A stretch of 64,000 nucleotides of DNA, taken from Arbacia lixula. Its lineage: Eukaryota; Echinodermata; Echinoidea; Arbacioida; Arbaciidae. The position numbers and the translations under genes were made by a program. The stretch is taken from assembly GCA_963669155.1 (NCBI GenBank), contig OZ022586.1, positions 21,045,510-21,109,509 on the forward strand, read 5' to 3'. Positions 1 to 64,000 of the stretch are shown here, in pieces. The notes beneath the pieces are model-generated. The model was not told where the DNA came from and did not search any database. It saw nothing but the letters and a program-made list of their open reading frames with translations. Numbering within the stretch: the stretch's first letter is position 1; the number at the start of each line of letters is the position of its first letter.

Positions 1-244
1 AGTCAAATACATTTCTGCACAAGATGAAAAAATTGGTATTGTCTTACCGCTACTGTATGTATCTTCCTCAAAATAGATGAAAGTGCAAACAATCATTTGT
101 TCTAATTCTACATGTATCATTCTTTATTTGTCCATTTTTTAAAATTTAAAACATTTGCAAATGTATTCTAATTCAAAATTTATTTACATAATTTTTTATA
201 GAAAATAATTAATTTAAAACATTAATTTTGATCTGAAATGCCAG

Positions 245-1876
245 GTGATGATGCAGAGGTTGGTGTGAAGGTGAACTTCAAGGAGCTGAATGACGTACTG
301 CTCAGAGATGTGGGAGGAAAGATTGCTGCCGACGGCAGATGGCCCCTCCTCCTCGACGCATCGGGAAGGGCGTCGACCTTTCTCCGTTACCAGGACACCA
401 ACTTTGTCAACGCCCTCAACCCTAATAACATGCAGCCTGAGATTATCCGCAAGGCAGTGCTTGGGGCTATACGGTGCGTACTTCTAGTTTGCCCTTGGGT
501 TAAAAATGGGGTCATGATCTGTAGGTTGTTTCTCTATTTATTCATGGGGTTGTCAATAATTCTTAATGCCATTCTTACAAACTAGTGAAAATTATATTGT
601 CTTGATTCTTCAGGTAGCGAGTAGTCGCTATTTTTGTAATGTCGTTCCTACAAACTAGTGAAATTTTTGTTGTTGTAATACTTCAATTAGCTCAATTGAG
701 GAGAGTGATTGAGAGCGAAGAGTAAGTCATGAGCTTATTATGAACAAGGGAAGCCCATTGTGAGTTGCAATGAGTTGAGAAATATTTTTAACATTATCAT
801 CTTTTTGGAGCCTCCTGTAACCTTACCATGTGAATTGTCACGCTGAGTTGCCCGAGTCGCATTAGAAATTCAGTATTAGCATTATATTCCTGAAAAAGCC
901 AGTTTGTATCATCATTTGTGCAAAGATTATGTTTAGCACTCTCAAGAAAATATGATTTCCTATGAATGCTGCTGGGAATCAATCCCTAAACCTGCATTGA
1001 TTTTTTTTTACTGTAACACCAAATATTCTTCTGTCTGTCACAGATTTGGGAAGCCGTTTGTGCTAGACTTCCTTGAGGTGGACATGTTTGAGACCTGTGT
1101 CTCAAGATTCGATGAAGTGCAACCAGGACTGCTGGAAGACATCCTCAACAAAAGCATCATGGAGAAAGAAAAGTAAGTCAAGATATCCTGATTCCTGAGG
1201 TTTATAGCTTTTCAGGTAAGGAGTAACAGTGGTAATGATTCATGATACAGTGAGCATGTCATCTCTCCAAGTTTAATCGTTTGGACAATAAATCATGATG
1301 TTTCAGTCCTGTAGAATGGTATGCATGACTCTTTTACTTTAATGTGAAAAGGAACTTTAGTCATGCACCCAGTAGTATGGATAGCATGCTTAAATCAAAT
1401 TGAAATTACCACGGAAAGCCGACAGGTCAGTGTTGTATCTAGCACCAGAGTTGTACTTGGCCATGTTGCATACATGTTTTCAATTATTGTAACTTACCAT
1501 CAATGGTAACTACCATAGCAACAGCCAATGAGCTCTCAGTATTGCACCTGTTGTTATGGTAGTTACCATTGATTGTAAGTTACAATACTTGAAAACATAT
1601 ATGCAACATGGCCCTGGTAGATGGTATTTATGAACTACAATACGAGTATAGGACAGGCTAGAATACCATGTAAAAAAATCATAACTCAAATACAATTGTT
1701 CTTGTCTTTTTGCCAGGTATCTCTACTTGGTGAGGGAAGGGGACGGGGAGGAGTATCAGAAGAACAAGTTCAATTTGAGTCGGGTCCAGAACTTCAAGAT
1801 GTTCCTGGTCTCCAAGATAGAGCTTGACGAGGAGCTGATGGAGAGGTTCTATGTGCTGAGGGTTGTTCTTGGCTAG
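245..1876 (+). CDS. IQANK1-like protein, 3' part: C-terminal dynein AAA5-like (AAA_9) domain
   Basis: Three exons are supported by reading frame and splice sites: about 245-473, 1044-1172 and 1717-1876 (stop TAG 1874-1876), giving about 171 residues. The 5' acceptor is uncertain (ccag at 241-244, or a second AG ending at 256, both in frame). The gene starts left of the window. Seen: a GRWPLLLDASGRASTFLRY block, then FGKPFVLDF, then a tail ending RVVLG. The order WPL-D-x-G-x-A, F/YGKP, KF..VSK resembles the AAA5 (AAA_9) segment of dynein heavy chains, but no other dynein motor module is present. From family knowledge, IQANK1 (IQ motif and ankyrin repeat protein 1) carries such a stand-alone segment, and its IQ and ankyrin parts would lie upstream. 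Both introns are phase 2 and match those of the neighbour at 4742-6906, so the two are tandem paralogues. Molecular function is unknown. The IQANK1 assignment is made from memory of the family and needs a database search. Confidence 0.6.
1461..1611. repeat. Near-perfect inverted repeat (MITE-like) in intron of IQANK1-like gene
   Basis: Arms 1461-1523 and 1549-1611 are reverse complements with only a few mismatches, separated by a loop of about 25 bp. The arm contains the motif taccatngatggtaa in both orientations. The same motif recurs in the foldback element at 11186-11349, suggesting a shared miniature-element family. No TSD was resolved. Confidence 0.75.
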
Positions 1877-1925
1877 CAGCGCTTCTGATCAATGTGGCAT
1901 GTACCTATGTACTTAGACCGGGAGC

Positions 1926-2142
1926 TAGCCTAGGTACTAGGCTGTAAGGTGCATGGACACAACCCAGTCTGCTAACAACTATGTCTACTATGTTTTACAC
2001 AGAGTATGCCCCAATCCCATCCTTGCTCCTCCTCACGAAGCCAGAGGAGCCATGTTGTAATTTAGGCGTAGTCTGTGTAACCAGACATGGTTGTTAGCAG
2101 ACTGGGTTGTGTCCATGCACCCCACACCCTAGTACCTAGGCT
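1926..2142. mobile_element. Foldback / MITE element just 3' of the IQANK1-like stop codon
   Basis: The left arm (1926-1985) and right arm (2083-2142) are nearly exact reverse complements: one starts agcctaggtacta and the other ends tagtacctaggct. The spacer of about 97 bp contains its own small hairpin. It starts 50 bp after the stop codon at 1876, so it probably lies in the 3' UTR and would fold in the mRNA. Confidence 0.75.
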
Positions 2143-4170
2143 GACCAGGAGCTTGTCTGGTTGCTAGTACCTTCATCTTTCTGTTCCTCTGAACTGCCTA
2201 AATTCACAACCACTGCAGTTTATCCACATAGATTTGAGTACACATCAGATGCTTGTACTCAGTAATGGAGATAAGTGTTATGAGAACACATTTATCTTGA
2301 ATTTATGCCCAGATATGTACTTTCTAATTGTCATAAAGATATGTAAATGATTTCCCTTCCATCTCCTGTGCTGTTGAAGATGAAGGAGAAGAAAATGTGG
2401 AGAAGGAGGAATTGTGCTCGAAATTTCTTGTTTAATATTTGTAAGAAAAAGTAACATTCTTCTTATTACTTTATCATTCTAAACTGCTGCACCTTGACTT
2501 AAAATCGTATTGTGTATTAATTTGTGTGTCCTCTTTAAGAAATTGTTTTGCTTTGAGCTTGTGTAACATCTTTAATGTATCTGTAGTCTATGATCAAGAA
2601 TCTTGCTTATGTATTCCTCAAATATATATTTTTAAAAATGGGGTTATTTGATCAGATTGCCCCATCTGAACACCTTGAAATGGCTTCTGAATTATAAATG
2701 TTAAGATTTTACTTCTTGCATCGCTACCTTCAACTTTGAACTTTGCATTTGAAAAGCCTGAGAGGCAAGCCACAGAGAAGTGAATCGTCCACACATTTCA
2801 CTTCTATGTCACAGTTTTGTTTCATATTTCACAAATTGGACCTACATTTTCTACTCCATGCCTCCCTTTATAAACAGAATTTGATTTGATCTGCAAAAGG
2901 TAACCTTTAGAGATGAATTCAGTTTGTTGAAAGTATTTTTTCTTGAACAGAGTCTTGTCAGATCCGTCAGAAAGATATGCATACTTCATACTCAGCTCTT
3001 TTATGTATTTGGTGAGATAAACAAACTGACTACAGCATTGTATCATCATTACTTAACTGAAGATTTAACTGAGCATGAACCAAAAACTACTTTAACAATT
3101 CATAAAATTATAATTTATACAACTTTGTTGCAAATGCATTAATCTGCTACATAAAGTATGGAATTTCTATCCATTCCATTTAATGCACTTTTTAATGTTT
3201 TATAAATGTATATCCGTCCAAATATTTGATGTAGTTGTTGGTCATAATAAATGCACAGAGATCAAATATGTGTGAACCTGCGTGTAAACCTGACTGTTAT
3301 GAATTGATCACCTTGATATGTGTTTACAAAGGTCATGAATGGATCTTATCTCTATGGAGTGTTTCTTTTCTTCAATTTCATATCGGAATTCGGTCTGACT
3401 TAACACTTTAATATTTGAATCACATCATTCAAAAGTAATGTTATAAGTTCATTACAGTACCGGTACTGAAATCTTCCGTCCATCTAATGTCTTCCAACGA
3501 AACTGCGATAGTTCATACTCATAGTATTAAACTTTCATTTTCTAACTGTATATACACATGTATGTCGTATATTCTTCTAGTGATGTGTGTTTTGTTGCTT
3601 TGATATGTATGAGTTGCATATTCATGAACGGAGAGAGAGGGTGGGGGAAAAACGTTTGTCCGTGTATGTGTGTGAGATCGAGAGAATTGAGGTGTGTTTG
3701 TACGTGTGTGTGTGGTGGTGGTGGGGGGGGGGGGGCACAGATGGATGGTCTCTGAGATATGGTGTGTTTGTGTGTTGTGTGTATGAATGATTGTGTTTTA
3801 GTGGGACTGAAAAAGAGAAAGAGAGAGTAATAAGAGAAAGGTAGAGTTCGAGACCAAGAGATCGAGATCATTGTTTCATCCATGATTTCTTTATACATGT
3901 ATTAACAACAGAGATTTTTGTTTTAATTAAAGATTTTGCTTTTCTTTTTAGACTTTATGTTACATATAAAGTATATTCTTTACAAGATGTGTGCTTTGGT
4001 CGGGATGCTTCAGATCACGATGTTAGATTCCTGCTACCAAATCTCCCTCTTTTTGGCACTTTGCCTCTCCTCTTGTAACCATGTAAACGATGTAAGGAGA
4101 GAGACTGGCGGACTGCCACGCGAGAGGTAGAGAGGGAAACACTAGTACAGGGTAAGAGAGAGGGTGAAGG

Positions 4171-4172
4171 AG

Positions 4173-4247
<75 letters not shown>

Positions 4248-4273
4248 ATGTTGCATGGGGGGGGGGGGGGGGG
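4171..4273. repeat. GA dinucleotide microsatellite followed by poly-G run
   Basis: An almost pure (GA)n tract spans 4171-4246. A run of 17 G residues follows at 4257-4273. Together they make a purine-only block about 470 bp upstream of the second paralogue's start codon. Confidence 0.9.
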
Positions 4274-4672
4274 TGTTTGAGGAATAAGAGTCCTGAATTG
4301 ATTTGTACTGTTCTCCCCTAGCAACACACTTGTTTGAATGAAAAGAAACACCAACTTCAAATAGATAAAATATGCTTATTCACATAAATGTGTCGCGTTT
4401 CTATTTGGAGGAGGTGATCTCAATAGGGGTAGCAGATTGCGTAATAGTGCGATCGATAAGCCGTGACGTAATAATACAAAGACGTGTTTACCAATACCAG
4501 GGTAGAGGATTTTTGATAGCGGGTGCATGCTACGCACGCCGACTGCATGCCAACGCATTGAAAATACACAAGCAACTCGCTGCGATGCGGCATATCCAAC
4601 CTATATCGTGTGCAAACGACAGCTCAGTAATGATAATTCTCTATACTGTTCGTTATAAGGGGGGATATTCCT

Positions 4673-4679
4673 TATAAAT
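4673..4679 (+). promoter_or_regulatory. Possible TATA box of the short IQANK1-like paralogue
   Basis: TATAAAT-like sequence lies 63 bp upstream of the ATG at 4742, a plausible distance if transcription starts near 4705. The assignment rests on sequence and position only; the surrounding DNA is AT-rich, so a chance match is possible. Confidence 0.3.
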
Positions 4680-4741
4680 CCACATCTGACTACTAAAGTG
4701 ACGATACAATTCAATCAACTCGGGATAATTTATAACTCAAA

Positions 4742-6906
4742 ATGCCGCCGAAACCAGTCGCGAAGAAGGCAGGTGCGAGCTCGTCGGGGAAGCCGGTCGC
4801 AGCGGGAGCGGGAGCCAAGGCGAAGGCATCGACAGCGGGAACGAAGCCCAAGGCTAAAGCAGCCGCCGCAGCATCATCAACCAAGAAAACAACGAGTAAA
4901 ACTACTTCAGAAAAAGGTAAATGCGTAAATGTGGACTGTGGAGTGTTCTCTCGCTCTCTCTGCTCATCTTCCATTCGTTTATTGTGCTGTATGCAATAAA
5001 TACATGAATTTATTGGGTTATCATGCAAAATTATCAAAATATGTTTATAGTATTTTGCTATGTGTATACACATCAACCAGTGGAAAAATGATTTTGTTTA
5101 AAGGACAATAAATCATAATATCTTCAAATACAAGAGTTGTGATGATTAAATATGTTTGATTTTTGTGAACAGAAATATTTGCTGAAGTTCAATTGTTTAA
5201 CGCATTCAGACATAATTTTGTTATAGAGTAATGCATTTTTCATAATCCTTTACACACAGATGTAACCAATAAGCTGGCCACCCTCTCAACCACTGACTCA
5301 GCTACTAAGCCCACCCCCACCGTGATCGATATCACCTTCCAAGAGCTCGGCACTGTGCTGAAGGACGACGATGGACGTATCAAGGCGAGCGGGAAATGGC
5401 CGTTGATCGTCGAGGCCTCAGGCCGTGCTGCCGTGTTCTTTCGTTACCAAGGAGGCAGCATGACCGACGCCCTGTCGCCGGGGGATATGGCCCCTGAGGC
5501 GCTCCGGATGAAACTCCTTGGCGGGCTGAGGTATGGTAGTGCTCAAAAAATATTGTACAGATCTACATGTATGAAGACTGGTAGGGGGTGTAATATCACA
5601 TTCATTCATTTATCTTGCTGAGTGAAAACATGCGAACAAGGGAAATTGATACCCCAAAGGAATGTGATATTTCACCCCCTTCTAGTTGACATCTGTTAAG
5701 ATATTCAAGATGGCCCTTTCTTACAAAAAATACAATTAAATATCCAAATATTCAAAACAAACTAAAATTCAGTGAAATATGCTAAAACGACCACCTACCT
5801 ATAAAGAGTACATTTTTAGTGCCTCTTGAAAAATGTTTCTCACTGAAACCTGTATCAAAATAACCTGTGCATAAAGACCACTTGCTCATGAAGACCATAT
5901 TGTGTGTCTGCCCTCAGTGTTCTTTCTTTACAAGTTCGACTGTAATTTCTTTAACAAATAAAAACATGTACCATCTTTTTTGTTTGCATTCAGGTACATA
6001 ACGTGTTTCACAGTGCCCCATGTGATAGTCGTTAAAAGGACTGTTGGATTCATATTTCATGATAGCTCCAAGTTATCACAGGCATGGGTGGAAAAAATTG
6101 ATATTTCACATGCCTTTGTATAAAACAACATCTTCTACTCTCTTTCTCTAAACTGCTCTTCTTTTTTCTTTTTTTAGATACGGTACATATTTTGTCCTTG
6201 ACTTTGGGGATGCTGACTTGTACAACGCCTGTGAGGTGAAGTTTGATGACGTCAAGAAAGGGCTCTTTGAAGAGGTTGTCAATAAAACATATCTGAAAAA
6301 GTGAGTATCCATTGGTGCGCCATAGAAAAAAGGTTAAATGCCATTGATATTGTTTGTCTTCATTTCATCCATCGATATGCCAATTTATCTTTCCATTTTT
6401 TTTTTTCCCCATACATATCCATAACTCTCTCTGTCCGATTCTTTACCCATCCATCCAAATCTGTTTGTCTACCTAACTATCTATTTCTTCATGTCTTTCT
6501 ACATATGTAACAGGATTTGTGTCTTAATTACTGGTGGGGACTATGATAGTTTTCAAGCCTGCTGTAATGGAAAGGCCACCCTTTCCTAAGTTGTACATTA
6601 TATCCTAGAAGAGAAAAAACATTTTCAAAAGGACTGTTTACTCACAGGGCCTAAATCTCCCTGAGCCAAAGTGTATTTATTTCATTGCTTCTTACCTATT
6701 CAACTCATTCATTATCCATTATTCTTAATTCATTTTTACTCCCTAGTTTTGCTGAGCTGATTAAAGAATCTGATGGGCCTGAGTACGAAGAAAAGAAATT
6801 CTCTCCACAGACGATGGAAGAATTCAAGTTCGTTGTCATCTCTAAGAAGGATCCCTTACCCAAAATGGCGGAGAAATTCTGCATCATGAAAGTGAAGCAA
6901 GATTGA
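4742..6906 (+). CDS. Short IQANK1-like paralogue: basic Ala/Lys-rich N-terminus plus AAA_9-like domain
   Basis: Four exons, 4742-4916, 5260-5530, 6178-6300 and 6747-6906 (stop TGA), give 242 residues. All junctions are GT-AG and keep frame. The start is the first ATG of an open exon that begins MPPKPVAKKAG. Residues 1-60 are Lys/Ala/Ser/Thr-rich, low complexity and without hydrophobic segments. From about residue 75 the chain aligns with the protein upstream: IDITFQELG, GKWPLIVEASGRAAVFFRY, RYGTYFVLDFGDADL, then FKFVVISKK. The WPL...A..F segment and the following YG block are the AAA5-like (AAA_9) signature known from dynein heavy chains. There is no IQ motif or ankyrin repeat here, so this copy is just the terminal domain with a new basic N-terminus. 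Intron positions two and three match those of the upstream paralogue in place and phase. Role unknown. Confidence 0.7.
5577..5686. mobile_element. MITE with inverted ends, intron 2 of the short paralogue
   Basis: The left end reads ctggtagggggtgtaatatc. The right end is its imperfect reverse complement (gatatttcacccccttctag). The same ends occur at 45502-45643 inside a TRPN intron, so this is a dispersed family with two copies in the window. Confidence 0.65.
5806..5950. repeat. Dispersed 'ataaagaccac' repeat fragment, copy 1
   Basis: Sequence around aacctgtgcataaagaccac, followed by a ttctttctttac segment, recurs at about 9308-9480 and flanks another element at 50343-50945. No coding potential was seen. 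It is called a repeat because three diverged copies are present. Confidence 0.5.
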
Positions 6907-8950
6907 TCGATAGACTAATGGAGATGGGGCGTGGAGACAGAGATACAGAGTGCGAGAGAGAGAGAGGAGAGACAGAGAGAGACAGAGAGAGATAGAAAGA
7001 GAGAGGGGACAAAGACAAAAAGGAGAAAGAAAGTGAATGAAGAATAAAAGAAAGAATGATAATAAATGGAGAAGGGAAGAAAGAGATGGAGAGAGATGAA
7101 GAGATAGCTCAAGAGGGATTGCAAACAAATCGCAAAACTTCCAACTCCCAACGCTTGACGTATGAAGGATCTCAATAAATACCTATTAGAAAATCAGATA
7201 TAATTGTTTTATGATCTGTCCACCAAGGAAAAAGAAAGACAGACATATTGACAGTGTAAGGGAGAGACAGAGTGACAGATGGACAGAGCGAAAAAGGGAT
7301 AGAGAGACAAAGAGATAGATGGGAAGGATGCAAAACAAATATCATACGTAAGTTCCAATGCTTAGTATATGAGAGAGATCACTTTAAACACCTCTTATAA
7401 AATCATATACATATGTAGAATGTTTTGTCCACCGTGCCCACGTGAAAGAAGAAAGTACTGTAACACATCAGAAATTAAAATAATGTTAAAACAACTTTTA
7501 CATGTATTTACACTTTGGCAGAGTAGGTGTAACCTACAAAGAATGTACAAAATAATGCCATCTGGCCACTTCATGTTGGAGGCATAAAAGTTATAATCTA
7601 ATCATGACAAGATACATGCTGTTTCTGAGTTTTAAATTGATGTTTTTCCTATGAAGAAATTGTATGTTAATACATTATTTGTACTGTTTTTTTTTCATTA
7701 CATTACCTACCGTATGATTTTGATTTAACAGAAATGTTAACATATTCTTGATTTGTATACCTTGTAAAATGTGAATAAATGATCATACTATATGTATGCT
7801 TTCTGCCAAAAAAATATGTTTCAGTCCAGTTGATTTTTTGCAGTAGTGCGTTGATAAGGATAGGTAAAGATAATGGATATGAAACATGTATGATCACAAG
7901 AAGAACAACTTTGGGTTTCGATTAGTGTAATGACTTAAAAAAAAAAGATATCCATCTGTGACTTACAATATCTCTGTTGTAATGTTGGATACAGAAATCC
8001 ACTCTTATGTCAACCAATTCACATCTTGAGATTGCATATTTTGGAGGGAAACATGGGAATAGTTCAACAAACAGTCGGCCTACTACATCTACACACCTGT
8101 AGTACATGTATCAATTCAACAATTTCACCAATTTATGTTCCATTTGTGTAACTGAACAAGGTATACTGGAAGCACTTATAAAACGTACAATTTGTGTGCA
8201 AAGCATGAAGTTTCATCTGCTACTAAATGAAGGCTTAATGTAGAGTAACATGTAGTCTGGTAGTAAATGGGTTAAGTGAAACCAAACATCATGATCAGTG
8301 AGAAGAAACGGAACTCAACTTTTCTGCAAAAGAGGCAACTTTTGATTCCTACGAGGTGCTAATAAAACATGACATCATATGTGTATACATCAAAGAATAA
8401 TATTTTTCATGTGGTGCAAAACTTAAGACCTAACATTACCAGTCGGCAGTAATACTAAATCATTTGTGGCACAAAGTAATCACACATGAACTTGGACAAG
8501 ATGCGAGAGATGAGGCCCATTCTCTTGCGCTATCAAGAATTCACAGACTGGCGATTCAAATCGCATTGGTGGTCCCATCAACGTCAGCTACCGGTACTGT
8601 TTCGTACAGCGAGTGGTCTATGGAGAAAAGAGTGAACTTATTCATGAAGGAGTGGTGTCTTCTTTCTCCTGTGTCGGGGACTAGTGTCATCTCACTGCAC
8701 TGATTATTGTTTGTCACAACTCCATTCACATCCATTGCCATTTCGTTGAAACCATCTGCCTTTTTTTAAATCTTTGGTCCTACTTTCTTTACAAATCCTT
8801 CAAAGCTCAGAGACGTCTTATTACAGAGTTAGGGCTCATTATCGTTCATCACAATTCCATTCAGAGCGATTGCTGTCCTGTTAGCCATCCTGTAGTCTTT
8901 GGTCCTTGGTGACATTTCACCTCCTTTGCAGCTCCGACACTGGCCCCATC
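6907..8950. other. Convergent intergenic region between the short paralogue and NSMCE1
   Basis: The genes on either side converge, so both 3' UTRs should lie here. GA-rich purine sequence fills about 6945-7110 and 7230-7330. AATAAA-type signals on the + strand are seen near 7174 and 7775. Two diverged copies of a roughly 90-bp segment lie near 8690-8790 and 8830-8912, just 3' of the NSMCE1 stop. No exon was recognised. Confidence 0.55.
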
Positions 8951-11900
8951 TCATTGCCAGGGCTGGTCACAGTTTGGACACGCCCTGTCGCAGTTCCTGA
9001 ACAGCCTCTCAGCACAGTAGCCATGCAGCTTGATCTCACACTGGCTGCAACAGTGACCCTGCAGGGAACAAACAAATAATATCAGTCATCATTATGATGA
9101 TAAAATAGTTACTTATTATTCTACTTTTAATGAATTATATTACATAATACATGTACTACATTGATGCAAAGATATGTGTAAAGAAATAACATAACATTTC
9201 AATTGATTAAATATTGTGTTATTGCATTTGATACATTATTTTCCAAATAATTGTTAGTTAGCAGGTACATACATATTTTTGTAAAGAGTTACATACAAGA
9301 ATTTAATTTTAAGTGGAACCTGCTTTAGCGAGAACCTGCATATAAAGACCTCATCTATGGTTTACCTTGAGAAGTTCTCATTTAAAACCTGTATTACAGT
9401 ATCTTGTACATAAAGACCACTTGTTTAAAAAGACCACCTTTCTTATCTCCCTTGAGTGGTCTTTATGTAATTCTTTCACTGCATATGTTTGTATTTTCAT
9501 TATTGTGTTTAGATATTATAGGTATGCTTATTATTGTGTTTTTAATCCAACTGTTGACATTTGTAGAAATAGATGTAAAGTGGTAGAAATAAATGGAATA
9601 TATATTTTTTAAAAATGAGACATGCAGGGCCAAAATAAATCAAATCAAATCAAATCAAAGAATTGTAAATGTGGTCTGACTGACCTTGATAGCTATCTCC
9701 TTGCAGTTGTGGCAGTGGTCGATGGCTTCGTAGGTTTGCCTGAGGTACATCTCTAGCTCCATGATGCAACGACTTGACAACCACACATCCCCATCCTCCT
9801 GAGGACCAAAGCCAACGATTCAAAGATTTAGTGATAGCTTCATGATGACTTCACACAATAAAATCAATAATAATAATAATAATAATAATAATAGTAATTG
9901 GCTGTTACATGGCACTTCCCTAGTCTGAATAAATAAGAAAATAATCTTCTGTGGCAGCTGCCCTTTGATGGATCCAAGAACATAGGATGATATTCTGTCT
10001 TTACATGTCAGTTGGTATTCTAGAACCTGACTTAAATCTGCACAAATAAGCCAGCAATGGATCTTAGAGAGCTAAACTGTAAGCTCAAGACATCATTATT
10101 ATGTTGTCGTTTTGAGGTGTCTGTCTTCATTCAAATGTAACGAACATCAACATCAACAAAAGTCTGGGGCTAATAATTTCGAGTGGGAACATCTTGGATT
10201 TCCTCAGCTGGGCTTATGAAATAGTACAGCCCAGAAATGCCAGTGTAAAAACTCAACGTAAAAAGGGTATTAGAGTATTATGTAAGCTCAAGACATTGTT
10301 ATCATTTTGTTGTTTTGAGGTGACCTGTTCTCAATCAAACGTAACAACAGTTTGAGTGGGATATTGTACACAAAAGAAGTCCTCGCATTCATTACCTCTT
10401 TCAGCCAGTTCTCATCAATGAACTCGTTGATGGCGCTCTCTGCATCCTCCTTGCTCATTTTCTTGTCCAGATGGTCTGCTAGGTTCAGGATATCTATGGA
10501 CGAAGCCACACCTTTTGAGGAGCTGACTATCAATGCAACCTATGGGTAAAATTTGAGCGTTATGAGTTCATGTACATGTAGGCATTTTGGGATGAGTAAT
10601 TAACCTTAAAGATTGTCAGTCCCTTTTGCAAGCTTAAAATTTGAAATCGTCTATCACGATCGTAAATTGAAGAAAGTGTGATCGAAGACCATTTCTAAGA
10701 ATATAGCATGTTGAAGCTTTCTGTAAATGTAAAAATTTCAGCCGTTAAATTTCAAACCGACTTTTTTCGTACTACAAAAAAAGTATTAGTCTTTGTTACA
10801 GTATCTATGTGGTTATTATGCATGTGTGAAATCCTAATTTTACGAGTAATAACCAAACTTTGGACATGATTCCTTCTATCGAACAATTATTTTCAAAATG
10901 CGTTTTATAATTTAACAGATTGATCAATAAAGCAGATATTTCAACACAAACTGCTAAGGTAAAGGCCTGAGGTAAAGACTATTAATCAGACATTATTTAC
11001 GTGCATTATTTGAATTTTACACTACGTGTCAGTTTCAAATTATGAATATACAGCTTGCTAACACTTCTCTATATGTTTTGCCAATGTTTCGATGGTTTTG
11101 TGGTGATCTGAAAAAGGGACGGGCTGTCTTTAAATACGCCATTTGTGGACTATTTTTCACCATCAATCCACATAAATCTTATAGAGCTGGGTCCCATTGC
11201 ATAAAACCTTGCATTTATAGTAACTTTGCTACCAATAACAACTTCTATGGAAACTTTGAATTTGATTGGCCATCGAGCGGTATCACCATGGTAGTTACCA
11301 TTGATGGCAGAGTTACCATTAATGGTAAGTTTTATGCAACGGGCCCCAGATCACTTCTGGAACACAACAGGTTGAAGGTAAGGGATAGAAGTGGTAATCA
11401 CTGTGAGTCTTCATCATGGTGGAACCGTTCTACCATCATCATTGTTTCTGAATTTTGTTTGATTTTAACAAAATCATACATTCTAAGATGGTTATTTCTT
11501 GTTTCTTCCTGGTAAACTAAATGAGAATGAGACCTATTGTATGGTAAAAGGGCACTTGACTGATTATTGGTGCTGTGGTTATTACTGCTCCTTCTTTTAC
11601 ATGGTACTTCTTGAAATAACAAAAAATATGAAGAAAAACTGCACAAATCATTGACATCTTTAATCAAAAGCGATACCACAGACGCCTCCCACTTTCTCCA
11701 ATTTTACTCATTTTCTTATATTTTGTTGGAGTTCACTTTAACTTGCATCAATCAGTATGTGATATATTTATGATATTCATTTCCATTTTTCTTCTAACTG
11801 TTCTTGTTTTTTCAGTAGAGTGATCTACATACCACTTTGAAAAAAAAAAACCTGAAGCCCACTTACTGTTTGTTTGAAGAGTTCCAGCTGGTTTGGACTG

Positions 11901-13028
11901 TAGTCTGTGGTTAGTTTGCCAAGATCGGACTCCATGGTTTGAACCTGAGGAATGTAGAATCATGAAATAAACCATTTCATATGGTTACACCATGGATGAA
12001 CACGTTTTACTAACATGCATTACTTGACAATTTTTGTTAATTATTCAGAGGTAGGCTTACTCCTTTTAAGCTTTAGTAATTTCAGGGCTTATAATTGTTG
12101 CGTATTTTAGCCATGGCTCTTGTCTTTATTCTCTCACTTGTACGTGACCTGCTTCGGTCAGCGTGCATAACACAATGCATTGTTTACATACAGTAGTATG
12201 GCAAAGCACATGATCGATTAATATCTCAACACAATTGATTAACATGCACTGTGATCAATTAAACTTAATTTTCCATTTGCTGCAATCAACAATGGCAAGA
12301 TAACCTAGTCAACATGGCAATCCACACAAAATGGAATGAAACAGGAAGATGAAGTCAAGACGTACCAAAGCGTACATCTGTTCTCCAGTGTCTTCATCTG
12401 GCTTCTGCCTGATCTCCATGGAAACCTTGTTCAGCTGGGTGTTGATGGTGTTCTTGAACTGGCTGAGTGGTACGTTTGCTGAAAGTGAAAAGGAAGTAAT
12501 GTTGATAAGATAACTTTGAATTAGACAGTTGTGATTGGGGGCATGTACTTCATAAAGGAAGGAAAAAAAGCAGCCTGGTTCGATCAGTTGATGTGCCACT
12601 TGGTATCTATTGCAGTATTGGCTCGCTCGTTCACCCACATAAATTAGGGATAACTTGATCATGATCGAAAATTCTCAATAATTTTCTCGCACATTCACAG
12701 CCACAGACAATTTAGGAAAATCTTGCAAGCATTCTCAGTCACGTCATATGGCATGCCTGGCAATTTTGACATTATGTGCAATTTATGCTACCAAAAAAAG
12801 CTTTCGCTTGTAATGTAAGCAGAACTTTGGTTTTTTTTATACATGTGGTGATTTCTCTAACTTTATCTGTGTTTTACTAGATCCAATTCACTGTGTTTTA
12901 CCTCGTCCCTGATCGTCATCTTGTTGACATCTCCGTCTGATTTCTTTGTAAATATCGTTCATTTCTCTCTCTCCAACGACTCCTCGTGACAACAGAATCT
13001 GTACCATCAATCTATGTGCATCCTCCAT
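8951..13028 (-). CDS. NSMCE1: NSMCE1: SMC5/6 complex subunit with C4HC3 RING-like domain
   Basis: Six exons on the minus strand, in transcript order 13028-12902, 12478-12366, 11944-11867, 10539-10396, 9798-9685 and 9058-8951, join in frame to 227 residues. The vertebrate protein is about 266 residues; the difference is mostly a missing tail after the RING. Seen: MEDAHRLMVQILLSRGV at the start, KNTINTQLNKVSMEIRQ, ASSIDILNLADHLDKKM, then a zinc module with Cys183-x2-Cys186, Cys196-x2-Cys199, His204-x2-Cys207 and Cys219-x2-Cys222, the Nse1-type C4HC3 pattern. In the family, Nse1 pairs with the MAGE-like Nse3 through winged-helix domains, and the RING-like domain supports ubiquitin ligase activity of SMC5/6 in DNA repair. 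An in-frame ATG at 13091 exists, but family alignment supports 13028. A 17.7 kb element begins only 229 bp upstream of the start codon. Confidence 0.92.
9308..9480. repeat. Dispersed 'ataaagaccac' repeat fragment, copy 2 (NSMCE1 intron)
   Basis: Contains aacctgcatataaagacc and gagtggtctttatgtaatt in opposite orientations, matching the copies near 5806 and 50343. A short (CAAAT)n tract at 9632-9658 lies downstream and may mark the tail of another element. Confidence 0.45.
11186..11349. mobile_element. MITE with gggcccnttgcataaaac-type inverted ends (NSMCE1 intron)
   Basis: The left end reads ctgggtcccattgcataaaa. The right end is its near reverse complement (ttttatgcaacgggccccag). Inside are repeated taccattgatgg/taccattaatgg motifs shared with the palindrome at 1461-1611. 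A related gggcccc-ended element is at 47551-47696. No TSD could be fixed by eye. Confidence 0.7.
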
Positions 13029-13251
13029 TATTGCAACTCGCAAATTCAATTCTATACGAATGTTACCCAAAACCAAGTCGAGTAGCAGCACTGCAAGTAG
13101 TGCGTAGCCTATCTAGGCTTCAACACGCGTTGCGTTGTCGAATAGCCGGACTTTCCCGCAGCCCACCACGCGAGAGCACCGACAGTACATGTAGTACTAC
13201 CCACACGCTCGGTCAGGCCGCGCCGGCGGGTCGGGCCGGATGGGCGAGAGG
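13029..13251. promoter_or_regulatory. CpG-rich presumptive NSMCE1 promoter, left of the giant element
   Basis: The sequence immediately upstream of the NSMCE1 ATG is strikingly GC- and CpG-rich near 13110-13251 compared with the AT-rich window. CpG-rich sequence of the same character continues on the far side of the inserted element at 30991-31075. No TATA box was seen. The promoter role is inferred from position and composition. Confidence 0.45.
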
Positions 13252-13256
13252 ATAGC

Positions 13257-14135
13257 GGATAGCATACGAAGAGCGGCACTAGAGGTCGGGGGCGTGGTCG
13301 AGCGTGGCCAAGTCAAAGATACGTCACATTCATGCATATTCATTATACCTCGCGCGCGCGCTGCTGTTAGTGCACAACGAATACGAATACGGGCGCTCAC
13401 AAGTTTTGTCATAAAATAATGTTCCCCGACCGCTCGTGCCGTTCATACGACCTCGAGTTCCGCTCCTTTTATCATTGTGTCTCAGAAAGTCCAACCTTGA
13501 AGGAAAACGAATCGACATAGATGGAGAAAAACTAACTGACCTACGATTTGCAGACGGTGTGGCACTGAATATAAGCTCTGTACAAGATATGGAAGAACGG
13601 TTGCGAAGTCTGAACGTTGAAAGCAAAAGGGTTGGCTTGCAAATGCATTATGGGAAGGACAAAATTCATGACAAACTTTGAAACAACAGAGGAAATAAGA
13701 ATAGGCCATCACTAGTTAGAGAAAGTCAAAAGTTGCAAGCACTGGGCCAAACCTTCAAAATGGAGGATAATACAAGAAAAGAAGTATTAACAAGGATTAA
13801 AGGAGGATGGAGATGTTACAGAAAACTTTTAACTGACACTGATGAAAATACCACTTGCAATGAGGAGAAAGATCTGACCCGTGCATTTTAACGACATTGA
13901 CGTATGGAGCAGGAACCTGGTCTACAACTAAAGAAATGGAACATAAATTGAGAACAACACAAAGAGCTATATGGACAGAAGAATGCTCAATTTAACATTA
14001 GTTGACAAAGTGAAGCACAGTGACATACGGCAGAAAACAAAGGTAAAATATATCATAGTAAAAAATAAAGAGATGAAGTGGAGATGGGCACTACACTTAT
14101 ATAGAACACAAGACTAAAGGTGGGCCAAGAAACTC
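13257..14135 (+). repeat. Left inverted arm of the giant element
   Basis: Near-identical reverse complement of 30100-30985. It opens with a piece of the 70-bp unit in minus orientation, then a CpG-rich stretch with a (CG)n run near 13351, then a 70-bp unit piece in plus orientation (13425-13475), then a LINE fragment. Differences from the right arm are single bases plus a few short gaps, for example the loss of about 9 bp near 13471. Confidence 0.85.
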
Positions 14136-14330
14136 GCAGAATGGCAACTAAGAACAGGCAAGCGAAGAAGGGGTCGACAAAAGAGAAGGTGGAGAGACGA
14201 TATATCATAATACACAAGCACAGGCAACATGGAAGCGAATGACAGAAAATACGAGACATACTTTTGGACAAGTATAAGGTGGTCTGCATTGGCAAATTCA
14301 TGCACTGGCATGGGCTGGTAAATGCACGTT
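13480..14330 (+). pseudogene. Decayed LINE reverse transcriptase fragment (L2/RTE-like 3' part) within the left arm
   Basis: Translation gives KLTDLRFADGVALNISS, where functional RTs of this group have FADD, so the catalytic Asp pair is broken. The C-terminal segment KRRRGRQKRRWRDDI follows, typical of L2- and RTE-type LINE ends. Several frameshifts and stops interrupt it (for example after 13681 and near 13890). The LINE tail appears to resume at about 15610 and end in a (GAT)n tract. Parts of this fragment are present in both inverted arms. Confidence 0.7.
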
Positions 14331-14339
14331 CATAAAACA

Positions 14340-15610
14340 TCGCCTTACCCATTGAGCCACAAATCTTCGCATTGACTTTTCACGTAATGCCCGCCAGCAG
14401 TGGCTAGAATGATTAAGAAATCGATATTCAAGCTGAAATTTCACCATGATCCCGACATCTGATAAAAAAAGTGGACCGACGATTCCGAAAGCTAGTCGAC
14501 TGAGCTACAACATATTAAAATTTCAGAGTAACAGATTCAAACATCAGCGAGATATAGCTCCTAGTAGGTCGTCATGTCATTTCATAAATACCCCTTCCAT
14601 TGACATAACACGTACATGCGTCCGATTATGACACCAATGCGTATAATGTAATTTACACCATGAAGACGTCATCAAATTGACCATTTAACGAAAGTTATCT
14701 ATAGGTGAAGGTCTCAGCTACAACTTAGTGAAATTTGGGAGAAAATTGACCAAGGATTACCGAGATATGCAAAAGCGGGTAAAAAAAATTATGACGTCAT
14801 AATTGAAAATTCATTTTTTCGATTCATATGGCAATATGATGACGTCACCATGTACTTACCGGTAAAATGACACATGAAATGACATCTACATTTCATACTC
14901 TTTCCAAATATTAAAAAAAAATTGGGGGTGACCGGCCATTCTGAAGAGCTATGGCCGATTGAGGGTAGTCATGTTTTTTGCAATATTTGCACACAAAAAC
15001 GTATTGACGCACGCGCAGACTTTGAACTTTGACGCACCCGCACGACCTTATTATTGCATGGAAATGGCTCAAAATGACAGGATGTGTTGTATGTAGTGTC
15101 AGTAACATGAATGCAGTAAAAACACGGAATTTTGACGTTTTGTTCGCGTTACGCACGGAAAAACGCGCGAACGCGCGCGCACGCGCGGAAATTTTTTGAA
15201 ATGCTAGAAATTGCCTGAAACATATGCAAAACAATTTTGAGTTGATTCTGAGCATTTTAAAATTTTGCGCGCGCGTTTATGCACTAACGTACGCGTACGC
15301 GTGCGTTTTTATTTATTAAAATTATTTGTCCTTATATCAATTTTATGCATGTTAATTTTCATTAGCTAAAAATGATTAGTTCAAGAGATATATGCAATAA
15401 TCGATTTTCATTAAATTGCTCGTAGATGACGTCACGATGACGTCATGACCTTGAAAATCTTATTTTCGCAAGTTCACATGTATACCTATACATGGTAAAA
15501 ATATCATAGAACATGACACGTGCATTGTTGAGATATCTATGCCACAAAAAGTGGGGGGCAAAAAATAAAAATAAGATAGAAGATTCTGACGAAATTAGAA
15601 GGTGATCTGC
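14340..15610. mobile_element. Unclassified non-coding insertion with repeated TGACGTCA palindromes
   Basis: It interrupts the LINE fragment: LINE-like coding is seen before about 14330 and after about 15610. It contains at least four GACGTCA sites (near 14668, 14793, 14839 and 15427-15446) and long alternating CG/ACGCG runs near 15135-15300. No ORF of interest was found. It is absent from the right arm, where the sequence jumps from the equivalent of 14135 to 15770. Confidence 0.45.
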
Positions 15611-15677
15611 CATGGCATGGCAGACCACCTAAAAAGGCAATGGGGAGGACTTCATCCAGCAATTGATGAATAATGCC

Positions 15678-15758
15678 TGATGATGATGATGATGATGATG
15701 ATGATGTTGATGATGATGACGATGATGATGATGACGATGATGATGATGATGATGATGA
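15678..15758. repeat. (GAT)n tract, probable 3' tail of the L2/RTE-like LINE
   Basis: Imperfect GAT triplets follow LINE-like coding and directly precede the 70-bp array. Microsatellite 3' tails are usual for this LINE class. The Asp-rich frame translated from it is not a gene. Confidence 0.8.
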
Positions 15759-15766
15759 CTATATAT

Positions 15767-16611
15767 CTCAGACCGAGCGACCGCTAGTGCCGCTCATACG
15801 ACCTGTAGTGCCGCTCCTTTCAGTTTTGTGTACTATATATCTCAGACCGACCGCTAGTGCCGCTCATCCGACCTCTAGTGCCGCTCCTTTTACTATTGTG
15901 TACTATATATCTCAGACCGACCGCTAGTGCCGCTCATCCGACCTGTAGTGCCGCTCCTTTTAGTTTTGTGTACTATATATCTCAGACCGACCGCTAGTGC
16001 CGCTCATCCGACCTCTAGTGCCGCTCCTTTTACTATTGTGTACTATATATCTCAGACCGACCGCTAGTGCCGCTCATCCGACCTGTAGTGCCGCTCCTCT
16101 TACTATTGTGTACTATATATCTCAGACCGACCGCTAGTGCCGCTCATCCGACCTGTAGTGCCGCTCCTCTTACTATTGTGTACTATATATCTCAGACCGA
16201 CCGCTAGTGCCGCTCATCCGACCTCTAGTGCCGCTCCTTTTACTATTGTGTACTATATATCTCAGACCGACCGCTAGTGCCGCTCATCCGACCTCTAGTG
16301 CCGCTCCTTTTACTATTGTGTACTATATATCTCAGACCGACCGCTAGTGCCGCTCATCCGACCTGTAGTGCCGCTCCTTTCAGTTTTGTGTACTATATAT
16401 CTCAGACCGACCGCTAGTGCCGCTCATCCGACCTCTAGTGCCGCTCCTTTTACTATTGTGTACTATATATCTCAGACCGACCGCTAGTGCCGCTCATCCG
16501 ACCTCTAGTGCCGCTCCTCTTACTATAGTTGTGTACTACATATCTCAGACCGACCGCTAGTGCTGCTCATACGACCTCTAGTCCCGCTCCTTTTAGTTTT
16601 GCGTACTACAT
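15767..16611 (+). repeat. Left tandem array of the 70-bp unit, 12 copies
   Basis: Units start at 15767, 15841, 15911, 15981, 16051, 16121, 16191, 16261, 16331, 16401, 16471 and 16544. Nine of the units are exactly 70 bp. Each begins ctcagaccgaccgctagtgc and contains the nonamer agtgccgct twice. The first unit has a 4-bp insertion and the last is more diverged. The same unit in reverse forms 29601-30099. Confidence 0.95.
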
Positions 16612-16942
16612 AATGTGTAATCTTGTATCTTGTATCTTGTATCTTGTAGAATCTGGTGTAAAATGTATCGGTTTTAGGGACCATTCATTGATCTACTTTG
16701 TGATTAAATGGTCATTCATATATCGCTCTAACCTACTTAAGATTAGTAAGTCTCGGACGTTCCGTTTTTTTTTGATGAACAGAAATTTCGTAGGGACTTA
16801 GGGGAAATTGAATGGGATGGTTTTTATTCAAATAAGAACAGCGTTCAAAGTCTTTGGGATCGTTTTAAGTCGTTGTTTAATCGGCTGAGCGATAAACATG
16901 CCCCAATAATCTCTGTCAGAAGAAAACAGAACGGAGTACCTC

Positions 16943-17686
16943 ATGCTGGCAAGAGAAAGAGAGTATTATAGAAAGAGGTTTAAGAAAACCAAACTGGACT
17001 CAGATTGGGATAAATTTAAACACTATCGTAACCGAGCAAACAACTTTAATAAATATTTTAAAAAGGAATTTTATAAGGATGAATTTATTAAATGTGGAAA
17101 TAACATAAATAAAAATTGGAAGATTTTGAAAGACCTTCTACCCAAAATGAATGGCAAAACAGACTTTGATCTTACTGTAAATGGAGAAGTTATAACTGAC
17201 GGCAATGTAATAGTTAACAAGTTAAATGAAGCTTTCAATAATGTTAGTGAACGATTAGGGACTAATACAAATAATAATGATGACGTTAACTCCATGGGAA
17301 CCTTGCTATGGAAAGACACACTTACATTCAAAGATATAACTGTTGAATTTGTAAGAAAAGAATGATTAAATATTGATTGTAAAAAGGCTCTAGGATTAGA
17401 TGGTCTTCATCCAAAACTACTTAAAATAGCAGCAGAATTCGTATGCCAACCTCTTACAATTCTTTTTAACAAATCATTAGAAACGTCTGAAATACCGATG
17501 GACTTTAAAATGGCCAGAGTCACAGCTATTCACAAAGGAGGTCCATATGAAATTTATAATTTTCGACCAATTTCAGTTCTACCCATTCTGTCCAAAATAT
17601 TAGAAAAAGCAATACACACACAGTTATACTTGTACCTCAATGACAATGATATGTTATCATCTCAACAGTCTGGATTTAGACCATGA
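16943..17686 (+). pseudogene. CR1-like LINE ORF2, linker and first RT motifs (broken)
   Basis: The frame 16943-17365 encodes the Lys/Asn-rich region before the RT. After a stop it continues with KALGLDGLHPKLLKIAA and FRPISVLPILSKILEKAI, the known early RT motifs of CR1/Jockey-type LINEs, to a second stop near 17684. Codon usage is strongly A/T-ending. The stops make it non-functional. Confidence 0.75.
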
Positions 17687-17824
17687 CATTCCACAGCAAC
17701 CTGTGTGACTGATATTGTTGATTATTTACTTGAAAATATGAATAATAAGAAGATTACTGGTGCAATATCGTTAGATCTTAAAAAGAACATTTGATGTAAT
17801 TCCACATAAAAAGATACTAGAAAA

Positions 17825-18865
17825 ATGATTTACTATGGTATAAACGGTAGGGAGCGTAAATGGTTTGTGAATTATTTGATTGGCAGAAAGCAATGTGTTT
17901 CAATGCAACAATGTACTAGTGATTTTGTAACAGTTAAAACTGGGGTTCCCCAAGGTTCAATACTGGGTCCACTCATATTTTGTCTATTTATAAATGATAT
18001 GTGTAATTTGCAATTTCATTCACAAACGAAACTATCATTATATGCAGATGATACAGTTATCTTTAATGATACAGTCGATCTGTCTCAAGTTCAGAATAAC
18101 CTCCAGAAGGATTTTGATTTGATTGTTACATGGATGGAAAATAATGATATGTTCATATATTCAGGAAAGACAAAAACTATGGTCTTTGGACCTAAAAGAA
18201 AATTACAAAATGCAAAGTTTGAAATTCTGTACAAAAAATTGACTTTAGAATCCGTTCAAAAAATGAAATATTTAGGAGTAATATTAGATTCACAGTTATT
18301 ATGGAATGATCATATTTTGTACATATGTAATAAGCTCTCTCGTTCTATAGGATGTATTCGGCGCATAAAATCGCTAATACCGAATAAAATATTAGTTAAT
18401 TTGTATTTCACATTGTTGCTACCATACATAGATTACTGCTGTACCGCATGGGAAACTTGTTCTAAAACAAACTTGTTAAAGCTCCAGAGATTACAAAACA
18501 AATATGCACGCCTAATACTGAAGGCAGATCGATATACATCTAAATGCTTTTTGATGGCTTCATTGAATTGGCAATGTATAGAAAATCGTATTAAATACCA
18601 GTATTGTACTCTCGTCTTTAAAATAGTCACTAAGCTTGTACCATCCTACTTGGAATCACTGATAAGACTTTTTAATGTTAACTGTAATACTAGATACGTC
18701 TTAAATAGCACCTTGCTTATCCCTAAACCGAAAACAGAATATAAAAAACGTTCATTTTCTTACACTGGTAGTTACCTATTCAATAAGCTCCCTATTAAAG
18801 TCCAACACAGTAACTCTCTAAAAGCATTTAAGAAAAGCTGTCTCCAGTTCAATTCTATTCTATAA
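17825..18865 (+). pseudogene. CR1-like LINE ORF2, RT core and C-terminus (open for 346 codons)
   Basis: This is the longest intact piece of the element. It contains GVPQGSILGPLIFCLFIND, the catalytic LSLYADDTVIF with its Asp pair, the KTKTMVFGP and MKYLGVILD blocks, and a C-terminal LPYIDYCCTAW segment, all in canonical RT order. It is separated from its 5' half by a frameshift near 17790, so no complete ORF2 product is possible. The translation start is only the first ATG after the break, not a real start. Confidence 0.85.
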
Positions 18866-19258
18866 TGTCCTATTGTTGTCTTGTCAATCCAGCTGCTACA
18901 TTACGTGTCTGTAGATAAATTGTTTTTGTAGATAAATTGTGTCCGCAGAGGTTTAGCCTCTCACCTGCTCACTTCGTAGTCATGTAATCTCACTCTCCTC
19001 TTCTTCTTCCCTCTTTTCTTGCCCCTTTTCAAAGACATTTTTTAATCGTGTAAAGTGAAGTACTTTTGTTGTTGTTCCTTTTTGTTAGTGTTGTAAAGGT
19101 GTATTTTATTTTGTTGTTATATAATTGATTAAGTATGTCTAATTACGCAGTTTATTTATTACACCACTTGTCAATGTTTTGTATGTATATACAGGGCGCA
19201 CCTGGAAAGCAGTTTTTCAACTGAGGTTGCCTACCCTGTATTTTTAAAGATGATTTAA

Positions 19259-19325
19259 ATAGTGCCGCTCCTTTTACTATTGTGTACTACATATCTCAGA
19301 CCGACCGCTAGTGCCGCTCCTTTGT
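19259..19325 (+). repeat. Single 70-bp unit stranded beyond the CR1-like insertion
   Basis: Sequence tagtgccgctccttttacta to the second agtgccgct is the same unit as in 15767-16611. It shows that the CR1-like element split the array. Confidence 0.85.
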
Positions 19326-19499
19326 TTGAGGACGCACACACTTACAAATACGATAGTACCATTATAACAAAGATGTTAAGACATTATTTTGATGCTCAGA
19401 TATCAAACTTGATTGGTATTAGTTCTTGTAGTTCACAAGCCACACAAAATATTTATTTCAAACTATGTTTGCTGCGTTTTGCATCTCTCAAGCTTTTCG

Positions 19500-20290
19500 G
19501 AAAATATAAGAATGTGACATTTAATCACACGCTATAATGGTCATCTACTGACCAATAATAGAGAATAACATTTTGGAAGAATGCACTTTAAGTCGGACAA
19601 AATTCTGCGTACGTTCTTTGTACGCGTATTTGTTTGGATACGTGCTATTTTTTGGTTGAAAAGTTTCAAACCCTATATCCAAGAACCATACTACACATTT
19701 CTCGACGTTTTGACGTTTGTTCCGCTTTTCAAAACATACATGGATGTTACATATTGTCATAATTATGGTCATCTCCTGACCAATCATGTAACGGAGCTTT
19801 TTAGAAAAATTGCGTAAAATCGGAAGCCACATACGTGTATATTCTGTATTCGTGTTACTTTTTGGTTGAACATTTTAGATCCTTGTACTTCATGAACGAT
19901 ACAACCTATTACTTTCCGACATGTTCTGATGATTCTGGCATCCCTTCCACCTTTCAAAACATATATAGGTGTTACGTATCATCACGCTAATGGTCATCTA
20001 CTGACCAATAACATAACGTAACATGTTTGAAAAGTATATAGATACGTCTTCACTCTGGACAAAATTATGCTAGATGCGCGTTACTTTTGTTGATTTTTGT
20101 AATATGTCCTTATAGTTGAAAAAAAAAAAACATTCCATATTACATTTTTCGGACTTGTTCTGGCGTATGGATGTAACATATTGAAACGTTGGACTTATGG
20201 TCTTCTCCTGGCCAATAATGTAAGGTAACATTTTGGAAGAATCCACGTAAATCGGATATGATATGGCGTTTACTTTATAATACTACGCTC
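19500..20290 (+). repeat. Inner tandem array of a diverged ~220-bp unit, about four copies
   Basis: The motif ggtcatctactgaccaataa recurs near 19539, 19767, 19992 and 20199, each followed by a gtaaaatcgg-like segment. The reverse-orientation counterpart is 23945-24425. Copies are much more diverged than the 70-bp units. Confidence 0.7.
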
Positions 20291-20649
20291 CATTGAGAGT
20301 CCTTCGTTTACGAAGTCATTTATTGTATTAGAAACTTAACGAAACTTTGCATAAAACTTCAGTTGTCGTCATCTCTATGAGCGTATAACGATTTTTGTGA
20401 TCAAGTTCGTTCATCGTATGGATAAAATGTTAATACTAAATAACGTGTGCAAATGAAACAAACTATAGAGTTTTAAAACGACATCCCTGACGATCCCAGG
20501 ATCTGGGTTGGAGTGTGTCATCCAATTTGTCAATAAACTTCTGAAACCACATAAATTTATAGCGGGCATCTCGTAGATTACCCACCAAAATGACCCAATT
20601 TGTATTTGTGGCATCACTTCCGGAGAGACCGGTAGAGGGTCTATGAAAT

Positions 20650-21717
20650 GGGTTAGGCCATTTCCTGACCTAGTCTTTCTGACCTAGTCTTTCTGACCTA
20701 GTTTTTTTGCCATTCATTTTGTACACGAGGCAGTTTTCATGAGACGGCCTCTGTTATTGGCTACTGTACTAATGAATATTCAAGACGATGGTATATGGCT
20801 TGTCGAACGTCGCGCCGGCCAAAGAGGCGGCCATCGCCAGGAGCTGGTGAGCTGGAGGCGCGCTAGTCCACGCGGGAATTGCCGGCGCCGGACTGCTCCA
20901 CTACAGAAAAAGGGGACGGTGCTCTCAGAAAGAAAATATAATGTAAAAAACACTGGATTTTTGTTGGACAATAAGATAAAAGTGAGTTTGTTTATCCTTG
21001 TTGTATTATTGAAGAATACATCATCTCATGAAAATGTTATTGAATGATTGAATAAGGAATATTTTTGGTAGAAATTTATTATGCACCCCTATCAAACAGT
21101 CGATGACTCCAATATTTTTATCTCTAGCGAGATTTGGGGGAAAAAGAGACGGGAGATTCCATTTTGCTCTAGGGGATTTAGAGCATCATGTCGGGAGGGA
21201 CAGATAAAAAAATAATAAATAGTCTAATAAAACCTAGCAAACATGAAATAATTATAACACAAACACATATCTATTTACTCAACTTTTTATCACAACATGG
21301 CATTTGTGCACAGTAATAGGTTTTCTAGTGTCCTTATATCAACTCATTACCCACATACAATGGTACAAAGGAACAGCTGATATCGGCATGAGCGTGCTCT
21401 CGCAGGCTGTGGCCGATTGCAGAGAGCAAGGATTTCTCTCTCAGCTGTGAAAAGCTCTGGCGTCTATGAGCTAGCGTGTAAAAAAAAATTGCGCCTCCTG
21501 GCCGCCTCTTTGGGCGCGCCGGCGCGAATGTTCGAAAAAATTGCGCCTCCTGGCCGCCTCTTTGGCCGCGCCGGCGCGAATGTTCGACAAGCCATACCAT
21601 AGTCTTGAATATTCATTAGCGCAGTAGCCAATAACAGAGGCCGTACTGAGTAAATGGCAAAAAAACTGGGTCAGAAAGACTAGGTCAGAAAGACTAGGTC
21701 AGGAAATGGCCTAACCC
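20650..21717. mobile_element. Non-autonomous Mutator-like element, 9-bp TSD, long inverted ends
   Basis: The ends are gggttaggccatttcctgac and its exact complement. Inverted arms extend roughly 170-190 bp and include a tandem ctgacctagtctttctgacc motif. The flanking 9-mer ctatgaaat occurs at 20641-20649 and 21718-21726. A 9-bp TSD with long inverted ends is the usual mark of MULEs. An internal direct repeat (about 21487-21590) duplicates a cctcctggccgcctctttgg segment. No transposase ORF was found. Confidence 0.75.
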
Positions 21718-21726
21718 CTATGAAAT

Positions 21727-22487
21727 GGCGTTATCATATTAAAGTAAGGTACTAAAATTAATACAAGTTACAATATCAAACTAAATTTGTTCAACTATCT
21801 CACCTTTTCATGGGCAATATCGACATTCAGTGTTTTTTTTTTCCTGGCGATTGATGGGCTCTGTTCGACGTTGACGACGGCGGCCTGTTGCCGTGCCCTC
21901 AGCGAAAACAGCCTTTTTTCTCATTTTCACATGATTTGGGTGTAAACTGTGTCAGAATATTTAATCTAAAAAGCATTGGAAGCTTTTATTAAGTTTTGGC
22001 TGGTAGCAGTTAGAGACAAAATATTACTTTGCTAAAACCAAACTTGGTTAGACCGACTTAGACCGACGGCCGAATAATATCAAATACTGTATATTCTATT
22101 TTGTCGAGGAGTTTCACAAAAATGAGTGGCTGCATGGCAGATCTTGCATACAACCGTGGCCTCCCCGCCAAAATCAATTATTATGACATCAATTACATTG
22201 TGCCACATACAATATGTTAGATTGTACCATTATGTTATGGTTTAACTCTGCCATTTCGGTCGCCTAGTGTATGTGCAACTACCCATATTTGTTGGCAAAG
22301 GCAACGCTGAGGGTGACATTGGCGACGGAGACATGAAATAGCGACGTTTGCGAAATGTAATGGTATTCACAATGTCCTTTTGAGCTTAAGTTGAATTTGA
22401 CACATTAGACGTGTTAGATGTGAGCCTATAATATAGATATCTTGCTTTTACGAGCATAATTGTCAAACTGGCGTAAACCAAGAGTGT
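21727..22487. other. Unassigned sequence inside the giant element
   Basis: No ORF, array or inverted repeat was recognised. A GC-richer patch lies near 21840-21900 (ttgacgacggcggcctgttg). Confidence 0.4.
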
Positions 22488-23050
22488 TTGGTAAGATTCA
22501 TAAACACTAACTGGTCACCAGTGCACAATGCTATTAACACAAACTCAACATTTCACGTACCGCTCTGCGAAGTAAAAAAAACAGAGACAACAAAACAATT
22601 CAAAGATCTCCCTGGACAACACCCGCACTCTTGCGATGCTAAAACCGTAAGAATAAGCTTTACAACAAATCTGTAGCTAAAACAACTGCACAAAACAGAA
22701 ACAAAAACAATTTAACAACTATTCTTCGCAACGCAAGGAAATCGTTTCACTGCAGCCAATTTCAATCCTTTAAACGCAATATGAAAAAAGACATAAGATG
22801 TATATCAACGAAGTACTAAACAAATCCTCCGGAAAATCTCGGATAAGTCAACTTAAAATCGATGGCGCTGATATTAATAACCAAGAAAACATTGTGAATC
22901 ATTTCAATTCATATTTTGTTTCCATTGGGGAGAACCTTGCCAGCACCATACATCCAGCAAAAGAAAATTATCACGATTATTGTCGCACCCTAATGTAAAC
23001 TCCATGTTCTTTTTACCCACACATACACACGAAATTATCGACGTTATCAT
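22488..23050 (+). pseudogene. Decayed CR1/Jockey-like LINE fragment
   Basis: Broken frames include INEVLNKSSGKSRISQLKI and FNSYFVSIGENLASTI, the region just before the RT domain in Jockey/CR1-type LINEs. Multiple stops and frameshifts separate the blocks. It is distinct from the better preserved element at 16612-19258. Confidence 0.6.
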
Positions 23051-23159
23051 GGCTATTTAGTAAAGATTGTTGATTTAATAACGAATCTTTTTTGGAAAGA
23101 TGTAATCTCCTCATGGTGTATTTTTTGGAAAGAAAATAGATGTTCTAGTAAAGAGAATT

Positions 23160-23930
23160 CCTCTCTGAATGAAGACATAGTTATAAACAGAAAATTTGGT
23201 AACTTTAGACACTAAAGTCAAAAAGGCTTCAAGATTTGTTAATGACCTAATGGGGACAGATGGTCAGGTTTTAAGTAGACAAAGAAATATTGAAGTGTAC
23301 AATATTTCCATTGATTATGTAACATATTTCATTATAAAACAAGAGATTAGTGAGAAGTTGGACAGTTTTTCACGACCTGTTAACTACTCCACTCAGACCA
23401 CATGTCATTAGTATTTTGATGAAGCAAAAAAAAGGTGTAAAAATATTTATGTTAAATTGGTGAAAGAAAAGGTATCAAATAACTTTCAAAGAATTCGAAA
23501 ACAAGTTTCACTAGAGAAATGCATGGAGTTGTTTAAATTCTATACCGTTTCAAGTAATGCAAGATGTTACAATCAGGTGGTTTCAATCTGGCTTAAATAA
23601 TTTTATTATTCCAATGAATTTGTATTTGTGCGAAATCCAGGCTGAATCAAGTAGTACTTGCAAATTCCGTACCTCCCATGTTGAAACTATTGAACACCTG
23701 TTCTTTGAATGACACTTAGTTAGGAAAGTATGAAAAGAGGTTGTTTAAAAGATGCAAATTAGTATCAAAATTAACTATGAAAAACGTTCTTTTCAGAATT
23801 ACTCCCATTAAATATAATAGAGACTTACATAAACTTATTTGGGTAAAATGGGCGATATATGAAATCAAATTGGCTGGAATTCGTCTCATGCCACAAACAA
23901 TCCTGAACTAGGTAAAGAATTATTTTTTTG
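23160..23930 (+). pseudogene. Decayed Tx1/L1-like LINE C-terminal fragment
   Basis: Broken frames read ASRFVNDLMGTDGQVLS, then a Cys/His remnant (TSHVETIEHLFFE). These resemble the RT C-terminal zinc-binding region that is intact in the element at 28010-29592. It is interrupted by many stops. Confidence 0.55.
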
Positions 23931-23944
23931 TACGAGAAAGTTTG

Positions 23945-24425
23945 AAGAATGGAAGAATCTACTCACTACTTTGTCCGATTTTACGCGCATTCTTGAAAAA
24001 TGTTGCTGTATACTACTGGACATTAGATGATCATAAGTGTAACAATTTGTGACATCCATAAATTTACTGAAAAGCGGACCAAATGCAAAAAACATCAGAG
24101 CAAGTCTGACAGAAATATGTTTTACAAATTTTAGAACCATAGGGATATAAACAGTTTCAAACAGAAAGCATCATGCATCCAGAATAAACACGCACCGGTA
24201 TACAGAACGGAACGTGTTGTCCGATTTTACGATAATTTTCCCAACTGCCCAAATTGTTACTTTTGTTATTAGTCAGGAGATGACTATAAACGTGACAATA
24301 TGTAACATATATATGTTTCGAAATGTGGAATGGATGAAAAAACAACAACAAGAGAACATGTCGGAAAGTGATATGTCGTATGGTTCTTGAAGTACAAAGA
24401 TCTAAACAGTTTCAACCCCCCAAGT
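23945..24425 (-). repeat. Inverted counterpart of the ~220-bp array, about two copies
   Basis: Reverse complement of the unit in 19500-20290: agtcaggagatgac near 24271 and a diverged copy near 24020, each with ccgattttacg. Orientation is opposite to the left array, matching the symmetry of the outer arms. Confidence 0.65.
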
Positions 24426-25779
24426 ACTAATCCATCTTTGAACCATGTTGAATTCGAATTGCACTCTTTGCATTTTGAATTATTGTGAAAAAAATGTCAA
24501 TTTGGGGGCAATTTTTCACAAAGTTCATTGATCTTTGACGTTTGACTTCCATCAGAATTGACATTATGCAATCAATGAGGCACCACAGGAAGGTATTGAT
24601 TATGTATGCCCGATTTGTTGCGCTCAATATTGCACAGTCACTAAGTGATGGAAAGCGCATGGTGAGAGTAAATTTCATTGACTGCACAACTTCACCAAAG
24701 GAAAATTAACGTGTTCCATCGTAACCTTCGTCACACCTTGTGTGTTATGTCATATAAGATATCCAACGGTGCCAGCTCGAGCTAGATCCTGTGAAGCAGT
24801 AAAAGCCAAACCCATGCATCATTAGCTTGATCTTGAGATTCTACGAGTGCACAGGGGTTAGTTAGCTTACTAAGATTATGTATATATAACTTTGGTACTC
24901 CTTCTGAAATGATGACACGTAAAATTCTTATGATCCTTTGAAAGGCCTTTAGAAGATAATGTTTAGGGGTCATATAGTTACGGTAACATGACATGCATTT
25001 GACCGATCCACATGAATATAGGTATTTGACCTGAACATCTTGTTTACCATCTAATCTGGCTCTTTGATTAGCTTTCAAACACGATAAAAGTGAGAGTTTG
25101 AAAGGTCCATGTCACAGACAAAGGATGTCAATTTTTTTTTATAGGAATAGGATGGTTTATGAATTTCCAACTATCTTGCCTCTTGAGGAAAACCAAATGA
25201 ATGCCATGGAAAACAAGTTTCCAATTTGATGTCCTTCTGTGGTGTTAATGAATCCGCATTAGTTATCACTTTTGATTGTGCATTGTTTGGGTGCTTGTAG
25301 TTAACATGATGGTATGCACTGAGCGTTAAGTGTGTTCCCCAAACTATGATAAATTATTCATATACTGTGTGGTGACATGCAAACTTTGTAATGCTGCAAA
25401 GAAGAGATGATGAAAAAAAGCGTAGGGTAGATGTATGAGCATAATTGATTATTGCCGTCCAAAAATGTTTGCTTACCTATAACGCGGTGCGAGTTGTGAA
25501 TCCGCCATACCGAGCTTTGGAAAACTGACCCTTTCCACTCAGAATTATGGACGTCTGTAATTATGAACAATTTTCATTCAATAATTGATGGGTCTTTCCA
25601 AGGAAAATTTTATGGTATTTGTAGTTGTGCATGCAATAATTGTGGTATTGTCAAAGGCACAGAATACAACTTTTGAATTTGTTTACTGCCATGTGTTGCC
25701 AAGTGAGGGAAATTGGCCAAAGCAGTTGTCTTGGGCAGTAATCTTAAGAATGTTTCAGAAGAAATACTTGTATTCCTCC
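24426..25779. other. Unassigned sequence inside the giant element
   Basis: No recognisable domain was found. Open frames of up to about 100 codons on either strand show no familiar motif. It may be the original core of the element or insertions too old to recognise. Confidence 0.4.
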
Positions 25780-26415
25780 GCTATTAACAAAGTAGCCGGA
25801 GGCATTATGTTTTCTGTTTGTCCGTCCGTCCATTCGTCCGTCCGTACGTACGTCCTTTCTTGTGATCGCGTTATCTCAACAACCTATTCAAAGATTACCG
25901 CCAAACTTGGTTAATGTGTGTATTATGCAGATCCAATGGACTGATTAAATTTCAGGTTCATGGGGTCAAAAGTAAAAAGTCGTGGGGCTTTTTTATGTAT
26001 TGAAAAATAGCTTGTGATCGCATTATCTTGAGACCCGACAGACAGATTACCATCAAACTCAAAACATGTTTCTATATCTTTCAGAGCCAATTTGACTGAT
26101 TACATTTTGGGGTCATGAGATCAAAGGTCAAAGTCATAAATGCATATAGTCATATGGTCATATCATAATCATATATGCATTATGCATATATATAACTTTG
26201 GAATGCATTATTTAGAACCGACAGATAGATTACTATCAAACCCAGGGCAAGAATTTATCTTGCAGGGCCATGTATAGGAAAAATAGCTTGTGATCACAAT
26301 ATTGTGCGAACCCGTTAATGGATCACTGTCAAATTTGACTATTAAAAATTGCTTCCATTTTGGGTTGTAAAATCGCTCTATGGCGGAGGCATCATTTTCG
26401 GCAGCGCGCATTTGA
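25780..26415. repeat. Dispersed repeat with internal ~170-bp periodicity
   Basis: It begins near tagccggaggcattatgttt, has a tccgtccgtccattcg run, and ends near tatggcggaggcatcatttt. The phrase cttgtgatcgcgttatct and a following gattaccgtcaaac-like phrase recur about three times. A related composition (gacctttgacc, caaggtc) appears at 50413-50900. It is a non-coding repeat of unknown class. Confidence 0.5.
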
Positions 26416-27889
26416 AGCTACATCTATTTATTTATGATGTTGCAGCCTTGGATGTCCCTACTAAGATCCAGTTTATTAACGTTTGCTTCTGTATTACCCA
26501 GCGTGCATAACAATAGCAGGACACAAATCATGTCCTGCAGCTAGTATGTATGTCCAAGTTCTTATCATTGTTACGTAATTAAGTGATGTAGGGACATTTT
26601 TGTATCATCTAAGAAAACATATTTATGTGGTACATTTTACATGTTTAGAATATAAATAAACGGGGTTTAGTGGCCTGATTTCCCCTTTTTTTTTGGAAAG
26701 ACAAAATCACTCTCAGCTTGTATATTTAACCACGAAAAAAATGTGTTTGTATGCTATTAAAGTTTCCTTGTAATATAACACACAATGTTCAAATGCATGA
26801 AGAAGTTACACTTTCGATTATCTGTTCAACTCAACAATTCATGGCACAGTGCAAAATAATCAGTTACTAGGGCCTGACTATGAAGTTGTGAAAAAGCAAA
26901 GGGAAATACATCGGAACAAAAAATTATAATTTGCTTAAAATGTTTTTGAACCAATCCTTTCATAGTTTCATTAAGTGATGTTAAAGATGAGTCTTGTCTT
27001 GCTTATAAAGAAATGAGCTTGAGTATTAAACATGTGTTGATGTGATTTCAAGGTTAAACTCATATCTTTGTCAAGTTTGTTTTGACTGACATCCGACAAG
27101 TCCTGAGCTTTTGCTTATTATAGATGTAGTCAACACATTGGCTCTAACGATTGCATCAGGAATTGTTTCAGTATCTCATATATTTTAAATGTATTTCTTA
27201 TTTCTTTTTCAAGAAATTTGGTACATGTATTTACACGTTAATTTGAGATTTTAGAGTATAGACAAATATATGAAGCAAAATCAATGAAAACAAAATAGAT
27301 ATACCCGGTAAGAATAGATACAAGTATATGTCAATGAATATGGCTAATAGATTCATTTTAGCATGGTCTATTGAGAAGCCCAACACTCTGAATAAATCGT
27401 CTGAAAGATGTAAATGCCATTCTTTATAGAGACTTTATATTTTATACTGTCAGACTGGGCTATAATTATGTTTACCGAAGTAACTTGCTTTAAAAGTTAA
27501 GTTTGCAGAATCCAATACTGTATGTGGTGTCACAGGGTTTGCATCATATTATTTATAACTTTTTGTGATTTAAGTTGATGAAGAATTCTTTAAACATAAT
27601 CTTTGTTAAGTAAATAAAAAACACGTTCATCGGTTCAGTGTAGAAACTGAATACAATCTTTGTAATGTGGTACCCATTATTATGATGGCTGACTAAATGT
27701 GATCTTTATCATTGGTTGTTGTTGTTGTTGGAATTTATTTCATGTAAATGTTTATGTAATTGAACGTTGCAAATAGTGAGCAGAAATTAAGTGGGAAACA
27801 ATTTAAAAAAACATGCTATTATCAAGGTTTATGGAATAAACTGTCATAAAGAAGTTTCTTAGAAAAACAGTGAAGTATGACCTTTCACA
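26416..27889. other. AT-rich unassigned sequence inside the giant element
   Basis: No ORF or array was recognised. A small perfect hairpin with gcaggaca/tgtcctgc stems lies near 26515-26540. Confidence 0.4.
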
Positions 27890-28001
27890 GGAGGTTGTAA
27901 GAGCGAGAGGTCGGGTTTGTGATATAAAGAACATAAAAGGAGCAGAATCAGAGGTATGAGCAGAATAAGAGGTCGGATCTGTGATGTTATAGTGGAACAA
28001 T
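27890..28001 (-). repeat. Degenerate 70-bp units
   Basis: Phrases gagcgagaggtcgg, ggagcagaatcagaggt and aagaggtcggatctgtgat are decayed copies of the reversed 70-bp unit. They show that the right array once extended further inward. Confidence 0.6.
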
Positions 28002-28009
28002 TTAGAGGT

Positions 28010-29273
28010 GTTATGATTCAAAGTATTCTCAATTGAGTGCGTGTCAATCTATTTGGTATAACAGATGTATTCGCTCTAAGTCTAAACAATATTTTTATTA
28101 CCCATCCTGGTTTGTTAAAAATATCTGTACTTTCTCTGATTTGTTTAACCCTCCTCTTCTTGGGCACAAACTTTTTGAGGAACTTGTACTAGATTTTAAT
28201 GTTCCCTCTACAGATAGGAGGAAGTTTAATTTTTTGATAAAGAACATTCCAAATGATTGGTTGGAAAATTGTGATACTGACATTGTTGGTGTGCATGATA
28301 CAGTGGTTTTGAAATTACTGAGCTTAAAAAAGGTTCCCAAGAATGTTTATTGCTTATTACTTGGTAGCTTTAGTCCCGACAAGAGATATGTTTTTTGGCA
28401 AAACAATCTTCCAATACCTCCTAGCATTAGTTGGGATAAGATCCACATCTCAAATTGTCTCTGTACAATTAATTCTAAACTACGGTCGTTTTATTTTAAA
28501 ATTTTCCACAATGCAATTGCATTAAATAGTTTTCTTTGTAAGATCAAACGTAAAGATTCTCCCAATTGTGCTTTTTGTGATGAAGAAGAAGAAACAATGG
28601 TACACCTGTTTTGTGACTGTGACAAAGTAATTCCTATTTGGCAAGATCTTCTCACATTGATTAATCAAAGATGTAATCGCAACATCAATATCTCTAATTT
28701 TGCAAAAAAAATTGGTATTTACAATGATAAATTTCTAACCTTTCTATTTTTGTTGCTGAAATACCATATCTATTGTAAATTTAATGGTAATCTTCCAAAT
28801 TTTGTTTCTTTCAAATCTTTTGTGAAAAAATATAAGGAGACAGAATTCTATTTAGCCAAGAAACGAAACAAACTTAACATTCACTTCCAAAAATGGTGTT
28901 TCGACATTCCTTAAATATTTTGTTACCCCATGCACTGAAAAAATTCCTTCTTTCCCCTGTAAGTTTGAAGTATGATGTATGTGAACTATTGTATTTACGA
29001 ACATGTTACATGTACACTGTACTTTGTATTAGCTGCCTGCGAGCATAGTGCCCTTCTCGATCAGAGCCAATATGACCTTTTGACCTTTGTTTATTAATCA
29101 ATAGATTTTTCCGTGGATCGGGCAACAAGACATAGATGAGTGTTTGAAAAGCTTTGTAGTGATTAAGGGAGGGAACGTGAGGGAGAGATGGGGAGGCTGG
29201 TTCGTGGAGGATTTTTGAGCGAGAGGTTGGGGTGGTATATCAAGATGGAGATAAGTGGATGTGTTAGAGTGAA

Positions 29274-29308
<35 letters not shown>

Positions 29309-29592
29309 TGGAAACTATGAGTGAGCCTAGATTTTGAAAGTGTTGTGTATTTCTTTTTCTTTGCCTTGTAGACCGGTCTGGATTTTGGACTTCTGTTTTA
29401 TTCATTTGTAATTGTAATACAATCTCGGTATTGGCTCTGCTCTTGAGGTGCACATATTTATTGCTTGTTCGTTTCTCTGCCTTATTGTTGTTGTTTTTTA
29501 TCTTGTAATCTTATTTTAATCTTGTTAATCATATGTAAATATTGTGATTTGTGTTGATTTTCAATAAAAACTATGAATAAAAAAAAAAAAAA
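28010..29592 (+). mobile_element. 5'-truncated Tx1/L1-like LINE with poly-A tail and 8-bp TSD
   Basis: It is flanked by ttagaggt at 28002-28009 and 29593-29600 and ends in an AATAAA-type signal followed by a poly-A run (29579-29592). It is inserted in the right 70-bp array. It carries one open 3' coding region (28033-28914), a 3' UTR with a GA tract (29277-29308) and no 5' half. Structure and TSD are the hallmarks of target-primed reverse transcription. Confidence 0.85.
28033..28914 (+). pseudogene. Tx1/L1-like LINE ORF2 C-terminal region with zinc-binding motif
   Basis: A 293-codon open frame, truncated at its 5' end, so its ATG is not a genuine start. The C-terminal part has Cys-Ala-Phe-Cys, then about eight residues, then His-Leu-Phe-Cys, followed by a Trp-rich PIWQDLL. 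This is the RT zinc-binding (zf-RVT-like) motif of L1/Tx1-type LINEs. The RT catalytic domain itself is missing. The open frame over 880 bp suggests a fairly young insertion. Confidence 0.75.
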
Positions 29593-29600
29593 TTAGAGGT

Positions 29601-30099
29601 CGAGTCTGAGATCTACAGCACAAATTAGGGAACGTTGCTACATGTGATATGAGCGACACTAGCAGTCGGTCTGAGATACTGTAGCGGAACTAGAGGTCGG
29701 ATGAGCGGCACTAGCGGTCGGATGAGCGGCACTAGCGGTCGGTCTGAGATATATAGTACACAAAACTGAAAGGAGCGGAACTAGAGGTCGGATGAGCGGC
29801 ACTAGCGGTCGGTCTGAGATATATAGTACACAAAACTGAAAGGAGCGGCACTAGAGGTCGGATGAGCGGCACTAGCGGTCGGTCTGAGATATATAGTACA
29901 CAATAGTAAAAGGAGCGGCACTAGAGGTCGGATGAGCGGCACTAGCGGTCGGTCTGAGATATATAGTACACACTAGTAAGAGGAGCGGCACTACAGGTCG
30001 GATGAGCGGCACTAGCGGTCGGTCTGAGATATATAGTACACAAAACTGAAAGGAGCGGCACTAGAGGTCGGATGAGCGGCACTAGCGGTCGCTCGGTCT
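29601..30099 (-). repeat. Right tandem array of the 70-bp unit, about six copies
   Basis: Reverse complement of the left array. The phrase ggtctgagatatatagtaca recurs every 70 bp near 29741, 29811, 29881, 29951 and 30021, with more diverged or shortened units at the inner end. The outermost unit carries the same 4-bp insertion (gctcggtctgag) as the outermost left unit. Confidence 0.92.
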
Positions 30100-30985
30100 G
30101 AGTTTCTTGGCCCACCTTTAGTCTTGTTTTCTATATAAGTGTTCTGCCCATCTCCACTTCATCTCTTTAATTTTTACTATGATATATTTTACCTTTGTTT
30201 TCTGCCGTATGTCACTGTGCTTCACTTTGTCAACTAATGTTAAATTGAGCATTCTTCTGTCCATATAGCTCTTTGTGTTGTTCTCAATTTATGTTCCATT
30301 TCTTTAGTTGTAGACCAGGTTCCTGCTCCATACGTCAATGTCGTTAAAATGCACGGGTCAGATCTTTCTCCTCATTGCAAGTGGTATTTTCATCAGTGTC
30401 AGTTAAAAGTTTTCTGTAACATCTCCATCCTCCTTTAATCCTTGTTAATACTTCTTTTCTTGTATTATCCTCCATTTTGAAGGTTTGGCCCAGTGCTTGT
30501 AACTGTTGACTTTCTCTAACTAGTGATGGCCTATTCTTATTTCCTCTGTTGTTTCAAAGTTTGTCATGAATTTTGTCCTTCCCATATGCATTTGCAAGCC
30601 AACCCTTTTGCTTTCAACGTTCAGACTTCGCAACCGTTCTTCCATATCTTGTACAGAGATTATATTTAGTGCCACACCGTCTGCAAATCGTAGGTCAGTT
30701 AGTTTTTCTCCATCTATGTCGATTCGTTTTCCTTCAAGGTTGGACTTTCTGAGATAAAGTACACAATGGTAAAAGGAGCGGAACTAGAGGTCGTATGAAC
30801 GGCACGAGCGGTCGGGGAACATTATTTTATGACAAAACTTGTGAGCGCCCGTATTCGTATTCGTTGTGCACTATAACAGCAGCGCGCGCGCGAGGTTAAT
30901 GAATATGCATGAGTGTGACGTATCTTTGACTTGGCCACGCTCGACCACGCCCCCGACCTCTAGTGCCGCTCTTCGTATGCTATCC
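30100..30985 (-). repeat. Right inverted arm of the giant element (with LINE fragment)
   Basis: Reverse complement of 13257-14135, containing the same broken L2/RTE-like LINE piece read on the minus strand. Here the LINE fragment joins the 70-bp array directly, without the 1.63 kb present in the left arm. The atagc repeat follows at 30986-30990. Confidence 0.85.
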
Positions 30986-31747
30986 ATAGCGGATAGCATG
31001 CTAGGCGGCGGAGTGGCGGAGGCACAAGAGCCTGGACTACGACGATGAGTGTCTATCGCTCGAGTGTCATGACGCACAAGCAATGAACGAAATGAACTTT
31101 GTGTTTAATTAATAAGTCAAAGTGTAGGCACTTCCAAGAGTTGTTTTTCTTCCTCAGATCCTCCAAGATTAACTACATAATCTCAAGTTAGAGTTAGATC
31201 GCCAAATTTTATTTATCGCGCAATTTATATTTCCCACATTTTTGGTATGGTATCTTCAAGATAAAAACACGCATGGAAATAATATACAATTTCCTCGTGA
31301 TTCATGCAATAAATGAACAATTTTATTACAGATCAAGTTTGGGTGGCTGTTGCAAAAGGAAATTCTTGCCATTATTTCAACTCTCTTGTTATCGTACCAG
31401 CATGGATAAATGCATGAACAATGCATTGTGAGAGATGCCCCCTCCCTTTTTGAATCCCTCCCTTTTTATCACAATCTGTCGTGATTTTCTATTCGTCTTT
31501 CCTTCCCCATGATCATCATTTATGTTAGCAATATACGAACAGTATACACACTTTATTTCCACATATGCATATTGACGTGTCTACCCTAAGTTATAGAAAC
31601 TTAAAATGCACATTTTATTCAAGAATTATCTCAGAAATCATTTCCTTCTAGAACGCCCTGTCAGACTGTAGCGGAAAACCGCGTAGGTCTACCTCAACTC
31701 TATAGAGTACGACAGAGGAGTCGCCTTATTCAGTGTTACCCCGACTT

Positions 31748-32072
31748 CTTGGGGGTGTTTCAACAAGCTGACTTTACACACGACTGGTTACCCTTTCTTG
31801 TGCTAAATCAGATCTCAATGAGTTTGATTCCCATCAGCTTAAGTTAGAATCTAATGTTTATGAATTAAAATTCTTGTTGTTAATTTGTTGCCAAGTGTTT
31901 TATACAAAGTTTATGATTTGTTATATTTGATTAGGTTTGCTGGAAATAAACTTTCACAATGATGAAACAGGAACAAAGAAGGGTATCTGATTTAGCACAA
32001 GAAAGGGTCACCAGTCATGCGTAAAGTCGTTCTTAGCTTATATTAAGAACAGCTTGATAAAACACCCCCTGG
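31748..32072. mobile_element. MITE with ~70-90 bp inverted ends
   Basis: The left end (cttgggggtgtttcaacaag) and the complement of the right end (caccccctgg) match. The arms continue through ccctttcttgtgctaaatca and tgatttagcacaagaaaggg. The right arm has an extra stretch of about 20 bp relative to the left. The interior is AT-rich and non-coding. Confidence 0.7.
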
Positions 32073-34433
32073 TTCTTATCGACATCACTGAAGTAAATAT
32101 TTCACTGGTCCGACATTGTCTAGCGGTAGTAGCGGGCTAGAAGTGTCCGGCACTCCCAAAGAGAGTATTCGCTTTGATCACCGATGTTTGCTCTTCCCTC
32201 ATAGTTTAGGACCAGTTGTCAAGATTAACAACATTGTCATATAATGACGTCACACTTCAGATGGGACAAGTTCGGGGGAAAAGGGAAGGAAAGCAGGTCG
32301 CGAATGGAGGGTTGATAAAAAGAAGAAAGGAAGGAGAAAGACTAAATCGGGGAAACCATCACCTAGGATAATCTGTAATTAGGAACATCAATCAATCAAT
32401 AATTGGAGTATAGCTTGTCAGAATCTGACATTGCGTGTCAGAATGAATTCTTCTTTTTGCTGGCAGTGGCGTATGATATCGAGGGGCTTTGTGCCAGTGG
32501 CATCTCTAAGCCAAGGGAGGAAAATCAGTCCTCTAATCGCTGTTGCATAGATTTACATATAATCCAGCATTCTGATCCATAAAGAAGCATGGGTCACATA
32601 GCAGTGCAATAATCTAAGTCAAGTAGGGAGAGTAATAAGGTACATGTATAGGAACATATATAGGCCTAAAATACAAACAAGAGAACAAGGCGGAGAAGAA
32701 GGAAATTATGAAAGAGCATAAGAAAGGGCGGGAAATGACGCGGGACGAATCCCAAAAAGGAATAACTTTAAGCAACTCTGGCAGAAGTTAGAACCAATCA
32801 CATGAACCCATTCACATATATCAAATACGTCAATACCGTCCTGAAATGTAGGATAGAACATTGTTCAAGCAAACCAAACCAATCAATTACTCACATTTTG
32901 ATCACACGTACGGAAGACACTTGTGTGATAACCGTGCATGCACCATTTCTCATCAGCAACACACAGACATTATATGGCTACAAAAAATAAACACAATAAA
33001 GGATTTCTTTCAGGTTAGATATATCATATCTGATCTTTAATACCGTCAGTTAACATGGAATAAACATAACATGAAACATAAATGAAAAGAGAAGGGAAAC
33101 ACGAGTCTCTGTATGTTTGTAACCCTCTTGTCTTTGCAAACTGGTCATCCATGCTAAGAACAGTTCAATGTCATCAAACACAACATTTGTACCAATAAAT
33201 AATTATCGTCTATTCAATTACACTTGTGATAAATATTTGGTTATCTACAAAACAGCTTTGTACAATATGGCACTAAGTCGAGCAGATAAGGCAAGTATAG
33301 AAAACAAATACATTTCAAAAGGACTTTCACTTATATTCCCCTGGAAATCGACATTTCCATTAAAAGTGAAATACATCAGCAGAGCAGAATTTATCTTTTT
33401 TTCAGTGCATAAATCGGAACAGATGATTTTGACAGCAAATATATAAGAAAAGTCATTAGTTGAAAGTTGTTCAATACAACAAAATTCATAGAAAAGTATG
33501 AGCATTGCGATCACGAACCCAAAATCTTACAATGCCAATTATTTTGACTCTTCACACATGAGTAGCTCGTAGAGTGAACAGTGTGATCCTTCGAGACAAA
33601 ATCATGCAGTGGTTGTAACAGGGCTTGTGATTACAATTAAAAAGATATCACTACTTTCTCAAGTTTCTCAAAGTCTGTTTTCATAACGTCTGATAATATT
33701 ACTAAACGCAACTTTTTCAAGGTGTTTTATATCCTGTAAGAATGACAGGGCTCGTTTGGATCAGTTTCTATTTCACTATCAATGCCGAGTCAGAATATGT
33801 CAAATCATTGTCATTGAGTCACTTTTGCACTGGTAATACACACCAGTCCCATACGGCAGTATGGAGTCTGGTAGAGTTCATGTGCATGCTTTGTGCACAG
33901 ACCAACTGCTTGTATCACACCCCTGCATGCATGGAGTGTCACGTAACAAAAAACTATCAATCTTTGCAAAACTTTGGCATTATTCCCATAGTTTGATCAG
34001 CCAATATGTGTGTCACTTGTCAACTTGTTGAGACTACCAACCATTGGAAATAATGTTTCTGGCAAAAGTACACTAAACATAACTCCTTTGGTATACAAAC
34101 AAGATGAAATTGTCATTCTTTTCCTCATCTCACAACACAATGCAGCTTCTCTCACAATACTGTTAATTGTCCCTCAAGTTTAGCATTCACTTTGCCTTAT
34201 CTAATGACACACATTTTTAGTTATACCATCATGATTTGTGACAAACTACAGCATACATGCTTATGTTTACAAAGTTTATAAACACAATTTAATCATAATT
34301 GCTTTAACTTGGTCTATCTTTACAGGGAAATAAAGTCATTTTCACAAATTGATTTTGCCACCACTTTTGCAAATGTATCTCCAAACTTAAGTTTAGTGAA
34401 TGTGTTTTAAGACTATCACATATCGAGGGAGTG

Positions 34434-34492
34434 TGGGAGGGGGAGGGTGTGTGTGTGTGGGGGGGGGGAGGGGGGGGGGGGAGGGGGGGGGG
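34434..34492 (+). repeat. G-rich, potentially quadruplex-forming tract
   Basis: Repeated runs of 5 to 14 G separated by single A or T, with a GT run inside. If it lies in the TRPN 3' UTR, the transcript would be C-rich. Confidence 0.8.
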
Positions 34493-36529
34493 TGATAAGA
34501 AAGGGATGCAGGAGGTACAACGTAAACAGCTAATACATTCACCAAACCATATGTATTCAATTATGGACATAAATGTGTGCAGATTAAGCATGTTTTTCCC
34601 CTCTGACAAAATCACCCCCAAAAGCCATTTTCTCCATTCTGCACGGGTCTCTTACAATCTTTCTTAGTTCTCATAGTACGGTGAAGCAAAGATTTATCAT
34701 ATAAGTGAAATTTGTGCCTTGTGCTTTATGGTCTCCAATCTCTCATTTTCAGTAAAAGAGGTACTGCTGCATGTGTACATACCACTTGCAAATGCAATCA
34801 AGATGTTTTTTAAATCACGTTATCCCTTTAGCGCATCATTATCGTGCATGAAATGGCCATATCCCAGTTGTATTTGAATGAGCATTAGAGTTTAAATAAA
34901 ATGACTTGGCAAGCTTAAGTTAAATACATGGCTTAGTATAATACACTCTTGAACCGCAGCTTGAATCTTATGTCCTATTATTGGTTAAAAAATGTACCAT
35001 CGTTAGCTACCATACTGTCATCAAGCATACTGTAGTTGAATTAAAACTCATGACCTAAATTCTGGTGAAAGAATCCTTTGTATCGTTTCAAATCTCTGGT
35101 ATAAAAATAGAGCACATCTTAAGCCTTCGATAGCAATACAGAAACAGCAGCAGATGATACAACAATACATAAAATATAATTCCATATAATATATAAGAGT
35201 ATCATGCATGGACTAACTCCTACTGCATTAGATAAATTTATAACAGTCATATGTAATGATTAAATGCACATTATTACTTGGCTGCAAAAAGAAAATAAAG
35301 ATATTGCAATTGTTTTTATTATATATGATACAACATGATAAAATCATACTAAGACATGTATTTCTCTGTTTACAATAACTATGTACAGTTATGATGTGCA
35401 TGCATAGATTAAATGACTATTTACATATTTACATAAACATATCTATCAATACTCATTCATACCATGTTTAGTATGGCTGTACATGAGTCATGACCAATGT
35501 CAAAATCCTGCATAAACCGTTAACTTTCATGAGACATATCATCAAACATAATAAAAGAAATTAACAAGCCAATGTATTTTTAGTGAATTCCATAGTTCAT
35601 TGCCCAAATATTTCATCCAGGTGATTCATTGTGTAGTTACATTAATTTCAACAAACTGAACAAAACATAATATTCAATCACTTGTTTTTAATCTGCATCA
35701 TAATCGTGATCCTGTGTTCTGTAATGTACAGAATCACAAAGTAATCATGGACCATATTGTACATGTAAAAAGGGATTTATGATCGAAAGCAAAAATCAAA
35801 CATAGCCAAATTTACTTGCAATTGATCGTAGGCTGTCACGATTGATCAAAGCTTGTTATGCGATGGGGCCTTGTTTCTTAACATAGCACAAATTCATATG
35901 CAGAGTTAACTCAATGACACAAAGTACATGTTACATAAACAAATAAATAATAAAATACATAAGGAGTGAACAACTATAAAAAACACAAGAAACATTGCTT
36001 TTATACAGAGTGTTCATTTAGAAATCATACAAAGTTCTTGCAAATTCCTGTGAGGATAGAACCAAGGAATTTCAAAATAAACACTGATTAAATGATTTAC
36101 ATTATTCATCTCTCTCTGCTTCATTTCAAGTCAATATGGTGGGTACCTTCTGAAGATTTTTGTGCAAAATCAAATAAGAAACATTAAATATACTTCCTAA
36201 GCTCATTAACTCTCTCTACACCAATGATGTATTTTTACATAAGTAATACATTTAAATGTTGCAGAGCAGTTAGTTTATATGGCACACAAAGAGTTAATAT
36301 GCGCATAATTAAAAAAAGCATGTTGTATCACTTAATGAACTACCTGTATGTATGCTTGTTATTTATAAGTTATTTTTTATCTTCTCCATAGAAAGTTGTG
36401 CTTAAAATTCCATCTCTAAAAAGGACTGTCCCACTTAACGTGCTCCTGAAAAAACCCTGTCAGAATCTCCACAAACCTGCCGATAGTGAAGTCACAAAAA
36501 AGGCTTGTTTCATTGCCTGCTGAAGTACG

Positions 36530-36785
36530 TCACACTTTATCTGCTGATTGTACCAAATCTGATGCATTGTGGGTATCTTCTGTGGCACTCTGACATTGAT
36601 GTCTATCAGCATACTGCCATTTAAAGACTGCATCACGTCTGATGCATTGTGGGAAAGTAGCATTCTGGCAATGAAGTTGCTATCAGCATACTGCCATTTA
36701 AAGATTGCATCTAGTCTGATGCATTGTGGGAAAGTCACACTCTGACAGTGAACTGTCTATCAGCCTACTGGCACTTTTAACATGA
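36530..36785. repeat. ~93-bp tandem repeat, about three copies, next to the TRPN stop codon
   Basis: The phrase ctgatgcattgtggg recurs near 36558, 36636 and 36716, with catactgccatttaaagaxtgcatc-like spacers between. It ends 25 bp before the stop codon at 36810, so it should form the start of the TRPN 3' UTR. Confidence 0.8.
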
Positions 36786-36809
36786 AAAGGCAACCTGTCC
36801 TTATTTTGT

Positions 36810-37769
36810 TCAGCTGATGTGGTTGTTCTTGACCCCGTTCGTCTTTGGGGTGTGCTCGTTCTGTGTGGTGGTCTCATCGCCGGGCGGCGGCCGGTCTTCG
36901 TCAAGGGTCAAGCCCAGGACCTCATCCCCCTCCTGGCCCTTGATGGTGAGGTAGCGATGGACCACCATATCCCAGTCCACGACGTCCTCGATCCGCACTG
37001 GACCGCTGACCTGGTTGGGCCTCAGGTAGCCATCTGCAGAGCAAAATTACAAATGTTCTTTTATATTTGACATTTCACCGTGGTCCAATTCAAGCACAAT
37101 TTTACACATTTCATTGGTTTCATAAGTTATACAAAGGTATTGTGTTTGAAGCAAATCCATTGAATGGTTTTCAAGATACAACGTAAACAGAATGCCTCCC
37201 ACCACTCTGTGGCGGCGGCATAACAATGGTGGAGTTTTAAAATCAGAATTTCATTTTGATTTGATTTAAATTTCATCAATTTCAGGCTTCTAGTAGCCAA
37301 ACAGAGACAAATAACTGCAGTATCATCTTGATTTGATTTGATTTGATATATGAAATACATGTGTCCATCAGTGGGGATATTCCAGAACATTAGTGGAACA
37401 AATTGAATGCCATACAAATAAAGGGCTATTCACAATAAGCCATAGTTTGATATATAGAGTGAAAGCCTTTTATATCAAGTATACTGTATGATAGATTAAT
37501 CAAATAAGATCAAGGAAATCAAGCAGCAGTGTGTTCATAGTAAGCCAAAGCTTGATGGTGTGAGAGATCTGTTCATTCAAGACTTTCTAAAAATATAAAT
37601 GAGAGAACTTATGACTTACCCTCGGGAGCAACTTGTGTGTTCCGTCTGACAACGCTGCGTAGCCAATTTGAGGAGTGGCCAAACATATCTACTGATCTGG
37701 AGTCAGACAGGGCGTCCAGTTCAGCTTCTTCACTAATCAGCTCCCGCGCCTGAGCACTGCAGATCTTGC
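36810..37769 (-). CDS. TRPN C-terminal cytoplasmic tail, last two exons
   Basis: Exon 37769-37620 continues from KHKG into [18 protein letters not shown] and ends NTQVAPE. Exon 37033-36810 continues [12 protein letters not shown], then [13 protein letters not shown], and ends NGVKNNHIS before TGA (36810-36812). For the first of these, the acceptor gcag before GCAAGATC is the one that keeps frame; the next AG would not. The last 35 residues are Pro/Thr/Asn-rich and look poorly conserved. No calmodulin or PDZ motif is obvious. Confidence 0.88.
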
Positions 37770-40700
37770 CTGCAAGACACAGCAAGTAGACCAATGCAAT
37801 ACCTCATTTTCAAAGTTCAAGTAAATTCTTCCCACTGAAAAAATCCCATTCATTTAAGTGGCATAGAAAAGACATGAATGGATACAAAATAATGTGTGAC
37901 ATAATGTGAGAGGGTAGCACCAAGGAAGGAAGGAAAATGGGATCAATTTATGTGAAAGTATCCAATCAACAAAGACCTCCACAACCACAAGTTTGCTGAA
38001 ATTTGTTAAATCATTTCTGGATTTATAGCATAAAAGTGTAATTTTAGAATTTGATCTTGACCTATGACCTTTATGACCCAAAATTTAATCAGTTAATTGT
38101 CTGGTCAAACATTACCAGTGTACTATGATAATGAAATTAAATGAATTATTCCTCGAGTTATCGCATGAATGAGATCCGGACAGACAGACAACCCTGTAGC
38201 ATAATACCATCCAGCTGCTTCATCCAGCTATGACTTACCTTTGTGCTTGAATGCTGCCTTGATGTACCAGTAGAGCTTGGTGAAGAGGTTGAGAGGAGAG
38301 GGCGTGGCCGACGTCCGGTTCATCTTCCTGATGAGCTGGGCCCGGCCGTACTTCCACTCCTTGTCTGATTGGGCCTGGATGCGCTGGTAGGTGTCAGACA
38401 TCATAGCGATGAGCAGGTTGATAAGAACAATGAGGGTCACGATCAGGTAGGTGCCAAAGACGATCTTGATGAGGGTAAGGGTGAAGGCTGGATGGCGGGT
38501 GATGGACGGGAGGGCTTCTGGCTCGACAAGGCCGAACAGGGAGAAGAAGAGGATGGCGAAGGTGTCAGCGGGGGTCTGAATGGAGCTGTCCGAGCTGGTG
38601 CTGTTAGTGGCCCGGGGGTAAACGGGCTGGTAGACGGCTGCCAGGTGCAGCATGAAACCCACCAGGAAGATGAGGAGGATGACCATGAAGCGCATCAGGT
38701 CTTTCATCAGGTCCCGGATGATGATCGCCCAGGGGCCAAACAGGTGGTGGAAGGACAGGAACTCCAGGAACAGCGCAAAGCAGAACAGCACACACCAGGC
38801 GAAGAACTGGTTGCGAATGTAGACAAGGAGTCGCTGGGTGTCATCATCGAAGATGAACGCGACGAGGTGGATGATGCAGGCGACGGACGAGAAGGCCAGG
38901 ATGATGACCCGAATCCAGCCCAGGCCCTGGCGGTCATCGGGGTTGGTGATCTCGGTGACCAGAAGTCCGGACAGCCACAGCAGCAGCAACCACTCGTACC
39001 ACGTCGGGATCAGCGACGGGTCCTCGATGAAGGCCTCGATGAACGGCGTGATCACCGTGGTTAAGATGAGAAGGATGATCAGGTAGATGTGGGAGACGAG
39101 GTACGTCATGAACTTAATGATGGGCAGCTTGTTGAAGCGGTGCTTCAGCGGGAGAGAGAAGAAGACCCAGATGGGAGGGAAGATCACCAGCATGAAGAAC
39201 AGCAAGATGATCTTCCAGCTTGCCCACTTCAAGTTCCCGACCCAGACGTCTGAGAGGTATTTCTGGACTGAGGGGTGCGCCACCACGTCCTTCTGCTCGC
39301 ACTCCATGAGGACGTCGAGGAACGGAACGTTGCGCTCGTCGACGGACCTGAGCAGCGTGCCGGGGCTCGTGGTGCTGGAGGTAATGGAGATGAGGTCAAC
39401 GGCCATCGTCTCGCAGAAGTCACTGCCCTCCAGCAGGTCCCTGGCTCGCTCCTTCTCCTTGCCCGACTGGTGCCGGAAGTTCTTGGCCAGCTTGACCGCT
39501 GTGTCGATGGGTGCCGGGGAGCGCAGTACGAACTCTCTGATGGAGGCGTTGGAGTTGTAGCGCCCACACACCATCAGGTCAAAGACAAACTGGGTACAAG
39601 TGAGAGAACATGATCAGAAATAGATCAGATGGGGCAAAAGAAATTAAAAAATAATGGTCCATAACAGGCCAATACAAGTCAATGGATCATGTAATTTGCA
39701 AGCTCAGAGCGCATGGTGCCCTATGGGTTGTAGCAGCTACACACCATCATGGCATGACATACTAGATGAAAACAGGTGAAGGGGTGTAGACTGCAATAAA
39801 AACAGGTTGTTTGCAAAGGCAAGATAAAAGAAACAGATCAGTGAGCATTGAGGTCTTAAGTAACAAATATACTAATTGTGAATCTTAAATAGTAAAGTTC
39901 AACTTAAAACAATCAAGAAATTTCTGGATAAATATTAACAAATACAACAGTTATGATCAAATATTTTTTATTTGTGGTCTTTGCTTACCTTCCTGTCATC
40001 CATGAGGTGGGTGGTGCTGTGGTCTTTCTTCATGAGGAAGCTGAGCACTCCTTGGTGGTTGGAGCTAGCAGCGAAGCAGATGGGTACTTTGCCATCCTTT
40101 GTCTCAAACTTAGGGGAACCCCCACTCTCTACCAACAGGGTGACCACATCCTGGTAGCCAGCCTTGGCAGCAAAGTGAAGGGCTGTCCAGCCATTCTGAG
40201 GGGTCGGATAGGATGATGGACAAAGAGTTATAATAATAATAATATACAATCAAACTCAGGGGAATTCCCTCTCTCTACCAGCAGAGTGATGCTATCCTGA
40301 TAACCATAACAGCAAAGTGAAGGGCTGTCCAGCCATTCTCAGGGGTGAGATAGGATGAAGGAGGAATAGTAATGATACTAGTCTATCTCTCTATGTACGT
40401 GTCACATCCTGTGACATAGACACTCATGGAGTGCCACAACTCTCTGTCATGATTGGGCTTTTTGCTCTGCTACAAGGTCAGTCAGGCAGCTTTTCTTTAT
40501 CTTCCTTCTTTCCCTGCATTTTCCCTTCTCTCTTTTTTTCGTCAAAGCAAACTTGTAAAAGCCACCGTTACGAAGAACACGCCCCAAAATTCTCAATTGT
40601 CTAATTCTAAGCTGAGGTATCAACTTCTCTTTTATATTGGCTCCCTGGGAAGGATATTAGTAATAAAATTGAGACGATTCGAAACCTAGCCCCAATCTCT

Positions 40701-43700
40701 ACTAGCAGGGTGATCAACCAGGATGAGGAACTTTTGAGTGGAGCAGATTATGAAGGCTAGCTTTGAGCAGAACTCCTAGGTAGGAGATATGAACCATGGC
40801 ACCATGAACCATAATCGAAATCTCACTAATTCTTGTGTGTAATTGAGCCTATTGTCTGTACTTACCTTGTCACATGTGTTGATGTCTGACCCTTGACCTA
40901 GCAGCAAGGCCACCATGTCATAGTGACCATTGGCTGCAGCTTGGTGGAGACCAGTGCGCCCTCTCTTGTCCTTGACATGAAGCTGTGTGGTTGATTTACT
41001 CAGCAGCAGACCAACCACCGCAATGTGCCCGTTATGGGCTGCCAGGTGCAGTGGTATGGTACCCTACAAAAGACCAAGACAAAAGATGTTACTCTTTGTA
41101 ATGACTTTGTGTATTTCATCCCTTATATGTTATTATAAGATGGGCTAAAGAATCTCTGCCATCTGATTTGTTAATTAACATGCATTTTTTTTTACTGGCA
41201 GCACCCGATATCAACACGATATTGCGATACCAAGAATGACTATTATCGATACCAACGTTAATGGTGGCACCCACGAATCCCGAGAAACTCAAAGAAAGTT
41301 AGGTGAAGAATTGGAACAATTTTTGGAGGATACAGACGTTCTCAGTAAGTACAAATTTACCCCAAAGTATTGAACACTCGTTTTCTACTATCAAGCACTC
41401 TGCAGAAGTGAAACACATAAATTTGGAAGGAATGGAGAAGTGGACGAACTCATGACTGAATTCTATGCTGTTGCAGCACTGTACGAGATGGTGCTGCGCT
41501 GACTTGCCCACTATAGTGCGTGTTACGAATACGCTTGTTTGGGCACTCGATGCAACTCTGGACAATCGCAGTAAATCTGTTTTTCCTGATGAATACGTCT
41601 TATAAGTGGTTGTTATTAAATTAAAGCTTGATGAACTTGATAGTCCTAGACATTAAGATTCTATTTCTCCGCTTGACATGGTTTATGGAGAAACTCGTCT
41701 CATATTTTAGCTGTGTTATTTGGACACTTGTCAACGAAAAAGTAAAAAACTTTTTAGTCTTGGCAGATTTTCCTATCATTGATGATGATTGATGATGGAG
41801 ATGGATCCCTGCAATTTGATTGGTCAATTTAGCCATGCGTCCGGTAATTTTTCTTTTAGCGGGTGCATGGGTAAATTTGACTATGAAAAGGTTTGATTTT
41901 CGCATGATTTTTCAATTTTTTGCGTAAATCATGTAAAACAAATGATGCACAGGCATATTTTGTGGATCGGTGAGAATTGGATGCACTCCTTCAACTGTAT
42001 ACTGATGCATCTTGGAAAAAGTTATACAAAGAAATCCATCACATTGAATATTTCCCATGCTTTGGCAAATCAACCTGCAGTCAGTTATCAATGTTTATAG
42101 AATGGGTGTCAGAATCTCTGCAATCTGATTGGTTAATTACCCGTAATTGCCGTGTATTTTTTTTTTACTGGCAGCACGCGATATCAACACGATATCATTA
42201 CGATTTCGCGATAAAAAGAATTAACATGATCGATACCAATGTTGCTTACGCTAATGGCGGCACCCACGAATCACGAGAAACTCCGATGAAGTGAGATGAA
42301 GAATTGAAACAAATTTTGGACGATTCAGACGCTTTCAGTAAGTACAAATTTAACCCGAAACACAGAATACTCATGTTGTACATTTAAACGCTTTGCAGAG
42401 GTGAAACACGTTAATTTGTATGATATTTCGAACGGAGAAGAGGACAAACTCATGACTGAATTCTACGCTGTCGCAGCACTGTGTGAGACGTTGCTGCAGT
42501 GATTTGCCCACTAACGTGCATTGCGAGTGCGTTCATGGGCACTCAATGCCACCCTGGACATTTGCAGTAAATCTGTCTTTTCTGATATGACTACGTCGTT
42601 TAAATGATTGTTATCAAATAAAAGCGTGATGAACTTGGTAGTTCTATACATGCAGACTCTATTTCTCCACCTGACATGGTCTATGGAGAAAATCATCTCA
42701 TATTTTAGCTGTGTTATTTGGACACTTCTCTATGTGAAAAGTCAATAATTTTTAGTCTTGGCAGATTTTGATGATTCCAATCATTGATGATCATTGATGA
42801 TGAAGATGGATCTCTGCAATCTGATTGGTCAATAACCATGCATCCGGTAATTACCGGATGCATGATTTTGTCATAACCATGCATCCGGTAATTACCGGAC
42901 GCATGATTTTTCCATGCATCCGGTAAATGAGGTTGACAGAGATTTTTCCCTTTTTTATTAGATTTTGGGGCCCATTCTATAAAACAGATGATGCACAGGT
43001 TTATTTCGTGGGTCAGTAGGATTGTGTACACGCGGTAGCTCTGAATTTTGCCCGAAACCCACTCGGCTTCGCCTCGTGGGTTCAGGCAATTCAGAGCTAC
43101 CTTGTGTACACAATTCCTACTGACCCATTCAAACCTGTGCATCATTTGTATAATGTGCCATATCCTGTGTGACGTAGGAGACCATGAGTGCCACAACTGT
43201 CTGTCCTGAATTCTTTGCATCACATTCAGTGATATGTATTTAGGAAGTAGTCCAAGCAGAAGTCTGACCTTGAGAAGCGCCTGAATTACTGTGGTGACAG
43301 TGTGGCTATTTACCTATTACTTTAGTGACAGTGAGGTACCTGTACTACTGTTTGGTCAGTGATATACTAATGTACAGATATTAATATGGTGATCTTTGTG
43401 ATGCACTTGTACTACTGAATGGCCACTTACCTGTACTACTGTAGGGACATCTGGCTGCACACCGGTAGAGTTGAGCAGGAGACGAACAAGGCCCTCATGA
43501 CCAGAGTGAGCCCCTAGATGTAGAGGAGTCAATCCATGCTGCCAGAAAGAAAACAGGGTCATAACAAACTATTAACTCATGTTTGAATAGCTTCTAAGCA
43601 TGCATATCTACATAAAGCAAATCATCTATTGGTATTATTAAATGCCAATTAACATTGACTAATTCTGATATGGAGAGGATACTTTTCCATCTTTCAGTTA

Positions 43701-46700
43701 TATGTTTTTCTTGTTTTTCAATTTGTCTTGCAGACCGTGTTCATCAGTAGAATAATTCACTGGCTGAAGTGAAACCCCAAATGGAACAAACCTTTATTCA
43801 GTGCGACCTTTAAAAAAAAATGAAGGAAGGCGTAAAAAAAGAAGATAAAGAGAAGGAAGAAGTGGAGGAAAAAGAAAAGGAGGAAGAAAGGTGAGCTCAT
43901 GGAAGAGGAAGACAATGAGAAGAACAGGAACTAGATTAGGGGGGGGGGGGGGTTGGACAAAAAAAGCAAATGAAGTTAGAGGTGGAAGATAAAGCAAAAG
44001 TAGAAATGAAAAATGACAAAGATAGAGAAGAAGAACATGAGAACGAAACTAAGGAACAAGAGAAAGTGAAATGAAACTGAGGGACAAGAAGGCACTTACG
44101 TCCTGTGAGTAGATCTCCTTCATGCAGTGTTCTGATGCCGGCTCGCTGCGGATGGTTGCTGGTACCTTCAGCAGCATCTCCCTAACAAAGTCAATCTGGC
44201 CGTGATGAGCAGCGATGTGAAGCGCCGTCAGACCAGTCTTCACGCTGGGTGCCTTCCATGAAACCTTCCCCTTCAGAGCCTCTAGGACACCGACGTTACC
44301 GTTCTTGGCTGCGAGGTGGATCGCTGTCATCCCATCCTGGCAGGAACATGAATCAATCGTTTCATTACCATGGCAACAATAGTGTATAAAAACTGAGGGA
44401 CCATGTTAAAATATGGCACTGAGAGGGTTAAAATGGCCCAGTATTATAAATGATGGAACCTTCGTCATCCCATCCCGACTTGAACAAGGGCTAATACTTG
44501 ATCTTCTAGAAGGCACAAATGGACATTCTTAGCCAATTAGAGATGAAGCAATATCATTCCATTCTGACATGAACACAGGTTAAAACTTCCTTGCAAATAG
44601 GCACGATGTTTGGGCCTAGCAATGGGAGGATTAAAACTTGGTGACTGAAGTTTCTTTCTCACTAATAATGACCCAATATTACTAATGATGGATTGCTGTC
44701 ATCCTACCCAAACACGAACACAAAATAAAACTTGTAAACTTGAATGCATATAGTAGTTTTTAATTATGTACAAGATGGCTCATGGTCATGGAATCTAACA
44801 TGAACACAGATTGACCCTCGTTAACTTGACATTATTCTAGGATTGACCCTCGTTAACTTGACATTATTCTAGGACACACACATCGTCCTCCACATGAGCC
44901 AAATGAGAGAATATGGATTGTGATCGTCTCAACCCAACACACACAGAAGTTAACATTTGAATGACTCAATAGGACGGTCATTATGGCAAATGGTAACAAC
45001 AAACAGTGAAAAGAATTTGGAGTCTGAACTTGGCACGGAGAAGGTAGGCCTACAGTTTTGTCTCTACTCACTGCGTTCTCCTCTGTAGGTGATGCTCCAT
45101 GATCCAGGAGAACTCTGACCACCTGCTTGTGACCACCGCCCGCTGCCAGATGAAGAGCTGTGGAGTCTGTCGTCTAGAGAGACAAGAAAGGGAGAGAAAA
45201 CATCTAATCAGTTATTTGGTTGTTTTGGTTACATGTCCATTCAATACAAATATATATCAAACATACAACATACATTTTCATCATATGTCCAGTGTCTGAT
45301 ATGCACCTGCAACATTAAGTTACTACTTATTGGTGTACACGCTCATCTACACGCTCATCGTGTTGAACTTCCAACAGCCCCTTAATCACAGCCATATTGC
45401 ACTTTAAAGCAGCTTTTAAACTTGCCACATACATGTACGTTTATTGACAAATATGCATGGAACCAAGCATGCATGCAATCAAGGGCATCAAACACATATC
45501 AACTGGTAGAGGGTGTAATATCACATTCATTGGACAATATATTTTCCTTTTTATTATATTTTTCCTAAATGCTGTGCTCTGGAAAATATAACCCTTCATG
45601 ATAATATAACACCCTTGACTATAATATTTCACCCCTTACCAGTCATTATCTGTTAATATGACATGCCTTCATCATACCATACCTTGTTCTTGGTGGTGCA
45701 TACTCCTGTCCTGTTGAACCTCAGCAGCTCCTTGATCACAGCCACACTGCCCTTTGAGGCAGCTATATGAGCACATGTGTTCCCCTCCTGGAAAGGAAAA
45801 GATAAAAAAAAAATCAATCATGATCACACAAGAGAGCCGCCCATCCATGATCTCTAAAGAATCCCCCTATTTGCTGCCACTGTTTATCAATATTCCTGTT
45901 AATAATGAGAATGCTATCATAAAGTATATTCATATATTTATGTGTATTGACATATAGTTTGTGATTTACAAAAAGAGGCCGAGTCTGAGAGACAAATGAC
46001 TACATACTTTAAATATGAAATAACATAAAAACATTATTTGAACTAACCATGTCTTGGGGAAAACAGGGACCACAAACAGTTGAAAAATTTTATGACCATG
46101 ATCTTCAAAAATGCATTCTATAAAAGGTCATAAATAATATCAATGTAATAATCTTAATTTTTAAATAAAACATATCTGAACAAGGAACATCTGATGCTTC
46201 TACTCACAGAATTCGCCATGGAAACCAGCTCCGACTTGTGTTTGAGGAAGAGTTTGACGATTTCCGCATGATCATTCTCGGCTGCAAGGTGAAGGGGTGT
46301 TTGGCCATGCTAGAGGTAAAACAAGCACACCACAACATTACTATCTTAAGAAATACCCGCACTGATATTATTTTCTTCAATAAAATTAATATCTTTTTAT
46401 AATTTGTTGAGCTTTGAATGATGCATAAGTACTCTTATGATATCTTACTGCCAGTATCTAAAGACAATTTTAAAGAAAACAATTAAAATCCATAATTATG
46501 ATGCTGGCAATTCATATGAGTATCATGTGTCTTAGCACAGAACCAGTCATTCAGTCTCCCAAATTCTGTTTTGGCATTAAAAAGAGGAATAATTTACAGT
46601 CAACACTCCATGGACATACAACATTGATATAACTTAGCCAAATATACTAACAAGAAAATCATGCTCCATTCAAAGTTACTTTCCTACTGCTCTCAATTCA

Positions 46701-49700
46701 ACAACAAAATATATAAGTTTGTTTGGAACTTGAATCTCCTTTACTTGTTTTTAGTACATGAATATTTTAATAACAATCACTGACAAATTGCAATATGGTA
46801 TATAAACTATATCACCTGACCAAACCCAACATGCCATATGTACAAAGGCTTGGGACTAAGTGTACAAACAAGATATGATGTTTGGTGGAAATGCCATTAA
46901 TCAATCACAATAAAATATTTAGGCGAGAAGTATTCACAATATATGACACAGTGTGACGAATGAATGAATGGATGAATAAATGAATGCTTCCATGAATGAA
47001 TGAAGGAATGAATGAATGAATGAATGAATGAATGAATGAATATCTAATTGAATGAACACATTAATTAAAGACATCTCAATTAAAGACTTTAAATTGGTGA
47101 TAATTATGACAATATTATGATGAATAAAAAAATGGATGAATCAATGAATAAATGAATGAATTAATGATTGAGTGAATGAATAAATGGATGGATACATACA
47201 TGATTGAAAGATGGAATGAATGAATGAATGAATGAATGATATTGGTATAATAAATGAATGCAAAGCTAGAATAATCTTACAGGGACACATATTCATAATC
47301 TCCATGATGATATCATACCAATTAATATTAGAGATGAACATGTCAACCCTACAAATGGTGGGAACAACCTATTTGTAGCTGCAATGTGTTGATTTGTGCA
47401 TGTCATATATAAGTTGTTGCTTCAATAACATAATTTAGATGTCATCTTGTGCCAGGTGTCATACACATTTCTCATTTTTGTGCAAGGAGATGAAACCAAA
47501 TAAAGTTTAAAGGCACAAATCGACTCATCGCAATCCGAAAGTCTACTGTGAGAGGGCCCTATCTAATAAAGAATTGTAAATGACCACAAATTGAATTGCA
47601 ACTGATATCTATCGCAACTCTGTACATTAGTGATAAAGTATAAGATCTCTTGAGCAATTCAGATGAATCACAACTCTTTATAAGACGGGGCCCCAGTACT
47701 GTACATTTAATGGGGAATACTAAGTGGATGGTACAGGGAGGGGGGAGGGGGGGCGGTAGGAGAGGATGTGTGTAGGATGTAGCTCAATGTATACATTATA
47801 TGTGTCTGTGTATTACGTCAGGGATTACCATATTAACTGTAAATTTAGGTTTATAAATTCAGTATTATCTATTACCCCAATCAGAAAAGAGCAGTTATCA
47901 CAACTTAAGAGCTGCAAAAAAATTGTAATGTGTTTACATGATGCGAACAAAAGGTAATATTTTAATGTATTGTTGTCACCTAAGTGTCAAACTTTATTAA
48001 AGTTAACCCATATTGTTTTTTTTTTGTGAATGACAATTGGTACTACTATTTCCTGACAAATTTAATGTCGACAGGAAAAAAAAAGATTTTTGTCTGACTT
48101 GTTTTTCGTTCATTTGCAGGATGGGGCGCGCTATCCTTGCTACTGGGTGTATGCCTAACATTTCTTTGTAAATTGATATTACCCCAGAAAGCCCTTTCAA
48201 TAAAAGGAAATAAAATTGTTGAACACTTTCATCACTGTGATTTTTTTTTGTGAGTTTATAGTTATATAGTTATATAGTTATACAACAGGTTTCTAGTAAC
48301 ATGTGAATGTAGATGTATATCATTGAGAGACACAATGCTCCAGTCGTCCCATGATCCACCACACAGCCACAGTTGGAGTTTGTTTGCAGTCATGTTATAC
48401 ACTAGCACTAGCACTAGCACTAGCACTTAGCACTAGCACTAGCACTAGCACTAGCACTAGCACTTAGCACTAGCACTAGCACTAGCACTTAGCACTAGCA
48501 CTAGCACTAGCACTAGCACTAGCACTAGCACTAGCACTAGCACTTAGCACTAGCACTAGCACTAGCACTTAGCACTAGCACTAGCACTAGCACTAGCACT
48601 AGCACTAGCACTAGCACTAGCACTAGCACTAGCACTTAGCACTAGCACTTAGCACTAGCACTAGCACTTAGCACTAGCACTTAGCACTAGCACTTAGCAC
48701 TAGCACTAGCACTAGCACTAGCACTAGCACTAGCACTAGCACTAGCACTAGCACTAGCACTAGCACTTAGCACTAGCACTAGCACTTAGCACTAGCACTA
48801 GCACTTAGCACTAGCACTTAGCACTAGCACTAGCACTAGCACTAGCACTAGCACTTAGCACTAGCACTAGCACTAGCACTTAGCACTAGCACTAGCACTT
48901 AGCACTAGCACTAGCACTAGCACTTTGCACTAGCACTAGCACTAGCACTAGCACTAGCACTAGCACACTAGACTAGAAGCGGACATGACTGGAAACAAAC
49001 TCTGAATGTGGCTGGGTGGTGCATTGTGGGATGTGGTCATAGTGTCTTAAAGGGCATATACTGTACTGGGAAGACAAAAGGCCTTTAAAAGGTGATCATG
49101 AGCAATCTTCTTGCCAATGGTCTTAAATTCATGTATTGTCCATATCAGAAACTTGCACAGAGTTATTTGCCCTCAAATTATCCAAATTTGGAGTTATTAG
49201 TGATTTAATGACAAATCTTTAAAATGTTCGGGCCGAACACAATGGGGATTTGTGTTTTAATCACTAATTACTCAAAATCTGGGTCATATGAAGGCAAATA
49301 ACTTTCAGAAAGTTTCTAAAATGGACAATACATGAATTTAAGACCATTGGCAAGAAGATTGCTCACGATCACCTTTTGAAGGTTTTTTGTCTTCCCAGTA
49401 CAGTAAATACCCTTTAATGTAGCTCTATGGATGTGGTACAGATAATTTCAGGGAGAATTTCAGACTCTCTTTATTACATACACCAACAATCAATCAAAAA
49501 CCAACACAGGGATTGTGATAACAACTTGTCAAAGGACATAACATTATCATGAATAAAGGAATACTTGATAAATCATGCTGGGATATGAAGTCACAAAATG
49601 ACATGATGAACATCAATATAGATATATACGGGACAGAATGACTATCTAGAAAGTTTGTAATAAGATTTGCAACTTACAACATCATCTATTTTGATCTGAT

Positions 49701-51461
49701 TTATTTGAAGATTAAAAATATTGCAAGAGGGTATAGAGCAAGGTTAATGCAAAGAGAAATGAATGAGATATAAGTATGCTGCTGCGCTGAATGATGAATG
49801 AATGAAATTAATCAATGATTAGTCTCTTTCATGCATTTGCCAATGATGTCTTTTTCTGTGTACATGCCATTCTGCATTAAGCTACATCGTTTGAGCATGC
49901 TGAAATAATTCTCCCCTCTTTCTCTCTCTGATCTACTTAAAGGGCATATGCTGTACTGGGAAGACAAAAAAGCCTCCAAAAGGTGATTGTGAGCAATCTT
50001 CTTGCCATTAGTCTTAAATTCATGTATTGTCCCTGTTAAAAATTTGCTGAAAGTTTTTTGCACTCAAATGATCCACATTTGGAGTAATCAGTGATTAAAT
50101 CGTGCCGAACAAATTCGGCCCGAACACTTTGATGATTTGTGATTTAATCACTTTGAGGATTTGTGATTTAATCACTGATTACTCCAAATGTGGATCACTT
50201 GAAGGCAAAAAACTTTCAGCAAGTTTCTAAAATGGATAATAGGCCTACATGAATTTAGGATCATTGGCAAGAAGATTGCTAATGATCATCTTTTGAAGGC
50301 TTTTTCATCTTCCCTGTACAGTATATTCCCTTTAAACATGTTCTAGTGAAAACCTGTATAGAAAGACCACCATGAACAAGGTTTATCATTGAATAGTGTA
50401 AGAGTAACACATACATAAACAAGTCTCGCCTGATTTCGCAATCAATATAGAGTGCTGAGTTGTTTTCCAAATGTCTAAAATGGTGCCTAGATAACCTTTG
50501 ACGTCATCATCCTCATGACGACACATGTGGTATTACCCAAGGATCATTTGTACCCAGTGTGATCACAATTGATGCAGAAATAAAGATATGATAGCAAGTC
50601 AAAAGAAAACTTTGAGAAAAATGATGCACATGGCCTCATATCATTTGACCTTTTGACCCCTAGATGACCTTTGACCCCATAATCCTCATGAAGACATATG
50701 TGGTACTACCCAATGATCATTTGTGCCAAGTTTAATCACAATTGATGCAGAAATAAAGAAATGAGAGCAAGTTAAACAAAAACTTTAACATTGTTGTAAC
50801 AGACCAACAGACTAACAGGAAAAGTGTTCACTAGGCCTCTACCGAACTTTGTTCAGGCGAGACAACTAGGTCTCTGCCGAACTGTGTTCAGGCGAGACAA
50901 AAACATATTTCTTAATTCCCTTGAGTGGTCTTTATATACAGGTTTGGAGTGAGTTTGTTTAGAACCAATTGTCTTGACAACATGTTCATATGACCACAAC
51001 ACTTCAGTACTCTACACCATTTGATTGCATATGTAAATGGCTGATATGGTGTTCATACAATGCCCATTGCATTGCAGTCTGAGTGCCTGGTTATCTTCTC
51101 AATCTCTTCCCCATCTAAATGATGTCTCTATCACATCATTTCACTCTCTTTCTGTCTCTTTCTACAAACATTTGATTTCATGTGTACATTGCTGCTATAT
51201 TGGTCCCAAAATGGCTGTTGCATTGAGAACCCCATTCTATTCTCATTTTCCCAACCCCTCTGTTTGTGATATCTCTCTTACCACCTTTCTTTCTGCGTCT
51301 CCTATTTTTTCCATTTGAAATAACTATTGTGACCATATGTACCTACATGTACGTGTATTAGATGTACTGTGAGATGTATGACGTCACACTTTCTCAGTTT
51401 GCTTCTCTTTGCCCCTCCCCCCTCTCCCTCTCTCTCTCTTTCTCCCTCTCTCTCTCTTTCT

Positions 51462-51493
<32 letters not shown>

Positions 51494-51567
51494 GCCTCTC
51501 CCCCTCTCTCTCCCCCTCTCTCCCCCCTCTCTCTCTCTCTCTCTCTCCCCCCCTCTCTCTCTCCCCC

Positions 51568-51602
<35 letters not shown>

Positions 51603-54600
51603 CTATATTGGTTGTTTTCTCCTCCTTCTATCTCTCTTGCTCTCTTTCACTTATTCTTCAAACAACCACTAATATAAAGTTAATTGTTAATCTCTGAACA
51701 AAGCCAACTGCATAACAATACAATGCCTGGGTCTCGCGCTTACAATATCTGTTGCATTAGAGTCTGACTTCAGTTTGAGGAGCGTCTCGCAGACCTCTAG
51801 CTTCCCGTTTTGAGCTGCTAAATGAAGGGCGGTTCTCTTGGCCTGCAGAAGAGATGTACACAAATTAAAAGAAAGAAATAAAGTGCATGCACACAAGAAA
51901 TATATGGTCAAAATTGAAACGAGGAATTGTTCAAAGCAAGAGCAGAACATATAGCTGTTACCCATGAAGTGATATCAGTAATGATATGAAATAAAATCAA
52001 TATAAAATTACTTGCACCAATCTGATTTGTACACGATCTCCTAGGAATTGATAAAAGGAATATCGGAACATTTTACTGTTCCCTACCTATTGAGGTTACG
52101 TAGTGCTAATCAGTATTATTATTTCATGTGAAATTGGTACAAAATGACTTGCATAAATCGAAATGAAAAACTGATAATTTGAACACTCCCTGTGACATCA
52201 CAACTGTACTGACCAATGAGAGTGCATCAATGGCGGCTCCGTGGTTGTGGATGAGTAGGTTGACCAGCTCGTTGTGGCCGTTCTGAGCCGCTAGGTGGAG
52301 GGGTGTCACTCCTATCTTTGACTTGGCGTTAACGAATGCCTTGTGCCACAGCATGATGTCAGCCACAGTGAGGTGGCCGTTAGCAGCTGCCAGATGAAGA
52401 GCTGCCTTGCCATGCTGTAGGAACAGGAGAAGGAGAAACTGATTTACAAGTCATGCACAGCTAGGCATGGTGGCATGCACCTACAATCCAAGTGACTGTG
52501 GAAGTTAGAAATTGACCAGATTAAGATGTTCGGACCCTGTCCGATTCTTTTGGATGGTGATGGAAGAGGTCAATTCCAGACATAAAAACATGTAATCATA
52601 TCTGATTTCAACCCATTTGTATGTAAAATGCGCACACACACACACTTCTGAAAGTAAGGCACTCATTAGTTTATTAATATACCTGTCCCTATCTCACTTG
52701 AGACTTGCAGGAAAACAAAGAGCAATCAAATCATGAAAAGGTCAAATGAGGGAATTATGAAAATGCAAGATTTCCTCTCTGCATTCTCACCTCATCAAAG
52801 ACGTCTACCCTGGCGTTCTGCTGTAGCAGAATTCTCACACTCTCCTCATGCCTCTAACCCAAACCCTAAACCTTAACTCTACTCACCTCATCAAAGACGT
52901 CTCCCCTGGCATTCTGCTGTAGCAGGATTCTCACACTCTCCCCATACCTCTAAACCTAACCCTAAACCCTAACCCTACTCACCTCATCAAAGACGTCTCC
53001 CCTGGCATTCTGCTGTAGCAGGATTCTCACGCTCTCCTCATTCCTCTAAACCCAACCCTAAACCCTTACTCTACTCACCTCATCAAAGACGTCTCCCCCT
53101 GGCATTCTGCTGTAGCAGGATTCTCACGCTCTCCTCATTCCTCTAAACCTAACCCTAAACCCTAACTCTACTCACCTCATCAAAGACGTCTACCCTAGCA
53201 TTCTGCTGTAGCAGGATTCTCACACTCTAACCCCAACCCTAAACCCTAACCCTACTCACCTCATCAAAGACGTCTCCCCTGGCATTCTGCTGTAGCAGGA
53301 TTCTCACGCTCTCCTCATTCCTCTAAACCCAACCCTAAACCCTAACTCTACTCACCTCATCAAAGACGTCTACCCTAGCATTCTGCTGTAGCAGGATTCT
53401 CACACTCTAAACCTACCCCAAAACCCTAACCCTACTCACCTCATCAAAGATGTCTACCCGAGCATTCTGCTGTAGCAGGATTCTCACACTCTCCTCATTC
53501 CTCTAAACCTAACCCTAACCCCTAAACCTACTCACCTCATCAAAGACGTCTACCCAAGCATTCTGCTGTAGCAGGATTCTCACGCTCTCCTCATTCCTCT
53601 AAACCCAACCCTAAACCCTAACTCTACTCACCTCATCAAAGACGTCTACCCTAGCATTCTGCTGTAGCAGGATTCTCACACTCTAAACCTACCCCAAAAC
53701 CCTAACCCTACTCACCTCATCAAAGACGTCTACCCAAGCATTCTGCTGTAGCAGGATTCTCACGCTCTCCTCATGCCTCTAAACCTAACCCTAAACCCTA
53801 ACCCTACTCACCTCATCAAAGACGTCTACCCTAGCATTCTGCTGTAGCAGGATTCTCACACTCTCCCCATGCCTCTAAACCTAACCCTAAACCCTAACTC
53901 TACTCACCTCATCAAAGACGTCTACCCTAGCATTCTGCTGTAGCAGGATTCTCACACTCTCCCCATGCCTCTAAACCTAACCCTAAACCCTAACTCTACT
54001 CACCTCATCAAAGACGTCTAGCCTCGCATTCTGCTGTAGCAGGATTCTCACGCTCTCCTCATTCCTCTAAACCTAACCCTAAACCCTAGCCTACTCACCT
54101 CATCAAAGACGTCTACCCTTGCATTATGCTGTAGCAGGATTCTCACACTCTCCCCATACCTCTAAACCTAACCCTAAACCCTAACTCTACTCACCTCATC
54201 AAAGACGTCTACCCTAGCATTCTGCTGCAGCAGGATTCTCACGCTCTCCTCATGCCTCTAAACCTAACCCTAAACCCTAGCCTACTCACCTCATCAAAGA
54301 CGTCTACCCTTGCATTATGCTGTAGCAGGATTCTCACACTCTCCCCATACCTCTAAACCTAACCCTAAACCCTAACTCTACTCACCTCATCAAAGACGTC
54401 TACCCTAGCATTCTGCTGCAGCAGGATTCTCACTCTCTCCTCATTCCTCTAACCCTAACATTAAACCCTAACCCTACTCACCTCATCAAAGACGTCTACC
54501 CTAGCATTCTGCTGCAGCAGGATTCTCACACTCTCCCCATACCTCTAAACCTAACCCTAAACCCTAACTCTACTCACCTCATCAAAGACGTCTACCCTCG

Positions 54601-57489
54601 CATTCTGCTGTAGCAGGATTCTCACGCTCTCCTCATTCCTCTAACCCTAACATTAAACCCTAACCTACTCACCTCATCAAAGACGTCTACCCTAGCATTC
54701 TGCTGCAGCAGGATTCTCACACTCTCCTCATTCCTCTAAACCTAACCCTAACCCCTAAACCTACTCACCTCATCAAAGACGTCTACCCTAGCATTCTGCT
54801 GCAGCAGGATTCTCACGCTCTCCTCATGCCCCTCCTCAGCCGCTACCAGGAGCGGAGACCAGCCGTTCTGAAAGAAACAAAGATACAAAAATACTTCACT
54901 ATAAAGCAACACAACATTTCCCACAATCTTACTGCATTCCTGCTGCTTGCATGATTGACAGAGATTCCTTCTTTGTGTGAATCCTGATATTGTCTTATAC
55001 TCATTCTTGCACATCTCCTTCTCCATTCCACCCCCCCCCCCCCCTCTCCATTGCTACCAGATAAAGAAAGAGCAATAATTTGGAGTTTCTGTACATGTTG
55101 ACAATGATTCCATCTTCTTCTTGTCCTCAAACTTTTCTCCACCCCCCTCTCCTCCTCTGCCTCTAACTCCTCCCTCCTCTTTACTCTCCTCCCTCTCCTC
55201 TTTCTCCTCATTATCCATCTTCTTCAGCTCTGCAGCACTACCACCTACTTTGCTTTGCTTGTTGACAGCAAGCTGTGTGTAACTTGGACCCAGATGTTCC
55301 ACCATCTTGAGTAAGATATCCGCATTGCCAGCCCGAGCACAGTAGTGCAGAGGTGTCTCGTGGGTCTGATGTGGGAAATAGGAAAGATACAATAAGGAGA
55401 GTTTGTGAAATGTAAAATGAAAATGATGAAAGCGAGATAACAATGAGATGAAGATGGGATGACATAAGATGGAATGCAACACAGGTGAAGGCTTGGTAAA
55501 TATTACTTTAGAGGTTGACAACAACATTTTGAAAATTGGTGAGCAGTTTTATGGACAAACTCCTGTATGTCTCACATGTTCGGATGGCCGAGCAGACATG
55601 TGGCACACTTCTTGCCAACAATCGGCGGGGTCTGATTGGGTAGTCGAACTGCACTTTTTTTGGAGCAGTGTAAAGGAAGTATGAAAAATCATGATATTTC
55701 TATAAAAAAAAAATTGGTGAGTTTTTGAGTGTAAATGTCACAGCAGTTTAGCAATCTTGTTAATTATGATGATGATAATGTCAATAATTTAAATTCAATT
55801 AAATACCTACCAGTTTAGTGATAATGTTGATGTCTAATTAATACTACATCAGGAGCTGCATAATCTCACAATCCTCAGAGGCAAGTACCCCTCACTCCCT
55901 CCCAACCCCTATCCCCACCTACCCCCCTCCCCTCTCAGGGTTTCACCCTATCAAGGTGCATCATACCAGTTTAGTGATGATGTTGATGTCTGATTAATAC
56001 TCAGGAGCTACATGATCTCACAGAGGCAAGTACCCCCCACTCCCTCCCAACCACTACCCCCACCTACCCCCCTCCCCTCTCAGGGTTTCACCGTATCAAG
56101 GAGTATCATACCAGTTTAGTGATGATGTTGATGTCTGCATCATACTCCAGCAGTAACTGCATGATCTCACAATCCTCAGAGGCAAGTACCCCCCCCCCCC
56201 CCCCTCCCTCCCAACCCCTACCCCCACCTACCCCCTCCCCTCTCAGGGTTTCACCGTATCAAGGTGTATCATACCAGTTTAGTGATGATGTTGACGTCTG
56301 CATCATACTCCTGCAGTAACTGCATGATCTCACAATCCTCAGAGGCAATTACCCCTCACACCCTCCCAAGCCCTACCCCCACCTACCCCCCCCCCCCCCC
56401 CTCCCCTCTCAGGGTTTCACCGTATCAAGGTGTATCATACCAGTTTAGTGATGATGTTGATGTCTGCATCATACTCCAGCAGTAACTGCATGATCTCACA
56501 ATCCTCTGAGGCAATTACCCCTCACACCCTCCCAACCCCTACCCCCTCCTACCCCCCTTCCCCCTCCTACCCCCCTCCCCTCTCAGGGTTTCACCGTATC
56601 AAGGTGTATCATACCAGTTTAGTGATGATGTTGATGTCTGATTAATACTCCATCAGGAGCTACATGATCTCACAATCCTCAGAGGCAAGTACCCCCCCCC
56701 CCCCAACCCCTACCCTCACCTACCCCCTCCCCTCTCAGGGTTTCACCGTATCAAGGTGTATCATACCAGTTTAGTGATGATATTGATGTCTGCATCATAC
56801 TCCAGCAGTAACTGCATGATCTCACAATCCTCTGAGGCAATTACCCCTCACACCCTCCCAACCCCTACCCCCACCTACCCCCACCTACCCCCCTCCCCTC
56901 TCAGGGTTTCACCGTATCAAGGTGTATCATACCAGTTTAGTGATGATATTGATGTCTGCATCATACTCCAGCAGTAACTGCATGATCTCACAATCCTCTC
57001 CTGGGTAATGGCTCATCTCCTTGGTGATCTCAGCAGCGTAGTGGAGAGGGGTTTCTCCCTCCTGTAGGGAGAGAAAGAGCAAAGAAACAACAGTTTAAAA
57101 GTCAAACTTATAAACACCTCATTGAAATACTAATACATCAATCAATTATCAGGTGCTGTCCCTCGTCCGGAGTTGGTAGCTATGCACCTCCATCTTCCTC
57201 TATCTTCATTTCTTGTTCTGATGATTGCAAACAAAGGCCTGTCCACTGTCTAATGTTACCATAACATAGTATTTAATGTATTTTCTCTCTCTCTCTCTCT
57301 CATTTTCCTCCTGTCAGCCCTTCATGTAATAGCTTCATGAGATCTCCTTTTTCTAATACGATGTCCGGCATACACAGTCAAGCTTTCTCCTCTGTACTGT
57401 CTCAGACAGACTGTCTCTCTCTTTCTTTCTCTCTCTCTCTCTCTCTCTCTCAATCTCTCTGTCTCTCTTTCTCTCTCTCCCAATCTCTC

Positions 57490-57532
<43 letters not shown>

Positions 57533-57563
57533 CTCTCTCTCAATCTCTCTGTCTCTCTGTCTC

Positions 57564-57604
<41 letters not shown>

Positions 57605-57635
57605 CTCTCTGTCTCTCTTTCTCTCTCTCAATCTC

Positions 57636-57676
<41 letters not shown>

Positions 57677-57703
57677 CTCTCTGTCTCTCTGTCTCTCTGT
57701 CTC

Positions 57704-57752
<49 letters not shown>

Positions 57753-60700
57753 TCCTTAAGAGCTGAAATATGAAATAGTCAAACTGCAGCTTACTATACT
57801 CTGCTCGTTGACGGCCATGATGGCGTCGAGGCGGGACATGTCGTTGTGGAGGAAGTCAACGAGGCTCTTGACGATGGGGTAGTGGGCGTGGCGCACAGCG
57901 ATGTGGATAGGGTTCTCACCAGACTAAGAGTGGAATAGAAGACAGACAAAATAAAAAAATTCAATGGAAATTAGAAATAGGAGTGAGAAAACTTGATTGT
58001 GTGCAATCGATTAGTTTCATTATTAACAAAATCTCTAATAGCATAGTTGCATGGAAAACTTGCTATGTTGTGATGACACATAACCATGTGACAGACAGAC
58101 AACGCGGAAATATAATGCCATTCGCGAATTTCGTGGCAGAGGCATGAAAATCATTGGAAGTTAGAAATGAAAGGGTAAGTTCTTTTTATATCAAACAAAG
58201 GCAAAAGGGAAAGGAAAATGTAAACGTGGGGAGAGAATGTAAATGAAGAAGAAAACAAAATTGACAACAAAGGAAGACAAGAAGAAAGAGGAAGAAGGAA
58301 GAAACTAACACAAAGAGAAGAGGAGAAAGGGTAGGTTGGTAGCCAGAGGACAAATTAAAGGGCATATACTGTACTAGGAAGACAAAAAAGCCTTCATAAG
58401 GTAATTGTTAGCAATCATCTTGTCAATGGTCTTACATTAATGTATTAAAGTTATTTGCCCTCAAATGATCCACATTTCGAAAAATTAATGATTAATGATT
58501 AAATCCTCAAAATGTTCGGCCCAAACATTTTGAGGATTTGTGATTGAATCACTCATTACTCCACATGTAGATCATTTGAGGACAAATAACTTTCAGCAAG
58601 CTTCTAAAATGGACAATACATGAATTTAAGACCATTGGCAAGAAGATTGCTAACAATTACATTTTCAAGGCTTTTTTGCCTTCCAAGTACAGTATATGCC
58701 CTTTAAAGATAGATGAAACATGGAGAAGAAATCCGTTGACAGAGCAACAAGCCTGAAGCAGACAACCTTGAAGGAAGCATCATACCTTTGATAAGCAGAG
58801 CGCATCAGCCCCATCTTCCAGCAAAGCTTGGATCATCTTGAAGTGGCCGTGTCTGGCTGCTATGTGCATTGCTGTCTCTCCATTCTGAAAGGAGGAGAAG
58901 TTAAATGGATCAATTACAACAGAAAAGCAAAATGAAGTTCATCACCATATCTTCAAATTGGCAACGCAGCTTAAAGTTTGAATAGGGCCAGGCACAATTA
59001 CTGCTTTGAATCATATGTTTTTGGTGTTGTATACATTTTTAATGGAATGTACATTCTTATTACGATGAAAATGAGACATAACAAATAGTGTTGCCAATTT
59101 GAAATCCAAATAATGATAAGATAATGACCAGTGATAGGTATCACTGGTGGCGTGAGCTGAAGGCGGTTTATATTTGTTTTATATCCCTCATTGAGACCTT
59201 ATAATGGTCCAAGCAGGAAGCCTCTTCCTGAATGAGTTAACTCCTTCTCTGCCAGACTGTATACTGGTGTGTATCACCTGTGCAAAAATGCCTCAATGGC
59301 GCATAAAGAGTTAACTCAGGGAGAATAAGAAGACTCCTTCTCACCGTCATGGTAGCATTGACATCAGCGCCACTCTTGAGCAGCATCTCAGCAACTTTCT
59401 CTCCCTCCTTGATGCGAGCTGCAATGTGAAGGGGAGTCTCCTCCGCCTGCATGAGAGAGAAGGAGAAAAATAAATATCAGAAAAAAATGATATTTTCAGT
59501 CCTCTTTACGATTACAACATTTGCACACTGGTATGGCCTACAGTATTACCCTGAAGTCTGTAGGTTTTCAAAGATTGGTCATATAATTTATTCAACACGC
59601 ACATTTCCATAGGGACTCATCCCACAAATTAGTCATCCTCAGAGATGCCAACCTCTTGACACAAAAAATCAGACTGAATATCCTCAAAAATCATATTTTT
59701 GAGTGAAAAATCAGATTTTCACGAAAACTCAACATGACCAGTGGCCTGTTGGCCCCAAGCCAGGAAAATGTTAGAAAAATGTTTTACTGGTAACAATGGG
59801 AGAGTGAAATATTTGCTCTTTCATCTGATCTTCACTCTTTTCATCCCATACCGATTACAGTATTACCAATAATGGGAGACATCTTCGCTGTAAAGCAAAT
59901 GTATAAGTGGCAACACATGCTATCACAATAGTATGAGAGCATCTATTTGGATCTTAGAATAAAGATCAGCGAAGTCACCTAAACCAGACCTGCCAACTTC
60001 TGGAGTTCAAAAACTGTATTCTTTAATCCAAAATGTTGTATTTTACCAACAAAAAATGTATTTAAAAAAGAAACGGATCAATGTCTCTTACAGTTCCTAC
60101 ATCGGGGATTTTTTATGGAGCATTGGTTGAATATGCATGATTTTGTCATGACTGGTGTGCTCAATGAACCAATGAACATCCCCAAATTGCTAATGTGAGA
60201 TGCTGGTAGGATACTTTACAAAACAGAATGGGCATTTTGCCATTGAATATGGCACACACACAAAATAAGATTAAAAAAAAAACAAAAAAAACAAAAAAAA
60301 CAAAAAAAAAAATCGTTTTTTTTTTTTTTTTTTTTTTTTTTGAAAAATCACATTTTTTAAAGGAAAATCATACTGTCGTATTCAGTTCTAAAAATCGTAC
60401 TAAATACGACAAAATCGTACTGGTTGGCATGTCTGCATCCTTCATTATGCAAATTTATGCAAGAGAAAGTAATATTTAATGCTGTGTATGCAAATAAAAA
60501 TATTATTGACTGGTATTCATGCAAATAAGTGCACTATTGACTTGGTTTGTGCAAAAAAAAAAAAATACTTATGCTAGCTTACAAGCAGAATGGTAAAATC
60601 TATGCCATGACTGTCAACCAATCATTTTACAGGATTATTAAGATGAGGTTTATAATGTTTGTCAATATACTCTCACCATGAAAACATACAAAGAGTAGTT

Positions 60701-61625
60701 TTACAGTTTTAAATTCTTGTAATACAGCAAAAAATTATTGAACCACTTGAAATTTACTAAAACTCAAGAGAAATATTTTTCTTATTAATATTACCTTTCC
60801 ACCCTTGAGTTGAACCTGTGCTCCATGCCCAAGTAACGTCTGCACAACCAGTGGCTTACAGTGCTGCACAGCAATGTGGAGGGCCGTGTAATTATCCTGA
60901 AGATGAGACAGAAAAATACAAGAGTGGTACAGATAATTGTGTGACACAACATGCAAATATTTCCAAAACGCATATCGGAAACTTGAGTCCCGACATCACT
61001 TCCCGCGTGAACGATCGACAGGGGAGACAGGAAGAAAACGGCCTCAGAGACACGTGGCAAAATGACAAATATACTGCCCTTACGCACATGGTTAACACTA
61101 TTGTCACAAGGTGGTCTCAAAACAATGCTATCATCACAAGATTCAAGCTGAGTGGAAATAACATTTTTTTAGAGCACCGTGAGCCTATAGTTTACAATTT
61201 CCACAAGCTGTTCACTATGATTTTTGCAAGCCTGGACAGAATGGATTTTTTTTAACATCGTCGGTGTAATTGATTTAATACACAAACTCCCATAAGGACA
61301 TGTCGCACAAGCTGGTCGCCACTCATTATTCAAATTGATGCAAATGAAAGTGTTACTGACTGTTATTTATGCAAATGAAAGCACTGCTTACTGCTATTTA
61401 TGCAAATAAAAGTACTACTGACTACTATTCATGCAAATGAGAGTACTAATGACTGCTATTTATGCAAATGGAAATACTAATGACTGCTATTTTTGGAAAT
61501 AAATACTTCAAGTGTCAAGCACTCACCTTTGTTCGGGCGTCGACCGATGCACCCTTCTGCAGCAGAGCCTTGACCACGCCTGTATGTCCTCTCTTGGCCG
61601 CAGCATGAAGACATACTGCACCGGC
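36810..61625 (-). CDS. TRPN / NOMPC-type mechanosensory TRP channel (5' end outside the window)
   Basis: Twenty exons on the minus strand, in transcript order 61625-61527, 60896-60795, 59446-59345, 58884-58786, 57923-57795, 57061-56933, 55365-55249, 54867-54769, 52414-52214, 51842-51744, 46309-46208, 45787-45683, 45173-45072, 44336-44100, 43538-43431, 41063-40866, 40195-39989, 39589-38239, 37769-37620 and 37033-36810, join in frame to 1319 residues. The order is about 21 ankyrin repeats, a linker, a six-transmembrane TRP pore domain, a TRP box and a cytoplasmic tail. This order and the extended conserved blocks match TRPN/NOMPC, a plasma-membrane cation channel in which 29 ankyrin repeats act as a gating spring linked to microtubules. 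About eight N-terminal repeats must lie beyond 64000. All junctions are GT-AG. The ankyrin exons are all phase 0-0, which favours exon duplication, and two of them have given rise to half-exon arrays. Confidence 0.95.
38239..39589 (-). CDS. TRPN pore exon: S1-S6, pore loop and TRP box
   Basis: A single exon of 1351 nt encodes the linker and the whole transmembrane domain. Seen in order: [13 protein letters not shown]; a hydrophobic [20 protein letters not shown] (S1); [20 protein letters not shown] (S2); [14 protein letters not shown] (S3); further membrane segments ending at [20 protein letters not shown] (S4-S5 linker); S5; a pore loop around [16 protein letters not shown]6 [20 protein letters not shown]; and then [20 protein letters not shown], where [10 protein letters not shown] is the TRP box. 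Pore and TRP-box residues fit TRPN better than other TRP classes. It is GC-richer than the surrounding introns. The large opposite-strand open frame here (38369-39064) is a shadow. Confidence 0.95.
39989..46309 (-). CDS. TRPN ankyrin exons, last seven (about ten repeats)
   Basis: Exons 46309-46208, 45787-45683, 45173-45072, 44336-44100, 43538-43431, 41063-40866 and 40195-39989 are all phase 0. Cores include [44 protein letters not shown] with [33 protein letters not shown] with [11 protein letters not shown], and [11 protein letters not shown]. They are followed by the linker [16 protein letters not shown] that leads into the channel exon. For 45173-45072 the acceptor before ACGACAG was chosen because the neighbouring exon ends in phase 0. 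The intron between 41063 and 43431 is filled by a duplicated repeat. Decayed partial copies of the exons at 45683 and 39989 lie nearby. Confidence 0.92.
40259..40350 (-). pseudogene. Decayed duplicate of the TRPN exon 39989-40195 (5' part plus acceptor)
   Basis: The 92 bp match the 5' part of the neighbouring exon and its intron border, including agggctgtccagccatt. On the minus strand it reads NGWTALHFA and then runs out of similarity into an in-frame TAG. The acceptor AG survives (cctgag), but there is no donor. A still shorter remnant is near 40688-40720. Confidence 0.7.
41115..42990. repeat. Direct duplication of an ~850-bp repeat within a TRPN intron
   Basis: Blocks about 41130-41950 and 42100-42980 are diverged copies in the same orientation. 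Both contain tactggcagcac, acccacgaatcacgagaaact-like, tcatgactgaattctacgct-like and gagaaactcgtctcatatttt-like segments. The second copy is bounded by ttatagaatgggtg and cccattctataaaa, short inverted ends. Broken coding similarity between copies (for example SKYKFNPK) suggests a decayed gene or transposon exon. Confidence 0.7.
42983..43149. repeat. Long palindrome (foldback) in a TRPN intron
   Basis: Arms running from acagatgatgcacagg inwards and ending cctgtgcatcatttgt pair over about 70 bp each. They contain gtgtacac and gaattcagagctacc-type segments. The loop has the smaller palindrome aacccactcggcttcgcctc/gtgggtt. It abuts the right end of the duplicated repeat. Confidence 0.75.
45333..45425 (-). 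pseudogene. Decayed duplicate of TRPN exon 45683-45787
   Basis: The phrase gttgaacttccaacagcccc, then ttaatcacagccatattgc, aligns with gttgaacctcagcagctcct and ttgatcacagccacactgcc of the functional exon 340 bp away. It has lost the reading frame and recognisable splice sites. Confidence 0.6.
45502..45643. mobile_element. MITE, second copy of the family at 5577-5686
   Basis: Ends ctggtagagggtgtaatatc and taatatttcaccccttacca match the 5577 copy. It lies between the exon at 45683 and its decayed duplicate. Confidence 0.65.
46960..47240. repeat. (GAAT)n tetranucleotide repeats
   Basis: Blocks of gaatgaatgaat at about 46965-47040 and 47130-47240, separated by degenerate copies and AT-rich sequence, in the long intron 46310-51743. 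Confidence 0.85.
47551..47696. mobile_element. MITE with gggccc-type inverted ends
   Basis: The left end (agagggccctatctaataaa) and the complement of the right end (tggggccccgtcttataaag) match imperfectly and continue through gaattgta/tcacaactc. It is related by its ends to the element at 11186-11349. Confidence 0.6.
48346..49035. mobile_element. Foldback element whose interior is a (CACTAG)n satellite
   Basis: The left arm (48346-48398: accacacagccaca, gagtttgtttgcagtcatgt) is an approximately 80% reverse complement of the right arm (48976-49035: acatgactggaaacaaactc, tgtggctgggtggt). The whole interior is a CACTAG/CACTTAG array. Confidence 0.75.
48397..48975. repeat. CACTAG hexamer / CACTTAG heptamer satellite
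   Basis: About 580 bp made only of the hexamer CACTAG with CACTTAG heptamers at irregular intervals (for example near 48425, 48461, 48487 and 48542) and one CACTTTG. Runs between heptamers range from one to about eleven hexamers. Confidence 0.95.
49051..49413. mobile_element. Palindromic TTAA-flanked MITE, copy 1
   Basis: It starts agggcatatactgtactggg, ends with the complement, and is flanked by TTAA at 49047-49050 and 49414-49417. The two halves are reverse complements through cttgccaatggtcttaaatt and tgatttaatcactaat. TTAA duplications are typical of piggyBac-type elements. No coding is present. Confidence 0.85.
49941..50331. mobile_element. Palindromic TTAA-flanked MITE, copy 2
   Basis: Same family as 49051-49413, flanked by TTAA at 49937-49940 and 50332-50335. 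It has a short internal duplication of gatttgtgatttaatcact near the centre. Confidence 0.85.
50343..50945. repeat. Nested repeats: gtctcgcctg...caggcgagac element within an 'ataaagaccac' element
   Basis: The outer ends acctgtatagaaagaccacc and ggtctttatatacaggttt are inverted and match copies near 5806 and 9308. Inside, 50422-50898 begins gtctcgcctg and ends caggcgagac. It has two ~170-bp internal copies around tcacaattgatgcagaaata and a duplicated 3' end (gttcaggcgagacaa twice). Confidence 0.6.
51405..51605. repeat. CT-rich microsatellite
   Basis: Nearly pure (CT)n with CCCC interruptions. The several Ser/Leu/Pro open frames here are translations of this tract. Confidence 0.95.
51744..61625 (-). 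CDS. TRPN ankyrin exons, first ten in the window (about 11 repeats)
   Basis: Ten phase 0-0 exons of mostly 99-129 nt, usually one ankyrin repeat each; 52414-52214 holds two. Recognisable cores are [99 protein letters not shown] plus [11 protein letters not shown], and [11 protein letters not shown]. The 5' exon in the window opens AGAVCLH, mid-stack, so upstream exons are missing. Exons 54867-54769 and 57061-56933 are the parents of the tandem half-exon arrays in the introns that follow them. For exon 57923-57795 the donor after VNEQSI was chosen because it keeps frame with EGETPLHY. Confidence 0.92.
52786..54768 (-). repeat. Half-exon array I: 21 tandem copies of the 3' half of TRPN exon 54769-54867 with donor site
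   Basis: Each unit of about 95 bp contains, read on the minus strand, GTGAGAATCCTGCT, then AGCAGAATGC, then GACGTCTTTGATGAG, followed by the donor gtgag and a CCCTAA-type spacer. Copies begin near 52790, 52885, 52980, 53077, 53174, 53256, 53356, 53437, 53533, 53629, 53714, 53808, 53905, 54001, 54096, 54194, 54287, 54384, 54478, 54575 and 54669. The functional exon forms the 22nd. None has the exon's 5' half or an acceptor. Every copy keeps GAG|gtgag. Confidence 0.92.
55806..56932 (-). repeat. Half-exon array II: 7 tandem copies of the 3' half of TRPN exon 56933-57061 with donor site
   Basis: Units of about 145-180 bp contain, on the plus strand, ataccagtttagtgatgatg, then the reversed exon sequence up to aatcctc(a/t)gaggc, then a C-rich spacer and ctcagggtttcaccgtatca. 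Copies start near 55811, 55966, 56109, 56273, 56440, 56618 and 56765, and the functional exon follows at 56933. The donor CTG|gtatga (gtaggt in the first copy) is kept in all. Three copies share a tgattaatac variant. Confidence 0.9.
57283..57750. repeat. Long (CT)n microsatellite with caatctctctgtctct higher-order units
   Basis: Almost pure CT dinucleotide with repeated caatctctctgtctctct interruptions, immediately downstream (on the plus strand) of ankyrin exon 56933-57061. Its translations on either strand are Ser/Leu- or Arg/Glu-rich artefacts. Confidence 0.95.
58359..58702. mobile_element. Palindromic TTAA-flanked MITE, copy 3
   Basis: It starts agggcatatactgtactagg, ends with the complement, and is flanked by TTAA at 58355-58358 and 58703-58706. 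Same family as 49051-49413 and 49941-50331. Confidence 0.85.
60270..60340. repeat. A-rich then poly-T tract
   Basis: A run of A8-11 blocks separated by C is followed within a few bases by about 23 T residues, giving a self-complementary tract between TRPN exons 60795 and 59446. Confidence 0.85.
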
Positions 61626-61666
61626 CTACAGGGATGAGCAAAGAGATAATAGACAGCTGGGGATAC

Positions 61667-61915
61667 TCATCATATACCATGACAACCACTTGAAAGTTCA
61701 GAATAAGGAACACTCATACTGTGGACAGATGAATAAATACATGATGTAGAGAAGTACAGCTGAGGATACTCATAATATACCATGACAACCATTTGAAAGT
61801 GCATAATATGGCAGTCAAACTGTGAACAGATGAATAAATACATAATAAAGAGAAGTACAGTTGAGGATACACATAATATACCATGACAACCATTTGAAAG
61901 CTCATAATAAGGATC
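61667..61915. repeat. ~98-bp tandem repeat, three copies
   Basis: The phrase ataccatgacaaccattga recurs near 61674, 61777 and 61880, with gatgaataaatacat and agaagtacag between. Confidence 0.8.
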
Positions 61916-61919
61916 CACT

Positions 61920-62820
61920 TGGCTTGGGCAAAATTTGTCAAGCTCAACTTTATCTTTTGTGAAGAGAAGCTCCCTCTTTCTCTCAAGAAAGAGACTTTCA
62001 ACCAGTGCATCATACCTGTAAAACTTACAGTAACCGAAAGGGCTTTGGAAAGAATTATGATTAGTGGTACAAAGAGAGACAAAGCTAGAAACCAGGATTT
62101 CAGAAGGAAAACCAAAGTACTGGACAAAACACAGTAACTCTCTAAAAGCATTTAAGAAAAGCTGTCTCCAGTTGTTGTCTTGTCAATGTTGTCCCTGCTA
62201 CATTACATGTCTGCAGATACATTGTGTCCGCGGAGTTTTATTTAAATAGCCTCTCATGTCATGTAATTTCACTCTCCTCTTCTTCTTCTCCCTTTTCTTT
62301 CCCCTTTTTAAAGACATTGTTTAATCATTTAAAGAAAAGTATTTTTGTTGTCTTTCCTTTTTGTTAATGTTGTAAAGGTTTATTTTATTTTGTTGTTATA
62401 TATGTTGATTAACTTTGTCTAAATTACGCAGTTTATTTATTACACCACCTGTAAATGTTTTGTATGTATATACAGGGTGCACCTGTGAAGCAGTTTTTTT
62501 TAACTGAGGTTGCCTACCCTGTATTTTTAAAGAAGACTTGAATAAATAAATAAATAAATAAATAAATACAGGAAATTAAATTGAAGAATTGGAGGTGGGC
62601 TGGTCATCTGGCCAGGAGGAAAGATGATTGATGGACACATTAATTAACTCTCTAGACCCCCAGAGCTAACACCAGAGGAAGAGGCAGGCACAGTAGGAGG
62701 TGGATGGATGATATTAGAGAATTATGGTAGTGTGACATGGAAACGAACGGCACAAGATAGATCAAAATGGAAGAATGAGGAGGAGGCATTCCTTCAGCAG
62801 TGGAGAGAAATAGGCTAGAT
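61920..62820 (+). pseudogene. Decayed L2/RTE-like LINE 3' fragment split by a CR1-like insertion
   Basis: Before 62125 the broken frame reads KKETFNQCIIPVK and ERALERIMISGTKRD. After 62572 it resumes with LKNWRWAGHLARRKDD and RWMDDI, the usual C-terminal LINE motifs, ending in a (GATA)n tail near 62815-62845. The two halves are separated by the CR1-like tail at 62128-62570. It belongs to the same broad class as the fragment at 13480-14330. Confidence 0.65.
62128..62570 (+). mobile_element. 3' end of a CR1-like LINE with (AAAT)n tail
   Basis: It matches the last part of the element at 16612-19258, from cacagtaactctctaaaagc through the atacaggg...ccctgtat hairpin (62470-62524), and ends in aataaataaataaat. 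It has small internal deletions relative to that copy. Confidence 0.85.
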
Positions 62821-63559
62821 AGATAAATAGATAGAAAGATAGATAAAATAAGACGCAATCATGCTGCTAACAGATCACTGATGATACTGATACTATGATA
62901 AACATTATAAAAAACATCTGAAAGTTAATTCAAAGGCATGGTCATACTGGGGTCTGACTGTAAGAGACTAATCATTGGTATATCAGTGAATATCTGCTAA
63001 CCACAGACTACACATGGGGGTATTAGCAAACCACAAAAGAGTTTAAAGTGGGGGTTAAACTTCAAATCATCTTTATGATCAGTTTTACCACCTATTAAAA
63101 TCGACATGTGGTATATCAGTGACCATCTACTTACCAAGGACTACTACTGCATGTATTTTGAGTCTGATAACTGAACATCAACACATCTTATTCATCATTT
63201 TTAGTCTCTATTTATTCAATATGTGGTATATCAGTGAATATCTGTTACCCCAGACTTCTACTGGATGTATTAGCAAAGCACAAAAGAGTTTCAAGTTGGA
63301 TAAATAAACCAGGGCATATGCCACTAGGTGATGAGGTATGTGCGACATATTATGATGAATTGGTTGAGTTCAGCCTCTCCGTGGCATTCTAGATCAATCT
63401 TACAGAGGCGCAGGAAGTGCAGTGACACATACCATGCTGGGCGGAAAGTTACAAAACATGAGTGAAACATAATAACCAGTGTTTGAAGAGCAATTTATGG
63501 GAATGTGACAAACGCTGGTTCATTATTGGGCTTGTTTTCACAGCTCCCGCTCTGACTTT

Positions 63560-63841
63560 AGCCCCACTTTCTCTATTTCTCTGTCTTTCTCTATTTCTCT
63601 ATTTCTCTGTCTGTCTGTATTTCTCTGTATTTCTCTCTCTTTTTTTCTCTCCCCCCTCTCTCCATTTCTCTCTCTGTATATATTAATCTTTCTCTCTTCA
63701 TCTCCCTGCCTCTCTCTCTCTCCTTCCCCCTCCCCCCTCTATCTCTCTCTCTCTCTTTCTCTACATTTTTTTTCTCTCTTTCTCTCTCGCCATCTCTCTG
63801 TCTTTGCCTTTCCCTCTCTCTCCCTCCCTCTCTTTGCCCCC

Positions 63842-63875
<34 letters not shown>

Positions 63876-63930
63876 GTCTCTCTCCTCCCCCTCTCTCTTT
63901 ATACATTCATCTTTTTCTCTCTTTCTCTCC
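63560..63930. repeat. CT-rich microsatellite at the right edge
   Basis: Pyrimidine-rich (CT)n with TTT and CCC interruptions. No TRPN exon was recognised between 61626 and the end of the window. Confidence 0.9.
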
Positions 63931-64000
63931 CCTCAAATATATTATCTGCATGCCAAATGCATCTACCTAAAAGTATTCTTCGGACACATGCATTGTCAAA

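Follow-up and report, generated by a model that had tools for sequence, protein, structure and literature searches.

An ankyrin exon of a TRPN gene in the window (the whole 64,000-nucleotide stretch of Arbacia lixula DNA analysed here) is followed by 21 copies of its own 3' end, each with a 5' splice site. This raises the question of how such an array arose, and whether its donors have any part in splicing.

A TRPN exon-intron junction is present in 22 copies

The gene lies on the minus strand and is TRPN (NOMPC-like). Among solved structures, the best match of its predicted protein is NOMPC (5vkq, E = 1.8e-158), followed by ankyrin-1 (1.6e-132); Ank domains were detected in it, and a long minus-strand ORF (38231-39613) putatively encodes TRP transmembrane segments, which it resembles by eye. 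The features of the main array (52786-54867) and its surroundings are:

54769..54867, minus strand: true ankyrin exon of 99 nt (33 codons); acceptor AG 54868-54869, first donor GAG|GTGAGT
52786..54763, minus strand: 21 decoy units, each a spacer, 62 nt of exon end and GTGAG
54735..54763, minus strand: first TTAGGG-like spacer, one of 21
52791, minus strand: end of the exonic part in the final copy, whose donor is GAG|GTGAGA; unrelated unique intron comes next
52214..52414, minus strand: next TRPN exon, acceptor ctacag|CATGGC and donor TTG|GTCAGT, the expected partner of the first donor

The true exon has the acceptor tttctttcag|AACGGC, and its last 62 nt together with GTGAG are present 22 times, once as the true junction and 21 times as a decoy. 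TRF placed the repeat at 52786-54827, with a period of about 96, units of 84-97 bp and a score of 3214; three units of 84 bp carry 50 nt of exon and not 62. The anchor CTCACCTCATCAAAG is exact in 22/22 units. The donors read GAG|GTGAGT in 21 of the 22 and GAG|GTGAGA in the final copy. The initial annotation, which described 22 half-exons with donors in a TRPN gene, all keeping GAG|GTGAG (22/22), was therefore confirmed by TRF, by the anchors and by the donor reads. Its statement that the copies have no acceptor also holds, by a crude measure, the pyrimidine share of the 15 nt upstream of an AG: the array contains 314 AG dinucleotides, none of them with a pyrimidine tract; the share peaks at 53%, as compared to 73-93% at the gene acceptors (11 located, 13 tried). 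Splicing from any of the 21 decoys would give 39 codons and then TAG at intron nucleotides 19-21, in agreement with the truncation foreseen earlier.

The same annotation took the repeated stretch after each donor for the start of the intron. It is in fact a TTAGGG-like spacer of about 29 nt, and the 21 spacers are confined to the gaps between copies; past the final copy the intron continues as unrelated sequence, GTGAGAATGCAG, from which the spacer is absent. Because an unrelated intron follows the final copy, the telomere-like stretch is, as judged from the sequence, probably not the original intron start, and the proposal that such a start had seeded the array is not supported.

A higher-order period of 191 bp runs through the array, and three pairs of units without differences (gaps ignored) were found among the 21 decoy units, the identical units standing 1-3 apart. 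Together, these observations suggest that duplication has involved single units or blocks of several. Four single-copy changes are located in the distal copy, in the one allele represented; concerted evolution that leaves out the edge copies is one of the traits of mirage-type minisatellites.

The first donor is the expected partner of the next exon

If the first donor is used, the predicted protein is colinear with NOMPC 5vkq and has zero extra residues at the array junction. We infer that the whole array is intronic and leaves the transcript by splicing of the first donor to 52414, this donor being the one that belongs to a real acceptor and a full 99-nt exon. The decoys are predicted to equal it in U1 pairing: for 20 of the 21 the 9-mer is the same as that of the true donor (-10.5 kcal/mol), and for the last the value is -9.7. 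Exon definition would favour the nearest donor, so that the decoys would normally be ignored. An extended exon would, moreover, contain UAGG/GGG-rich spacers, which might act as exonic silencers and also suppress the decoys. Any use of a decoy would lead to a premature stop and presumably to nonsense-mediated decay (NMD).

The sense-strand G skew of the main-array spacers is 0.99, and in both arrays measured the spacers are strongly G- and UAGG-rich on that strand. It is conceivable, and we propose it only tentatively, that the spacers carry a position-dependent splicing code by which exon-edge arrays are tolerated: lying in the intron, behind the first donor, they would favour that donor, and once included in a longer exon they would silence all donors farther downstream. 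If so, large donor mirages (the name given to such arrays in amphioxus) would survive only with spacers of this kind, and it would be the spacer, not the donor, that determines the choice of the first donor.

Conservation of the donor columns does not significantly exceed that of their surroundings

The alignment of the main array has 96 columns, 26 of them variable (12/67 in the half-exon and 14/29 in the spacer). Taking columns as independent and ignoring copy history, we found all nine donor columns invariant, which is not significant over the whole unit (hypergeometric p = 0.050), nor is the invariance of 8/8 within the half-exon (p = 0.19). The longest invariant run, of 17 columns, covers the donor (permutation p = 0.077). 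Selection on the donors, for which neither the hypergeometric nor the permutation tests gave a significant effect, was thus rejected, and the comparison of donor with non-donor columns called for by the initial annotation did not find the former significantly more conserved. Codon constraint in the decoys was likewise rejected, third positions making up 6 of the 12 variable half-exon columns (p = 0.18).

We also considered a duplication hotspot at exon edges, using 26 exons delimited manually with ORFs and tblastn hits as guides, a list that is probably incomplete and in which some edges are off by at least 1 base. Local duplications span 8/52 exon edges versus 54/600 intronic positions (p = 0.11), and the hotspot was rejected; an earlier null with the exon-derived arrays left in gave 56/400 intronic positions (p = 0.46), and against positions outside the gene (29/400) p was 0.048. 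A genome-wide excess of tandem donors was rejected as well: MAG|GTRAGT triplets 79-109 nt apart numbered 91, versus 81 in a reversed control, counts that are of matches and not of arrays. The 91 matches (real motif only) sit in about 19 places, with 36 supplied by one 52-bp array on C5; the M of the motif leaves out GAG donors, and the window's main array is therefore absent from the 91.

Other exon edges are duplicated in the same gene and in a second one

Further duplications of exon edges were found in the window:

56933..57061, minus strand: upstream ankyrin exon with a second array, donor CTG|GTATGA
55808..56932, minus strand: second exon-edge array, 7 decoy copies spaced 145-174 nt, G-rich sense spacers
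40250..40380, minus strand: degenerate (79%) acceptor-side duplicate of the exon at about 39990-40210

The second array (55808-56998), which is of the same kind and absent from the initial annotation, has eight donors; its final copy reads CTG|GTAGGT and is followed by unrelated intron. Donor strength is no predictor of arrays (-10.5 in the first and -4.2 in the second). A third donor-side array, farther upstream in the TRPN gene region, has a layout similar to the other two. Both of its full-length decoys read GTAAAA (-5.5 kcal/mol) and the true donor GTAAGA (-8.2), i.e., the decoys are without +5G. An isolated duplicate in the TRPN gene (L009:5717) has AT in place of GT, and the duplicate at L013:1310 retains its donor. 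Smaller exon-edge duplications are present at further TRPN exons, on both the donor and the acceptor side.

About 23 kb below the window start, an eIF3e-like exon has an array on its acceptor side, so that exon-edge arrays or duplications were seen in two genes. The peptide of this exon matches solved eIF3e chains (E = 4.5e-19); Pfam returned no family for it or for the exon peptide of the third array. In the 264 kb scanned, a donor-like motif occurs in nearly every unit of 3/19 arrays and the reversed motif in 1/19. One of the three (L026) proved to lie on the other strand, at the acceptor side of an exon. Inclusion of four 10-kb stretches from C1-C4 left the number of arrays at 19.

The array is probably a neutral exon-edge minisatellite

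The unit spans the exon-intron boundary (62 nt of exon, GTGAG and spacer), splice signals are present in many units (22/22), and the arrangement occurs in more than one gene, on the donor and acceptor sides. We conclude that the array is probably a mirage-type minisatellite that straddles an exon-intron junction, evolves neutrally and is lost from the transcript by splicing at the first donor; neutrality is likewise the most likely state of the copy number and of the decoy donors. The neutral reading is favoured because the donor columns are not significantly conserved and decoy donors differ or are lost elsewhere, and because exon edges are not clearly over-duplicated and the genome-wide count is barely above its control. 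Of the two origins offered at the outset, neutral growth fits best; a control element with selected donors is improbable, the invariance not being significant. Against the neutral reading we count the 22 intact GAG|GTGAG, the position of the longest invariant run over the donor, the lower variability of half-exon than of spacer columns, the donor kept at L013:1310, the p of 0.048 for exon edges versus positions outside the gene and the 3/19 versus 1/19 arrays. The amphioxus mirages, reported to be without interference in regular splicing (PMC3087553), support the neutral reading.

It is less probable, but worth weighing, that the array modulates splicing according to copy number, the decoys competing for U1 and diverting some transcripts to an NMD product; longer alleles would then make less channel, without the array being itself selected for that effect. 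The predicted equality of decoys and true donor in U1 pairing and the stop that any decoy use makes are consistent with this, as is human CBS, where a repeat of the same form reportedly lowers enzyme activity as repeat number rises (PMC5188458). However, mirages in amphioxus Adh3 and globins reportedly leave splicing undisturbed.

We consider it improbable that the assembly inflated or altered the copy number. Long near-identical arrays are prone to such error, and three unit pairs are identical, but these are the only pairs without differences (gaps ignored) among the 21 decoy units. In addition, a 195-bp query has 11 matches in the 607-Mb assembly, every one of them inside the main array, and smaller duplications of the same kind exist at other exons. 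The least credible alternative is an element kept by selection to control splicing or its kinetics, as a U1 sponge or through donor competition: for all that the donors are kept in 22/22 and three donor-side arrays of similar layout share one gene region, the invariance is not significant, some donors elsewhere read differently or are missing (third array, L009:5717) and no genome-wide excess is evident.

Comparison with known repeats at exon-intron boundaries

The initial annotation knew of no precedent, but the same form is described for the mirages of amphioxus and for the human CBS 31-bp VNTR (PMC3087553, PMC3902484 and PMC2630376, with PMC1395315 as a further source). Mirages are described in Adh3 and the globins BflGb6 and BflGb9, with similar repeats in PGBD5 (PMC3087553, PMC3902484). 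Like the exon-edge arrays described here, they are present in more than one gene. In contrast, BflGb6 has 6 and 3 copies in two haplotypes versus 22 here, where there is also a TTAGGG-like spacer and several arrays lie within one gene.

The CBS VNTR, c.1444_1467+7(16_21), sits at exon 13-intron 13 and comprises 24 exonic and 7 intronic nt in 16-21 copies (PMC2630376). In both cases the donor itself is repeated with the exon end and intron start, although the CBS unit is shorter and lacks a long spacer. For CBS, population variation and an effect on activity are reported, whereas the TRPN array is known from one assembly. In human segmentally duplicated genes, internal tandem repeats share the position at exon-intron boundaries and can yield alternative splicing and new introns; they differ in averaging 30-bp units in four copies, half of them within coding exons (PMC2812944).

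What remains of interest is how the first donor would win among near-identical ones. If the first of 22 near-identical donors is faithfully used, the locus is a natural experiment setting U1 pairing strength against exon definition and spacer context. One could also learn from it whether the number of repeats at an exon edge tunes output, an effect reported for CBS, and how new introns and exons may come from such repeats, an origin proposed for mirages. The form is thus already known from mirages and the CBS VNTR, and the TRPN array is a large example of it.

A TRPN gene with repeated exon edges

The window corresponds to C11:21045510-21109509 in a 607-Mb genome of 590 contigs, and its minus strand carries a TRPN gene, as judged by comparing the joined predicted exons with solved structures. 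Among solved structures only, NOMPC (5vkq) was the top match of the predicted protein (E = 1.8e-158), with ankyrin-1 at E = 1.6e-132. The exon at 54769-54867 encodes a single 33-residue ankyrin repeat; between this exon and the next, the alignment of the predicted protein with NOMPC has no gap. Thus, provided that splicing proceeds from the first donor, array 1, which lies between the two, leaves the protein unchanged. Repeated exon edges were found at the following positions (L-numbers are stretches scanned outside the window):

52786-54827, minus strand: array 1 (TRF call, period 96, 21.7 copies)
55808-56998, minus strand: array 2, the last ~66 nt of TRPN exon 56933-57061 plus donor
L010:5483-5902 (C11 ~21.125 Mb), same strand as TRPN: array 3, an upstream exon edge
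L009:5717 and L013:1310: isolated donor-edge duplicates, GT lost in the former and retained in the latter
L013:1713, L009:7461 and window 40250-40380: acceptor-edge duplicates
L026:6734-7060, ~23 kb below the window start: acceptor-side array of an eIF3e-like exon, 5 x 66 bp, each unit a pyrimidine tract, cag and exon start

The window also contains about 91 tandem copies of CACTAG (48400-48966) and an inverted pair of ~880 bp, 97.5% identical and ~16 kb apart (13257-14135 and 30100-30985), which encloses inverted arrays of 70-bp units (15758-16612 and 29683-30091). Together, the pair and the 70-bp arrays may make up an element with repeated ends, foldback-like or of another type.

Anatomy and splice sites of array 1

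The repetition of a half-exon with its donor, as initially described, was borne out, all 22 copies containing CTCACCTCATCAAAG exactly. In transcript order, each unit opens with a ~29 nt TTAGGG-like spacer, continues with 62 nt from the end of the exon (50 nt in three 84-bp units) and closes with GTGAG. The donors read GAG|GTGAGT in 21 cases and GAG|GTGAGA in the final one, with predicted U1 pairing of -10.5 and -9.7 kcal/mol, respectively; the former is the top value among the TRPN gene donors located. Judged by pyrimidine content, the copies indeed lack acceptors: the best upstream pyrimidine content at 314 AG dinucleotides checked was 53%, versus 73-93% at 11 real acceptors. Splicing from any one of the 21 decoys would, as also proposed, truncate the product, adding six intron codons followed by TAG.

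Donor invariance and turnover

Variable columns in array 1 numbered 26 of the 96 aligned, 14/29 in the spacer and 12/67 in the half-exon plus GTGAG. In tests that disregard copy history, the chance that all nine donor columns are invariant was p = 0.050 over the unit, that for eight donor columns within the half-exon was p = 0.19, and the longest invariant run (17 columns, covering the donor) gave a permutation p = 0.077; the suggestion that donors are conserved beyond their neighbours was thus not significantly supported. A young, homogenised array would be expected to show intact donors anyway. Array 1 does undergo turnover. Three pairs of units, 1, 2 and 3 units apart, are identical when gaps are ignored, and units two apart differ on average at 4.8 positions versus 7.0 for direct neighbours, which fits the 191-bp higher-order period of the array.

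Other arrays and the origin of the spacer

Array 2 has eight donors spaced 145-174 nt apart, seven CTG|GTATGA (the true one among them) and a last CTG|GTAGGT. The array 3 exon (..NQLPLHMAAARSSGGLTLVQQLLRTSGREARLTKDA) had no Pfam match in a shortened form and a weak tblastn match (E = 0.16). Its assignment as a TRPN ankyrin exon is our reading, based on its position between same-strand TRPN-like tblastn matches (L009:7133-7333, E = 1e-16; L013:1509-1598, E = 1.6e-5). Both of its full-length decoys are GTAAAA (-5.5), lacking +5G, versus GTAAGA (-8.2) at the true donor. The array 3 region (L010:5250-5910) also includes an older degenerate copy beyond the array.

TTAGGG-like sequence is confined to positions between copies (21 matches with at most 2 mismatches, all within array 1). 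Past the final copy of array 1 the intron reads GTGAGAATGCAG, homology stopping 5 nt into the intron; in array 2 it stops after 3 nt (GTA, then differing sequence), and the final partial copy of array 3 is followed by GTAATT. Judging from these edges, the telomere-like sequence is probably filler acquired with the duplication and not a former intron start. In each of the three multi-copy donor arrays (52791, 55811; L010:5483), the far-end homology breaks off at a GT or no more than 5 nt from one. The last copy of array 1 (52786-52881) differs from the true exon at five sites, all third codon positions, as if it were a once-functional exon edge, perhaps that of another allele.

Background rate of edge duplication

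Local duplicates, searched for by blastn up to 3 kb away, spanned 8 of the 52 edges of 26 hand-set TRPN exons (5 donor, 3 acceptor). This did not differ significantly from TRPN intronic positions, whether exon-derived arrays were left out (54/600, p = 0.11) or kept (56/400, p = 0.46); against positions outside the TRPN gene (29/400), p was 0.048. In 264 kb scanned, nearly all units carried a donor-like motif in 3 of 19 arrays and the reversed motif in 1 of 19; one of the three, L026, is an acceptor-side array whose motif is therefore no donor of the eIF3e-like gene. Genome-wide, triple MAG|GTRAGT at 79-109-nt spacing gave 91 matches (about 19 separate places by our own grouping) versus 81, counted ungrouped, for the backward pattern. 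These counts thus show no evident excess of donor-consensus tandem repeats. On contig C5, a long array of ~52-bp units (172901-174931) has AAGGTGAGT in many units.

How the first donor might win, and precedents

Sense-strand G skew is 0.99 in array 1 spacers and 0.64 in array 2, versus 0.08 in 13.7 kb of other, mainly intronic, TRPN gene sequence; TAGG occurs 8.85, 2.37 and 0.19 times per 100 nt, respectively. Visual inspection indicates G-rich spacers in array 3 as well. UAGG and GGGG form a silencing code for hnRNP A1/H. Exonic silencers, and most intronic elements tested, are reported to suppress the intron-proximal site when placed between competing 5' splice sites (PMC1877881). By analogy, silencer-like spacer elements between the array donors could favour the first donor. 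Alternatively, the skew may reflect instability driven by G-rich non-template DNA.

Array 1 is a real exon-edge minisatellite of large size; the best explanation is that it is neutral and removed by splicing. The initial annotation knew of no described precedent, a claim that fails since comparable repeats are already published. Mirages, the amphioxus tandem repeats spanning exon-intron boundaries, have been extended to PGBD5, with troponin C mentioned (PMC3902484), and boundary repeats are reported to alter splicing in human genes (PMC2812944). The human CBS 31-bp VNTR, c.1444_1467+7(16_21), comprises 24 exonic and 7 intronic nt in 16-21 copies (PMC2630376) and, like array 1, its unit takes in an exon end and an intron start. 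Higher repeat number is reported to accompany lower CBS activity (PMC5188458), and a modest dosage effect of array 1 is possible by analogy with CBS.
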